Source: Euonymus europaeus
Taxonomy: Eukaryota > Streptophyta > Magnoliopsida > Celastrales > Celastraceae
NCBI GenBank assembly: GCA_963580455.1
Contig: OY756961.1
Location: 14,551,001 to 14,615,000, forward strand
Reading direction: 5' to 3'
Length of the DNA stretch: 64,000 nt
Both the position numbers and the translations under genes were made by a program. Below are positions 1 through 64,000 of the stretch, piece by piece; position 1 is the stretch's first letter; each line of letters begins with the position of its first letter. The notes under the pieces are model-generated. The model saw nothing but the letters and a program-made list of their open reading frames with translations, searched no databases and had not been told where the DNA came from.

Positions 1-773
1 AAACACCAACTTTCTATGACAAATGGACAAAACCGTTAAAAGCTCCTCCATAGAGAGAGTTGAGCAACTTCGTACCATCAAAGTTGCTCGGTGTAAAATT
101 TTATTGTTCTCATATGTAAAATTTTATGAGTATAAGCTTCATAGTTTATTTCGATGACAAAACACCAACTTTTTATGACAAATGGACAAAACCGTTAAGA
201 GCTCCTCCATAGATAGAGTTGAGCAACTTCGGAATATTAAAGTTTCTCGGGATAGACTTTTTATTAATCTTCTATGTCAAATTTTACGAGTATAAGCTTC
301 ATAGATTATTTCGATGACAAAACACCAACTTTCTATGACAAATAGACAAAACCGTTAAAAGCTCCTCCATAGAGAGAGTTGAGCAACTTCGGACGATCAA
401 AGTTGCTCGGGATAGACTTTTTATTGTTCTCATATGTCAAATTTTACGAGTATAAGCTTCATAGATTATTTCGATGACAAAACACCAACTTTCTATGACA
501 AATAGACAAAACCGTTAAAAGCTCCTCCATAGAGAGAGTTGAGCAATTTCGGACCATCAAAGTTGCTCGGTGTATAATTTTTATTGTTCTCATATGTCAA
601 ATTTTACGAGTATAAGCTTCATAGATTATTTCGATGACAAAACACCAACTTTCTATGACAAATAGACAAAACCGTTAAAAGCTCCTCCATAGAGAGAGTT
701 GAGCAACTTCGGACCATCAAAATTGCTCTATGTACACTTTTTATTTCTCTTCTATGTCAAATTTTACGAGTAT

Positions 774-912
774 AAGCTTCTAAGATTATTTCGATGCCAA
801 ATGGACAAAACCGTTAAAAGCTCCTCCATAGAGAGAGTTGAGCAACTTCGGACTATCAAAGTTTTTCGGGATATACTTTTTATTGTTCTTCTATGTTAAA
901 TTTTACTAGTAT
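774..912 (+). repeat. Truncated 139-bp monomer
   Basis: The spacing between successive AAGCTT sites here is 139 bp instead of 160. The missing 21 bp is the stretch normally holding the ACACCAAC and CTATGA words. The junction lies at CAAA (798-801). In intact monomers CAAA occurs at both ends of the missing part, so this is a clean deletion between 4-bp direct repeats. It is the only indel larger than 2 bp that I found in the window. Confidence 0.93.
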
Positions 913-1734
913 AAGCTTCCTAGATTATTTCGATACCAAAACACCAACTTTCTATGAAAAATGGACAAAACCGTTAAGAGCTCCTCCATAGATAGAGTTG
1001 AGCAACTTCGGACCATCAAAGTTGCTCGGTGTATAATTTTTATTATTCTTATATGTCAAATTTTACGAGTATAAGCTTCATAGATTATTTCGATGCCAAA
1101 TCACCAACTATCTATGACAAATAGACAAAACCGTTAGAAGCTCCTCCATTGAGAGAGTTGAGCAACTTCGGACGATCAAAGTTGCTCGAGATAGACTTTT
1201 TATTGTTCTTCTATGTCAAATTTTACGAGTATAAGCTTTCTACATTATTTGGACGCCAAAACACCAACTTTCCATGACAAATGGACAAAATTGTTAAAAG
1301 CTCCTCCATAGAGAGAGTTGAGCAACTTCGGACCATCAAAGTTGCTCGTTGTACAATTTTTATTGTTCTTATATGTCAAATTTTATGAGTATAAGCTTCC
1401 TAGATTATTTGGATGCCAAAACACCAACTTTCTATGATAAATGGATAAAATCGTTAAAAGCTCCAAAATAGAGATAGTTGAGCAACTTCGGACCATCAAA
1501 ATTGCTCTATGTACACTTTTTATTGTTCTTCTATGTCAAATTTTATGAGTATAAGCTTCCAAGATTATTTGGATGCCAAAACACCAACTTTCAATGACAA
1601 ATGGACAAAACCGTTAAAAGATCCTCCATAGAGAGAGTTGAACAACTTCGGACCATCAAAATTGCTCTATGTACACTTTTTATTGTTCTTCTATGTCAAG
1701 TTCTACGAGTATAAGCTTCCTAGATTATTTTGAT

Positions 1735-1900
1735 TCCAAAACACCAACTTTCTGTGACAAATGGATAAAACCGTTAAATGCTCCTCTATAGAGAGAGTGT
1801 TGAGCGACTTCGGACAATCAAAGTTGCTCGGTGTACAATTGTTATTGTTCTTATATGTCAAATTTTACAAGTATAAACTTCATAGATTATTTAGATGCCA
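1735..1900 (+). repeat. Monomer with 2-bp GA expansion
   Basis: The GA run before TGAGCGACTT is two bases longer (GAGAGAGTGTTGAGCG near 1791) than in its relative near 2121. This makes a 162-bp step. The same kind of expansion recurs near 11236. The monomer following the expansion also has AAACTT instead of AAGCTT near 1875, losing the HindIII site. Confidence 0.8.
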
Positions 1901-2510
1901 AAACACCAACTTTCTATGACAAATGGACAAAACCGTTAGAAGCTCCTCCATAGAGAGAGTTGAGCAACTTCGGACCATCAAAATTGCTTTATGTACACTT
2001 TTTATTGTTCTTCTATGTCAAATTTTAGGAGTATAAGCTTCCTAGATTATTTTGATGCCAAAACACCAACTTTCTGTGACAAATGGACAAAACCATTAAA
2101 AGCTCCTCTATAGAGAGTGTTGAGCGACTTCGGACCATCAAAGTTGCTCGGTGTACAATTTTTATTGTTCTTATATGTCAAATTTTATGAGTATAAGCTT
2201 CATAGATTATTTCGATGCGAAAACACCAACTTTCTATGACAAATGGACAAAACAGTTAAAAGCTCCTCCATAGAAAGAGTTGAGCAATTTCGGACCATCA
2301 AAGTTGCTCGGTGTATAATTTGTATTGTTCTCATATGTCAAATTTTACGAGTATAAGCTTCATAGATTATTTCGATGACAAAACACCATCTTTCTATGAC
2401 AAATAGACAAAACCGTTAAAAGCTCCTCCATAGAGAGAGTTGAGCAACTTCGGACGATCAAAGTTGCTCGGGATAGACTTTTTATTGTTCTTATATGTCA
2501 AATTTTACGA

Positions 2511-4300
2511 GTACAAGCTTCCTACATTATTTCGACGCCAAAACACCGACTTTCTATGACAAATGGACAAAACTGTTAAAAGCTCCTCCATAGAGAGAGT
2601 TGAGCAACTTCGGACCATCAAAGTTGCTCTATGTACACTTTTTATTGTTCTTATATGTCAAATTTTATGAGTGTAAGCTTCATAGATTATTTCGATGCTA
2701 AAACACCAACTTTCTATGATAAATGGATAAAACCGTTAAAAGCTCCTACATATAGAGAGTTGAGGAACTTCGGACCATCAAAATTGCTCTATGTACACTT
2801 TTTATTTCTCTTCTATGTCAAATTTTACGAGTATAAGCTTCTAAGATTATTTCGATGCCAAAACACCAACTTTCAATGACAAATGGACAAAACCGTTAAA
2901 AGCTCCTCCATAGAGAGAGTTGAGCAACTTCGGACCATCAACATTGCTCTATGTACACTTTTTATTGTTCTTCTATGTCAAATTTTATAAGTATAAGCTT
3001 CCTAGATTATTTCGATGCCAAAACACCAACTTTCTATGACAAATGGACAAAACCGTTAAAAGCACCTCCATAGAGAGAGTTAAGCAACTTCGGACCATCA
3101 AAATTGCTCTATGTACACTTTTTATTGTTCTTCTATGTCAAATTTTACGAGTATAAGCTTCCTAGATTATTTCGATGCCAAAACACCAACTTTCTATGAC
3201 AAATGGACAAAATCTTTAAAAGCACCTCCATAGAGAAAGTTGAGCAACTTCGGACCATCAAAGTTGCTCGGGGTACACTTTTTATTGTTCTTCTATGTCA
3301 ATTTTTATGAGTATAAGCTTCCTACATAATTTCGATGCCAAAACACCAACTTTCTATGACACATGGACAAAACCGTTAAAAGCTCCTCCATAGAGAGAGT
3401 TGAGCAACTTCGGAATATCAAAGTTGCTCGGGATAGACTTTTTATTTTTCTTCTATGTCAAATTTTACGAGTATAAGCTTCCTAGATTATTTCGATGCCA
3501 AAACACCAACTTTCTATGACAAATGGACAAAACCGTTAAAAGCTCCTCCATAGAGAGAGTTGAGCAACTTCGGAATATCAAAGTTGCTCGGGATAGACTT
3601 TTTATTGATCTTATATGTCAAATTTTACGAGTACAAGCTTCCTACATTATTTCAACGCGCAAACAGCAACTTTCTATGACAAATGGACAAAACTGTTAAA
3701 AGCTCCTCCATAGAGAGAGTTGAGCAACTTCGGACCATCAAAGTTGCTCTATGTACACTTTTTATTGTTCTTATATGTCAAATTTTACGAGTATAAGCTT
3801 CATAGATTATTTCGATGCTAAAACACCAACTTTCTATGATAAATGGATAAAACCGTTAAAAGCTCCTACATAGAGAGAGTTGAGGAAATTCGGACCATCA
3901 AAATTGCTCTAATTACACTTTTTATTTCTCTACTATGTCAAATTTTACGAGTATAAGCTTCTAAGATTATTTCGATGCCAAAACACCAACTTTCAATGAC
4001 AAATGGACAAAACCGTTAAAAGCTCCTCCATAGAGAGAGTTGAGCAACTTCAGACCATCAACATTGATCTATGTACACTTTTTATTGTTCTTCTATGTCA
4101 AATTTTACAAGTATAAGCTTCCTAGATTATTTCGATGCCAAAACACCAACTTTCTATGACAAATGGACAAAACCGTTAAAAGCACCTCCATAGAGAGAGT
4201 TGAGCAACTTCGGACCATCAAAATTGCTCTATGTACACTTTTTATTGTTCTTCTATGTCAAATTTTACGGGTATAAGCTTCCTAGATTATTTCGATGCCA
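2511..4300 (+). repeat. Partial 7-monomer duplication (1120-bp offset)
   Basis: Sequence from about 2511 to 3180 reappears at about 3631 to 4300, 1120 bp (7 monomers) away. It shares a rare run of variants in order: GTACAAGCTT, a TTCTATGATAAATGG monomer with TGAGGAA, TTTCAATGAC, then CATCAACATTG. The copies differ by several substitutions each 160 bp, so this duplication is older than those of the central HORs. The intervening 3180-3630 does not follow the same order. Confidence 0.75.
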
Positions 4301-5580
4301 AAACACCAACTTTCTATGACAAATGGACAAAACCGTTTAAAGCTCCTCCATAGAGAGAGTTGAGCAACTTCGGAATATCAAAGTTGCTCGGGATAGACTT
4401 TTTATTGTTCTTCTATGTCAAATTTTACGAGTACAAGCTTCCTACATTATTTCGACGCCAAAACACCAAATTTCTATGACAAATGGACAAAACTGTTAAA
4501 AGCTCCTCCATAGAGAGAGTTGAGCAACTTCGGACCATCAAAGTTGCTCGTTGTACAATTTTTATTGTTCTTATATGTCAAATTTTATGAGTATAAGCTT
4601 CCTAGATTATTTGGATGCCAAAACACCAACTTTCTATGATAAATGGATAAAACCGTTAAAAGCTCCTACATAGAGACAGTTGAGGAACTTCGGACCATCA
4701 AAATTGCTCTATGTACACTTTTTATTGCTCTTCTATGTCAAATTTTACGAGTATAAGTTTCCTAGATTATTTCGATGCCAAAACACCAACTTTCAATGAC
4801 AAATGGACAAAACCGTTAAAAGCTCCTCCATAGAGAGAGTTGACCAACTTTGGACCATCAAAATTGCTCTTTGTACAATTTTTATTGTTCTCATTTGTCA
4901 AATTTTACGAGTATAAGCTTCATAGATTATTTCGATGCTAAAACACCAACTTTCTATGACAAATGGACAAAACCGTTAAAAGCACCTCCATAGAGAGAAT
5001 TGAGCAACTTCGGACCATCAAAGTTACTCGGTGTATAATTTTTATTGTTCTCATATGTCAAATTTTACGAGTATAAGCTTCATAGATTATTTCGATGCCA
5101 AAACACCAACTTTCTATGACAAATGGACAAAACCGTTAAAAGCTCCTCCATAGAGAGAGTTGAGCAACTTCGGACTATCAAAGTTTCTCGGGATAGACTT
5201 TTTATTGTTCTTCTATGTTAAATTTTACTAGTATAAGCTTCCTACATTATTTCGATGCCAAAACACCAATTTTCTATGACAAATGAACAAAACCGATAAA
5301 AGCTCCTCCATTGAGAGAGTTGAGCAACTTCGGACCATCAAAATTGCTCTTTGTACAATTTTTATTGTTCTTATATGTCAAATTTTACGAGTATAAGCTT
5401 CATAGATTATTTCGATGGTAAAACATCAACTTTTTATGACAAATGGACAAAACCGTAAAAAGCTCCTCCATAGAGAGAGTTGAGCAACTTCGGACCATCA
5501 AAGTTGCTCGGTGTATAATTTTTATTGTTCTCATATATCAAATTTTACGAGTATAAGCTTCCTAGATTATTTCGATGCCA
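4300..5580 (+). repeat. Diverged monomers between two HOR blocks
   Basis: Eight monomers in exact 160-bp register. Their variants (TTGACCAACTTTGG near 4840, AAGTTACTCGG near 5020) are also found in the 43-62 kb region, so these sequence types are old and shared across the array. I see nothing other than satellite. Confidence 0.75.
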
Positions 5581-8500
5581 AAACACCAAATTTCTATGAA
5601 AAATTGACAAAACCGTTAAAATCTCCTCCATAGAGAGAGTTGAGCAACTTCGGACCATCGAAGTTGCTCGGTGTACAATTTTTACCGTTCCCATATGTCT
5701 AATTTTACGAGTATAAGCTTCATAGATTATTTCGATGCCAAAACACCAACTTTCTATGACAAATGGACAAAACCGTTAAAAGCTCCTCCATAAAGAGAGT
5801 TGAGCAACTTCGGACTATCAAAGTTTCTCGGGATATACTTTTTATTGGTCTTCTATGTTAAATTTTACTAGTATAAGCTTCCTAGATTATTTCGATGCCA
5901 AAACACCAACTTTCTATGACAAATGGACAAAACCGTTAAGAGCTCCTCCATAGATAGAGTTGAGCAACTTCGGATCATCAAAGTTGCTCGGTGTACAATT
6001 TTTATTGTTCTCATATGTCAAATTTTACGAGTATAAGCTTCATAGATTATTTTGATGCTAAAACACCAACTTTCTATGACAAATGGACAAAACCGTTAAA
6101 AGCACCTCCATAGAGAGAGTTGAGCAACTTCGGACCATCAAAGTTACAAGGTGTATAATTTTTATTGTTCTCATATGTCAAATTTTACGAGTATAAGCTT
6201 CATAGATTATTTCGATGTCAAAACACCAACTTTCTATGACAAATGGACAAAACCGTTAAAAGCTCCTCCCTAGAGAGAGTTGAGCAACTTCGGACCATCA
6301 AAGTTGCTCGTTGTACAATTTTTAATGTTCTTATATGTCAAATTTTATGAGTATAAGCTTCCTAGATTATTTGGATGCCAAAACACCAACATTCTACGAT
6401 AAATGGATAAAACCGTTAAAAGCTCCTACATAGAGAGAGTTGAGCAACTTCGGACCATCAAAATTGCTCTATGTACACTTTTTACTGTTCTTCTATGTCA
6501 AATTTTATGAGTACAAGCTTCCAAGATTATTTCGATGCCAAAACACCAACTTTCAATGACAAATGGACAAAACCGTTAAAAGCTCCTCCATAGAGAGAGT
6601 TGAGCAACTTCGGACCATCAAAATTGCTCTATGTACACTTTTTATTGTCCTTCTACGTCAAATTTTACGTGTATAAGCTTCCTAGATTATTTGGATGCCA
6701 AAACACCAACATTCTATGATAAATGGATAAAATCGTTAAAAGCTCCTACATAGAGAGAGTTGAGCAACTTCGGACCATCAAAATTGCTCCATGTACACTT
6801 TTTATTGTTCTTCTATGTCAAATTTTATGAGTATAAGCTTCCTAGATTATTTCGATGCCAAAACACGAACTTTCTATGACAAATGGACAAAACCGTTAAA
6901 ATCTCCTCCATAGAGAGAGTTGAGCAACTTCGGACCATCAAAGTTGCTCGGTGTACAATTTTTACTGTTCTCATATGTCTAATTTTACGAGTATAAGCTT
7001 CATGGATTATTTCGATGCCAAAACACCAACTTTCTATGACAAATGGACAAAACCGTTAAAAGCTCCTCCATAGAGAGAGTTGAGCAACTTCGGACTATCA
7101 AAGTTTCTCGGGATATACTTTTTATTGGTCTTTTATGTTAAATTTTACTAGTATAAGCTTCCTAGATTATTTCGATGCCAAAACACCAACTTTCTATGAC
7201 AAATGGACAAAACCGTTAAGAGCTCCTCCATAGATAGAGTTGAGCAACTTCGGACCATCAAAGTTGCTCGGTGTACAATTTTTATTGTTCTCATATGTCA
7301 AATTTTACGAGTATAAGCTTCATAGATTATTTCGATGCTAAAACACCAACTTTCTATGACAAATGGACAAAACCGTTAAAAGCACCTCCATAGAGAGAGT
7401 TGAGCAACTTCGGACCATCAAAGTTACTCGGTGTATAATTTTTATTGTTCTCATATGTCAAATTTTACGAGTATAAGCTTCATAGATTATTTCGATGTCA
7501 AAACACCAACTTTCTATGACAAATGGACAAAACCGTTAAAAGCTCCTCCCTAGAGAGAGTTGAGCAACTTCGGACCATCAAAGTTGCTCGTTGTACAATT
7601 TTTAATGTTCTTATATGTCAAATTTTATGAGTATAAGCTTCCTAGATTATTTGGATGCCAAAACACCAACATTCTACGATAAATGGATAAAACCGTTAAA
7701 AGCTCCTACATAGAGAGAGTTGAGCAACTTCGGACCATCAAAATTGCTCTATGTACACTTTTTATTGTTCTTCTATGTCAAATTTTATGAGTACAAGCTT
7801 CCAAGATTATTTCGATGCCAAAACACCAACTTTCAATGACAAATGGACAAAACCGTTAAAAGCTCCTCCATAGAGAGAGTTGAGCAACTTCGGACCATCA
7901 AAATTGCTCTATGTACACTTTTTATTGTTCTTCTATGTCAAATTTTACGTGTATAAGCTTCCTAGATTATTTGGATGCCAAAACACCAACATTCTATGAT
8001 AAATGGATAAAACCGTTAAAAGCTCCTACATAGAGAGAGTTGAGCAACTTCGGACCATCAAAATTGCTCCATGTACACTTTTTATTGTTCTTCTATGTCA
8101 AATTTTATGAGTATAAGCTTCCTAGATTATTTCGATGCCAAAACACCAACTTTCTATGACAAATGGACAAAACCGTTAAAATCTCCTCTATAGAGAGAGT
8201 TGAGCAACTTCGGACCATCAAAGTTGCTCGGTGTACAATTTTTACTGTTCTTATATGTCTAATTTTACGAGTATAAGCTTCATGGATTATTTCGATGCCA
8301 AAACACCAACTTTCTATGACAAATGGACAAAACCGTTAAAAGCTCCTCCATAGAGAGAGTTGAGCAACTTCGGACTATCAAAGTTTCTCGGGATATACTT
8401 TTTATTGGTCTTTTATATTAAATTTTACTAGTATAAGCTTCCTAGATTATTTCGATGCCAAAACACCAACTTTCTATGACAAATAGACAAAACCGTTAAG

Positions 8501-8841
8501 AGCTCCTCAATAGATAGAGTTGAGCAACTTCGGACCATCAAAGTTGCTCGGTGTACAATTTTTATTGTTCTCATATGTCAAATTTTACGAGTATAAGCTT
8601 CATAGATTATTTCGATGCTAAAACACCAACTTTCTATGACAAATGGACAGAACCGTTAAAAGCACCTCCATAGAGAGAGTTGAGCAACTTCGGACCATCA
8701 AAGTTACTCGGTGTATAATTTTTATTGTTCTCATATGTCAAATTTTACGAGTATAAGCTTCATAGATTATTTCGATGCCAAAACACCAACTTTCTATGAC
8801 AAATGGACAAAACCGTTAAAAGCTCCTCCATAGAGAGAGTT

Positions 8842-8869
8842 GAGCAACTTCGGACCATCAAAGTTGCTC
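8842..8869. other. 9-bp-arm dyad symmetry in the monomer
   Basis: The arms GAGCAACTT (8842-8850) and AAGTTGCTC (8861-8869) are perfect reverse complements separated by a 10-base loop. The same dyad is at monomer positions 62-89 throughout the array. In many variants one arm is changed: AAATTGCTC, AAGTTTCTC, GAGCGACTT, GAGGAACTT or GACCAACTT. The left arm also pairs with an upstream AGTTG (8838-8842), giving AGTTG-AG-CAACT, so two alternative hairpins share its middle. A cruciform or protein-binding role is inference. Confidence 0.8.
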
Positions 8870-8874
8870 GTTGT

Positions 8875-8888
8875 ACAATTTTTATTGT
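8875..8888. other. Small A+T dyad beside the main dyad
   Basis: ACAAT and ATTGT flank a TTTT spacer, giving a 5-bp-arm inverted repeat 5 bp downstream of the larger dyad. It exists only in monomers with TGTACAATT. The equally common TGTACACTT and GATAGACTT variants destroy it, which argues against a strongly conserved function. Confidence 0.55.
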
Positions 8889-9165
8889 TCTTATATGTCA
8901 AATTTTATGAGTATAAGCTTCCTAGATTATTTGGATGCCAAAACACCAACATTCTATGATAAATGGATAAAACCGTTAAAAGCTCCTACATAGAGAGAGT
9001 TGAGCAACTTCGGACCATCAAAATTGCTCTATGTACATTTTTTATTGTTCTTCTATGTCAAATTTTATGAGTATAAGCTTCCAGGATTATTTCGATGCCA
9101 AAACACCAACTTTCAATGACAAATGGACAAAACCGTTAAAAGCTCCTCCATAGAGAGAGTTGAGA

Positions 9166-12100
9166 AACTTCGGACCATCAAAGATGCTCGGTGTACACTT
9201 TTTATTGTTCTTCTATGTTAAATTTTACGAGTATAAGCATCCAAGATTATTTCGATGCCAAGACACCAACTTTCTATGACAAATGGACAAAACCGTTAAA
9301 AGCTCCTCCATAGAGAGAGTTGAGCAACTTCGGAATATCAAAGTTGCTCGGGATAGACTTTTTATTGTTGTTGTATGTCAAATTTTACGAGTATAAGCTT
9401 CCTAGATTATTTTGATGCCAAAACACCAACTTTCTGTGACAAATGGACAAAACCGTTAAAAGCTCCGATATAAAGAGTGTTGAGCGACTTCGGACCATCA
9501 AAGTTGCTCGGTGTACAGTTTTTATTGTTCTTATATGTCAAATTTTATGAGTATAAGCTTCATAGATTATTTCGATGCGAAAACACCAACTTTCTATGAC
9601 AAATGGACAAAACTGTTAAAAGCTCCTCCATAGAGAGAGTTGAGCAACTTCGGAATATCAAAGTTGCTCGGGATAGACTTCTTATTGTTCTTCTATGTCA
9701 AATTTTACGAGTACAAGCTTCCTACATTATTTCGACGCCAAAACACCAACTTTCTACGACAAATGGACAAAACTGTTAAAAGCTCCTCCAAAGAGAGAGT
9801 TGAGCAACTTCGGACCATAAAAGTTGCTCGTTGTACAATTTTTATTGTTCTTATATGTCAAATTTTATGAGTATAAGCTTCCTAGATTATTTGGATGCCA
9901 AAACACCAACTTTCTATGAAAAATGGATAAAACCGTTAAAAGCTCCTACATAGAGAGAGTTGAGGAACTTCGGACCATCAAAATTTCTCTATGTACACTT
10001 TTTTTTGCTCTTCTATATTAAATTTTACGAGTATAAGCTTCATAGATTATTTCGATGCCAAAACACCAACTTTCTATGACAAATAGACAAAAGTGTTAAA
10101 AGCTCCTCCATAGAGAGAGTTGAGCAACTTCGGACGATCAAAGTTGCTCGGGATAGACTTTTTATTGTTCTTGTATGTCAAATTTTACGAGTATAAGCTT
10201 CCTACATTATTTCGATGCTAAAACACCAACTATCTATGACAAATAGACAAAACCGTTACAAGCTCCTCCATAGAGAGAGTTGAGCAACTTCGGACTATCA
10301 AAGTTTCTCGGGATATACTTTTTACTGTTCTTCTATGTTAAATTTTACTAGTATAAGCTTCCTAGATTATTTCGAGGCCAAAACACCAACTTTCTATGAC
10401 AAATGGACAAAACAGTAAAGAGCTCCTCCATAGATAGAGTTGAGCAACTTCGGACATTCAAAGTTTCTCGGGATAGACTTTTTATTGTTCTTCTATGTTA
10501 AATTTTACGAGTATAAGCTTCAAAGATTATTTCGATGCCAAAACACCAACTTTCTATGACAAATGGACAAAACCGTTAAAAGCTCCTCCATAGAGAGAGT
10601 TGAGCAACTTCGGAATATCAAAGTTGCTCGGGATAGACTTTTTATTGTTCTTCTATGTCGAATTTTACGAGTACAAGCTTCCTACATTATTTCGATGCCA
10701 AAACACCAACTTTCTATGACAAATGGACAAAACCGTTAAAAGCTCCTCCATAGAGAGAGTTGAGCAACTTCGGACCATCAAAGTTGCTCGTTGTACAATT
10801 TTTATTGCTCTTATATGTCAAATTTTATGAGTATAAGCTTCCTAGATTATTTGGATGCCAAAACACCAACTTTCTATGATAAATTGATAAAACCGTTAAA
10901 AGCTCCTACATAGAGAGAGTTGAGCAACTTCGGACCATCAAAATTGCTCTATGTACACTTTTTATTGTTCTTCTATGTCAAATTTTACGAGTATAAGCTT
11001 CATAGATTATTTCGATGCGAAAACACCAACTTTCAATGACAAATGGACAAAACCGTTAAAAGCTCCTCCATAGAGAGAGTTGAGCAACTTCGGACCATCA
11101 AAATTGCTCTATGTACACTTTTTATTGTTCTTCTATGTCAAGTTCTACGAGTATAAGCTTCCTAGATTATTTTGATTCCAAAACACCAACTTTCTGTGAC
11201 AAATGGACAAAACCGTTAAAAGCTCGTCTATAAAGAGAGTGTTGAGCGACTTCGGACCATCAAAGTTGCTCGGTGTACAATTTTTATTGTTCTTATATGT
11301 CAAATTTTACAAGTATAAGCTTCATAGATTATTTAGATGCCAAAACACCAAATTTCTATGACAAATGGACAAAACCGTTAGAAGCTCCTCCACAGAGAGA
11401 GTTGAGCAACTTCGGACTATCAAAATTGGTCTATGTACACTTTTTATTGTTCTTCTACGTCAACTTTTACGAGTATAAGCTTCCTAGATTATTTTGATGC
11501 CAAAACACCAACTTTCTATGACAAATGGACAAAGCTGTTAAAAGCACCTCCATAGAGAGAGTTGAGCAACTTCGGACGATCAAAGTTGCTCGGGATAGAC
11601 TTTTTATTGTTCTTGTATGTCAAATTTTACGAGTATAAGCTTCCTACATTATTTCGATGCCAAAACACCAACTTTCTATGACAAATGGACAAAACCGTTA
11701 AAAGCACCTCTATAGAGAGAGTTGAGCAACTTCGGACCATCAAAATTGCTCGGTGTACAATTTGTATTGTTTTCATATGTAAACTTTTCCGAGTATAAGC
11801 TTCATAGATTATTTCGATGACAAAACACCAACTTTCTATGACAAATGGACAAAACCGTTAAAAGCTCCTCCATAGATAGAGTTGAGCAACTTCAGACGAT
11901 CAAAGTTTCTAGGGATAGACTTTTTATTGTTCTTCTATGTCAAATTTTACGAGTATAAGCTTCCTACATTATTTCGATGCCAAAACACCAACTTTCTATG
12001 ACAAATGGACAAAACCGTTAAAAGCTCCTCCATAGAGAGAGTTGAGCAACTTCGGACCATCAAAGTTTCTCGGTGGACAATTTTTATTGTTCTCATATGT

Positions 12101-12462
12101 AAAATTTTACGAGTATAAGCTTCATAGATTATTTCGATGACAAAACACCAACTTTCTATGACAAATGGATAAAACCGTTAAGAGCTCCTCCATAGATAGA
12201 GTTGAGCAACTTCGGACTATCAAAGTTTCTCGGGATAGACTTTTTATTGTTCTTCTATGTGAAATTTTACGAGTATAAGCATCCAAGATTATTTCGATGC
12301 CAAGACACCAACTTTCTATGACAAATGGACAAAACCGTTAAAAGCTCCTCCATAGAGAGAGTTGAGCAACTTCGGAATATCAAAGTTGTTCGGGATAGAC
12401 TTTTTATTGTTCTTGTATGTCAAATTTTACGAGTATAAGCTTCCTAGATTATTTTGATGCCA
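9166..12462 (+). repeat. Founder-like 19-monomer block preceding the 24-mer HOR
   Basis: The diagnostic monomer containing AGCTCCGATATAAAGAG is at 9421, and its next copy begins at 12463, which is 3042 bp (19 monomers plus a 2-bp GA expansion near 11236). The first part of the block matches the following 11-mer unit. About eight further monomers near 10.9-12.2 kb are not in the later units. It is therefore a longer or composite version of the downstream HOR. Confidence 0.75.
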
Positions 12463-15400
12463 AAACACCAACTTTCTGTGACAAATGGACAAAACCGTTA
12501 AAAGCTCCGATATAAAGAGTGTTGAGCGACTTCGGACCATCAAAGTTGCTCGGTGTACAGTTTTTATTGTTCTTATATGTCAAATTTTATGAGTATAAGC
12601 TTCATAGATTATTTCGATGCGAAAACACCAATTTTCTATGACAAATGGACAAAACTGTTAAAAGCTCCTCCATAGAGAGAGTTGAGCAACTTCGGAATAT
12701 CAAAGTTGCTCGGGATAGACATTTTATTGTTCTTCTATGTCAAATTTTACGAGTACGAGCTTCCTACATTATTTCGACGCCAAAACACCAACTTTCTACG
12801 ACAAATGGACAAAACTGTTAAAAGCTCCTCCATAGAGAGAGTTGAGCAACTTCGGACCATAAAAGTTGCTCGTTGTACAATTTTTATTGTTCTTATATGT
12901 CAAATTTTATGAGTATAAGCTTCCTAGATTATTTGGATGCCAAAACACCAACTTTCTATGAAAAATGGATAAAACCGTTAAAAGCTCCTACATAGAGAGA
13001 GTTGAGGAACTTCGGACCATCAAAATTGCTCTATGTACACTTTTTTTTGCTCTTCTATGTTAAATTTTACGAGTATAAGCTTCATAGATTATTTCGATGC
13101 CAAAACACCAACTTTCTATGACAAATAGACAAAAGTGTTAAAAGCTCCTCCATAGAGAGAGTTGAGCAACTTCGGACGATCAAAGTTGCTCGGGATAGAC
13201 TTTTTATTGTTCTTGTATGTCAAATTTTACGAGTATAAGCTTCCTACATTATTTCGATGCTAAAACACCAACTATCTATGACAAATAGACAAAACCGTTA
13301 CAAGCTCCTCCATAGAGAGAGTTGAGGAACTTCGGACTATCAAAGTTTCTCGGGATATACTTTTTATTGTTCTTCTATGTTAAATTTTACTAGTATAAGC
13401 TTCCTAGATTATTTCGATGCCAAAACACCAACTTTCTATGACAAATTGACAAAACAGTAAAGAGCTCCTCCATAGATAGAGTTGAGCAACTTCGGACAAT
13501 CAAAGTTTCTCGGGATAGACTTTTTATTGTTCTTCTATGTTAAATTTTAAGAGTATAAGCTTCAAAAATTATTTCGATGCCAAAACACCAACTTTCTATG
13601 ACAAATGGACAAAACCGTTAAAAGCTCCTCCATAGAGAGAGTTGAGCAACTTCGGAATATCAAAGTTGCTCGGGATAGACTTTTTATTGTTCTTCTATGT
13701 CGAATTTTACGAGTACAAGCTTCCTACATTATTTCGATACCAAAACACCAACTTTCTATGACAAATGGACAAAACCGTTAAAAGCTCCTCCATAGGGAGA
13801 GTTGAGCAACCTCGGACCATCAAAGTTGCTCGGTGTACAATTTTTATTGTTCTCATATGTAAAATTTTACGAGTATAAGCTTCATATATTATTTCGATGA
13901 CAAAACACCAACTTTCTATGACAAATGGACAAAACCGTTAAGAGCTCCTCCATAGATAGAGTTGAGCAACTTCGGACTATCAAAGTTTCTCGGGATAGAC
14001 TTTTTATTGTTCTTCTATGTTAAATTTTACGAGTATAAGCATCCAAGATTATTTCGATGCCAAGACACCAACTTTCTATGACAAATGGACAAAACCGTTA
14101 AAAGCTCCTCCATAGAGAGAGTTGAGCAACTTCGGAATATCAAAGTTGCTCGGGATAGACTTTTTATTGTTCTTCTATGTCAAATTTTACGAGTATAAGC
14201 TTCCTAGATTATTTTGATGCCAAAACACCAACTTTCTGTGACAAATGGAAAAAACCGTTAAAAGCTCCGATATAAAGAGTGTTGAGCGACTTCGGACCAT
14301 CAAAGTTGCTCGGTGTACAGTTTTTATTGTTCTTATATGTCAAATTTTATGAGTATAAGCTTCATAGATTATTTCGATGCGAAAACACCAACTTTCTATG
14401 ACAAATGGACAAAACTGTTAAAAGCTCCTCCATAGAGAGAGTTGAGCAACTTCGGAATATCAAAGTTGCTCGGGATAGACTTTTTATTGTTCTTCTATGT
14501 CAAATTTTACGAGTACAAGCTTCCTACATTATTTCGACGCCAAAACACCAACTTTCTACGACAAATGGACAAAACTGTTAAAAGCTCCTCCATAGAGAGA
14601 GTTGAGCAACTTCGGACCATAAAAGTTTCTCGTTGTACAATTTTTATTGTTCTTATATGTCAAATTTTATGAGTATATGCTTCCTAGATTATTTGGATGC
14701 CAAAACACCAACTTTCTATGAAAAATGGATAAAACCGTTAAAAGCTCCTACATAGAGAGAGTTGAGGAACTTCGGACCGTCAAAATTGCTCTATGTACAC
14801 TTTTTATTGCTCTTCTACGTTAAATTTTACGAGTATAAGCTTCATAGATTATTTCGATGCCAAAACACCAACTTTCTATGACAAATAGACAAAACTGTTA
14901 AAAGCTCCTCCATAGAGAGAGTTGAGCAACTTCGGACGATCAAAGTTGCTCGGGATAGACTTTTTATTGTTCTTGTATGTCAAATTTTACGAGTATAAGC
15001 TTCCTACATTATTTCGATGCTAAAACACCAACTATGTATGACAAATAGACAAAACCGTTACAAGCTCCTCCATAGAGAGAGTTGAGCAACTTCGGACTAT
15101 CAAAGTTTCTCGGGATATACTTTTTATTGTTCTTCTATGTTAAATTTTACTAGTATAAGCTTCCTAGATTATTTCGATGCCAAAACACCAACTTTCTATG
15201 ACAAATGGACAAAACAGTAAAGAGCTCCTCCATAGATAGAGTTGAGCAACTTCGGACAATCAAAGTTTCTCGGGATAGACTTTTTATTTTTCTTCTATGT
15301 TAAATTTTACGAGTATAAGCTTCAAAGATTATTTCGATGCCAAAACACCAACTTTCTATGACAAATGGACAAAACCTTTAAAAGCTCCTCTATAGAGAGA

Positions 15401-18400
15401 GTTGAGCAACTTCGGAATATCAAAGTTGCTCGGGATAGACTTTTTATTGTTCTTCTATGTCGAATTTTACGAGTACAAGCTTCCTACATTATTTCGACGC
15501 CAAAACACCAACTTTCTATGACAAATGGACAAAACTATTAAAAGCTCCTCCATAGAGAGAGTTGAGCAACTTCGGACCATAAAAGTTGCTCGTTGTACAA
15601 TTTTTATTGTTCTTATATGTCAAATTTTATGAGTATAAGCTTCCTAGATTATTTGGATGCCAAAACACCAACTTTCTATGAAAAATGGATAAAACCGTTA
15701 AAAGCTCCTACATAGAGAGAGTTGAGGAACTTCGGACCATCAAAATTGCTCTATGTACACTTTTTATTGCTCTTCTATGTTAAATTTTACGAATATAAGC
15801 TTCTAAGATTATTTCGATGCCAAAACACCAACTTTCAATGACAAATGGACAAAACGGTTAAAAGCTCCTCCATAGAGAGAGTTGAGCAACATCGGACCAT
15901 CAAAGTTGCTCGGTGTACAATTTTTATTGTTCCCATATGTAAAATTTTACGAGTATAAGCTTCATAGATTATTTCGATGACAAAACACCAACTTTCTATG
16001 ACAAATGGACAAAACCGTTAAGAGCTCCTCCATAGATAGAGTTGAGCAACTTCGGACTATCAAAGTTTCTCGGGATAGACTTTTTATTGTTCTTCTATGT
16101 TAAATTTTACGAGTATAAGCATCCAAGATTATTTCGATGCCAAGACACCAACTTTCTATGACAAATGGACAAAACCGTTAAAAGCTCCTCCATAGAGAGA
16201 GTTGAGCAACTTCGGAATATCAAAGTTGCTCGGGATAGACTTTTTATTATTTTTCTATGTCAAATTTTACGAGTATAAGCTTCCTAGATTATTTTGATGC
16301 CAAAACACCAATTTTCTGTGACAAATGGACAAAACCGTTAAAAGGTCCGATATAAAAAGTGTTGAGCGACTTCGGACCATCAAAGTTGCTCGGTGTACAG
16401 TTTTTATTGTTCTTATATGTCAAATTTTATGAGTATAAGCTTCATAGATTATTTCGATGCGAAAAAACCAACTTTCTATGACAAATGGACAAAACTGTTA
16501 AAAGCTCCTCCATAGAGAGAGTTGAGCAACTTCGGAATATCAAAGTTGCTCGGGATAGACATTTTATTGTTCTTCTATGTCAAATTTTACGAGTACAAGC
16601 TTCCTACATTATTTCGACGCCAAAACACCAACTTTCTACGACAAATGGACAAAACTGTTAAAAGCTCCTCCATAGAGAGAGTTGAGCAACTTCGGACCAT
16701 AAAAGTTGCTCGTTGTACAATTTTTATTGTTCTTATATGTCAAATTTTATGAGTATAAGCTTCCTAGATTATTTGGATGCCAAAACACCAACTTTCTATG
16801 AAAAATGGATAAAACCGTTAAAAGCTCCTACATAGAGAGAGTTGAGGAACTTCGGACCATCAAAATTGCTCTATGTACACTTTTTTTTGCTCTTCTATGT
16901 TAAATTTTACGAGTATAAGCTTCATAGATTATTTCGATGCCAAAACACCAACTTTCTATGACAAATAGACAAAAGTGTTAAAAGCTCCTCCATAGAGAGA
17001 GTTGAGCAACTTCGGACGATCAAAGTTGCTCGGGATAGACTTTTTATTGTTCTTGTATGTCAAATTTTACGAGTATAAGCTTCCTACATTATTTCGATGC
17101 TAAAACACCAACTATCTATGACAAATAGACAAAACCGTTACAAGCTCCTCCATAGAGAGAGTTGAGGAACTTCGGACTATCAAAGTTTCTCGGGATATAC
17201 TTTTTATTGTTCTTCTATGTTAAATTTTACTAGTATAAGCTTCCTAGATTATTTCGATGCCAAAACACCAACTTTCTATGACAAATGGACAAAACAGTAA
17301 AGAGCTCCTCCATAGATAGAGTTGAGCAACTTCGGACAATCAAAGTTTCTCGGGATAGACTTTTTATTGTTCTTCTATGTTAAATTTTACGAGTATAAGC
17401 TTCAAAAATTATTTCGATGCCAAAACACCAACTTTCTATGACAAATGGACAAAACCGTTAAAAGCTCCTCCATAGAGAGAGTTGAGCAACTTCGGAATAT
17501 CAAAGTTGCTCGGGATAGACTTTTTATTGTTCTTCTATGTCGAATTTTACGAGTACAAGCTTCCTACATTATTTCGATACCAAAACACCAACTTTCTATG
17601 ACAAATGGACAAAACCGTTAAAAGCTCCTCCATAGGGAGAGTTGAGCAACCTCGGACCATCAAAGTTGCTCGGTGTACAATTTTTATTGTTCTCATATGT
17701 AAAATTTTACGAGTATAAGCTTCATAGATTATTTCGATGACAAAACACCAACTTTCTATGACAAATGGACAAAACCGTTAAGAGCTCCTCCATAGATAGA
17801 GTTGAGCAACTTCGGACTATCAAAGTTTCTCGGGATAGACTTTTTATTGTTCTTCTATGTTAAATTTTACGAGTATAAGCATCCAAGATTATTTCGATGC
17901 CAAGACACCAACTTTCTATGACAAATGGACAAAACCGTTAAAAGCTCCTCCATAGAGAGAGTTGAGCAACTTCGGAATATCAAAGTTGCTCGGGATAGAC
18001 TTTTTATTGTTCTTCTATGTCAAATTTTACGAGTATAAGCTTCCTAGATTATTTTGATGCCAAAACACCAACTTTCTGTGACAAATGACAAAACCGTTAA
18101 AAGCTCCGATATAAAGAGTGTTGAGCGACTTCGGACCATCAAAGTTGCTCGGTGTACAGTTTTTATTGTTCTTATATGTCAAATTTTATGAGTATAAGCT
18201 TCATAGATTATTTCGATGCGAAAACACCAACTTTCTATGACAAATGGACAAAACTGTTAAAAGCTCCTCCATAGAGAGAGTTGAGCAACTTCGGAATATC
18301 AAAGTTGCTCGGGATAGACTTTTTATTGTTCTTCTATGTAAAATTTTACGAGTACAAGCTTCCTACATTATTTCGACGCCAAAACACCAACTTTCTACGA

Positions 18401-21400
18401 CAAATGGACAAAACTGTTAAAAGCTCCTCCATAGAGAGAGTTGAGCAACTTCGGACCATAAAAGTTTCTCGTTGTACAATTTTTATTGTTCTTATATGTC
18501 AAATTTTATGAGTATATGCTTCCTAGATTATTTGGATGCCAAAACACCAACTTTCTATGAAAAATGGATAAAACCGTTAAAAGCTCCTACATAGAGAGAG
18601 TTGAGGAACTTCGGACCGTCAAAATTGCTCTATGTACACTTTTTATTGCTCTTCTACGTTAAATTTTACGAGTATAAGCTTCATAGATTATTTCGATGCC
18701 AAAACACCAACTTTCTATGACAAATAGACAAAACTGTTAAAAGCTCCTCCATAGAGAGAGTTGAGCAACTTCGGACGATCAAAGTTGCTCGGGATAGACT
18801 TTTTATTGTTCTTGTATGTCAAATTTTACGAGTATAAGCTTCCTACATTATTTCGATGCTAAAACACCAACTATGTATGACAAATAGACAAAACCGTTAC
18901 AAGCTCCTCCATAGAGAGAGTTGAGCAACTTCGGACTATCAAAGTTTCTCGGGATATACTTTTTATTGTTCTTCTATGTTAAATTTTACTAGTATAAGCT
19001 TCCTAGATTATTTCGATGTCAAAACACCAACTTTCTATGACAAATGGACAAAACAGTAAAGAGCTCCTCCATAGATAGAGTTGAGCAACTTCGGACAATC
19101 AAAGTTTCTCGGGATAGACTTTTTATTGTTCTTCTATGTTAAATTTTACGAGTATAAGCTTCAAAGATTATTTCGATGCCAAAACACCAACTTTCTATGA
19201 CAAATGGACAAAACCGTTAAAAGCTCCTCTATAGAGAGAGTTGAGCAACTTCGGAATATCAAAGTTGCTCGGGATAGACTTTTTATTGTTCTTCTATGTC
19301 GAATTTTACGAGTACAAGCTTCCTACATTATTTCGACGCCAAAACACCAACTTTCTATGACAAATGGACAAAACTATTAAAAGCTCCTCCATAGAGAGAG
19401 TTGAGCAACTTCGGACCATAAAAGTTGCTCGTTGTACAATTTTTATTGTTCTTATATGTCAAATTTTATGAGTATAAGCTTCCTAGATTATTTGGATGCC
19501 AAAACACCAACTTTCTATGAAAAATGGATAAAACCGTTAAAAGCTCCTACATAGAGAGAGTTGAGGAACTTCGGACCATCAAAATTGCTCTATGTACACT
19601 TTTTATTGCTCTTCTATGTTAAATTTTACGAATATAAGCTTCTAAGATTATTTCGATGCCAAAACACCAACTTTCAATGACAAATGGACAAAACGGTTAA
19701 AAGCTCCTCCATAGAGAGAGTTGAGCAACATCGGACCATCAAAGTTGCTCGGTGTACAATTTTTATTGTTCCCATATGTAAAATTTTACGAGTATAAGCT
19801 TCATAGATTATTTCGATGACAAAACACCAACTTTCTATGACAAATGGACAAAACCGTTAAGAGCTCCTCCATAGATAGAGTTGAGCAACTTCGGACTATC
19901 AAAGTTTCTCGGGATAGACTTTTTATTGTTCTTCTATGTTAAATTTTACGAGTATAAGCATCCAAGATTATTTCGATGCCAAGACACCAACTTTCTATGA
20001 CAAATGGACAAAACCGTTAAAAGCTCCTCCATAGAGAGAGTTGAGCAACTTCGGAATATCAAAGTTGCTCGGGATAGACTTTTTATTGTTCTTCTATGTC
20101 AAATTTTACGAGTATAAGCTTCCTAGATTATTTTGATGCCAAAACACCAACTTTCTGTGACAAATGGACAAAACCGTTAAAAGCTCCGATATAAACAGTG
20201 TTGAGCGACTTCGGACCATCAAAGTTGCTCGGTGTACAGTTTTTATTGTTCTTATATGTCAAATTTTATGAGTATAAGCTTCATAGATTATTTCGATGCG
20301 AAAACACCAACTTTCTATGACAAATGGACAAAACTGTTAAAAGCTCCTCCATAGAGAGAGTTGAGCAACTTCGGAATATCAAAGTTGCTCGGGATAGACT
20401 TTTTATTGTTCTTCTATGTAAAATTTTACGAGTACAAGCTTCCTACATTATTTCGACGCCAAAACACCAACTTTCTACGACAAATGGACAAAACTGTTAA
20501 AAGCTCCTCCATAGAGAGAGTTGAGCAACTTCGGACCATAAAAGTTTCTCGTTGTACAATTTTTATTGTTCTTATATGTCAAATTTTATGAGTATATGCT
20601 TCCTAGATTATTTGGATGCCAAAACACCAACTTTCTATGAAAAATGGATAAAACCGTTAAAAGCTCCTACATAGAGAGAGTTGAGGAACTTCGGACCGTC
20701 AAAATTGCTCTATGTACACTTTTTATTGCTCTTCTACGTTAAATTTTACGAGTATAAGCTTCATAGATTATTTCGATGCCAAAACACCAACTTTCTATGA
20801 CAAATAGACAAAACTGTTAAAAGCTCCTCCATAGAGAGAGTTGAGCAACTTCGGACGATCAAAGTTGCTCGGGATAGACTTTTTATTGTTCTTGTATGTC
20901 AAATTTTACGAGTATAAGCTTCCTACATTATTTCGATGCTAAAACACCTACTATGTATGACAAATAGACAAAACCGTTACAAGCTCCTCCGTAGAGAGAG
21001 TTGAGCAACTTCGGACTATCAAAGTTTCTCGGGATATACTTTTTATTGTTCTTCTATGTTAAATTTTACTAGTATAAGCTTCCTAGATTATTTCGATGCC
21101 AAAACACCAACTTTCTATGATAAATGGACAAAACAGTAAAGAGCTCCTCCATAGATAGAGTTGAGCAACTTCGGACAATCAAAGTTTCTCGGGATAGACT
21201 TTTTATTGTTCTTCTATGTTAAATTTTACGAGTATAAGCTTCAAAGATTATTTCGATGCCAAAACACCAACTTTCTATGACAAATGGACAAAACCGTTAA
21301 AAGCTCCTCTATAGAGAGAGTTGAGCAACTTCGGAATATCAAAGTTGCTCGGGATAGACTTTTTATTGTTCTTCTATGTCGAATTTTACGAGTACAAGCT

Positions 21401-22221
21401 TCCTACATTATTTCGACGCCAAAACACCAACTTTCTATGACAAATGGACAAAACTATTAAAAGCTCCTCCATAGAGAGAGTTGAGCAACTTCGGACCATA
21501 AAAGTTGCTCGTTGTACAATTTTTATTGTTCTTATATGTCAAATTTTATGAGTATAAGCTTCCTAGATTATTTGGATGCCAAAACACCAACTTTCTATGA
21601 AAAATGGATAAAACCGTTAAAAGCTCCTACATAGAGAGAGTTGAGGAACTTCGGACCATCAAAATTGCTCTATGTACACTTTTTATTGCTCTTCTATGTT
21701 AAATATTACGAATATAAGCTTCTAAGATTATTTCGATGCCAAAACACCAACTTTCAATGACAAATGGACAAAACGGTTAAAAGCTCCTCCATAGAGAGAG
21801 TTGAGCAACATCGGACCATCAAAGTTGCTCGGTGTACAATTTTTATTGTTCCCATATGTAAAATTTTACGAGTATAAGCTTCATAGATTATTTCGATGAC
21901 AAAACACCAACTTTCTATGACAAATGGACAAAACCGTTAAGAGCTCCTCCATAGATAGAGTTGAGCAACTTCGGACTATCAAAGTTTCTCGGGATAGACT
22001 TTTTATTGTTCTTCTATGTTAAATTTTACGAGTATAAGCATCCAAGATTATTTCGATGCCAAGACACCAACTTTCTATGACAAATGGACAAAACCGTTAA
22101 AAGCTCCTCCATAGAGAGAGTTGAGCAACTTCGGAATATCAAAGTTGCTCGGGATAGACTTTTTATTATTTTTCTATGTCAAATTTTACGAGTATAAGCT
22201 TCCTAGATTATTTTGATGCCA
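12463..22221 (+). repeat. 24-mer HOR (3840 bp) built of 11-mer plus 13-mer
   Basis: Using the AGCTCCGATATAAAGAG (or AGGTCCG) monomer as unit start, copies begin at 12463, 14223, 16303, 18063, 20142 and 22222. The spacings are 1760, 2080, 1760, 2079 and 2080 bp. So the order is 11, 13, 11, 13, 13 monomers. A unique CTCGGACC monomer with CATAGGGAG marks both 11-mers (near 13811 and 17651, 3840 bp apart). The 11- and 13-mers share most monomers and differ where the 13-mer carries extra GACGCC and TTGGATGCC monomers. Successive 3840-bp copies differ only by isolated substitutions and one base deletion near 18088. Confidence 0.92.
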
Positions 22222-25200
22222 AAACACCAACTTTCTGTGACAAATGGACAAAACCGTTAAAAGGACCGATATAAAAAGTGTTGAGCGACTTCGGACCATC
22301 AAAGTTGCTCGGTGTACAGTTTTTATTGTTCTTATATGTCAAATTTTATGAGTATAAGCTTCATAGATTATTTCGATGCGAAAAAACCAACTTTCTATGA
22401 CAAATGGACAAAACTGTTAAAAGCTCCTCCATAGAGAGAGTTGAGCAACTTCGGACCATCAAAGTTGCTCGGTGTATAATTTTTATTGTTCTCATATGTC
22501 AAATTTTATGAGTATAAGCTTCATAGATTACTTCGCTGACAAAACACCAACTTTCTATGACAAATAGACAAAACCGTTAAAAGCTCCTCCATAGAGAGAG
22601 TTGAGCAACTTCGGACGATCAAACTTGCTCGGGATAGACTTTTTATTGTTCTTTTATGTTAAATTTTACGAGTATAAGCTTCCTACATTATTTCGATGCC
22701 AAAACACCAACTTTCTATGACAAATGGACAAAACCGTTAAAAGCTCCTACATAGAGAGAGTTGAGGAACTTCGGACCATCAAAATTGCTCTATGTACAAT
22801 TTTTATTGCTCTTCTATGTCAAATTTTACGAGTATAAGCTTCCAAGATTATTTCGAGGCCAAAACACCAACTTTCAATGACAAATGGATAAAACCGTTAA
22901 ATGCTCCTCCATAGAGAGAGTTGAGCAACTTCGGACCATCAAAATTGCTCTATGTACACTTTTTATTGTTCTTCTATGTCAATTTTTATGAGTATAAGCT
23001 TCCTACATTATTTCGATGCCAAAACACCAACTTTCTATGACAAATGGACAAAACCGTTAAAAGCACCTCCATAGAGAGAGTTGAGCAACTTCGGAATATC
23101 AAAGTTGCTCGGGATAGACTTTTTATTGTTCTTCTATGTCAAATTTTATGAGTACAAGCTTCCTACATTATTTCGACGCCAAAACACCAACTTTCTATGA
23201 CAAATGGACAAAACTGTTAAAAGCTCCTCCATAGAGAGAGTTGAGCAACTTCGGACCATAAAAGTTGCTCGTTGTACAATTTTTATTGTTCTTATACGTC
23301 AAATTTTATGAGTATAAGCTTCCTAGATTATTTGGATGCCAAAACACCAACTTTCTATGAAAAATGGATAAAACCGTTAAAAGCTCCTACATAGAGAGAG
23401 TTGAGGAACTTCGGACCATCAAAATTGCTCTATGTACACTTTTTATTGCTCTTCTATGTTAAATTTTACGAATATAAGCTTCTAAGATTATTTCGATGCC
23501 AAAACACCAACTTTCAATGACAAATGGACAAAACGGTTAAAAGCTCCTCCATAGAGAGAGTTGAGCAACATCGGACCATCAAAGTTGCTCGGTGTACAAT
23601 TTTTATTGTTCCCATATGTAAAATTTTACGAGTATTATCTTCATAGATTATTTCGATGACAAAACACCAACTTTCTATGACAAATGGACAAAACCGTTAA
23701 GACCTCCTCCATAGATAGAGTTGAGCAACTTCGGACTATCAAAGTTTCTCGGGATAGACTTTTTATTGTTCTTCTATGTTAAATTTTACGAGTATAAGCA
23801 TCCAAGATTATTTCGATGCCAAGACACCAACTTTCTATGACAAATAGACAAAACCGTTAAAAGCTCCTCCATAGAGAGAGTTGAGCAACTTCGGAATATC
23901 AAAGTTGCTCGGGATAGACTTTTTATTGTTTTTCTATGTCAAATTTTACGAGTATAAGCTTCCTAGATTATTTTGATGCCAAAACACCAAATTTCTGTGA
24001 CAAATGGACAAAACCGTTAAAAGGTCCGATATAAAAAGTGTTGAGCGACTTCGGACCATCAAAGTTGCTCGGTGTACAGTTTTTATTGTTCTTATATGTC
24101 AAATTTTATGAGTATAAGCTTCATAGATTATTTCGATGCGAAAAAACCAACTTTCTATGACAAATGGACAAAACTGTTAAAAGCTCCTCCATAGAGAGAG
24201 TTGAGCAACTTCGGACCATCAAAGTTGCTCGGTGTATAATTTTTATTGTTCTCATATGTCAAATTTTATGAGTATAAGCTTCATAGATTACTTCGCTGAC
24301 AAAACACCAACTTTCTATGACAAATAGACAAAACCGTTAAAAGCTCCTCCATAGAGAGAGTTGAGCAACTTCGGACGATCAAAGTTGCTCGGGATAGACT
24401 TTTTATTGTTCTTTTATGTTAAATTTTACGAGTATAAGCTTCCTACATTATTTCGATGCCAAAACACCAACTTTCTATGACAAATGGACAAAACCGTTAA
24501 AAGCTCCTACATAGAGAGAGTTGAGGAACTTCGGACCATCAAAATTGCTCTATGCACAATTTTTATTGCTCTTCTATGTCAAATTTTACGAGTATAAGCT
24601 TCCAAGATTATTTCGAGGCCAAAACACCAACTTTCAATGACAAATGGATAAAACCGTTAAAAGCTCCTCCATAGAGAGAGTTGAGCAACTTCGGACCATC
24701 AAAATTGCTCTATGTACACTTTTTATTGTTCTTCTATGTCAATTTTTATGAGTATAAGCTTCCTACATTATTTCGATGCCAAAACACCAACTTTCTGTGA
24801 CAAAAGGACAAAACCGTTAAAAGCACCTCCATAGAGAGAGTTGAGCAACTTCGGAATATCAAAGTTGCTCGGGATAGACTTTTTATTGTTCTTCTATGTC
24901 AAATTTTACGAGTACAAGCTTCCTACATTATTTCGACGCCAAAACACCAACTTTCTATGACAAATGGACAAAACTGTTAAAAGCTCCTCCATAGAGAGAG
25001 TTGAGCAACTTCGGACCATAAAAGTTGCTCGTTGTACAATTTTTATTGTTCTTATATGTCAAATTTTATGAGTATAAGCTTCCTAGATTATTTGGATGCC
25101 AAAACACCAACTTTCTATGAAAAATGGATAAAACCGTTAAAAGCTCCTACATAGAGAGAGTTGAGGAACTTCGGACCATCAAAATTGCTCTATGTACACT

Positions 25201-25741
25201 TTTTATTGCTCTTCTATGTTAAATTTTACGAATATAAGCTTCTAAGATTATTTCGATGCCAAAACACCAACTTTCAATGACAAATGGACAAAACGGTTAA
25301 AAGCTCCTCCATAGAGAGAGTTGAGCAACATCGGACCATCAAAGTTGCTCGGTGTACAATTTTTATTGTTCCCATATGTAAAATTTTACGAGTATTATCT
25401 TCATAGATTATTTCGATGACAAAACACCAACTTTCTATGACAAATGGACAAAACCGTTAAGAGCTCCTCCATAGATAGAGTTGAGCAACTTCGGACTATC
25501 AAAGTTTCTCGGGATAGACTTTTTATTGTTCTTCTATGTTAAATTTTACGAGTATAAGCATCCAAGATTATTTCGATGCCAAGACACCAACTTTCTATGA
25601 CAAATGGATAAAACCGTTAAAAGCTCCTCCATAGAGAGAGTTGAGCAACTTCGGAATATCAAAGTTGCTCGGGATAGACTTTTTATTGTTTTTCTATGTC
25701 AAATTTTACGAGTATAAGCTTCCTAGATTATTTTGATGCCA
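22222..25741 (+). repeat. 11-mer HOR (1760 bp), two full copies
   Basis: Units 22222-23981 and 23982-25741 are both 1760 bp. They are recognised by GCGAAAAAACCAAC (22379, 24139), ATTACTTCGCTGAC near 22529 and 24289, and TTTCGAGGCC at 22851 and 24611. This 11-mer is different in content from the 11-mer at 12463. It keeps the AGGTCCGATATAAAAAG monomer and the AACATCGGACC monomer but has gained the CTTCGCTGAC and CGAGGCC monomers. A third copy starts at 25742 and is interrupted after 800 bp. Confidence 0.88.
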
Positions 25742-28700
25742 AAACACCAACTTACTGTGACAAATGGACAAAACCGTTAAAAGGTCCGATATAAAAAGTG
25801 TTGAGCGACTTCGGACCATCAAAGTTGCTCGGTGTACAGTTTTTATTGTTCTTATATGTCAAATTTTATGAGTATAAGCTTCATAGATTATTTCGATGCG
25901 AAAAAACCAACTTTCTATGACAAATGGACAAAACTGTTAAAAGCTCCTCCATAGAGAGAGTTGAGCAACTTCGGACCATCAAAGTTGCTCGGTGTATAAT
26001 TTTTATTGTTCTCATATGTCAAATTTTATGAGTATAAGCTTCATAGATTACTTCGCTGACAAAACACCAACTTTCTATGACAAATAGACAAAACCGTTAA
26101 AAGCTCCTCCATAGACAGAGTTGAGCAACTTCGGACGATCAAAGTAGCTCGGGATAGACTTTTTATTGTTCTTTTATGTTAAATTTTACGAGTATAAGCT
26201 TCCTACATTATTTCGATGCCAAAACACCAACTTTCTATGACAAATGGACAAAACCGTTAAAAGCTCCTACATAGAGAGAGTTGAGGAACTTCGGACCATC
26301 AAAATTGCTCTATGTACAATTTTTATTGCTCTTCTATGTCAAATTTTACGAGTATAAGCTTCCAAGATTATTTCGAGGCCAAAACACCAACTTTCAATGA
26401 CAAATGGATAAAACCGTTAAAAGCTCCTCCATAGAGAGAGTTGAGCAACTTCGGACCATCAAAATTGCTCTATGTACACTTTTTATTGTTCTTCTATGTC
26501 AATTTTTATGAGTATAAGCTTCCTACATTATTTCGATGCCAAAACACCAACTTTCTGTGACAAAAGGACAAAACCGTTAAAAGGTCCGATATAAAAAGTG
26601 TTGAGCGACTTCGGACCATCAAAGTTGCTCGGTGTACAGTTTTTATTGTTCTTATATGTCAAATTTTATGAGTATAAGCTTCATAGATTATTTCGATGCG
26701 AAAAAACCAACTTTCTATGACAAATGGACAAAACTGTTAAAAGCTCCTCCATAGAGAGAGTTGAGCAACTTCGGACCATCAAAGTTGCTCGGTGTATAAT
26801 TTTTATTGTTCTCATATGTCAAATTTTATGAGTATAAGCTTCATAGATTACTTCGCTGACAAAACACCAACTTTCTATGACAAATAGACAAAACCGTTAA
26901 AAGCTCCTCCATAGAGAGAGTTGAGCAACTTCGGACGATCAAAGTTGCTCGGGATAGACTTTTTATTGTTCTTTTATGTTAAATTTTACGAGTATAAGCT
27001 TCCTACATTATTTCGATGCCAAAACACCAACTTTCTATGACAAATAGATAAACCGTTAAAAGCACCTCCATAGAGAGAGTTGAGCAACTTCGGACCATCA
27101 AAGTTGCTCGGTGTACAATTTTTATTGTTTTCATATGTAAAATTTTACGAGTATAAGCTTCATAGATTATTTCGATTCCAAAACACCAACTTTCTATGAC
27201 AAATAGGCAAAACCGTTAAAAGCTCCTCCATAGAGAGAGTTGAGCAACTTCGGACGATCAAAGTTGCTCGGGATAGACTTTTTATTGTTCTTGTATGTCA
27301 AATTTTACGAGTATAAGCTTCCTACATTATTTCGATGCCAAAACACCAACTATCTATGACAAATAGACAAAACCGTTACAAGCTCCTCCATAGAGAGAAT
27401 TGAGCAACTTCGGACTATCAAAGTTTCTCGGGATATACTTTTTATTGTTCTTCTATGTTAAATTTTACTAGTATAAGCTTCCTAGATTATTTCGATCCCA
27501 AAACAACAACTTTCTATGACAAATGGACAAAACAGTAAAGAGCTCCTCTATAGATAGAGTTGAGCAACTTCAGACAATCAAAGTTTCTCGGGATAGACTT
27601 TTTATTGTTTTTCTATGTTAAATTTTACGAGTATAAGCATCCAAGATTATTTCGATGCCAAGACACCAAATTTCTATGACAAATGGACAAAACCGTTAAA
27701 AGCTCCTCCATAGAGAGAGTTGAGCAACTTCGGAATATCAAAGTTGCTCGAGATAGACTTTTTATTGTTCTTCTATGTCAAATTTTACGAGTATAAGCTT
27801 CCTAAATTATTTCGATGCCAAAACACCAACTTTCTATGACAAATGGACAAAACCGTTAAAAGCTCCTACATAGAGAGAGTTGAGGAACTTCGGACCATCA
27901 AAATTGCTCTATGTACAATTTTTATTGCTCTTCTTTGTCAAATTTTACGAGTATAAGCTTCCAAGATTATTTCGAGGCCAAAACACCAACTTTCAATGAC
28001 AAATGGATAAAACCGTTAAAAGCTCCTCCATAGAGAGAGTTAAGCAACTTCGGACCATCAAAATTGCTCTATGTACACTTTTTATTGTTCTTCTATGTCA
28101 ATTTTTATGAGTATAAGCTTCCTACATTATTTCGATGCCAAAACACCAACTTTCTATGACAAATGGACAAAACCGTTAAAAGCACCTCCATAGAGAGAGT
28201 TGAGCAACTTCGGAATATCAAAGTTGCTCGGGATAGACTTTTTATTGTTCTTCTATGTCAAATTTTACGAGTACAAGCTTCCTACATTATTTCGACGCCA
28301 AAACACCAACTTTCTATGACAAATGGACAAAACTGTTAAAAGCTCCTCCATAGAGAGAGTTGAGCAACTTCGGACCATAAAAGTTGCTCGTTGTACAATT
28401 TTTATTGTTCTTATATGTCAAATTTTATGAGTATAAGCTTCCTAGATTATTTGGATGCCAAAACACCAACTTTCTATGAAAAATGGATAAAACCGTTAAA
28501 AGCTCCTACATAGAGAGAGTTGAGGAACTTCGGACCATCAAAATTGCTCTATGTACACTTTTTATTGCTCTTCTATGTTAAATTTTACGAATATAAGCTT
28601 CTAAGATTATTTCGATGCCAAAACACGAACTTTCAATGACAAATGGACAAAACGGTTAAAAGCTCCTCCATAGAGAGAGTTGAGCAACATCGGACCATCA

Positions 28701-31700
28701 AAGTTGCTCGGTGTACAATTTTTATTGTTCCCATATGTAAAATTTTACGAGTATTATCTTCATAGATTATTTCGATGACAAAACACCAACTTTCTATGAC
28801 AAATGGACAAAACCGTTAAGAGCTCCTCCATAGATAGAGTTGAGCAACTTCGGACTATCAAAGTTTCTCGGGATAGACTTTTTATTGTTCTTCTATGTTA
28901 AATTTTACGAGTATAAGCATCCAAGATTATTTCGATGCCAAGACACCAACTTTCTATGACAAATGGACAAAACCGTTAAAAGCTCCTCCATAGAGAGAGT
29001 TGAGCAACTTCGGAATATCAAAGTTGCTCGGGATAGACTTTTTATTGTTTTTCTATGTCAAATTTTACGAGTATAAGCTTCCTAGATTATTTTGATGCCA
29101 AAACACCAACTTTCTGTGACAAATGGACAAAACCGTTAAAAGGTCCGATATAAAAAGTGTTGAGCGACTTCGGACCATCAAAGTTGCTCGGTGTACAGTT
29201 TTTATTGTTCTTATATGTCAAATTTTATGAGTATAAGCTTCATAGATTATTTCGATGCGAAAAAACCAACTTTCTATGACAAATGGACAAAACTGTTAAA
29301 AGCTCCTCCATAGAGAGAGTTGAGCAACTTCGGACGATCAAAGTTGCTCGGGATAGACTTTTTATTGTTCTTATATGTCAAATTTTACGAGTATAAGCTT
29401 CCTACATTATTTCGATGCCAAAACACCAACTATCTATGACAAATAGACAAAACCGTTACAAGCTCCTCCATAGAGAGAGTTGAGCAACTTCGGACGATCA
29501 AAGTTGCTCGGGATAGACTTTTTATTGTTCTTTTATGTTAAATTTTACGAGTATAAGCTTCCTACATTATTTCGATGCCAAAACACCAACTTTCTATGAC
29601 AAATGGACAAAACCGTTAAAAGCTCCTCCATAGAGAGAGTTGAGCAACTTCGGACGATCAAAGTTGCTCGGGATAGACTTTTTATTGTTCTTGTATGTCA
29701 AATTTTATGAGTATAAGCTTCATAGATTACTTCGCTGACAAAACACCAACTTTCTATGACAAATAGACAAAACCGTTAAAAGCTCCTCCATAGAGAGAGT
29801 TGAGCAACTTCGGACGATCAAAGTTGCTCGGGATAGACTTTTTATTGTTCTTGTATGTCAAATTTTACGAGTATAAGCTTCCTACATTATTTCGATGCCA
29901 AAACACCAACTTTCTATGACAAATAGATAAACCGTTAAAAGCACCTCCATAGAGAGAGTTGAGCAACTTCGGACCATCAAAGTTGCTCGGTGTACAATTT
30001 TTATTGTTTTCATATGTAAAATTTTACGAGTATAAGCTTCCTACATTATTTCGATGCCAAAACACCAACTTTCTATGACAAATGGACAAAACCGTTAAAA
30101 GCTCCTCCATAGAGAGAGTTGAGCAACTTCGGACGATCAAAGTTGCTCGGGATAGACTTTTTATTGTTCTTGTATGTCAAATTTTATGAGTATAAGCTTC
30201 ATAGATTACTTCGCTGGCAAAACACCAACTTTCTATGACAAATAGACAAAACCGTTAAAAGCTCCTCCATAGAGAGAGTTGAGCAACTTCGGACGATCAA
30301 AGTTGCTCGGGATAGACTTTTTATTGTTCTTTTATGTTAAATTTTACGAGTATAAGCTTCCTACATTATTTCGATGCCAAAACACCAACTTTCTATGACA
30401 AATGGACAAAACCGTTAAAAGCTCCTACATAGAGAGAGTTGAGGAACTTCGGACCATCAAAATTGCTCTATGTACAATTTTTATTGCTCTTCTACGTCAA
30501 ATTTTACGAGTATAAGCTTCCAAGATTATTTCGAGGCCAAAACACCAACTTTCAATGACAAATGGATAAAACCGTTAAAAGCTCCTCCATAGAGAGAGTT
30601 GAGCAACTTCGGACCATCAAAATTGCTCTATGTACACTTTTTATTGTTCTTCTATGTCAATTTTTATGAGTATAAGCTTCCTACATTATTTCGATGCCAA
30701 AACACCAACTTTCTGTGACAAAAGGACAAAACCGTTAAAAGGTCCGATATAAAAAGTGTTGAGCGACTTCGGACCATCAAAGTTGCTCGGTGTACAGTTT
30801 TTATTGTTCTTATATGTCAAATTTTATGAGTATAAGCTTCATAGATTATTTCGATGCGAAAAAACCAAATTTCTATGACAAATGGACAAAACCGTTAAAA
30901 GCTCCTCCATAGAGAGAGTTGAGCAACTTCGGACGATCAAAGTTGCTCGGGATAGACTTTTTATTGTTCTTTTATGTTAAATTTTACGAGTATAAGCTTC
31001 CTACATTATTTCGATGCCAAAACACCAACTTTCTATGACAAATAGATAAACCGTTAAAAGCACCTCCATAGAGAGAGTTGAGCAACTTCGGACCATCAAA
31101 GTTGCTCGGTGTACAATTTTTATTGTTTTCATATGTAAAATTTTACGAGTATAAGCTTCATAGATTATTTCGATGCCAAAACACCAACTTTCTATGACAA
31201 ATAGGCAAAACCGTTAAAAGCTCCTCCATAGAGAGAGTTGAGCAACTTCGGACTATCAAAGTTTCTCGGGATATACTTTTTATTGTTCTTCTATGTTAAA
31301 TTTTACTAGTATAAGCTTCCTAGATTATTTCGATCCCAAAACAACAACTTTCTATGACAAATGGACAAAACAGTAAAGAGCTCCTCTATAGATAGAGTTG
31401 AGCAACTTCAGACAATCAAAGTTTCTCGAGATAGACTTTTTATTCTTTTTCTATGTTAAATTTTACGAGTATAAGCATCCAAGATTATTTCGATGCCAAG
31501 ACACCAAATTTCTATGACAAATGGACAAAACCGTTAAAAGCTCCTCCATAGAGAGAGTTGAGCAACTTCGGAATATCAAAGTTGCTCGAGATAGACTTTT
31601 TATTCTTTTTCTATGTCAAATTTTATGAGTATAAGCTTCATAGATTACTTCGCTGACAAAACACCAACTTTCTATGACAAATAGACAAAACCGTTAAAAG

Positions 31701-33230
31701 CTCCTCCATAGAGAGAGTTGAGCAACTTCGGACGATCAAAGTTGCTCGGGATAGACTTTTTGTTGTTCTTTTATGTTAAATTTTACGAGTATAAGCTTCC
31801 TACATTATTTCGATGCCAAAACACCAACTTTCTATGACAAATGGACAAAACCGTTAAAAGCTCCTACATAGAGAGAGTTGAGGAACTTCGGACCATCAAA
31901 ATTGCTCTATGTACAATTTTTATTGCTCTTCTACGTCAAATTTTACGAGTATAAGCTTCCAAGATTATTTCGAGGCCAAAACACCAACTTTCAATGACAA
32001 ATGGATAAAACCGTTAAAAGCTCCTCCATAGAGAGAGTTGAGCAACTTCGGACCATCAAAATTGCTCTATGTACACTTTTTATTGTTCTTCTATGTCAAT
32101 TTTTATGAGTATAAGCTTCCTACATTATTTCGATGCCAAAACACCAACTTTCTGTGACAAAAGGACAAAACCGTTAAAAGGTCCGATATAAAAAGTGTTG
32201 AGCGACTTCGGACCATCAAAGTTGCTCGGTGTACAGTTTTTATTGTTCTTATATGTCAAATTTTATGAGTATAAGCTTCATAGATTATTTCGATGCGAAA
32301 AAACCAACTTTCTATGACAAATGGACAAAACTGTTAAAAGCTCCTCCATAGAGAGAGTTGAGCAACTTCAGACCATCAAAGTTGCTCGGTGTATAATTTT
32401 TATTGTTCTCATATGTCAAATTTTATGAGTATAAGCTTCATAGATTACTTCGCTGACAAAACACCAACTTTCTATGACAAATAGACAAAACCGTTAAAAG
32501 CTCCTCCATAGAGAGAGTTGAGCAACTTCGGACGATCAAAGTTGCTCGGGATAGACTTTTTATTGTTCTTTTATGTTAAATTTTACGAGTATAAGCTTCC
32601 TACATTATTTCGATGCCAAAACACCAACTTTCTATGACAAATAGATAAACCGTTAAAAGCACCTCCATAGAGAGAGTTGAGCAACTTCGGACCATCAAAG
32701 TTGCTCGGTGTACAATTTTTATTGTTTTCATATGTAAAATTTTACGAGTATAAGCTTCATAGATTATTTCGATGCCAAAACACCAACTTTCTATGACAAA
32801 TAGGCAAAACCGTTAAAAGCTCCTCCATAGAGAGAGTTGAGCAACTTCGGACGATCAAAGTTGCTCGGGATAGACTTTTTATTGTTCTTGTATGTCAAAT
32901 TTTACGAGTATAAGCTTCCTACATTATTTCGATGCCAAAACACCAACTATCTATGACAAATAGACAAAACCGTTACAAGCTCCTCCATAGAGAGAGTTGA
33001 GCAACTTCGGACTATCAAAGTTTCTCGGGATATACTTTTTATTGTTCTTCTATGTTAAATTTTACTAGTATAAGCTTCCTAGATTATTTCGATCCCAAAA
33101 CAACAACTTTCTATGACAAATGGACAAAACAGTAAAGAGCTCCTCTATAGATAGAGTTGAGCAACTTCAGACAATCAAAGTTTCTCGGGATAGACTTTTT
33201 TTTTTCTTCTATGTTAAATTTTACGAGTAG
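25742..33230 (+). repeat. Rearranged zone made of pieces of the 11-mer HOR
   Basis: The marker monomer occurs at 25742, 26542, 29101, 30700 and 32139. Spacings are therefore 800, 2559, 1599 and 1439 bp (5, 16, 10 and 9 monomers). The component monomers are those of the preceding 11-mer unit, re-ordered and partly repeated. A derived 159-bp monomer with AATAGATAAACCG (one A lost) is present four times, near 27042, 29922, 31040 and 32640. This pattern fits repeated unequal exchange or break-induced copying within the array. Confidence 0.8.
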
Positions 33231-36200
33231 AAGCTTCAAAGATTATTTCGATGCCAAAACACCAACTTTCTATGACAAATGGACAAAACCGTTAAAAGCT
33301 CCTCCATAGAGAGAGTTGAGCAACTTCGGAATATCAAAGTTGCTCGGGATAGACTTTTTATTGTTCTTCTATGTCGAATTTTATGAGTACAAGCTTCCTA
33401 CATTATTTCGATGCCAAAACACCAACTTTCTATGACAAATGGACAAAACTGTTAAAAGCTCCTCCATAGAGAGAGTTGAGCAATTTCGGACCATCAAAGT
33501 TGCTCGTTGTACAATTTTTATTCTTCTTATATGTCAAATTTTATGAGTATAAGCTTCCTAGATTATTTGGATGCCAAAACACCAACTTTCTATGATAAAT
33601 GGATAAAACCGTTAAAAGCTCCTACATAGAGAGAGTTGAGGAACTTCGGACCATCAAAATTGCTCAATGTACAATTTTTATTGCTTTTCTATGTCAAATT
33701 TTACGAGTATAAGCTTCCAAAATTATTTCGAGGCCAAAACATCAACTTTAAATGACAAATGGACAAAACTGTTAAAAGCTTCTCCATAGAGAGAGTTGAG
33801 CAACTTCGGACCATCAAAATTGCTCTATGTATAATTTTTATTGTTCTTCTATGTCAAATTTTACGAGTATAAGCTTCCTAGATTATTTCGATGCCAAAAC
33901 ACCAACTTTCTATGACAAATGGACAAAACCGATAAAAGCACCTCCATAGAGAGAGTTGAGCAACTTCGGAATATCAAAGTTGCTCGGGATAGACTTTTTA
34001 TTGTTCTTCTATGTCAAAGTTTACGAGTACAAGCTTCCTACATTATTTCGACGCCAAAACACCAACTTTCTATGACAAATGGACAAAACTATTAAAAGCT
34101 CCTCCATAGAGAGAGTTGAGCAACTTCGGACCATCAAAATTGCTCTATGTACACTTTTTATTGTTCTTCTGTGTCAAATTTTACGAGAATAAGCTTCCTA
34201 GATTATTTCGATGCCAAAACATCAACTTTCTATGACAAATGGACAAAATCGTTAAAAGCACCTCCATAGAGAGAGTTGAGCAACTTCGGACCATCAAAAT
34301 TGCTCTATGTACACTTTTTATTGTTCTTCTATGTCAAATTTTACGAGTATAAGCTTCCTAGATTATTTCGATGCCAAAACACCAACTTTCTATGAAAAAT
34401 GGACAAAACCGTTAAAAGCACCTCCATAGAGAAAGTTGAGCAACTTCGGACCATCAAAGTTGCTCGGTGTACACTTTTTATTGTTCTTCTATGTCAAATT
34501 TTATGAGTTTAGGCTTCCTAGATTATTTCGATGCCAAAACAACAACTTTCTATGAAAAATGGACAAAACCGTTAAAAGCACCTCCATAGAGAAAGTTGAG
34601 CAACTTCGGACCATCAAAGTTGCTCGGTGTACACTTTTTATTGTTCTTCTATGTCAATTATTATGAGTATAAGCTTCCTACATTATTTGGATGCCAAAAC
34701 ACCAACTTTTTATGACAAATGGACAAAACCGTTAAAAGCTCCTCCATAGAGAGAGTTGAGCAACTTCGGAATATCAAAGTTGCTCGGGATAGGCTTTTTA
34801 TTGTTCTTCTATGTCAAATTTTACGAGTACAAGCTTCCTACATTATTTCGACGCCAAAACACCAACTTTCTATGACAAATAGACAAAACTGTTAAAAGCT
34901 CCTCCATAGAGAGAGTTGAGCAACTTCGGACCATCAAAGTTGCTCGTTGTACAATTTTTATTGTTCTTATATGTCAAATTTTATGAGTATAACCTTTCTA
35001 GATTATTTGGATGCCAAAACACCAACTTTCTATGATAAATGGATAAGACCGTTAAAAGCTCCGACATAGAGAGAGTTGAGGAACTTCGGACCATCAAAAT
35101 TGCTCTATGTACACTTTTTATTGTTCTTCTATGTCAAATTTTACGAGTATAAGCTTCCAAGATTATTTCAATGCCAAAACACCAACTTTCAATGACAAAT
35201 GGACAAATCCGCTAAAAGCTCCACCATAGAGAGAGTTGAGCAACTTTGGACCATCAAAATTGCTCTATGTACACTTTTTATTGTTCTTCTATGTCAAACT
35301 TTACGAGTAGAAGCTTCTTAGATTATTTCGATGCCAAAACACCTACTTTCAATGACAAATGGACAAAATCGTTAAAAGCACCTCTATAGAGAGAGTTGAG
35401 CAACTTCGGACCATCAAAATTACTCTATGTACACTTTTTATTGTTCTTCTATGTCAAATTTTACGAGTAGAAGCTTCTTAGATAATTTCGATGCACAAAC
35501 AACAACTTTCTATGACAAATGGACAAAACTGTTAAAAGCACCTCTATAGAGAGTGTTGAGCAACTTCGGACCATCAAAGTTGCTCGGTGTACAATTTTTA
35601 TTGTTCTTATATGTCAAATTTTATGAGTATAAGCTTCATAGATTATTTTGATGCGAAAACACCAACTTTCTCTGACAAATGAACAAAACCGTTAGAAGCT
35701 CCTCCATAGAGAGAGTTGAGCAACTCCGGACCATCAAAATTGCTCTATATACACTTTTTATTGTACTTCTATGTCAAATTTCACGAGTATAAGCTTCCTA
35801 GATTATTTTGATGCCAAAACACCAACTTTCTGTGACAAATGGACAAAATCGTTAGAAGCTCCTCCATAGAGAGTGTTGAGCAACTTCGGACCATCAAAAT
35901 TGCTCTATGTACACTTTTTATTGTTCTTCTATGTCAAATTTTTCGAGTAGAAGCTTCTTAGATTATTTCGATGCCAAAACACCAACTTTCAATGACAAAT
36001 GGACAAAACCGTTAAAAGCTCCTCCATAGAAAGAGTTGAGCAACTTCGGACCATCAAAATTGCTTTATGTACACTTTTTATTGTTCGTCTATGTCAAATT
36101 TTACGAGTAGAAGCTTCTTAGATTATTTCGATGCACAAACACCAACTTTCTATGACAAATGGACAAAACCGTTAAAAGCACCTCCATAGAGAGAGTTGAG

Positions 36201-36500
36201 CAACTTCGGACAATCAAAGTTGCTAGGTGTAGACTTTTTATTGTTCTTCTATGTCAAATTTAACGAGTATAAGCTTCCTACATTATTTCGATGCCAAAAC
36301 GCCAACTTTCTATGACAAATGGACAAAACCGTTAAAAGCTCCTCCATAGAGAGAGTTGAGCAACTTCGGACCATCAACGTTGCTCGTTGTACAATTTTTA
36401 TTGTTCTCATATGTCAAATTTTTAGAGTATAAGCTTCATAGATTATTTCGATGCGAAAACACCAACTTTCTATGAAAAATAGACAAAGCCGTTAAGAGCT
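33231..36500 (+). repeat. Diverged satellite monomers without clear HOR
   Basis: About 20 monomers with many private changes (AATATTGC-like variants, GAGTAGAAGCTTCTTAG near 35310, 35470 and 36110, GTGTAGACTT near 36230). AAGCTT register is unbroken after a 1-bp loss near 33201, where the T run is altered (ACTTTTTTTTTTCTTC). I cannot define a repeating block, so homogenisation here is weaker or older. No gene is visible. Confidence 0.75.
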
Positions 36501-38310
36501 CCTCCTTAGAGAGAGTTGAGCAACTTCGGAATATCAAAGTTGCTCGGGATAGACTTTTTATTGTTCTTCTATGTCAAATTTTACGAGTACAAGCTTCCTA
36601 CATTATTTCGACGCCAAAACACCAACTTTCTATGACAAATGGACAAAACTGTTAAAAGCTCCTCCATAGAGAGAGTTGAGCAACTTCGGACCATAAACGT
36701 TGCTCGTTGTACAATTTTTATTGTTCTTATATGTCAAATTTTATGAGTATAAGCTTCCTAGATTATTTGGATGCCAAAACACCAACTTTCTATGAAAAAT
36801 CGATAAAACCGTTAAAAGCTCCTACATAGAGAGAGTTGAGGAACTTCGGACCATCAAAATTGCTCTATGTACACTTTTTATTGCTCTTCTATGTTAAATT
36901 TTACGAGTATAAGCTTCATAGATTATTTCGATGCCAAAACACCAACTTTCTATGACAAATAGACAAAACTGTTAAAAGCTCCTCCATAGAGAGAGTTGAG
37001 CAACTTCGGACGATCAAAGTTGCTCGGGATAGACTTTTTATTGTTCTTGTATGTCAAATTTTACGAGTATAAGCTTCCTACATTATTTCGATGCTAAAAC
37101 ACCAACTATCTATGACAAATAGACAAAACCGTTACAAGCACCTCCATAGAGAGAGTTGAGCAACTTCGGACTATCAAAGTTTCTCGGGATATACTTTTTA
37201 TTGTTCTTCTATGTTAAATTTTACTAGTATAAGCTTCCTAGATTATTTCGATGCCAAAACACCAACTTTCTATGACAAATGGACAAAACAGTAAAGAGCT
37301 CCTCCATAGATAGAGTTGAGCAACTTCGGACAATCAAAGTTTCTCGGGATAGACTTTTTATTGTTCTTCTATGTTAAATTTTACGAGTATAAGCTTCAAA
37401 GATTATTTCGATGCCAAAACACCAACTTTCTATGACAAATGGACAAAAACATTAAAAGCTCCTCCATAGAGAGAGTTGAGCAACTTCGGAATATCGAAGT
37501 TGCTCGGGATAGACTTTTTATTGTTCTTCTATGTCAAATTTTACGAGTACAAGCTTCCTACATTATTTCGACGCCAAAACACCAACTTTCTATGACAAAT
37601 GGACAAAACTGTTAAAAGCTCCTCCATAGAGAGAGTTGAGCAACTTCGGACCATAAAAGTTGCTCGTTGTACAATTTTTATTGTTCTTATATGTCAAATT
37701 TTATGAGTATAAGCTTCCTAGATTATTTGGATGCCAAAACACATACTTTCTATGAAAAATGGATAAAACCGTTAAAAGCTGCTACATAGAGAGAGTTGAG
37801 GAACTTCGGACCATCAAAATTGCTCTATGTACACTTTTTATTGCTCTTCTATGTTAAATTTTACGAGTATAAGCTTCATAGATTATTTCGATGCCAAAAC
37901 ACCAACTTTCTATGACAAATAGACAAAACTGTTAAAAGCTCCTCCATAGAGAGAGTTGAGCAACTTCGGACGATCAAAGTTGCTCGGGATAGACTTTTTA
38001 TTGTTCTTGTATGTCAAATTTTACGAGTATAAGCTTCCTACATTATTTTGATGCTAAAACACCAACTATCTATGACAAATAGACAAAACCGTTACAAGCT
38101 CCTCCATAGAGAGAGTTGAGCAACTTCGGACTATCAAAGTTTCTTGGGATATACTTTTTATTGTTCTTCTATGTTAAATTTTACTAGTATAAGCTTCCTA
38201 GATTATTTCGATGCCAAAACACCAACTTTCTATGACAAATGGACAAAACAGTTAAGAGCTCCTCCATAGATAGAGTTGAGCAACTTCGGACAATCAAAGT
38301 TTCTCGGGAT
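36501..38310 (+). repeat. 6-mer duplication (960 bp) related to the 24-mer HOR
   Basis: 36501-37460 is repeated at 37461-38310 with a 960-bp offset. The monomer order is GTACAAGCTT, then CCATAAA(A/C)G, TATGAAAAAT, AATAGACAAAACTG with GACGATC, GTTACAAGC, and AACAGT(T)AAGAGC. The same order occurs near 14.46-15.42 kb in the 24-mer HOR, about 22 kb away, so this block is a displaced piece of that HOR. The copies differ by several substitutions. Confidence 0.82.
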
Positions 38311-38589
38311 ACACTTTTTATTGTTCTTCTATGTCAAATTTTACGAGTATAAGCTTCCTACATTATTTCGATGCAAAACACCAACTTTCTGTGACAAATG
38401 GACAAAACCGTTAAAAGCTCCTCCATAGAGAGAGTTGAGCAACTTCGGACCATCAACGTTGCTCGTTGTACAATTTTTATTGTTCTCATATGTCAAATTT
38501 TTAGAGTATAAGCTTCATAAATTATTTCGATGCCAAAACACCAACTTTCTATGAAAAATAGACAAAGCCGTTAAGAGCTCCTCCTTAGA

Positions 38590-40790
38590 GAGAGTTGAGC
38601 AACTTCGGACTATCAAAGTTTCTCGGGATATACTTTTTTTTGTTCTTCTATGTTAAATTTTACGAGTATAAGCTTCAAAGATTATTTCGATGCCAAAACA
38701 ACAACTTTCTATTACAAATGGACAAAACCGTTAAAAGCTCCTCCATAGAGAGTGTTGAGCAACTTCGGAAAATCAAAGTTGCTCGGGATAGACTTTTTAT
38801 TGTTCTTCTGTGTCAAATTTTACGAGGACAAGCTTCCTACATTATTTCCACGCTAAAACACCAACTTTCTATGACAAATGAACAAAACTGTTAAAAGCTC
38901 CTCCATAGAAAGAGTTGAGCAACTTCGGACCATCAAAGTTGCTCGTTGTACAATTTTTATTGTTCTTATATGTCAAATTTTATGAGTATAAGCTTTTTAG
39001 ATTATTTGGATGCCAAAACACCAACTTTCTATGATAAATGGATAAAATCGTTAAAAGCTCCTACATAGAGAGAGTTGAGCAACTTCGGATCATCAAAATT
39101 GCCCTATGTACACTTTTTATTGTTCTTCTATGTCAAATTTTACGAGTATAAGCTTCCTAGATTATTTCGATGCCAAAACACCAACTTTCTATGACAAATG
39201 GACAGAACTGTTAAAAGCTCCTCCATAGAGAGAGTTGAGGAACTTCGGACCATCAAAATTGCTCTATGTACACTTTTTATTTCTCTTCTATGTCAAATTT
39301 TACGAGTATAAGTTTCTAAGATTATTTCGATGCCAAAACACCAACTTTCAATGACAAATGGACAAAACCGTTAAAAGCTCCTCCATAGAGAGAGTTGAGC
39401 AACTTCGGACTATCAAAGTTTCTCGGGATAGACTTTTTATTGTTCTTCTATGTTAAATTTTACTAGTATAAGCTTCCTAGATTAATTGGATGCCAAAACA
39501 CCAACTATCTATGACAAATAGACAAAACCGTTACAAGCTCCTCCATAGAGAGAGTTGAGCAACTTCGGACTATCAAAGTTTCTCGGGATATACTTTTTAT
39601 TGTTCTTCTATGTTAAATTTTACGAGTATAAGCTTCAAAGATTATTTCGATGCCAAAACACCAACTTTCTATTACAAATGGACAAAACCGCTAAAAGCTC
39701 CTCCATAGAGAGAGTTGAGCAACTTCGGAATATCAAAGTTGCTCGGGATAGACTTTTTATTGTTCTTCTGTGTCAAATTTTACGAGGACAAGCTTCCTAC
39801 ATTATTTCGACGCTAAAACACCAACTTTCTATGACAAATGGACAAAACTGTTAAAAGCTCCTCCATAGAGAGAGTTGAGCAACTTCGGACCATCAAAGTT
39901 GCTCGTTGTACAATTTTTATTGTTCTTATATGTCAAATTTTATGAGTATAAGCTTTTTAGATTATTTGGATGCCAAAACACCAACTTTCTATGATAAATG
40001 GATAAAATCGTTAAAAGCTCCTACATAGAGAGAGTTGAGCAACTTCGGATCATCAAAATTGCCCTATGTACACTTTTTATTGTTCTTCTATGTCAAATTT
40101 TACGAGTATAAGCTTCCTAGATTATTTCGATGCCAAAAAACCAACTTTCTATGACAAATGGACAAAACCGTTAAAAGCTCCTCCATAGAGAGAGTTGAGC
40201 AACTTCGGACATCAAAGTTGCTCGGTGTACACTTTTTATTGTTCTTCTATGTTAAATTTTACGAGTATAAGCTTCAAAGATTATTTCGATGCCAAAACAC
40301 CAACTTTCTATTACAAATGGACAAAACCGTTAAAAGCTCCCCCATAGAGAGAGTTGAGCAACTTCGGAATATCAAAGTTGCTCGGGATAGACTTTTTATT
40401 GTTCTTCTGTGTCAAATTTTACGAGGACAAGCTTCCTACATTATTTCGACGCCAAAACACCAACTTTCTACGAAAAATGGACAAAACTGTTAAAAGCTCC
40501 TCCATAGAGAGAGTTGAGCAATTTCGGACCATCAAAGTTGCTCGTTGTACAATTTTTATTGTTCTTATATGTCAAATTTTATGAGTATAAGCTTTTTAGA
40601 TTATTTGGATGCCAAAACACCAACTTTCTATGATAAATGGATAAAATCGTTAAAAGCTCCTACATAGAGAGAGTGGAGCAACTTCGGATCATCAAAATTG
40701 CCCTATGTACACTTTTTATTGTTCTTCTATGTCAAATTTTACGAGTATAAGCATCCTAGATTTTTTCGATGCCAAAACACCAACTTTCTA
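38590..40790 (+). repeat. 6-mer tandem block (960 bp) with truncated third copy
   Basis: 38590-39550 is repeated at 39550 to about 40190. A third partial copy lies at about 40235-40790 with a 639-bp offset, caused by loss of two monomers plus 1 bp. Diagnostic words are TACGAGGACAAGC (near 38821, 39781, 40420), AGCTTTTTAG (38991, 39951, 40590) and ATTGCCCTATG. The longest open frame of the window (111 codons, 40158-40493) arises here by chance from a 1-bp deletion near 40211 and is not a gene. Confidence 0.85.
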
Positions 40791-42690
40791 TGACAAATGG
40801 ACAAAACCGTTAAAAGCTCCTCCATAGAGAGAGTTGAGCAACTTCGGACCATCAAAGTTGCTCGGTGTACCCTTTTTATTGTTCTCCTATGTCAATTTTT
40901 ATGAGTATAAGCTTCCTACATTATTTCGATGCCAAAACACCAACTTTTTAGGACAAATGGACGAAACCGTTAAAACTTCCTCCATAGAGAGAGTTGAGCA
41001 GCTTTGGACCATCAAAATTGCTCTATGTACACTTTTTATTGTTCTTCTATGTCAAATTTTACGAGTATAAGCTTCCTAGATTATTTTGATGCCAAAACAC
41101 CAACTTTCTGTGACAAATGGATAAAAACGTTAAAAGCTCCTCTATAGAGAGTGTTGAGCGACTTCGGACCATCAAAGTTGCTCGGTGTACAATTTTTATT
41201 GTTCTTATATGTCAAATTTTACAAGTATAAGCTTCACAGATTATTTCGATGCCAAAGCACAAACTTTCTATGACAAATGGACAAAACCGTTAGAAGCTCC
41301 TCCATAGAGAGAGTTGAGCAACTTCGGACCATCAAAATTTCTCTATGTACACTTTTTATTGTTCTTCTATGTCAAATTTTACGGGTATAGGCTTCCTAGA
41401 TTATTTCGATGCCAAAACACCAACTTTCTATGACAAATGGGCAAAATCGTTAAAAGCACCTCCATAGAGAAAGTTGAGCAACTTCGGACCATCAAAGTTG
41501 CTCGGTGTACACTTTTTATTGTTCTTCTATGTCAATTTTTATGAGTATAAGCTTCCTACATTATTTTGATGCCAAAACACCAACTTTCTATGACAAATGG
41601 ACAAAACCGTTAAAAGCTCCTCCATAGAGAGAGTCGAGCAACTTCGGAATGTCAAAGTTGCTCGGGATAGACATTTTATTGTTCTTCTATGTCAAATTTT
41701 ACGAGTACAAGGTTCCTACATTATTTCGACGCCAAAACACCAACTTTCTATGACAAATGGACAAACCGTTAAAAGCAGCTCTATAGAGAGAGTTGAGCAA
41801 CTTCGGACCATCAAAGTTGCTCGGTATACAATTTTTATTGTTTTCATATGTAAAATTTTACGAGTATAAGCTTCATAGATTATTTCGAAGCCAAAACACC
41901 AACTATCTATGACAAATAGACAAAACCGTTACAAGCTCCTCCACAGAGAGAGTTGAGCAACTTCGGACTATCAAAGTTTCTCGGGATATACTTTTTATTG
42001 TTCTTCTATGTTAAATTTTACTAGTATAAGCTTCCTAGATTATTTCGATGCCAAAACACTAACTTTCTATGACAAACGGACAAAACCATTAAAAGCTCCT
42101 CCATAGAGAGAGTTGAGCAACTTCGGAATATCAAAGTTGCTCGGGATAGACTTTTTATTGTTCTTCTATGTCAAATTTTAGGAGTATAAGCTTAGTAGAT
42201 TATTTGGATGCCAAAACACCAACTTTCTATGATAAATGGATAAAACTGTTAAAAGCTCCTACATAGAGAGAGTTGAGGAACTTCGGACAATCAAAATTGC
42301 TCTATGTACACTTTTTATTTCTCTTCTATGTCAAATTTTACGAGTATAAGCTTCTAAGATTATTTCGATGCCAAAACACCAACTTTCAATGACAAATGGA
42401 CAAAACCGTTAAAAGCTCCTCCATAGAGAGAGTTGAGCAACTTCGGACCATCAACATTGCTCTATGTACACTTTTTTATTGTTCTTCTATGTCAAATTTT
42501 ACGAGTATAAGCTTCCTAGATTATTTCGATGCCAAAACACCAACTTTCTATGACAAATGGACAAAACCGTTAAAAGCACCTCCATAGAGAGAGTTGAGCA
42601 ACTTCGGACCATCAAAGTTGCTCGGTGTACACTTTTTATTGTTCTTCTATGTCAATTTTTATGAGTATAAGCTTCCTACATTATTTCGAT
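40791..42690 (+). repeat. Diverged satellite monomers
   Basis: About 12 monomers with private changes such as CTTTTTAGGACAAATGGACG near 40944 and CAAAGCACAAAC near 41255. A 159-bp monomer (GACAAACCGTT near 41760) belongs to the same derived lineage as those at 44160, 45440 and 62880. A 1-bp T insertion lies near 42471. No HOR of three or more copies is visible. Confidence 0.75.
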
Positions 42691-45283
42691 GCCAAAACAC
42701 CAACTTTCTATGACAAATGGACAAAACCGTTAAAAGCTCCTCCATAGAGAGAGTTGAGCAACTTCGGACCATCAAAGTTGCTGGTGTACACTTTTTATTG
42801 TTCTTCTATGTCAAATTTTACAAGTATAAGCTTCCTAGATTATTTCGATGCCAAAACAACAACTTTCTATGACAAATGGACAAAACCGTTAAAAGCACCT
42901 CCATAGAGAGAGTTGGGCAACTTCAGACCATCAAAATTGCTCTATGTACACTTTTTATTGCTCTTCTATGTCAAATTTTACGAGTATAAGCTTCCAAGAT
43001 TATTTCGATGCCAAAACACCAACTTTCAATGACAAATGGACAAAACCGTTAAAAGCTCCTCCATAGAGAGAGTTGACCAACTTTGGACCATCAAAATTTC
43101 TCTTTGTACAATTTTTATTGTTCTCATATGTCAAATTTTACGAGTATAAGCTTCATAGATTATTTCGATGCTAAAACACCAACTTTCTATGACAAATGGA
43201 CAAAACCGTTAAAAGCACCTTCATAGAGAGAGTTGAGCAACTTCGGACCATCAAAGTTACTCGGTGTATAATTTTTATTGTTCTCATATGTCAAATTTTA
43301 CGAGTATAAGCTTCATAGATTATTTCGATGCCAAAACACCAACTTTCTATGACAAATGGACAAAACCGTTAAAAGCTTCTCCATAGAGAGAGTTGAGCAA
43401 CTTCGGACTATCAAAGTTTCTCGGGATAGACTTTTTATTGTACTTCTATGTTAAATTTTACTAGTATAAGCTTCCTAGATTATTTCGATGCCAAAACACC
43501 AACTTTCTATGACAAATGGACAAAACCGTTAAAAGCTCCTCCATAGAGAGAGTTGAGCGACTTCGGACGATCAAAGTTGCTCGGGATAGACTTTTTATTG
43601 TTCTTCAATGTCAAATTTTACGAGTATAAGCTTCCTACATTATTTCGATGCCAAAACACCAATTTTCTATGACAAATGGACAAAACCGATAAAAGCTCCT
43701 CCATTGATAGAGTTGAGCAACTTTGGACCATCAAAATTGCTCTTTGTACAATTTTTATTGTTCTTATATGTCAAATTTTACGAGTATAAGCTTCATAGAT
43801 TATTTCGATGCTAAAATACCAACTTTCTATGACAAATGGACAAAACCGTTAAAAGCTCCTCAATGGAGAGAGTTGAGCAACTTCGGACAATCAAAGTTGC
43901 TCGGTGTATAATTTTTATTGTTCTCATAAGTCAAATTTTACGAGTATAAGCTTTCTACATTATTTCGATGCCAAAACACCAACTTTCTATGACAAATGGA
44001 CAAAACCGTTAAAAGCTCCTCCATAGAGAGAGTTGAGCAACTTCGGAATATCAAAGTTGCTCGGGATGGACTTTTTATTATTCTTCTATGTCAAATTTTA
44101 CGAGTACAAGCTTCCTACATTATTTCGACGCCAAAACACCAACTTTCTATGACAAATGGACAAACCGTTAAAAGCACCTCAATAGAGAGAGTTGAGCAAC
44201 TTCGGACCATCAAAGTTGCTCGGTATACAATTTTTATTGTTTTCATATGTAAAATTTTACGAGTATAAGCTTCATAGATTATTTCGATGCTAAAACACCA
44301 ACTTTCTATGACAAATGGACAAAACCGTTAAAAGCACCTTCATAGAGAGAGTTGAGCAACTTCGGACCATCAAAGTTACTCGGTGTATAATTTTTATTGT
44401 TCTCATATGTCAAATTTTACGAGTATAAGCTTCATAGATTATTTCGAAGCCAAAACACCAACTTTCTATGACAAATGGACAAAACTGTTAAAAGCTTCTC
44501 CATAGAGAGAGTTGAGCAACTTCGGACTATCAAAGTTTCTCGGGATAGACTTTTTATTGTTCTTCTATGTTACATTTTACTAGTATAAGCTTCCTAGATT
44601 ATTTCGATGCCAAAACACCAACTTTCTATGACAAATGGACAAAACCGTTAAAAGCTCCTCCATAGAGAGAGTTGAGCGACTTCGGACGATCAAAGTTGCT
44701 CGGGATAGACTTTTTATTATTCTTCAATGTCAAATTTTACGAGTATAAGCTTCCTACATTATTTCGATGCCAAAACACCAATTTTCTATGACAAATGGAC
44801 AAAACCGATAAAAGCTCCTCCATTGATAGAGTTGAGCAACTTCGGACCATCAAAATTGCTCTTTGTACAATTTTTATTGTTCTTATATGTCAAATTTTAC
44901 GAGTATAAGCTTCATAGATTATTTCGATGCTAAAATACCAACTTTCTATGACAAATGGACAAAACCGTTAAAAGCTCCTCCATAGAGAGAGTTGAGCAAC
45001 TTCGGACCATCAAAGTTGCTCGGTGTATAATTTTTATTGTTCTCATAAGTCAAATTTTACGAGTATAAGCTTCCTACATTATTTCGATGCCAAAACACCA
45101 ACTTTCTATGACAAATGGACAAAACCGTTAAAAGCTCCTCCATAGAGAGAGTTGAGCTACTTCGGACCATCAAAGTTGCTCGGTGTATAATTTTTATTGT
45201 TCTTCTATGTCAAATTTTACGAGTATAAGCTCCGTACATTATTTCGATGCTAAAACACCAACTTTCTATGACAAATGGACAAA
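42690..45283 (+). repeat. 2.6-kb segment, first copy of an 18,717-bp-spaced duplication
   Basis: This segment reappears at 61407-64000. The offset is 18,717 bp at every landmark I tested, for example TTTCAATGAC at 43024 and 61741, TTCGATGCTAAAATACC near 43802, and the rare TCCGTACATT at 45231 and 63948. I noticed about a dozen substitutions and one 1-bp deletion (GCTGGTG near 42781) over 2.6 kb. The left edge is where TCAATTTTTATGAG (near 42651) replaces TCAAATTTTACAAG. Confidence 0.9.
43161..45160 (+). repeat. 7-mer tandem duplication (1119 bp)
   Basis: 43161 to about 44044 recurs at 44280-45160, 1119 bp away (7 monomers less 1 bp). Shared markers in order are AGCACCTTCATAG, AAAGCTTCTCC, TTCTTCAATGTC, AACCGATAAAAGC with CATTGATAG, and TAAAATACCAAC. 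The 1-bp loss is in GACAAACCGTT near 44160. The same internal structure is present in the downstream copy at 61878-63877. Confidence 0.87.
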
Positions 45284-46210
45284 ACCGTTAAAAGCTCCTC
45301 CATAGAGAGAGTTGAGCAACTTCGGAATATCAAAGTTGCTCGGGATAGACTTTTTATTGTTTTCTATGTCAAATTTTACGAGTACAAGCTTCCTACATTA
45401 TTTCGACGCCAAAACACCAACTTTCTATGACAAATGGACAAACCGTTAAAAGCACCTCAATAGAGAGAGTTGAGCAACTTCGGACCATCAAAGTTGCTCG
45501 ATATACAATTTTTATTGTTTTCATATGTAAAATTTTACGAGTATAAGCTTCATAGATTATTTCGATGCGAAAACACCAACTATCTATGACAAATAGACAA
45601 AACCGTTACAAGCTCCTCCATAGAGAGAGTTGAGCAACTTCGGACTATCAAAGTTTCTCGGGATATACTTTTTATTGTTCTTCTATGTTAAATTTTACTA
45701 GTATAAGCTTCCTAGATTATTTCGATGCCAAAACACCAACTTTCTATGACAAATGGACAAAACAGTTAAGAGCTCCTCCATAGATAGAGTTGAGCAACTT
45801 CGGACAATCAAAGTTTCTCGGGTTAGACTTTTTATTGTTCTTCTATGTTAAATTTTACGAGTATAAGCTTCAAAGATTATTTTGATGCCAAAACACCAAC
45901 TTTCTATGACAAATATACAAAACCGTTAAAAGCTCCTTCATAGAGAGAGTTGAGCAACTTCGGAATATCAAAGTTGCTCGGGATAGACTTTTTATTGTTC
46001 TTCTATGTCGAATTTTACGAGTACAAGCTTCCTACATTATTTCGATGCCAAAACACTAACTTTCTATGACAAATGGACAAAACTGTTAAAAGCTCCTCCA
46101 TAGAGAGAGTTGAGCAACTTCGGAATATCAAAGTTGCTCGGGATAGACTTTTTATTGTTCTTCTATGTCAAATTTTATGAGTATAAGCTTCCTAGATTAT
46201 TTGGATGCCA
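45284..46210 (+). repeat. Transition monomers at the left edge of the 19-mer HOR
   Basis: About six monomers. Two 1-bp losses occur close together (TATTGTTTTCTATG near 45361 and GACAAACCGTT near 45440). From there to about 62880 I find no further indel. Monomers here with AAATATACAAAACC (45911) and AACACTAAC (46051) reappear once, near 57751 and 57891, inside the HOR. Confidence 0.8.
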
Positions 46211-48930
46211 AAACACCAACTTTCTATGATAAATGAATAAAACCGTTAAAAGCTCCTACATAGAGAGAGTTGAGGAACTTCGGACAATCAAAATTGCTCT
46301 ATGTACACTTTTTATTTCTCTTCTATGTCAAATTTTACGAGTATAAGCTTCTAAGATTATTTCGATGCCAAAATACCAACTTTCAATGACAAATGGACAA
46401 AACCGTTAAAAGCTCCTCCATAGAGAGAGTTGTGCAACTTCGGACCATCAACATTTCTCTATGTACACTTTTTATTGTTCTTCTATGTCAAATTTTATGA
46501 GTATAAGCTTCCTAGATTATTTCGATGCCAAAACACCAACTTTCAATGACAAATGGACAAAACCGTTAAAAGCACCTCCATAGAGAGAGTTGAGCAACTT
46601 CGGACCATCAACATTGCTCATTGTACACTTTTTATTGTTCTTCTATGTCAAATTTTATGAGTATAAGCTTCCTAGATTATTTCGATGCCAAAACACCAAC
46701 TTTCTATGACAAATGGACAAAACCGTTAAAGGCACCTCCATAGAGAGAGTTGAGCAACTTCGGACCATCAAAGTTGCTCGGTGTACACTTTTTATTGTTC
46801 TTCTATGTCAATTTTTATGAGTATAAGCTTCCTACATTATTTCGATGCCAAAACACCAACTTTCTATGATAAATGGACAAAACCGTTAAAAGCTCCTCCA
46901 TAGAGAGAGTTGAGCAAATTTTGAATATCAAAGTTGCTCGGGATAGACTTTTTATTGTTCTTATATGTCAAATATTAGGAGTGCAAGCTTCCTACATTAT
47001 TTCGACGCCAAAACACCAACTTTCTATGACAAATGGACAAAACTGTTAAAAGCTCCTCCATAGAGAGAGTTGAGCAACTTCGGACCATCAAAGTTGTTCT
47101 ATGTATACTTTTTATTGTTCTTATATGTCAAATTTTACAAGTACAAGCTTCATAGATTATTTCGATGCTAAAACACCAACTTTCTATGATAAATGGATAA
47201 AACCGTTAAAAGCTCCTACATAGAGAGAGTTGAGGAACTTCGGACCATCAAAATTGCTCTATGTACACTTTTTATTTCTCTTCTATGTCAAATTTTACGA
47301 GTATAAGCTTCTAAGATTATTTCGATGCCAAAACACCAACTTTCAATGACAAATGGACAAAACCGTTAAAAGCTCCTCCATAGAGAGAGTTGAGCAACTT
47401 CGGACCATCAAAGTTGCTCGGTGTACACTTTTTATTGTTCTTCTATGTCAAATTTTACAAGTATAAGCTTCCTAGATTATTTCGATGCCAAAACACCAAC
47501 TTTCTATGACAAATGGACAAAACCGTTAAAAGCTCCTCCATAGAGAGAGTTGAGCAACTTCGGACCATCAAAGTTGCTCGGTGTACACTTTTTATTGTTC
47601 TTCTATGTCAAATTTTACAAGTATAAGCTTCCTAGATTATTTCGATGCCAAAACACCAACTTTCTATGACAAATGGACAAAACCGTTAAAAGCACCTCCA
47701 TAGAGAGAGTTGGGCAACTTCAGACCATCAAAATTGCTCTATGTACACTTTTTATTGCTCTTCTATGTCAAATTTTACGAGTATAAGCTTCCAAGATTAT
47801 TTCGATGCCAAAACACCAACTTTCAATGACAAATGGACAAAACCGTTAAAAGCTCCTCCATAGAGAGAGTTGACCAACTTTGGACCATCAAAATTTCTCT
47901 TTGTACAATTTTTATTGTTCTCATATGTCAAATTTTACGAGTATAAGCTTCATAGATTATTTCGATGCTAAAACACCAACTTTCTATGACAAATGGACAA
48001 AACCGTTAAAAGCACCTCCATAGAGAGAGTTGAGCAACTTCGGACCATCAACATTGCTCTATGTACACTTTTTATTGTTCTTCTATGTCAAATTTTACGA
48101 GTATAAGCTTCCTAGATTATTTCGATGCCAAAACACCAACTTTCTATGACAAATGGACAAAACCGTTAAAAGCACCTCCATAGAGAGAGTTGAGCAACTT
48201 TGGACAATCAAAGTTGCTCGGTGTACACTTTTTATTGTTCTTCTATGTCAATTTTTATGAGTATAAGCTTCCTACATTATTTCGATGCCAAAACACCAAC
48301 TTTCTATGACAAATGGACAAAACCGTTAAAAGCTCCTCCATAGAGAGAGTTGAGGAACTTCGGACCATCAAAGTTGCTCGGTGTACACTTTTTATTGTTC
48401 TTCTATGTCAAATTTTACAAGTATAAGCTTCCTAGATTATTTCGATGCCAAAACACCAACTTTCTATGACAAATGGACAAAACCGTTAAAAGCACCTCCA
48501 TAGAGAGAGTTGGGCAACTTCAGACCATCAAAATTGCTCTATGTACACTTTTTATTGCTCTTCTATGTCAAATTTTACGTGTATAAGCTTCCAAGATTAT
48601 TTCGATGCCAAAACACCAACTTTCAATGACAAATGGACAAAACCGTTAAAAGCTCCTCCATAGAGAGAGTTGACCAACTTTGGACCATCAAAATTTCTCT
48701 TTGTACAATTTTTATTGTTCTCATATGTCAAATTTTACGAGTATAAGCTTCATAGATTATTTCGATGCTAAAACACCAACTTTCTATGACAAATGGACAA
48801 AACCGTTAAAAGCTCCTCCATAGAGAGAGTTGAGCAACTTCGGAATATCAAAGTTGCTCGGGATAGACTTTTTATTGTTCTTCTATGTCAAATTTTATGA
48901 GTATAAGCTTCCTAGATTATTTGGATGCCA
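46211..48930 (+). repeat. 17-mer variant copy of the 19-mer HOR
   Basis: This copy is 320 bp shorter than its neighbours. It lacks the equivalent of 51491-51810, two monomers carrying GATGTTAAAACACC with AGCACCTTCATAG, and a second TTGACCAACTTTGG monomer. The TTGACCAACTTTGG monomer is therefore present three times in the 19-mer and twice here. Either this is the ancestral length or it lost two monomers by unequal exchange. Confidence 0.88.
47481..48760 (+). repeat. Three-monomer duplication nested in the HOR unit (800-bp spacing)
   Basis: A trio with TTTTACAAGTATAAG, TTGGGCAACTTCAGACC and TTGACCAACTTTGG occurs twice per HOR unit, 800 bp apart (TTGGGCAACTTCAG near 47711 and 48511, 50431 and 51231, 53471 and 54271, 56511 and 57311, 59551 and 60351). 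Thus each 3040-bp unit itself contains an older duplication, giving three nested levels: monomer, trio and 19-mer. Confidence 0.85.
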
Positions 48931-51900
48931 AAACACCAACTTTCTATGATAAATGAATAAAACCGTTAAAAGCTCCTACATAGAGAGAGTTGAGGAACTT
49001 CGGACAATTAAAATTGCTCTATGTACACTTTTTATTTCTCTTCTATGTCAAATTTTACGAGTATAAGCTTCTAAGATTATTTCGATGCCAAAATACCAAC
49101 TTTCAATGACAAATGGACAAAACCGTTAAAAGCTCCTCCATAGAGAGAGTTGTGCAACTTCGGACCATCAACATTTCTCTATGTACACTTTTTATTGTTC
49201 TTCTATGTCAAATTTTATGAGTATAAGCTTCCTAGATTATTTCGATGCCAAAACACCAACTTTCAATGACAAATGGACAAAACCGTTAAAAGCACCTCCA
49301 TAGAGAGAGTTGAGCAACTTCGGACCATCAACATTGCTCATTGTACACTTTTTATTGTTCTTCTATGTCAAATTTTATGAGTATAAGCTTCCTAGATTAT
49401 TTCGATGCCAAAACACCAACTTTCTATGACAAATGGACAAAACCGTTAAAGGCACCTCCATAGAGAGAGTTGAGCAACTTCGGACCATCAAAGTTGCTCG
49501 GTGTACACTTTTTATTGTTCTTCTATGTCAATTTTTATGAGTATAAGCTTCCTACATTATTTCGATGCCAAAACACCAACTTTCTATGATAAATGGACAA
49601 AACCGTTAAAAGCTCCTCCATAGAGAGAGTTGAGCAAATTTTGAATATCAAAGTTGCTCGGGATAGACTTTTTATTGTTCTTATATGTCAAATATTAGGA
49701 GTGCAAGCTTCCTACATTATTTCGACGCCAAAACACCAACTTTCTATGACAAATGGACAAAACTGTTAAAAGCTCCTCCATAGAGAGAGTTGAGCAACTT
49801 CGGACCATCAAAGTTGTTCTATGTATACTTTTTATTGTTCTTATATGTCAAATTTTACAAGTACAAGCTTCATAGATTATTTCGATGCTAAAACACCAAC
49901 TTTCTATGATAAATGGATAAAACCGTTAAAAGCTCCTACATAGAGAGAGTTGAGGAACTTCGGACCATCAAAATTGCTCTATGTACACTTTTTATTTCTC
50001 TTCTATGTCAAATTTTACGAGTATAAGCTTCTAAGATTATTTCGATGCCAAAACACCAACTTTCAATGACAAATGGACAAAACCGTTAAAAGCTCCTCCA
50101 TAGAGAGAGTTGAGCAACTTCGGACCATCAAAGTTGCTCGGTGTACACTTTTTATTGTTCTTCTATGTCAAATTTTACAAGTATAAGCTTCCTAGATTAT
50201 TTCGATGCCAAAACACCAACTTTCTATGACAAATGGACAAAACCGTTAAAAGCTCCTCCATAGAGAGAGTTGAGCAACTTCGGACCATCAAAGTTGCTCG
50301 GTGTACACTTTTTATTGTTCTTCTATGTCAAATTTTACAAGTATAAGCTTCCTAGATTATTTCGATGCCAAAACACCAACTTTCTATGACAAATGGACAA
50401 AACCGTTAAAAGCACCTCCATAGAGAGAGTTGGGCAACTTCAGACCATCAAAATTGCTCTATGTACACTTTTTATTGCTCTTCTATGTCAAATTTTACGA
50501 GTATAAGCTTCCAAGATTATTTCGATGCCAAAACACCAACTTTCAATGACAAATGGACAAAACCGTTAAAAGCTCCTCCATAGAGAGAGTTGACCAACTT
50601 TGGACCATCAAAATTTCTCTTTGTACAATTTTTATTGTTCTCATATGTCAAATTTTACGAGTATAAGCTTCATAGATTATTTCGATGCTAAAACACCAAC
50701 TTTCTATGACAAATGGACAAAACCGTTAAAAGCACCTCCATAGAGAGAGTTGAGCAACTTCGGACCATCAACATTGCTCTATGTACACTTTTTATTGTTC
50801 TTCTATGTCAAATTTTACGAGTATAAGCTTCCTAGATTATTTCGATGCCAAAACACCAACTTTCTATGACAAATGGACAAAACCGTTAAAAGCACCTCCA
50901 TAGAGAGAGTTGAGCAACTTTGGACAATCAAAGTTGCTCGGTGTACACTTTTTATTGTTCTTCTATTTCAATTTTTATGAGTATAAGCTTCCTACATTAT
51001 TTCGATGCCAAAACACCAACTTTCTATGACAAATGGACAAAACCGTTAAAAGCTCCTCCATAGAGAGAGTTGAGGAACTTCGGACCATCAAAGTTGCTCG
51101 GTGTACACTTTTTATTGTTCTTCTATGTCAAATTTTACAAGTATAAGCTTCCTAGATTATTTCGATGCCAAAACACCAACTTTCTATGACAAATGGACAA
51201 AACCGTTAAAAGCACCTCCATAGAGAGAGTTGGGCAACTTCAGACCATCAAAATTGCTCTATGTACACTTTTTATTGCTCTTCTATGTCAAATTTTACGA
51301 GTATAAGCTTCCAAGATTATTTCGATGCCAAAACACCAACTTTCAATGACAAATGGACAAAACCGTTAAAAGCTCCTCCATAGAGAGAGTTGACCAACTT
51401 TGGACCATCAAAATTTCTCTTTGTACAATTTTTATTGTTCTCATATGTCAAATTTTACGAGTATAAGCTTCATAGATTATTTCGATGTTAAAACACCAAC
51501 TTTCTATGACAAATGGACAAAACCGTTAAAAGCACCTTCATAGAGAGAGTTGAGCAACTTCGGACCATTAAAGTTACTCGGTGTATAATTTTTATTGTTC
51601 TCATATGTCAAATTTTACGAGTATAAGCTTCATAGATTATTTCGATGCCAAAACACCAACTTTCAATGACAAATGGACAAAACCGTTAAAAGCTCCTCCA
51701 TAGAGAGAGTTGACCAACTTTGGACCATCAAAATTTCTCTTTGTACAATTTTTATTGTTCTCATATGTCAAATTTTACGAGTATAAGCTTCATAGATTAT
51801 TTCGATGCTAAAACACCAACTTTCTATGACAAATGGACAAAACCGTTAAAAGCTCCTCCATAGAGAGAGTTGAGCAACTTCGGAATATCAAAGTTGCTCG

Positions 51901-54900
51901 GGATAGACTTTTTATTGTTCTTCTATGTCAAATTTTATGAGTATAAGCTTCCTAGATTATTTGGATGCCAAAACACCAACTTTCTATGATAAATGAATAA
52001 AACCGTTAAAAGCTCCTACATAGAGAGAGTTGAGGAACTTCGGACAATTAAAATTGCTCTATGTACACTTTTTATTTCTCTTCTATGTCAAATTTTACGA
52101 GTATAAGCTTCTAAGATTATTTCGATGCCAAAATACCAACTTTCAATGACAAATGGACAAAACCGTTAAAAGCTCCTCCATAGAGAGAGTTGTGCAACTT
52201 CGGACCATCAACATTTCTCTATGTACACTTTTTATTGTTCTTCTATGTCAAATTTTATGAGTATAAGCTTCCTAGATTATTTCGATGCCAAAACACCAAC
52301 TTTCAATGACAAATGGACAAAACCGTTAAAAGCACCTCCATAGAGAGAGTTGAGCAACTTCGGACCATCAACATTGCTCATTGTACACTTTTTATTGTTC
52401 TTCTATGTCAAATTTTATGAGTATAAGCTTCCTAGATTATTTCGATGCCAAAACACCAACTTTCTATGACAAATGGACAAAACCGTTAAAGGCACCTCCA
52501 TAGAGAGAGTTGAGCAACTTCGGACCATCAAAGTTGCTCGGTGTACACTTTTTATTGTTCTTCTATGTCAATTTTTATGAGTATAAGCTTCCTACATTAT
52601 TTCGATGCCAAAACACCAACTTTCTATGATAAATGGACAAAACCGTTAAAAGCTCCTCCATAGAGAGAGTTGAGCAAATTTTGAATATCAAAGTTGCTCG
52701 GGATAGACTTTTTATTGTTCTTATATGTCAAATATTAGGAGTGCAAGCTTCCTACATTATTTCGACGCCAAAACACCAACTTTCTATGACAAATGGACAA
52801 AACTGTTAAAAGCTCCTCCATAGAGAGAGTTGAGCAACTTCGGACCATCAAAGTTGTTCTATGTATACTTTTTATTGTTCTTATATGTCAAATTTTACAA
52901 GTACAAGCTTCATAGATTATTTCGATGCTAAAACACCAACTTTCTATGATAAATGGATAAAACCGTTAAAAGCTCCTACATAGAGAGAGTTGAGGAACTT
53001 CGGACCATCAAAATTGCTCTATGTACACTTTTTATTTCTCTTCTATGTCAAATTTTACGAGTATAAGCTTCTAAGATTATTTCGATGCCAAAACACCAAC
53101 TTTCAATGACAAATGGACAAAACCGTTAAAAGCTCCTCCATAGAGAGAGTTGAGCAACTTCGGACCATCAAAGTTGCTCGCTGTACACTTTTTATTGTTC
53201 TTCTATGTCAAATTTTACAAGTATAAGCTTCCTAGATTATTTCGATGCCAAAACACCAACTTTCTATGACAAATGGACAAAACCGTTAAAAGCTCCTCCA
53301 TAGAGAGAGTTGAGCAACTTCGGACCATCAAAGTTGCTCGGTGTACACTTTTTATTGTTCTTCTATGTCAAATTTTACAAGTATAAGCTTCCTAGATTAT
53401 TTCGATGCCAAAACACCAACTTTCTATGACAAATGGACAAAACCGTTAAAAGCACCTCCATAGAGAGAGTTGGGCAACTTCAGACCATCAAAATTGCTCT
53501 ATGTACACTTTTTATTGCTCTTCTATGTCAAATTTTACGAGTATAAGCTTCCAAGATTATTTCGATGCCAAAACACCAACTTTCAATGACAAATGGACAA
53601 AACCGTTAAAAGCTCCTCCATAGAGAGAGTTGACCAACTTTGGACCATCAAAATTTCTCTTTGTACAATTTTTATTGTTCTCATATGTCAAATTTTACGA
53701 GTATAAGCTTCATAGATTATTTCGATGCTAAAACACCAACTTTCTATGACAAATGGACAAAACCGTTAAAAGCACCTCCATAGAGAGAGTTGAGCAACTT
53801 CGGACCATCAACATTGCTCTATGTACACTTTTTATTGTTCTTCTATGTCAAATTTTACGAGTATAAGCTTCCTAGATTATTTCGATGCCAAAACACCAAC
53901 TTTCTATGACAAATGGACAAAACCGTTAAAAGCACCTCCATAGAGAGAGTTGAGCAACTTTGGACAATCAAAGTTGCTCGGTGTACACTTTTTATTGTTC
54001 TTCTATTTCAATTTTTATGAGTATAAGCTTCCTACATTATTTCGATGCCAAAACACCAACTTTCTATGACAAATGGACAAAACCGTTAAAAGCTCCTCCA
54101 TAGAGAGAGTTGAGGAACTTCGGACCATCAAAGTTGCTCGGTGTACACTTTTTATTGTTCTTCTATGTCAAATTTTACAAGTATAAGCTTCCTAGATTAT
54201 TTCGATGCCAAAACACCAACTTTCTATGACAAATGGACAAAACCGTTAAAAGCACCTCCATAGAGAGAGTTGGGCAACTTCAGACCATCAAAATTGCTCT
54301 ATGTACACTTTTTATTGCTCTTCTATGTCAAATTTTACGAGTATAAGCTTCCAAGATTATTTCGATGCCAAAACACCAACTTTCAATGACAAATGGACAA
54401 AACCGTTAAAAGCTCCTCCATAGAGAGAGTTGACCAACTTTGGACCATCAAAATTTCTCTTTGTACAATTTTTATTGTTCTCATATGTCAAATTTTACGA
54501 GTATAAGCTTCATAGATTATTTCGATGTTAAAACACCAACTTTCTATGACAAATGGACAAAACCGTTAAAAGCACCTTCATAGAGAGAGTTGAGCAACTT
54601 CGGACCATTAAAGTTACTCGGTGTATAATTTTTATTGTTCTCATATGTCAAATTTTACGAGTATAAGCTTCATAGATTATTTCGATGCCAAAACACCAAC
54701 TTTCAATGACAAATGGACAAAACCGTTAAAAGCTCCTCCATAGAGAGAGTTGACCAACTTTGGACCATCAAAATTTCTCTTTGTACAATTTTTATTGTTC
54801 TCATATGTCAAATTTTACGAGTATAAGCTTCATAGATTATTTCGATGCTAAAACACCAACTTTCTATGACAAATGGACAAAACCGTTAAAAGCTCCTCCA

Positions 54901-57730
54901 TAGAGAGAGTTGAGCAACTTCGGAATATCAAAGTTGCTCGGGATAGACTTTTTATTGTTCTTCTATGTCAAATTTTATGAGTATAAGCTTCCTAGATTAT
55001 TTGGATGCCAAAACACCAACTTTCTATGATAAATGAATAAAACCGTTAAAAGCTCCTACATAGAGAGAGTTGAGGAACTTCGGACAATTAAAATTGCTCT
55101 ATGTACACTTTTTATTTCTCTTCTATGTCAAATTTTACGAGTATAAGCTTCTAAGATTATTTCGATGCCAAAATACCAACTTTCAATGACAAATGGACAA
55201 AACCGTTAAAAGCTCCTCCATAGAGAGAGTTGTGCAACTTCGGACCATCAACATTTCTCTATGTACACTTTTTATTGTTCTTCTATGTCAAATTTTATGA
55301 GTATAAGCTTCCTAGATTATTTCGATGCCAAAACACCAACTTTCAATGACAAATGGACAAAACCGTTAAAAGCACCTCCATAGAGAGAGTTGAGCAACTT
55401 CGGACCATCAACATTGCTCATTGTACACTTTTTATTGTTCTTCTATGTCAAATTTTATGAGTATAAGCTTCCTAGATTATTTCGATGCCAAAACACCAAC
55501 TTTCTATGACAAATGGACAAAACCGTTAAAGGCACCTCCATAGAGAGAGTTGAGCAACTTCGGACCATCAAAGTTGCTCGGTGTACACTTTTTATTGTTC
55601 TTCTATGTCAATTTTTATGAGTATAAGCTTCCTACATTATTTCGATGCCAAAACACCAACTTTCTATGATAAATGGACAAAACCGTTAAAAGCTCCTCCA
55701 TAGAGAGAGTTGAGCAAATTTTGAATATCAAAGTTGCTCGGGATAGACTTTTTATTGTTCTTATATGTCAAATATTAGGAGTGCAAGCTTCCTACATTAT
55801 TTCGACGCCAAAACACCAACTTTCTATGACAAATGGACAAAACTGTTAAAAGCTCCTCCATAGAGAGAGTTGAGCAACTTCGGACCATCAAAGTTGTTCT
55901 ATGTATACTTTTTATTGTTCTTATATGTCAAATTTTACAAGTACAAGCTTCATAGATTATTTCGATGCTAAAACACCAACTTTCTATGATAAATGGATAA
56001 AACCGTTAAAAGCTCCTACATAGAGAGAGTTGAGGAACTTCGGACCATCAAAATTGCTCTATGTACACTTTTTATTTCTCTTCTATGTCAAATTTTACGA
56101 GTATAAGCTTCTAAGATTATTTCGATGCCAAAACACCAACTTTCAATGACAAATGGACAAAACCGTTAAAAGCTCCTCCATAGAGAGAGTTGAGCAACTT
56201 CGGACCATCAAAGTTGCTCGCTGTACACTTTTTATTGTTCTTCTATGTCAAATTTTACAAGTATAAGCTTCCTAGATTATTTCGATGCCAAAACACCAAC
56301 TTTCTATGACAAATGGACAAAACCGTTAAAAGCTCCTCCATAGAGAGAGTTGAGCAACTTCGGACCATCAAAGTTGCTCGGTGTACACTTTTTATTGTTC
56401 TTCTATGTCAAATTTTACAAGTATAAGCTTCCTAGATTATTTCGATGCCAAAACACCAACTTTCTATGACAAATGGACAAAACCGTTAAAAGCACCTCCA
56501 TAGAGAGAGTTGGGCAACTTCAGACCATCAAAATTGCTCTATGTACACTTTTTATTGCTCTTCTATGTCAAATTTTACGAGTATAAGCTTCCAAGATTAT
56601 TTCGATGCCAAAACACCAACTTTCAATGACAAATGGACAAAACCGTTAAAAGCTCCTCCATAGAGAGAGTTGACCAACTTTGGACCATCAAAATTTCTCT
56701 TTGTACAATTTTTATTGTTCTCATATGTCAAATTTTACGAGTATAAGCTTCATAGATTATTTCGATGCTAAAACACCAACTTTCTATGACGAATGGACAA
56801 AACCGTTAAAAGCACCTCCATAGAGAGAGTTGAGCAACTTCGGACCATCAACATTGCTCTATGTACACTTTTTATTGTTCTTCTATGTCAAATTTTACGA
56901 GTATAAGCTTCCTAGATTATTTCGATGCCAAAACACCAACTTTCTATGACAAATGGACAAAACCGTTAAAAGCACCTCCATAGAGAGAGTTGAGCAACTT
57001 TGGACAATCAAAGTTGCTCGGTGTACACTTTTTATTGTTCTTCTATTTCAATTTTTATGAGTATAAGCTTCCTACATTATTTCGATGCCAAAACACCAAC
57101 TTTCTATGACAAATGGACAAAACCGTTAAAAGCTCCTCCATAGAGAGAGTTGAGGAACTTCGGACCATCAAAGTTGCTCGGTGTACACTTTTTATTGTTC
57201 TTCTATGTCAAATTTTACAAGTATAAGCTTCCTAGATTATTTCGATGCCAAAACACCAACTTTCTATGACAAATGGACAAAACCGTTAAAAGCACCTCCA
57301 TAGAGAGAGTTGGGCAACTTCAGACCATCAAAATTGCTCTATGTACACTTTTTATTGCTCTTCTATGTCAAATTTTACGAGTATAAGCTTCCAAGATTAT
57401 TTCGATGCCAAAACACCAACTTTCAATGACAAATGGACAAAACCGTTAAAAGCTCCTCCATAGAGAGAGTTGACCAACTTTGGACCATCAAAATTTCTCT
57501 TTGTACAATTTTTATTGTTCTCATATGTCAAATTTTACGAGTATAAGCTTCATAGATTATTTCGATGTTAAAACACCAACTTTCTATGACAAATGGACAA
57601 AACCGTTAAAAGCACCTTCATAGAGAGAGTTGAGCAACTTCGGACCATTAAAGTTACTCGGTGTATAATTTTTATTGTTCTCATATGTCAAATTTTACGA
57701 GTATAAGCTTCATAGATTATTTCGATGCCA

Positions 57731-57890
57731 AAACACCAACTTTCTATGACAAATATACAAAACCGTTAAAAGCTTCTCCATAGAGAGAGTTGAGCAACTT
57801 CGGACTATCAAAGTTTCTCGGGATAGACTTTTTATTGTACTTCTATGTCGAATTTTACGAGTACAAGCTTCCTACATTATTTCGATGCCA
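57731..57890 (+). repeat. Chimeric monomer with an apparent gene-conversion patch
   Basis: The monomer begins like 45891-46050 (AAATATACAAAACC). Then from about 57771 to 57840 it carries AGCTTCTCC, GGACTATC, GTTTCTCGGGATAG and TATTGTACTTC, which are the variants of the monomers near 43381 and 60811. It ends again like 45.9-46.0 kb (TGTCGAATTTTACG, GTACAAGC, followed by AACACTAAC). This alternation A-B-A inside one 160-bp unit is the pattern expected of a short conversion tract or double crossover. Confidence 0.75.
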
Positions 57891-60800
57891 AAACACTAAC
57901 TTTCTATGACAAATGGACAAAACTGTTAAAAGCTCCTCCATAGAGAGAGTTGAGCAACTTCGGAATATCAAAGTTGCTCGGGATAGACTTTTTATTGTTC
58001 TTCTATGTCAAATTTTATGAGTATAAGCTTCCTAGATTATTTGGATGCCAAAACACCAACTTTCTATGATAAATGAATAAAACCGTTAAAAGCTCCTACA
58101 TAGAGAGAGTTGAGGAACTTCGGACAATCAAAATTGCTCTATGTACACTTTTTATTTCTCTTCTATGTCAAATTTTACGAGTATAAGCTTCTAAGATTAT
58201 TTCGATGCCAAAATACAAACTTTCAATGACAAATGGACAAAACCGTTAAAAGCTCCTCCATAGAGAGAGTTGTGCAACTTCGGACCATCAACATTTCTCT
58301 ATGTACACTTTTTATTGTTCTTCTATGTCAAATTTTATGAGTATAAGCTTCCTAGATTATTTCGATGCCAAAACACCAACTTTCAATGACAAATGGACAA
58401 AACCGTTAAAAGCACCTCCATAGAGAGAGTTGAGCAACTTCGGACCATCAACATTGCTCATTGTACACTTTTTATTGTTCTTCTATGTCAAATTTTATGA
58501 GTATAAGCTTCCTAGATTATTTCGATGCCAAAACACCAACTTTCTATGACAAATGGACAAAACCGTTAAAGGCACCTCCATAGAGAGAGTTGAGCAACTT
58601 CGGACCATCAAAGTTGCTCGGTGTACACTTTTTATTGTTCTTCTATGTCAATTTTTATGAGTATAAGCTTCCTACATTATTTCGATGCCAAAACACCAAC
58701 TTTCTATGATAAATGGACAAAACCGTTAAAAGCTCCTCCATAGAGAGAGTTGAGCAAATTTTGAATATCAAAGTTGCTCGGGATAGACTTTTTATTGTTC
58801 TTATATGTCAAATATTAGGAGTGCAAGCTTCCTACATTATTTCGACGCCAAAACACCAACTTTCTATGACAAATGGACAAAACTGTTAAAAGCTCCTCCA
58901 TAGAGAGAGTTGAGCAACTTCGGACCATCAAAGTTGTTCTATGTATACTTTTTATTGTTCTTATATGTCAAATTTTACAAGTACAAGCTTCATAGATTAT
59001 TTCGATGCTAAAACACCAACTTTCTATGATAAATGGATAAAACCGTTAAAAGCTCCTACATAGAGAGAGTTGAGGAACTTCGGACCATCAAAATTGCTCT
59101 ATGTACACTTTTTATTTCTCTTCTATGTCAAATTTTACGAGTATAAGCTTCTAAGATTATTTCGATGCCAAAACACCAACTTTCAATGACAAATGGACAA
59201 AACCGTTAAAAGCTCCTCCATAGAGAGAGTTGAGCAACTTCGGACCATCAAAGTTGCTCGGTGTACACTTTTTATTGTTCTTCTATGTCAAATTTTACAA
59301 GTATAAGCTTCCTAGATTATTTCGATGCCAAAACACCAACTTTCTATGACAAATGGACAAAACCGTTAAAAGCTCCTCCATAGAGAGAGTTGAGCAACTT
59401 CGGACCATCAAAGTTGCTCGGTGTACACTTTTTATTGTTCTTCTATGTCAAATTTTACAAGTATAAGCTTCCTAGATTATTTCGATGCCAAAACACCAAC
59501 TTTCTATGACAAATGGACAAAACCGTTAAAAGCACCTCCATAGAGAGAGTTGGGCAACTTCAGACCATCAAAATTGCTCTATGTACACTTTTTATTGCTC
59601 TTCTATGTCAAATTTTACGAGTATAAGCTTCCAAGATTATTTCGATGCCAAAACACCAACTTTCAATGACAAATGGACAAAACCGTTAAAAGCTCCTCCA
59701 TAGAGAGAGTTGACCAACTTTGGACCATCAAAATTTCTCTTTGTACAATTTTTATTGTTCTCATATGTCAAATTTTACGAGTATAAGCTTCATAGATTAT
59801 TTCGATGCTAAAACACCAACTTTCTATGACAAATGGACAAAACCGTTAAAAGCACCTCCATAGAGAGAGTTGAGCAACTTCGGACCATCAACATTGCTCT
59901 ATGTACACTTTTTATTGTTCTTCTATGTCAAATTTTACGAGTATAAGCTTCCTAGATTATTTCGATGCCAAAACACCAACTTTCTATGACAAATGGACAA
60001 AACCGTTAAAAGCACCTCCATAGAGAGAGTTGAGCAACTTTGGACAATCAAAGTTGCTCGGTGTACACTTTTTATTGTTCTTCTATGTCAATTTTTATGA
60101 GTATAAGCTTCCTACATTATTTCGATGCCAAAACACCAACTTTCTATGACAAATGGACAAAACCGTTAAAAGCTCCTCCATAGAGAGAGTTGAGGAACTT
60201 CGGACCATCAAAGTTGCTCGGTGTACACTTTTTATTGTTCTTCTATGTCAAATTTTACAAGTATAAGCTTCCTAGATTATTTCGATGCCAAAACACCAAC
60301 TTTCTATGACAAATGGACAAAACCGTTAAAAGCACCTCCATAGAGAGAGTTGGGCAACTTCAGACCATCAAAATTGCTCTATGTACACTTTTTATTGCTC
60401 TTCTATGTCAAATTTTACGAGTATAAGCTTCCAAGATTATTTCGATGCCAAAACACCAACTTTCAATGACAAATGGACAAAACCGTTAAAAGCTCCTCCA
60501 TAGAGAGAGTTGACCAACTTTGGACCATCAAAATTTCTCTTTGTACAATTTTTATTGTTCTCATATGTCAAATTTTACGAGTATAAGCTTCATAGATTAT
60601 TTCGATGCTAAAACACCAACTTTCTATGACAAATGGACAAAACCGTTAAAAGCACCTTCATAGAGAGAGTTGAGCAACTTCGGACCATCAAAGTTACTCG
60701 GTGTATAATTTTTATTGTTCTCATATGTCAAATTTTACGAGTATAAGCTTCATAGATTATTTCGATGCCAAAACACCAACTTTCTATGACAAATGGACAA

Positions 60801-60990
60801 AACCGTTAAAAGCTTCTCCATAGAGAGAGTTGAGCAACTTCGGACTATCAAAGTTTCTCGGGATAGACTTTTTATTGTACTTCTATGTTAAATTTTACTA
60901 GTATAAGCTTCCTAGATTATTTCGATGCCAAAACACCAACTTTCTATGACAAATGGACAAAACTGTTAAAAGCTCCTCCATAGAGAGAGT

Positions 60991-61406
60991 TGAGCAACTT
61001 CGGACCATCAAAGTTGCTCTATGTATACTTTTTATTGTTCTTATATGTCAAATTTTACAAGTACAAGCTTCATAGATTATTTCGATGCTAAAACACCAAC
61101 TTTCTATGATAAATGGATAAAACCGTTAAAAGCTCCTACATAGAGAGAGTTGAGGAACTTCGGACCATCAAAATTGCTCTATGTACACTTTTTATTTCTC
61201 TTCTATGTCAAATTTTACGAGTATAAGCTTCTAAGATTATTTCGATGCCAAAACACCAACTTTCAATGACAAATGGACAAAACCGTTAAAAGCTCCTCCA
61301 TAGAGAGAGTTGAGCAACTTCGGACCATCAAAGTTGCTCGGTGTACACTTTTTATTGTTCTTCTATGTCAAATTTTACAAGTATAAGCTTCCTAGATTAT
61401 TTCGAT
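60991..61406 (+). repeat. Junction after the 19-mer HOR
   Basis: From about 60991 the sequence stops following the 3040-bp period and instead follows positions 2080 bp (13 monomers) upstream: GCTCTATGTATAC at 61016 matches the GTTCTATGTATAC at 58936, and the next three monomers agree. About 61.4-62.2 kb also matches sequence 1280 bp upstream. This looks like an unequal-exchange breakpoint inside the HOR. Confidence 0.75.
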
Positions 61407-64000
61407 GCCAAAACACCAACTTTCTATGACAAATGGACAAAACCGTTAAAAGCTCCTCCATAGAGAGAGTTGAGCAACTTCGGACCATCAAAGTTGCTCG
61501 GTGTACACTTTTTATTGTTCTTCTATGTCAAATTTTACAAGTATAAGCTTCCTAGATTATTTCGATGCCAAAACACCAACTTTCTATGACAAATGGACAA
61601 AACCGTTAAAAGCACCTCCATAGAGAGAGTTGGGCAACTTCAGACCATCAAAATTGCTCTATGTACACTTTTTATTGCTCTTCTATGTCAAATTTTACGA
61701 GTATAAGCTTCCAAGATTATTTCGATGCCAAAACACCAACTTTCAATGACAAATGGACAAAACCGTTAAAAGCTCCTCCATAGAGAGAGTTGACCAACTT
61801 TGGACCATCAAAATTTCTCTTTGTACAATTTTTATTGTTCTCATATGTCAAATTTTACGAGTATAAGCTTCATAGATTATTTCGATGCTAAAACACCAAC
61901 TTTCTATGACAAATGGACAAAACCGTTAAAAGCACCTTCATAGAGAGAGTTGAGCAACTTCGGACCATCAAAGTTACTCGGTGTATAATTTTTATTGTTC
62001 TCATATGTCAAATTTTACGAGTATAAGCTTCATAGATTATTTCGATGCCAAAACACCAACTTTCTATGACAAATGGACAAAACCGTTAAAAGCTTCCCCA
62101 TAGAGAGAGTTGAGCAACTTCGGACTATCAAAGTTTCTCGGGATAGACTTTTTATTGTACTTCTATGTTAAATTTTACTAGTATAAGCTTCCTAGATTAT
62201 TTCGATGCCAAAACACCAACTTTCTATGACAAATGGACAAAACCGTTAAAAGCTCCTCCATAGAGAGAGTTGAGCGACTTCGGACGATCAAAGTTGCTCG
62301 GGATAGACTTTTTATTGTTCTTCAATGTCAAATTTTACGAGTATAAGCTTCCTACATTATTTCGATGCCAAAACACCAATTTTCTATGACAAATGGACAA
62401 AACCGATAAAAGCTCCTCCATTGATAGAGTTGAGCAACTTTGGACCATCAAAATTGCTCTTTGTACAATTTTTATTGTTCTTATATGTCAAATTTTACGA
62501 GTATAAGCTTCATAGATTATTTCGATGCTAAAATACCAACTTTCTATGACAAATGGACAAAACCGTTAAAAGCTCCTCAATGGAGAGAGTTGAGCAACTT
62601 CGGACCATCAAAGTTGCTCGGTGTATAATTTTTATTGTTCTCATAAGTCAAATTTTACGAGTATAAGCTTCCTACATTATTTCGATGCCAAAACACCAAC
62701 TTTCTATGACAAATGGACAAAACCGTTAAAAGCTCCTCCATAGAGAGAGTTGAGCAACTTCGGAATATCAAAGTTGCTCGGGATGGAATTTTTATTATTC
62801 TTCTATGTCAAATTTTACGAGTACAAGCTTCCTACATTAATTCGACGCCAAAACACCAACTTTCTATGACAAATGGACAAACCGTTAAAAGCACCTCAAT
62901 AGAGAGAGTTGAGCAACTTCGGACCATCAAAGTTGCTCGGTATACAATTTTTATTGTTTTCATATGTAAAATTTTACGAGTATAAGCTTCATAGATTATT
63001 TCGATGCTAAAACACCAACTTTCTATGAAAAATGGACAAAACCGTTAAAAGCACCTTCATAGAGAGAGTTGAGCAACTTCGGACCATCAAAGTTACTCGA
63101 TGTATAATTTTTATTGTTCTCATATGTCAAATTTTACGAGTATAAGCTTCATAGATTATTTCGAAGCCAAAACACCAACTTTCTATGACAAATGGACAAA
63201 ACTGTTAAAAGCTTCTCCATAGAGAGAGTTGAGCAACTTCGGACTATCAAAGTTTCTCGGGATAGACTTTTTATTGTTCTTCTATGTTACATTTTACTAG
63301 TATAAGCTTCCTAGATTATTTCGATGCCAAAACACCAACTTTCTATGACAAATGGACAAAACCGTTAAAAGCTCCTCCATAGAGAGAGTTGAGCGACTTC
63401 GGACGATCAAAGTTGCTCGGGATAGACTTTTTATTATTCTTCAATGTCAAATTTTACGAGTATAAGCTTCCTACATTATTTCGATGCCAAAACACCAATT
63501 TTCTATGACAAATGGACAAAACCGATAAAAGCTCCTCCATTGATAGAGTTGAGCAACTTCGGACCATCAAAATTGCTCTTTGTACAATTTTTATTGTTCT
63601 TATATGTCAAATTTTACGAGTATAAGCTTCATAGATTATTTCGATGCTAAAATACCAACTTTCTATGACAAATGGACAAAACCGTTAAAAGCTCCTCCAT
63701 AGAGAGAGTTGAGCAACTTCGGACCATCAAAGTTGCTCGGTGTATAATTTTTATTGTTCTCATAAGTCAAATTTTACGAGTATAAGCTTTCTACATTATT
63801 TCGATGCCAAAACACCAACTTTCTATGACAAATGGACAAAACCGTTAAAAGCTCCTCCATAGAGAGAGTTGAGCAACTTCGGACCATCAAAGTTGCTCGG
63901 TGTATAATTTTTATTGTTCTTCTATGTCAAATTTTACGAGTATAAGCTCCGTACATTATTTCGATGCTAAAACACCAACTTTCTATGACAAATGGACAAA
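61407..64000 (+). repeat. 2.6-kb segment, second copy, running off the window
   Basis: Matches 42690-45283 at a fixed offset of 18,717 bp up to the last base. Differences I noticed include CGGACCATC for CGGACAATC near 62603, GATGGAATTTT for GATGGACTTTT near 62784, CATTAATTCG near 62836, TATGAAAAATGG near 63025 and TTACTCGATG near 63096. It has the same 7-mer duplication inside and the same 159-bp monomer near 62880. The right end is not reached. Confidence 0.9.

Follow-up and report, generated by a model that had tools for sequence, protein, structure and literature searches.

Near-identical blocks of several monomers are described as higher-order repeat (HOR) block pairs in satellite arrays of Arabidopsis, as they are in the locus that is the subject of this work. 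In the Palv156/Palv148 satellite arrays of Populus, HOR blocks lie at varying distances (PMC12046899), and the present locus shares with them near-identical multi-monomer blocks at varying distances and a monomer in the range of ~150-180 bp, but consists of a different satellite, of 160 bp. In human centromeres, HORs are described as expanding in layers or saltatory steps (PMC11062924; PMC12321929), which similarly places a younger, more homogeneous HOR inside an older array, beside more diverged relics, although the human arrays are very large whereas only four to five units are found here. The cascading 59mer HOR of the orangutan is comparable in that monomer types are repeated within one HOR unit; the 59mer, however, forms a true tandem period of eight copies (PMC11276891), unlike the offset of 117 monomers considered below, which comes without tandem copies. 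Finally, young insertions of CRM elements are known from plant core centromeres (PMC10910784). Against this background, the locus would be a compact example of a new HOR arising between older copies, with a chimeric junction monomer and a transposon that postdates the duplication; it is a new instance of a known process, ordinary satellite-DNA evolution, and leaves the general picture unchanged.

The satellite array and its duplicated segment

The window, that is, the whole analyzed stretch of 64,000 nucleotides (C5:14551001-14615000, from a genome of 443 Mb in 30 contigs), is a head-to-tail array of a 160-bp satellite, with 395 copies and 90% matches (TRF). The next 200 kb downstream were fetched as L009-L028 (position 64001 is L009:1), which gives 264 kb in all, of which 42 kb lie upstream of the first copy of the duplicated segment; positions in the window plus the downstream sequence are marked "x". 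Across these 264 kb, BLAST yielded 1626 satellite matches, all on the plus strand, and the sole stretch of more than 60 bp without a satellite match, 64269-69518, is the body of one insertion (see below). With this element taken out, the sequence was cut into 1616 monomers that differ by 10.2% in the mean pairwise comparison and by a median of 16 differences over all monomer pairs. Comparison of the downstream sequence with the window by BLAST was uninformative because the 90% satellite background fuses everything into alignments of ~29 kb; the analysis was therefore based on monomer-level distances. Judging from the character of the array, this is probably a centromeric or pericentromeric satellite. 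A literature search by repeat length, which was far from exhaustive, found no description of it. In a genome DNA search with 42690-45283, where 8 of 8932 candidates were scored, the window's own place not among them, and which thus provides no copy count, the scored full-length matches (91-92%) comprised 7 on C5 (13.50-14.93 Mb) and 1 on C10 (14.80 Mb), and one of the seven C5 matches was on the minus strand. Accordingly, two contigs carry the satellite, and its orientation probably switches within the C5 array.

Within the array, two near-identical copies of one segment, both on the plus strand, flank a region of different monomer order, that is, they form a non-tandem HOR block duplication. 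The first copy (A1) occupies 42594-47069 and consists of monomers 266-293 (28 monomers, 4,476 bp). The second (A2) starts at 61310, extends to the end of the window at 64000 and on to 64268 (L009:268), is interrupted by a retrotransposon at L009:269-5533 followed by a second AGCTT (L009:5534-5538), and continues from L009:5539 to its end at L009:7057 (x 71057); without the element, it likewise comprises 28 monomers, in 4,478 bp. When aligned with the element cut out, A1 and A2 differ by 24 substitutions and two 1-bp indels, which in monomer terms is a pair of 28 monomers at offset 117 with a mean of 0.93 differences per monomer. Chance is excluded as the source of this similarity: the A1/A2 sum is 26 differences, whereas shuffling the monomer order 10 times gave minima of 317-348 across all offsets.

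A preliminary description of the window had recognized 42690-45283 and 61407-64000 as copies of a 2.6-kb segment at one constant offset of 18,717 bp, a length that falls well short of the full segment. The offset applies from 42783 to ~45361, where it is shifted by a 1-bp indel, but not further left, given that a 1-bp indel at 42783 makes it 18,716 for 42594-42782. The estimate of roughly a dozen differences agrees with the 10 substitutions (plus the indel at 42783) counted in 42783-45283, and the second copy indeed still matches at the window edge. The match halts at 64268 solely because the retrotransposon sits in the second copy; the outcome named there as refuting the super-repeat, a loss of the match within a few hundred bases, thus occurs at 64269, but it would refute for the wrong reason, as it reflects the inserted element, beyond which the match resumes at an offset of 23,988 and covers ~1.5 kb more, up to position 47069 of the first copy. 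The outcome named as support, that the sequence from 64001 onwards matches that from 45284 onwards and includes another 19-mer block, was borne out for the continuation, the element aside, but not for the block: agreement is lost at L009:7058. To the left, the agreement fades over monomers 266 (4 differences), 265 (9) and 264 (16); to the right, past 47069, the differences per monomer rise from 2 to 13 and remain high in the next 15 monomers save one (with 6). Just past the right end of A2, monomer 413 (L009:7378-7534) is 157 bp long, and no other monomer of the 264 kb comes closer to it than 11 differences; an old junction may lie here.

The same description had proposed that an 18.7-kb block is itself repeated in tandem, as a fourth hierarchical level. 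The downstream sequence lends no support to this proposal. The A1/A2 match spans 28 of the 117 monomers and then departs, without two consecutive complete units, and no second 19-mer block is found in the 200 kb downstream. At the places where a third copy would lie, one period up (monomers 149-176) and one period down (monomers 500-527), the mean numbers of differences per monomer are 16.0 and 15.6, respectively, which is the background level. Elsewhere in the 264 kb, no comparable 28-monomer block is present, the next best matches having 314 (A1) and 312 (A2) differences versus 26, and 8-monomer blocks starting at monomers 266-286 recur with 10 or fewer differences only in the two copies and the sequence immediately around them. 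As an average over all 264 kb, offset 117 comes 60th of the 398 offsets from 2 to 399. The sequence examined contains no period of 117 monomers. As to the "trio" level of the earlier hierarchy, offset 3 is outside the ten best offsets in each of four stretches. The locus shows that a long constant offset in a satellite array need not be a period, as a younger HOR expanding between duplicated flanks gives the same signal. Shorter pieces of the duplicated segment do recur: each HOR unit contains its tail, HOR unit 4 closes with its head, and, just past A2, the string of monomer types 30 31 32 33 34 39 occurs at monomers 416-421 and 30 31 32 33 at monomers 429-432 and 442-445.

The 19-monomer repeat between the copies

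The block between the copies (47070-60989, plus strand) consists of monomers 294-380 (87 monomers, 13,920 bp). The 19-mer HOR reported earlier is present in four full units, all on the plus strand: unit 1 at 48830-51869 (monomers 305-323), unit 2 at 51870-54909 (monomers 324-342), unit 3 at 54910-57949 (monomers 343-361) and unit 4 at 57950-60989 (monomers 362-380). They are preceded by a 17-monomer variant of the unit (46110-48829, plus strand, monomers 288-304), the first six monomers of which are the tail of A1. The repeat is a genuine HOR, with a run of 57 monomers at offset 19 and a mean of 0.61 differences per monomer. Clustering of the monomers into types gives the order A1 ... 41 42 43 16 44 28 23 45, then 46 16 29 29 30 31 28 23 29 30 31, then the four 19-mers, then 46 16 29 and A2. 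The 19-mer itself reads 43 16 44 28 23 45 46 16 29 29 30 31 28 23 29 30 31 32 plus a variable last monomer, and types 16, 28, 23, 29, 30 and 31 occur repeatedly within the unit.

When monomers 294-380 are removed, A1 and A2 come to lie at a spacing of 4,796 bp, or 30 monomers, and type 45 is followed by type 46, in register, just as it is within each HOR unit. The spacing of 18,717 bp is best explained as this 4.8-kb spacing plus 13,920 bp of 19-mer repeats; the distance is a sum of events rather than a repeat period and does not imply a function of its own.

The variable last monomers of the units bear on how the repeat could have formed. In unit 3, the last monomer (361; 57790-57949) is composed exactly of type 33 on the left and type 42 on the right, with the switch in columns 50-59; this chimera fits with 0 mismatches as opposed to 3 for the best single parent (8 tried). 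This is what would be left by an out-of-register exchange between the start of A2 (type 33) and the end of A1 (type 42, then 43). The last monomer of unit 4 (380) is type 33 with one change that is also found in types 42 and 45. For monomers 304, 323, 342 and 380, a chimera fits better by one base only, and given this small gain, these fits carry little weight.

The retrotransposon in the second copy

The insertion in A2 (L009:269-5533; x 64269-69533) is 5,265 bp long and is bounded by near-identical LTRs of 446 bp (443/446 identical) that end in TGATGA...TCATCA. A target duplication, AGCTT, is located on both sides, and A1 retains the empty site, with a single AGCTT at 45546-45550. The LTRs and the target-site duplication identify the insertion as an LTR retrotransposon. 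The element has a Retrotrans_gag match in a sense ORF (PF03732, E 1.8e-15); another ORF, in antisense orientation, hits PF04195, described as 'Putative gypsy type transposon' (E 1.6e-06). No pol domain (reverse transcriptase, integrase or other) was detected by Pfam at E 0.01 in 21 stop-to-stop frames of at least 80 aa, three of which were scanned from the start codon and 18 whole, and the element thus does not combine gag with pol as an autonomous LTR retrotransposon does. Matches to ATG16 (E 0.006) and FLAD1_M (E 0.001) did not reach Pfam's cut-off and were regarded as chance. On the basis of these domains, we classify the element as a non-autonomous, putatively gypsy-like LTR retrotransposon. 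TR-GAG elements are non-autonomous gag-only LTR retrotransposons of plants; the present element resembles them in having a gag ORF (PF03732) and LTRs but no Pfam pol domain in frames of at least 80 aa, and differs from them in the additional antisense PF04195 ORF.

The element is young and split the second copy later: given that A1 keeps the empty site, it entered A2 after the duplication. A clock cannot order the two events because the intervals overlap, LTR divergence being 0.67% (95% interval 0.14-1.95%) and divergence of the A1-A2 core 0.48% (0.29-0.74%).

Order of events and comparison with the rest of the array

The relative age of the duplication and the HOR can be approached through the six-monomer tail that is common to A1, A2 and the HOR. 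This tail contains four sites that distinguish A1 from A2. Three of them have a rare base (found in 7, 6 and 27 of the 1616 monomers) in A1 and in each of the four HOR units, and the common one in A2; the fourth difference is private to A2. Given their rarity, these bases are probably derived, and their presence in both the A1 tail and the HOR implies that, barring later conversion, the HOR derives from the A1 side and arose once the two copies had split. These patterns suggest that the HOR expansion followed the duplication. Gene conversion of the A1 tail with neighboring HOR units would mimic such allele sharing without fixing the order. Divergence points in the same direction under one way of counting: the A1-A2 core has 20 differences in 26 monomers, compared to 15 in 54 between adjacent HOR units (conditional Poisson p = 0.003), where monomers 266-267 and the last monomer of each HOR unit are dropped and the adjacent-unit comparisons are not mutually independent; with nothing dropped, the values are 26 in 28 and 41 in 57, respectively, with no clear difference.

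We consider it highly probable that the locus arose by local satellite turnover through non-allelic exchange, in which segment A was duplicated, the 19-mer expanded between the copies and the element inserted in A2. Under this scenario, a stretch of ~28 monomers would have been duplicated to give A1 and A2 at a spacing of ~30 monomers, as suggested by the in-register junction that appears without the block, and the copies would then have diverged to the ~0.5% that is observed. An out-of-register event in the A1/A2 junction region could have joined a type-33 to a type-42 monomer and thus created the 19-monomer unit, which would subsequently have been amplified to four copies and the 17-mer variant, parting A1 and A2 to 18.7 kb. 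The route of this step, to which the chimeric monomer and the allele sharing pertain, may have been unequal sister-chromatid exchange or break-induced replication; one report favors break-induced replication over unequal exchange (PMC12321929), so the literature leans to the former, and the sequence of this locus does not decide. The gypsy-like element inserted into A2 at some time after the duplication, as shown by the empty site in A1, either before or after the 19-mer expanded. The preliminary description had offered expansion of the HOR inside a duplicated segment as its second reading, and this reading gains support from the in-register spacing of 4,796 bp and the shared rare alleles. The four-step history is not complete: the resemblance of HOR monomers 13-14 (types 28, 23) to the left flank of A1 (265-266) requires at least one further rearrangement, and the A-like strings past A2 place A in an older layer of repeats, outside the scope of this history.

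Several other explanations have to be weighed against this scenario. A2 might have been copied from A1 at a distance once the HOR existed, by long-tract conversion or break-induced replication and without a tandem A1/A2 stage; in this array, bracketed block pairs are frequent and span many distances, and 61 of the 80 near-identical runs of at least 10 monomers (many of them overlapping) have an offset greater than their length. This possibility appears doubtful to us, given that the A1-A2 core is more diverged than the HOR units are from each other (with monomers 266-267 and the last HOR monomers dropped) and that the 45-46 junction is in register once the block is removed. A true tandem duplication of 18.7 kb comprising A1 and the HOR, with the right-hand 89 monomers of the second unit, HOR block included, deleted later, would account for the position of the right edge of A2, which falls directly after six HOR-type monomers (43 16 44 28 23 45), just inside the start of the HOR block. 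We regard it as distinctly unlikely: it calls for an extra large deletion, no remnant of a second HOR block is found in the 200 kb downstream, and the three rare alleles of the A1 tail and the HOR are absent from A2, so that the present HOR type seems younger than the split.

The locus could also have belonged to a longer hierarchy in the past, either a HOR of ~30 monomers (4.8 kb) or an 18.7-kb duplication, of which only the flanking A copies are left around a newborn 19-mer. We hold this to be improbable; if true, the locus would document and date how one HOR level replaced another, the retrotransposon insertion serving as a clock. An assembly artefact, in which two haplotypes or collapsed reads were joined and one segment was doubled, deserves consideration since satellite arrays misassemble easily and the analysis used the assembled sequence. 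Between the copies, however, there are 24 substitutions, two indels and a 5.3-kb element with its target-site duplication, and the same array contains many other block pairs, though these are equally suspect; an artefact is therefore very improbable. Duplication followed by HOR expansion between the copies is the preferred reading.

The A1/A2 pair is not special within the array and represents ordinary satellite turnover that is unusually legible. Altogether 1241 of the 1616 monomers fall in some near-identical run. When the best 28-monomer pair is taken for each offset, three pairs are at least as close as A1/A2, with sums of 11, 11 and 24 differences at offsets 32, 69 and 38, respectively. 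The offset-32 pair is a plain adjacent duplication, 32 monomers long; the offset-69 and offset-38 pairs are bracketed like A1/A2, the former also with offset-16 repeats between and overlapping its copies. The copies of the offset-69 pair are located at L027:4325-8800 and L028:5360-9835 and show 11 differences over 28 monomers, and the second one matches right up to the last monomer fetched. Some 38 kb past the window edge, there is a 16-monomer HOR array (L012:7618 to L013:6744) with a 41-monomer run at offset 16 and a mean of 0.32 differences; near-identical runs with offsets of 21 and 26 lie ahead of it.
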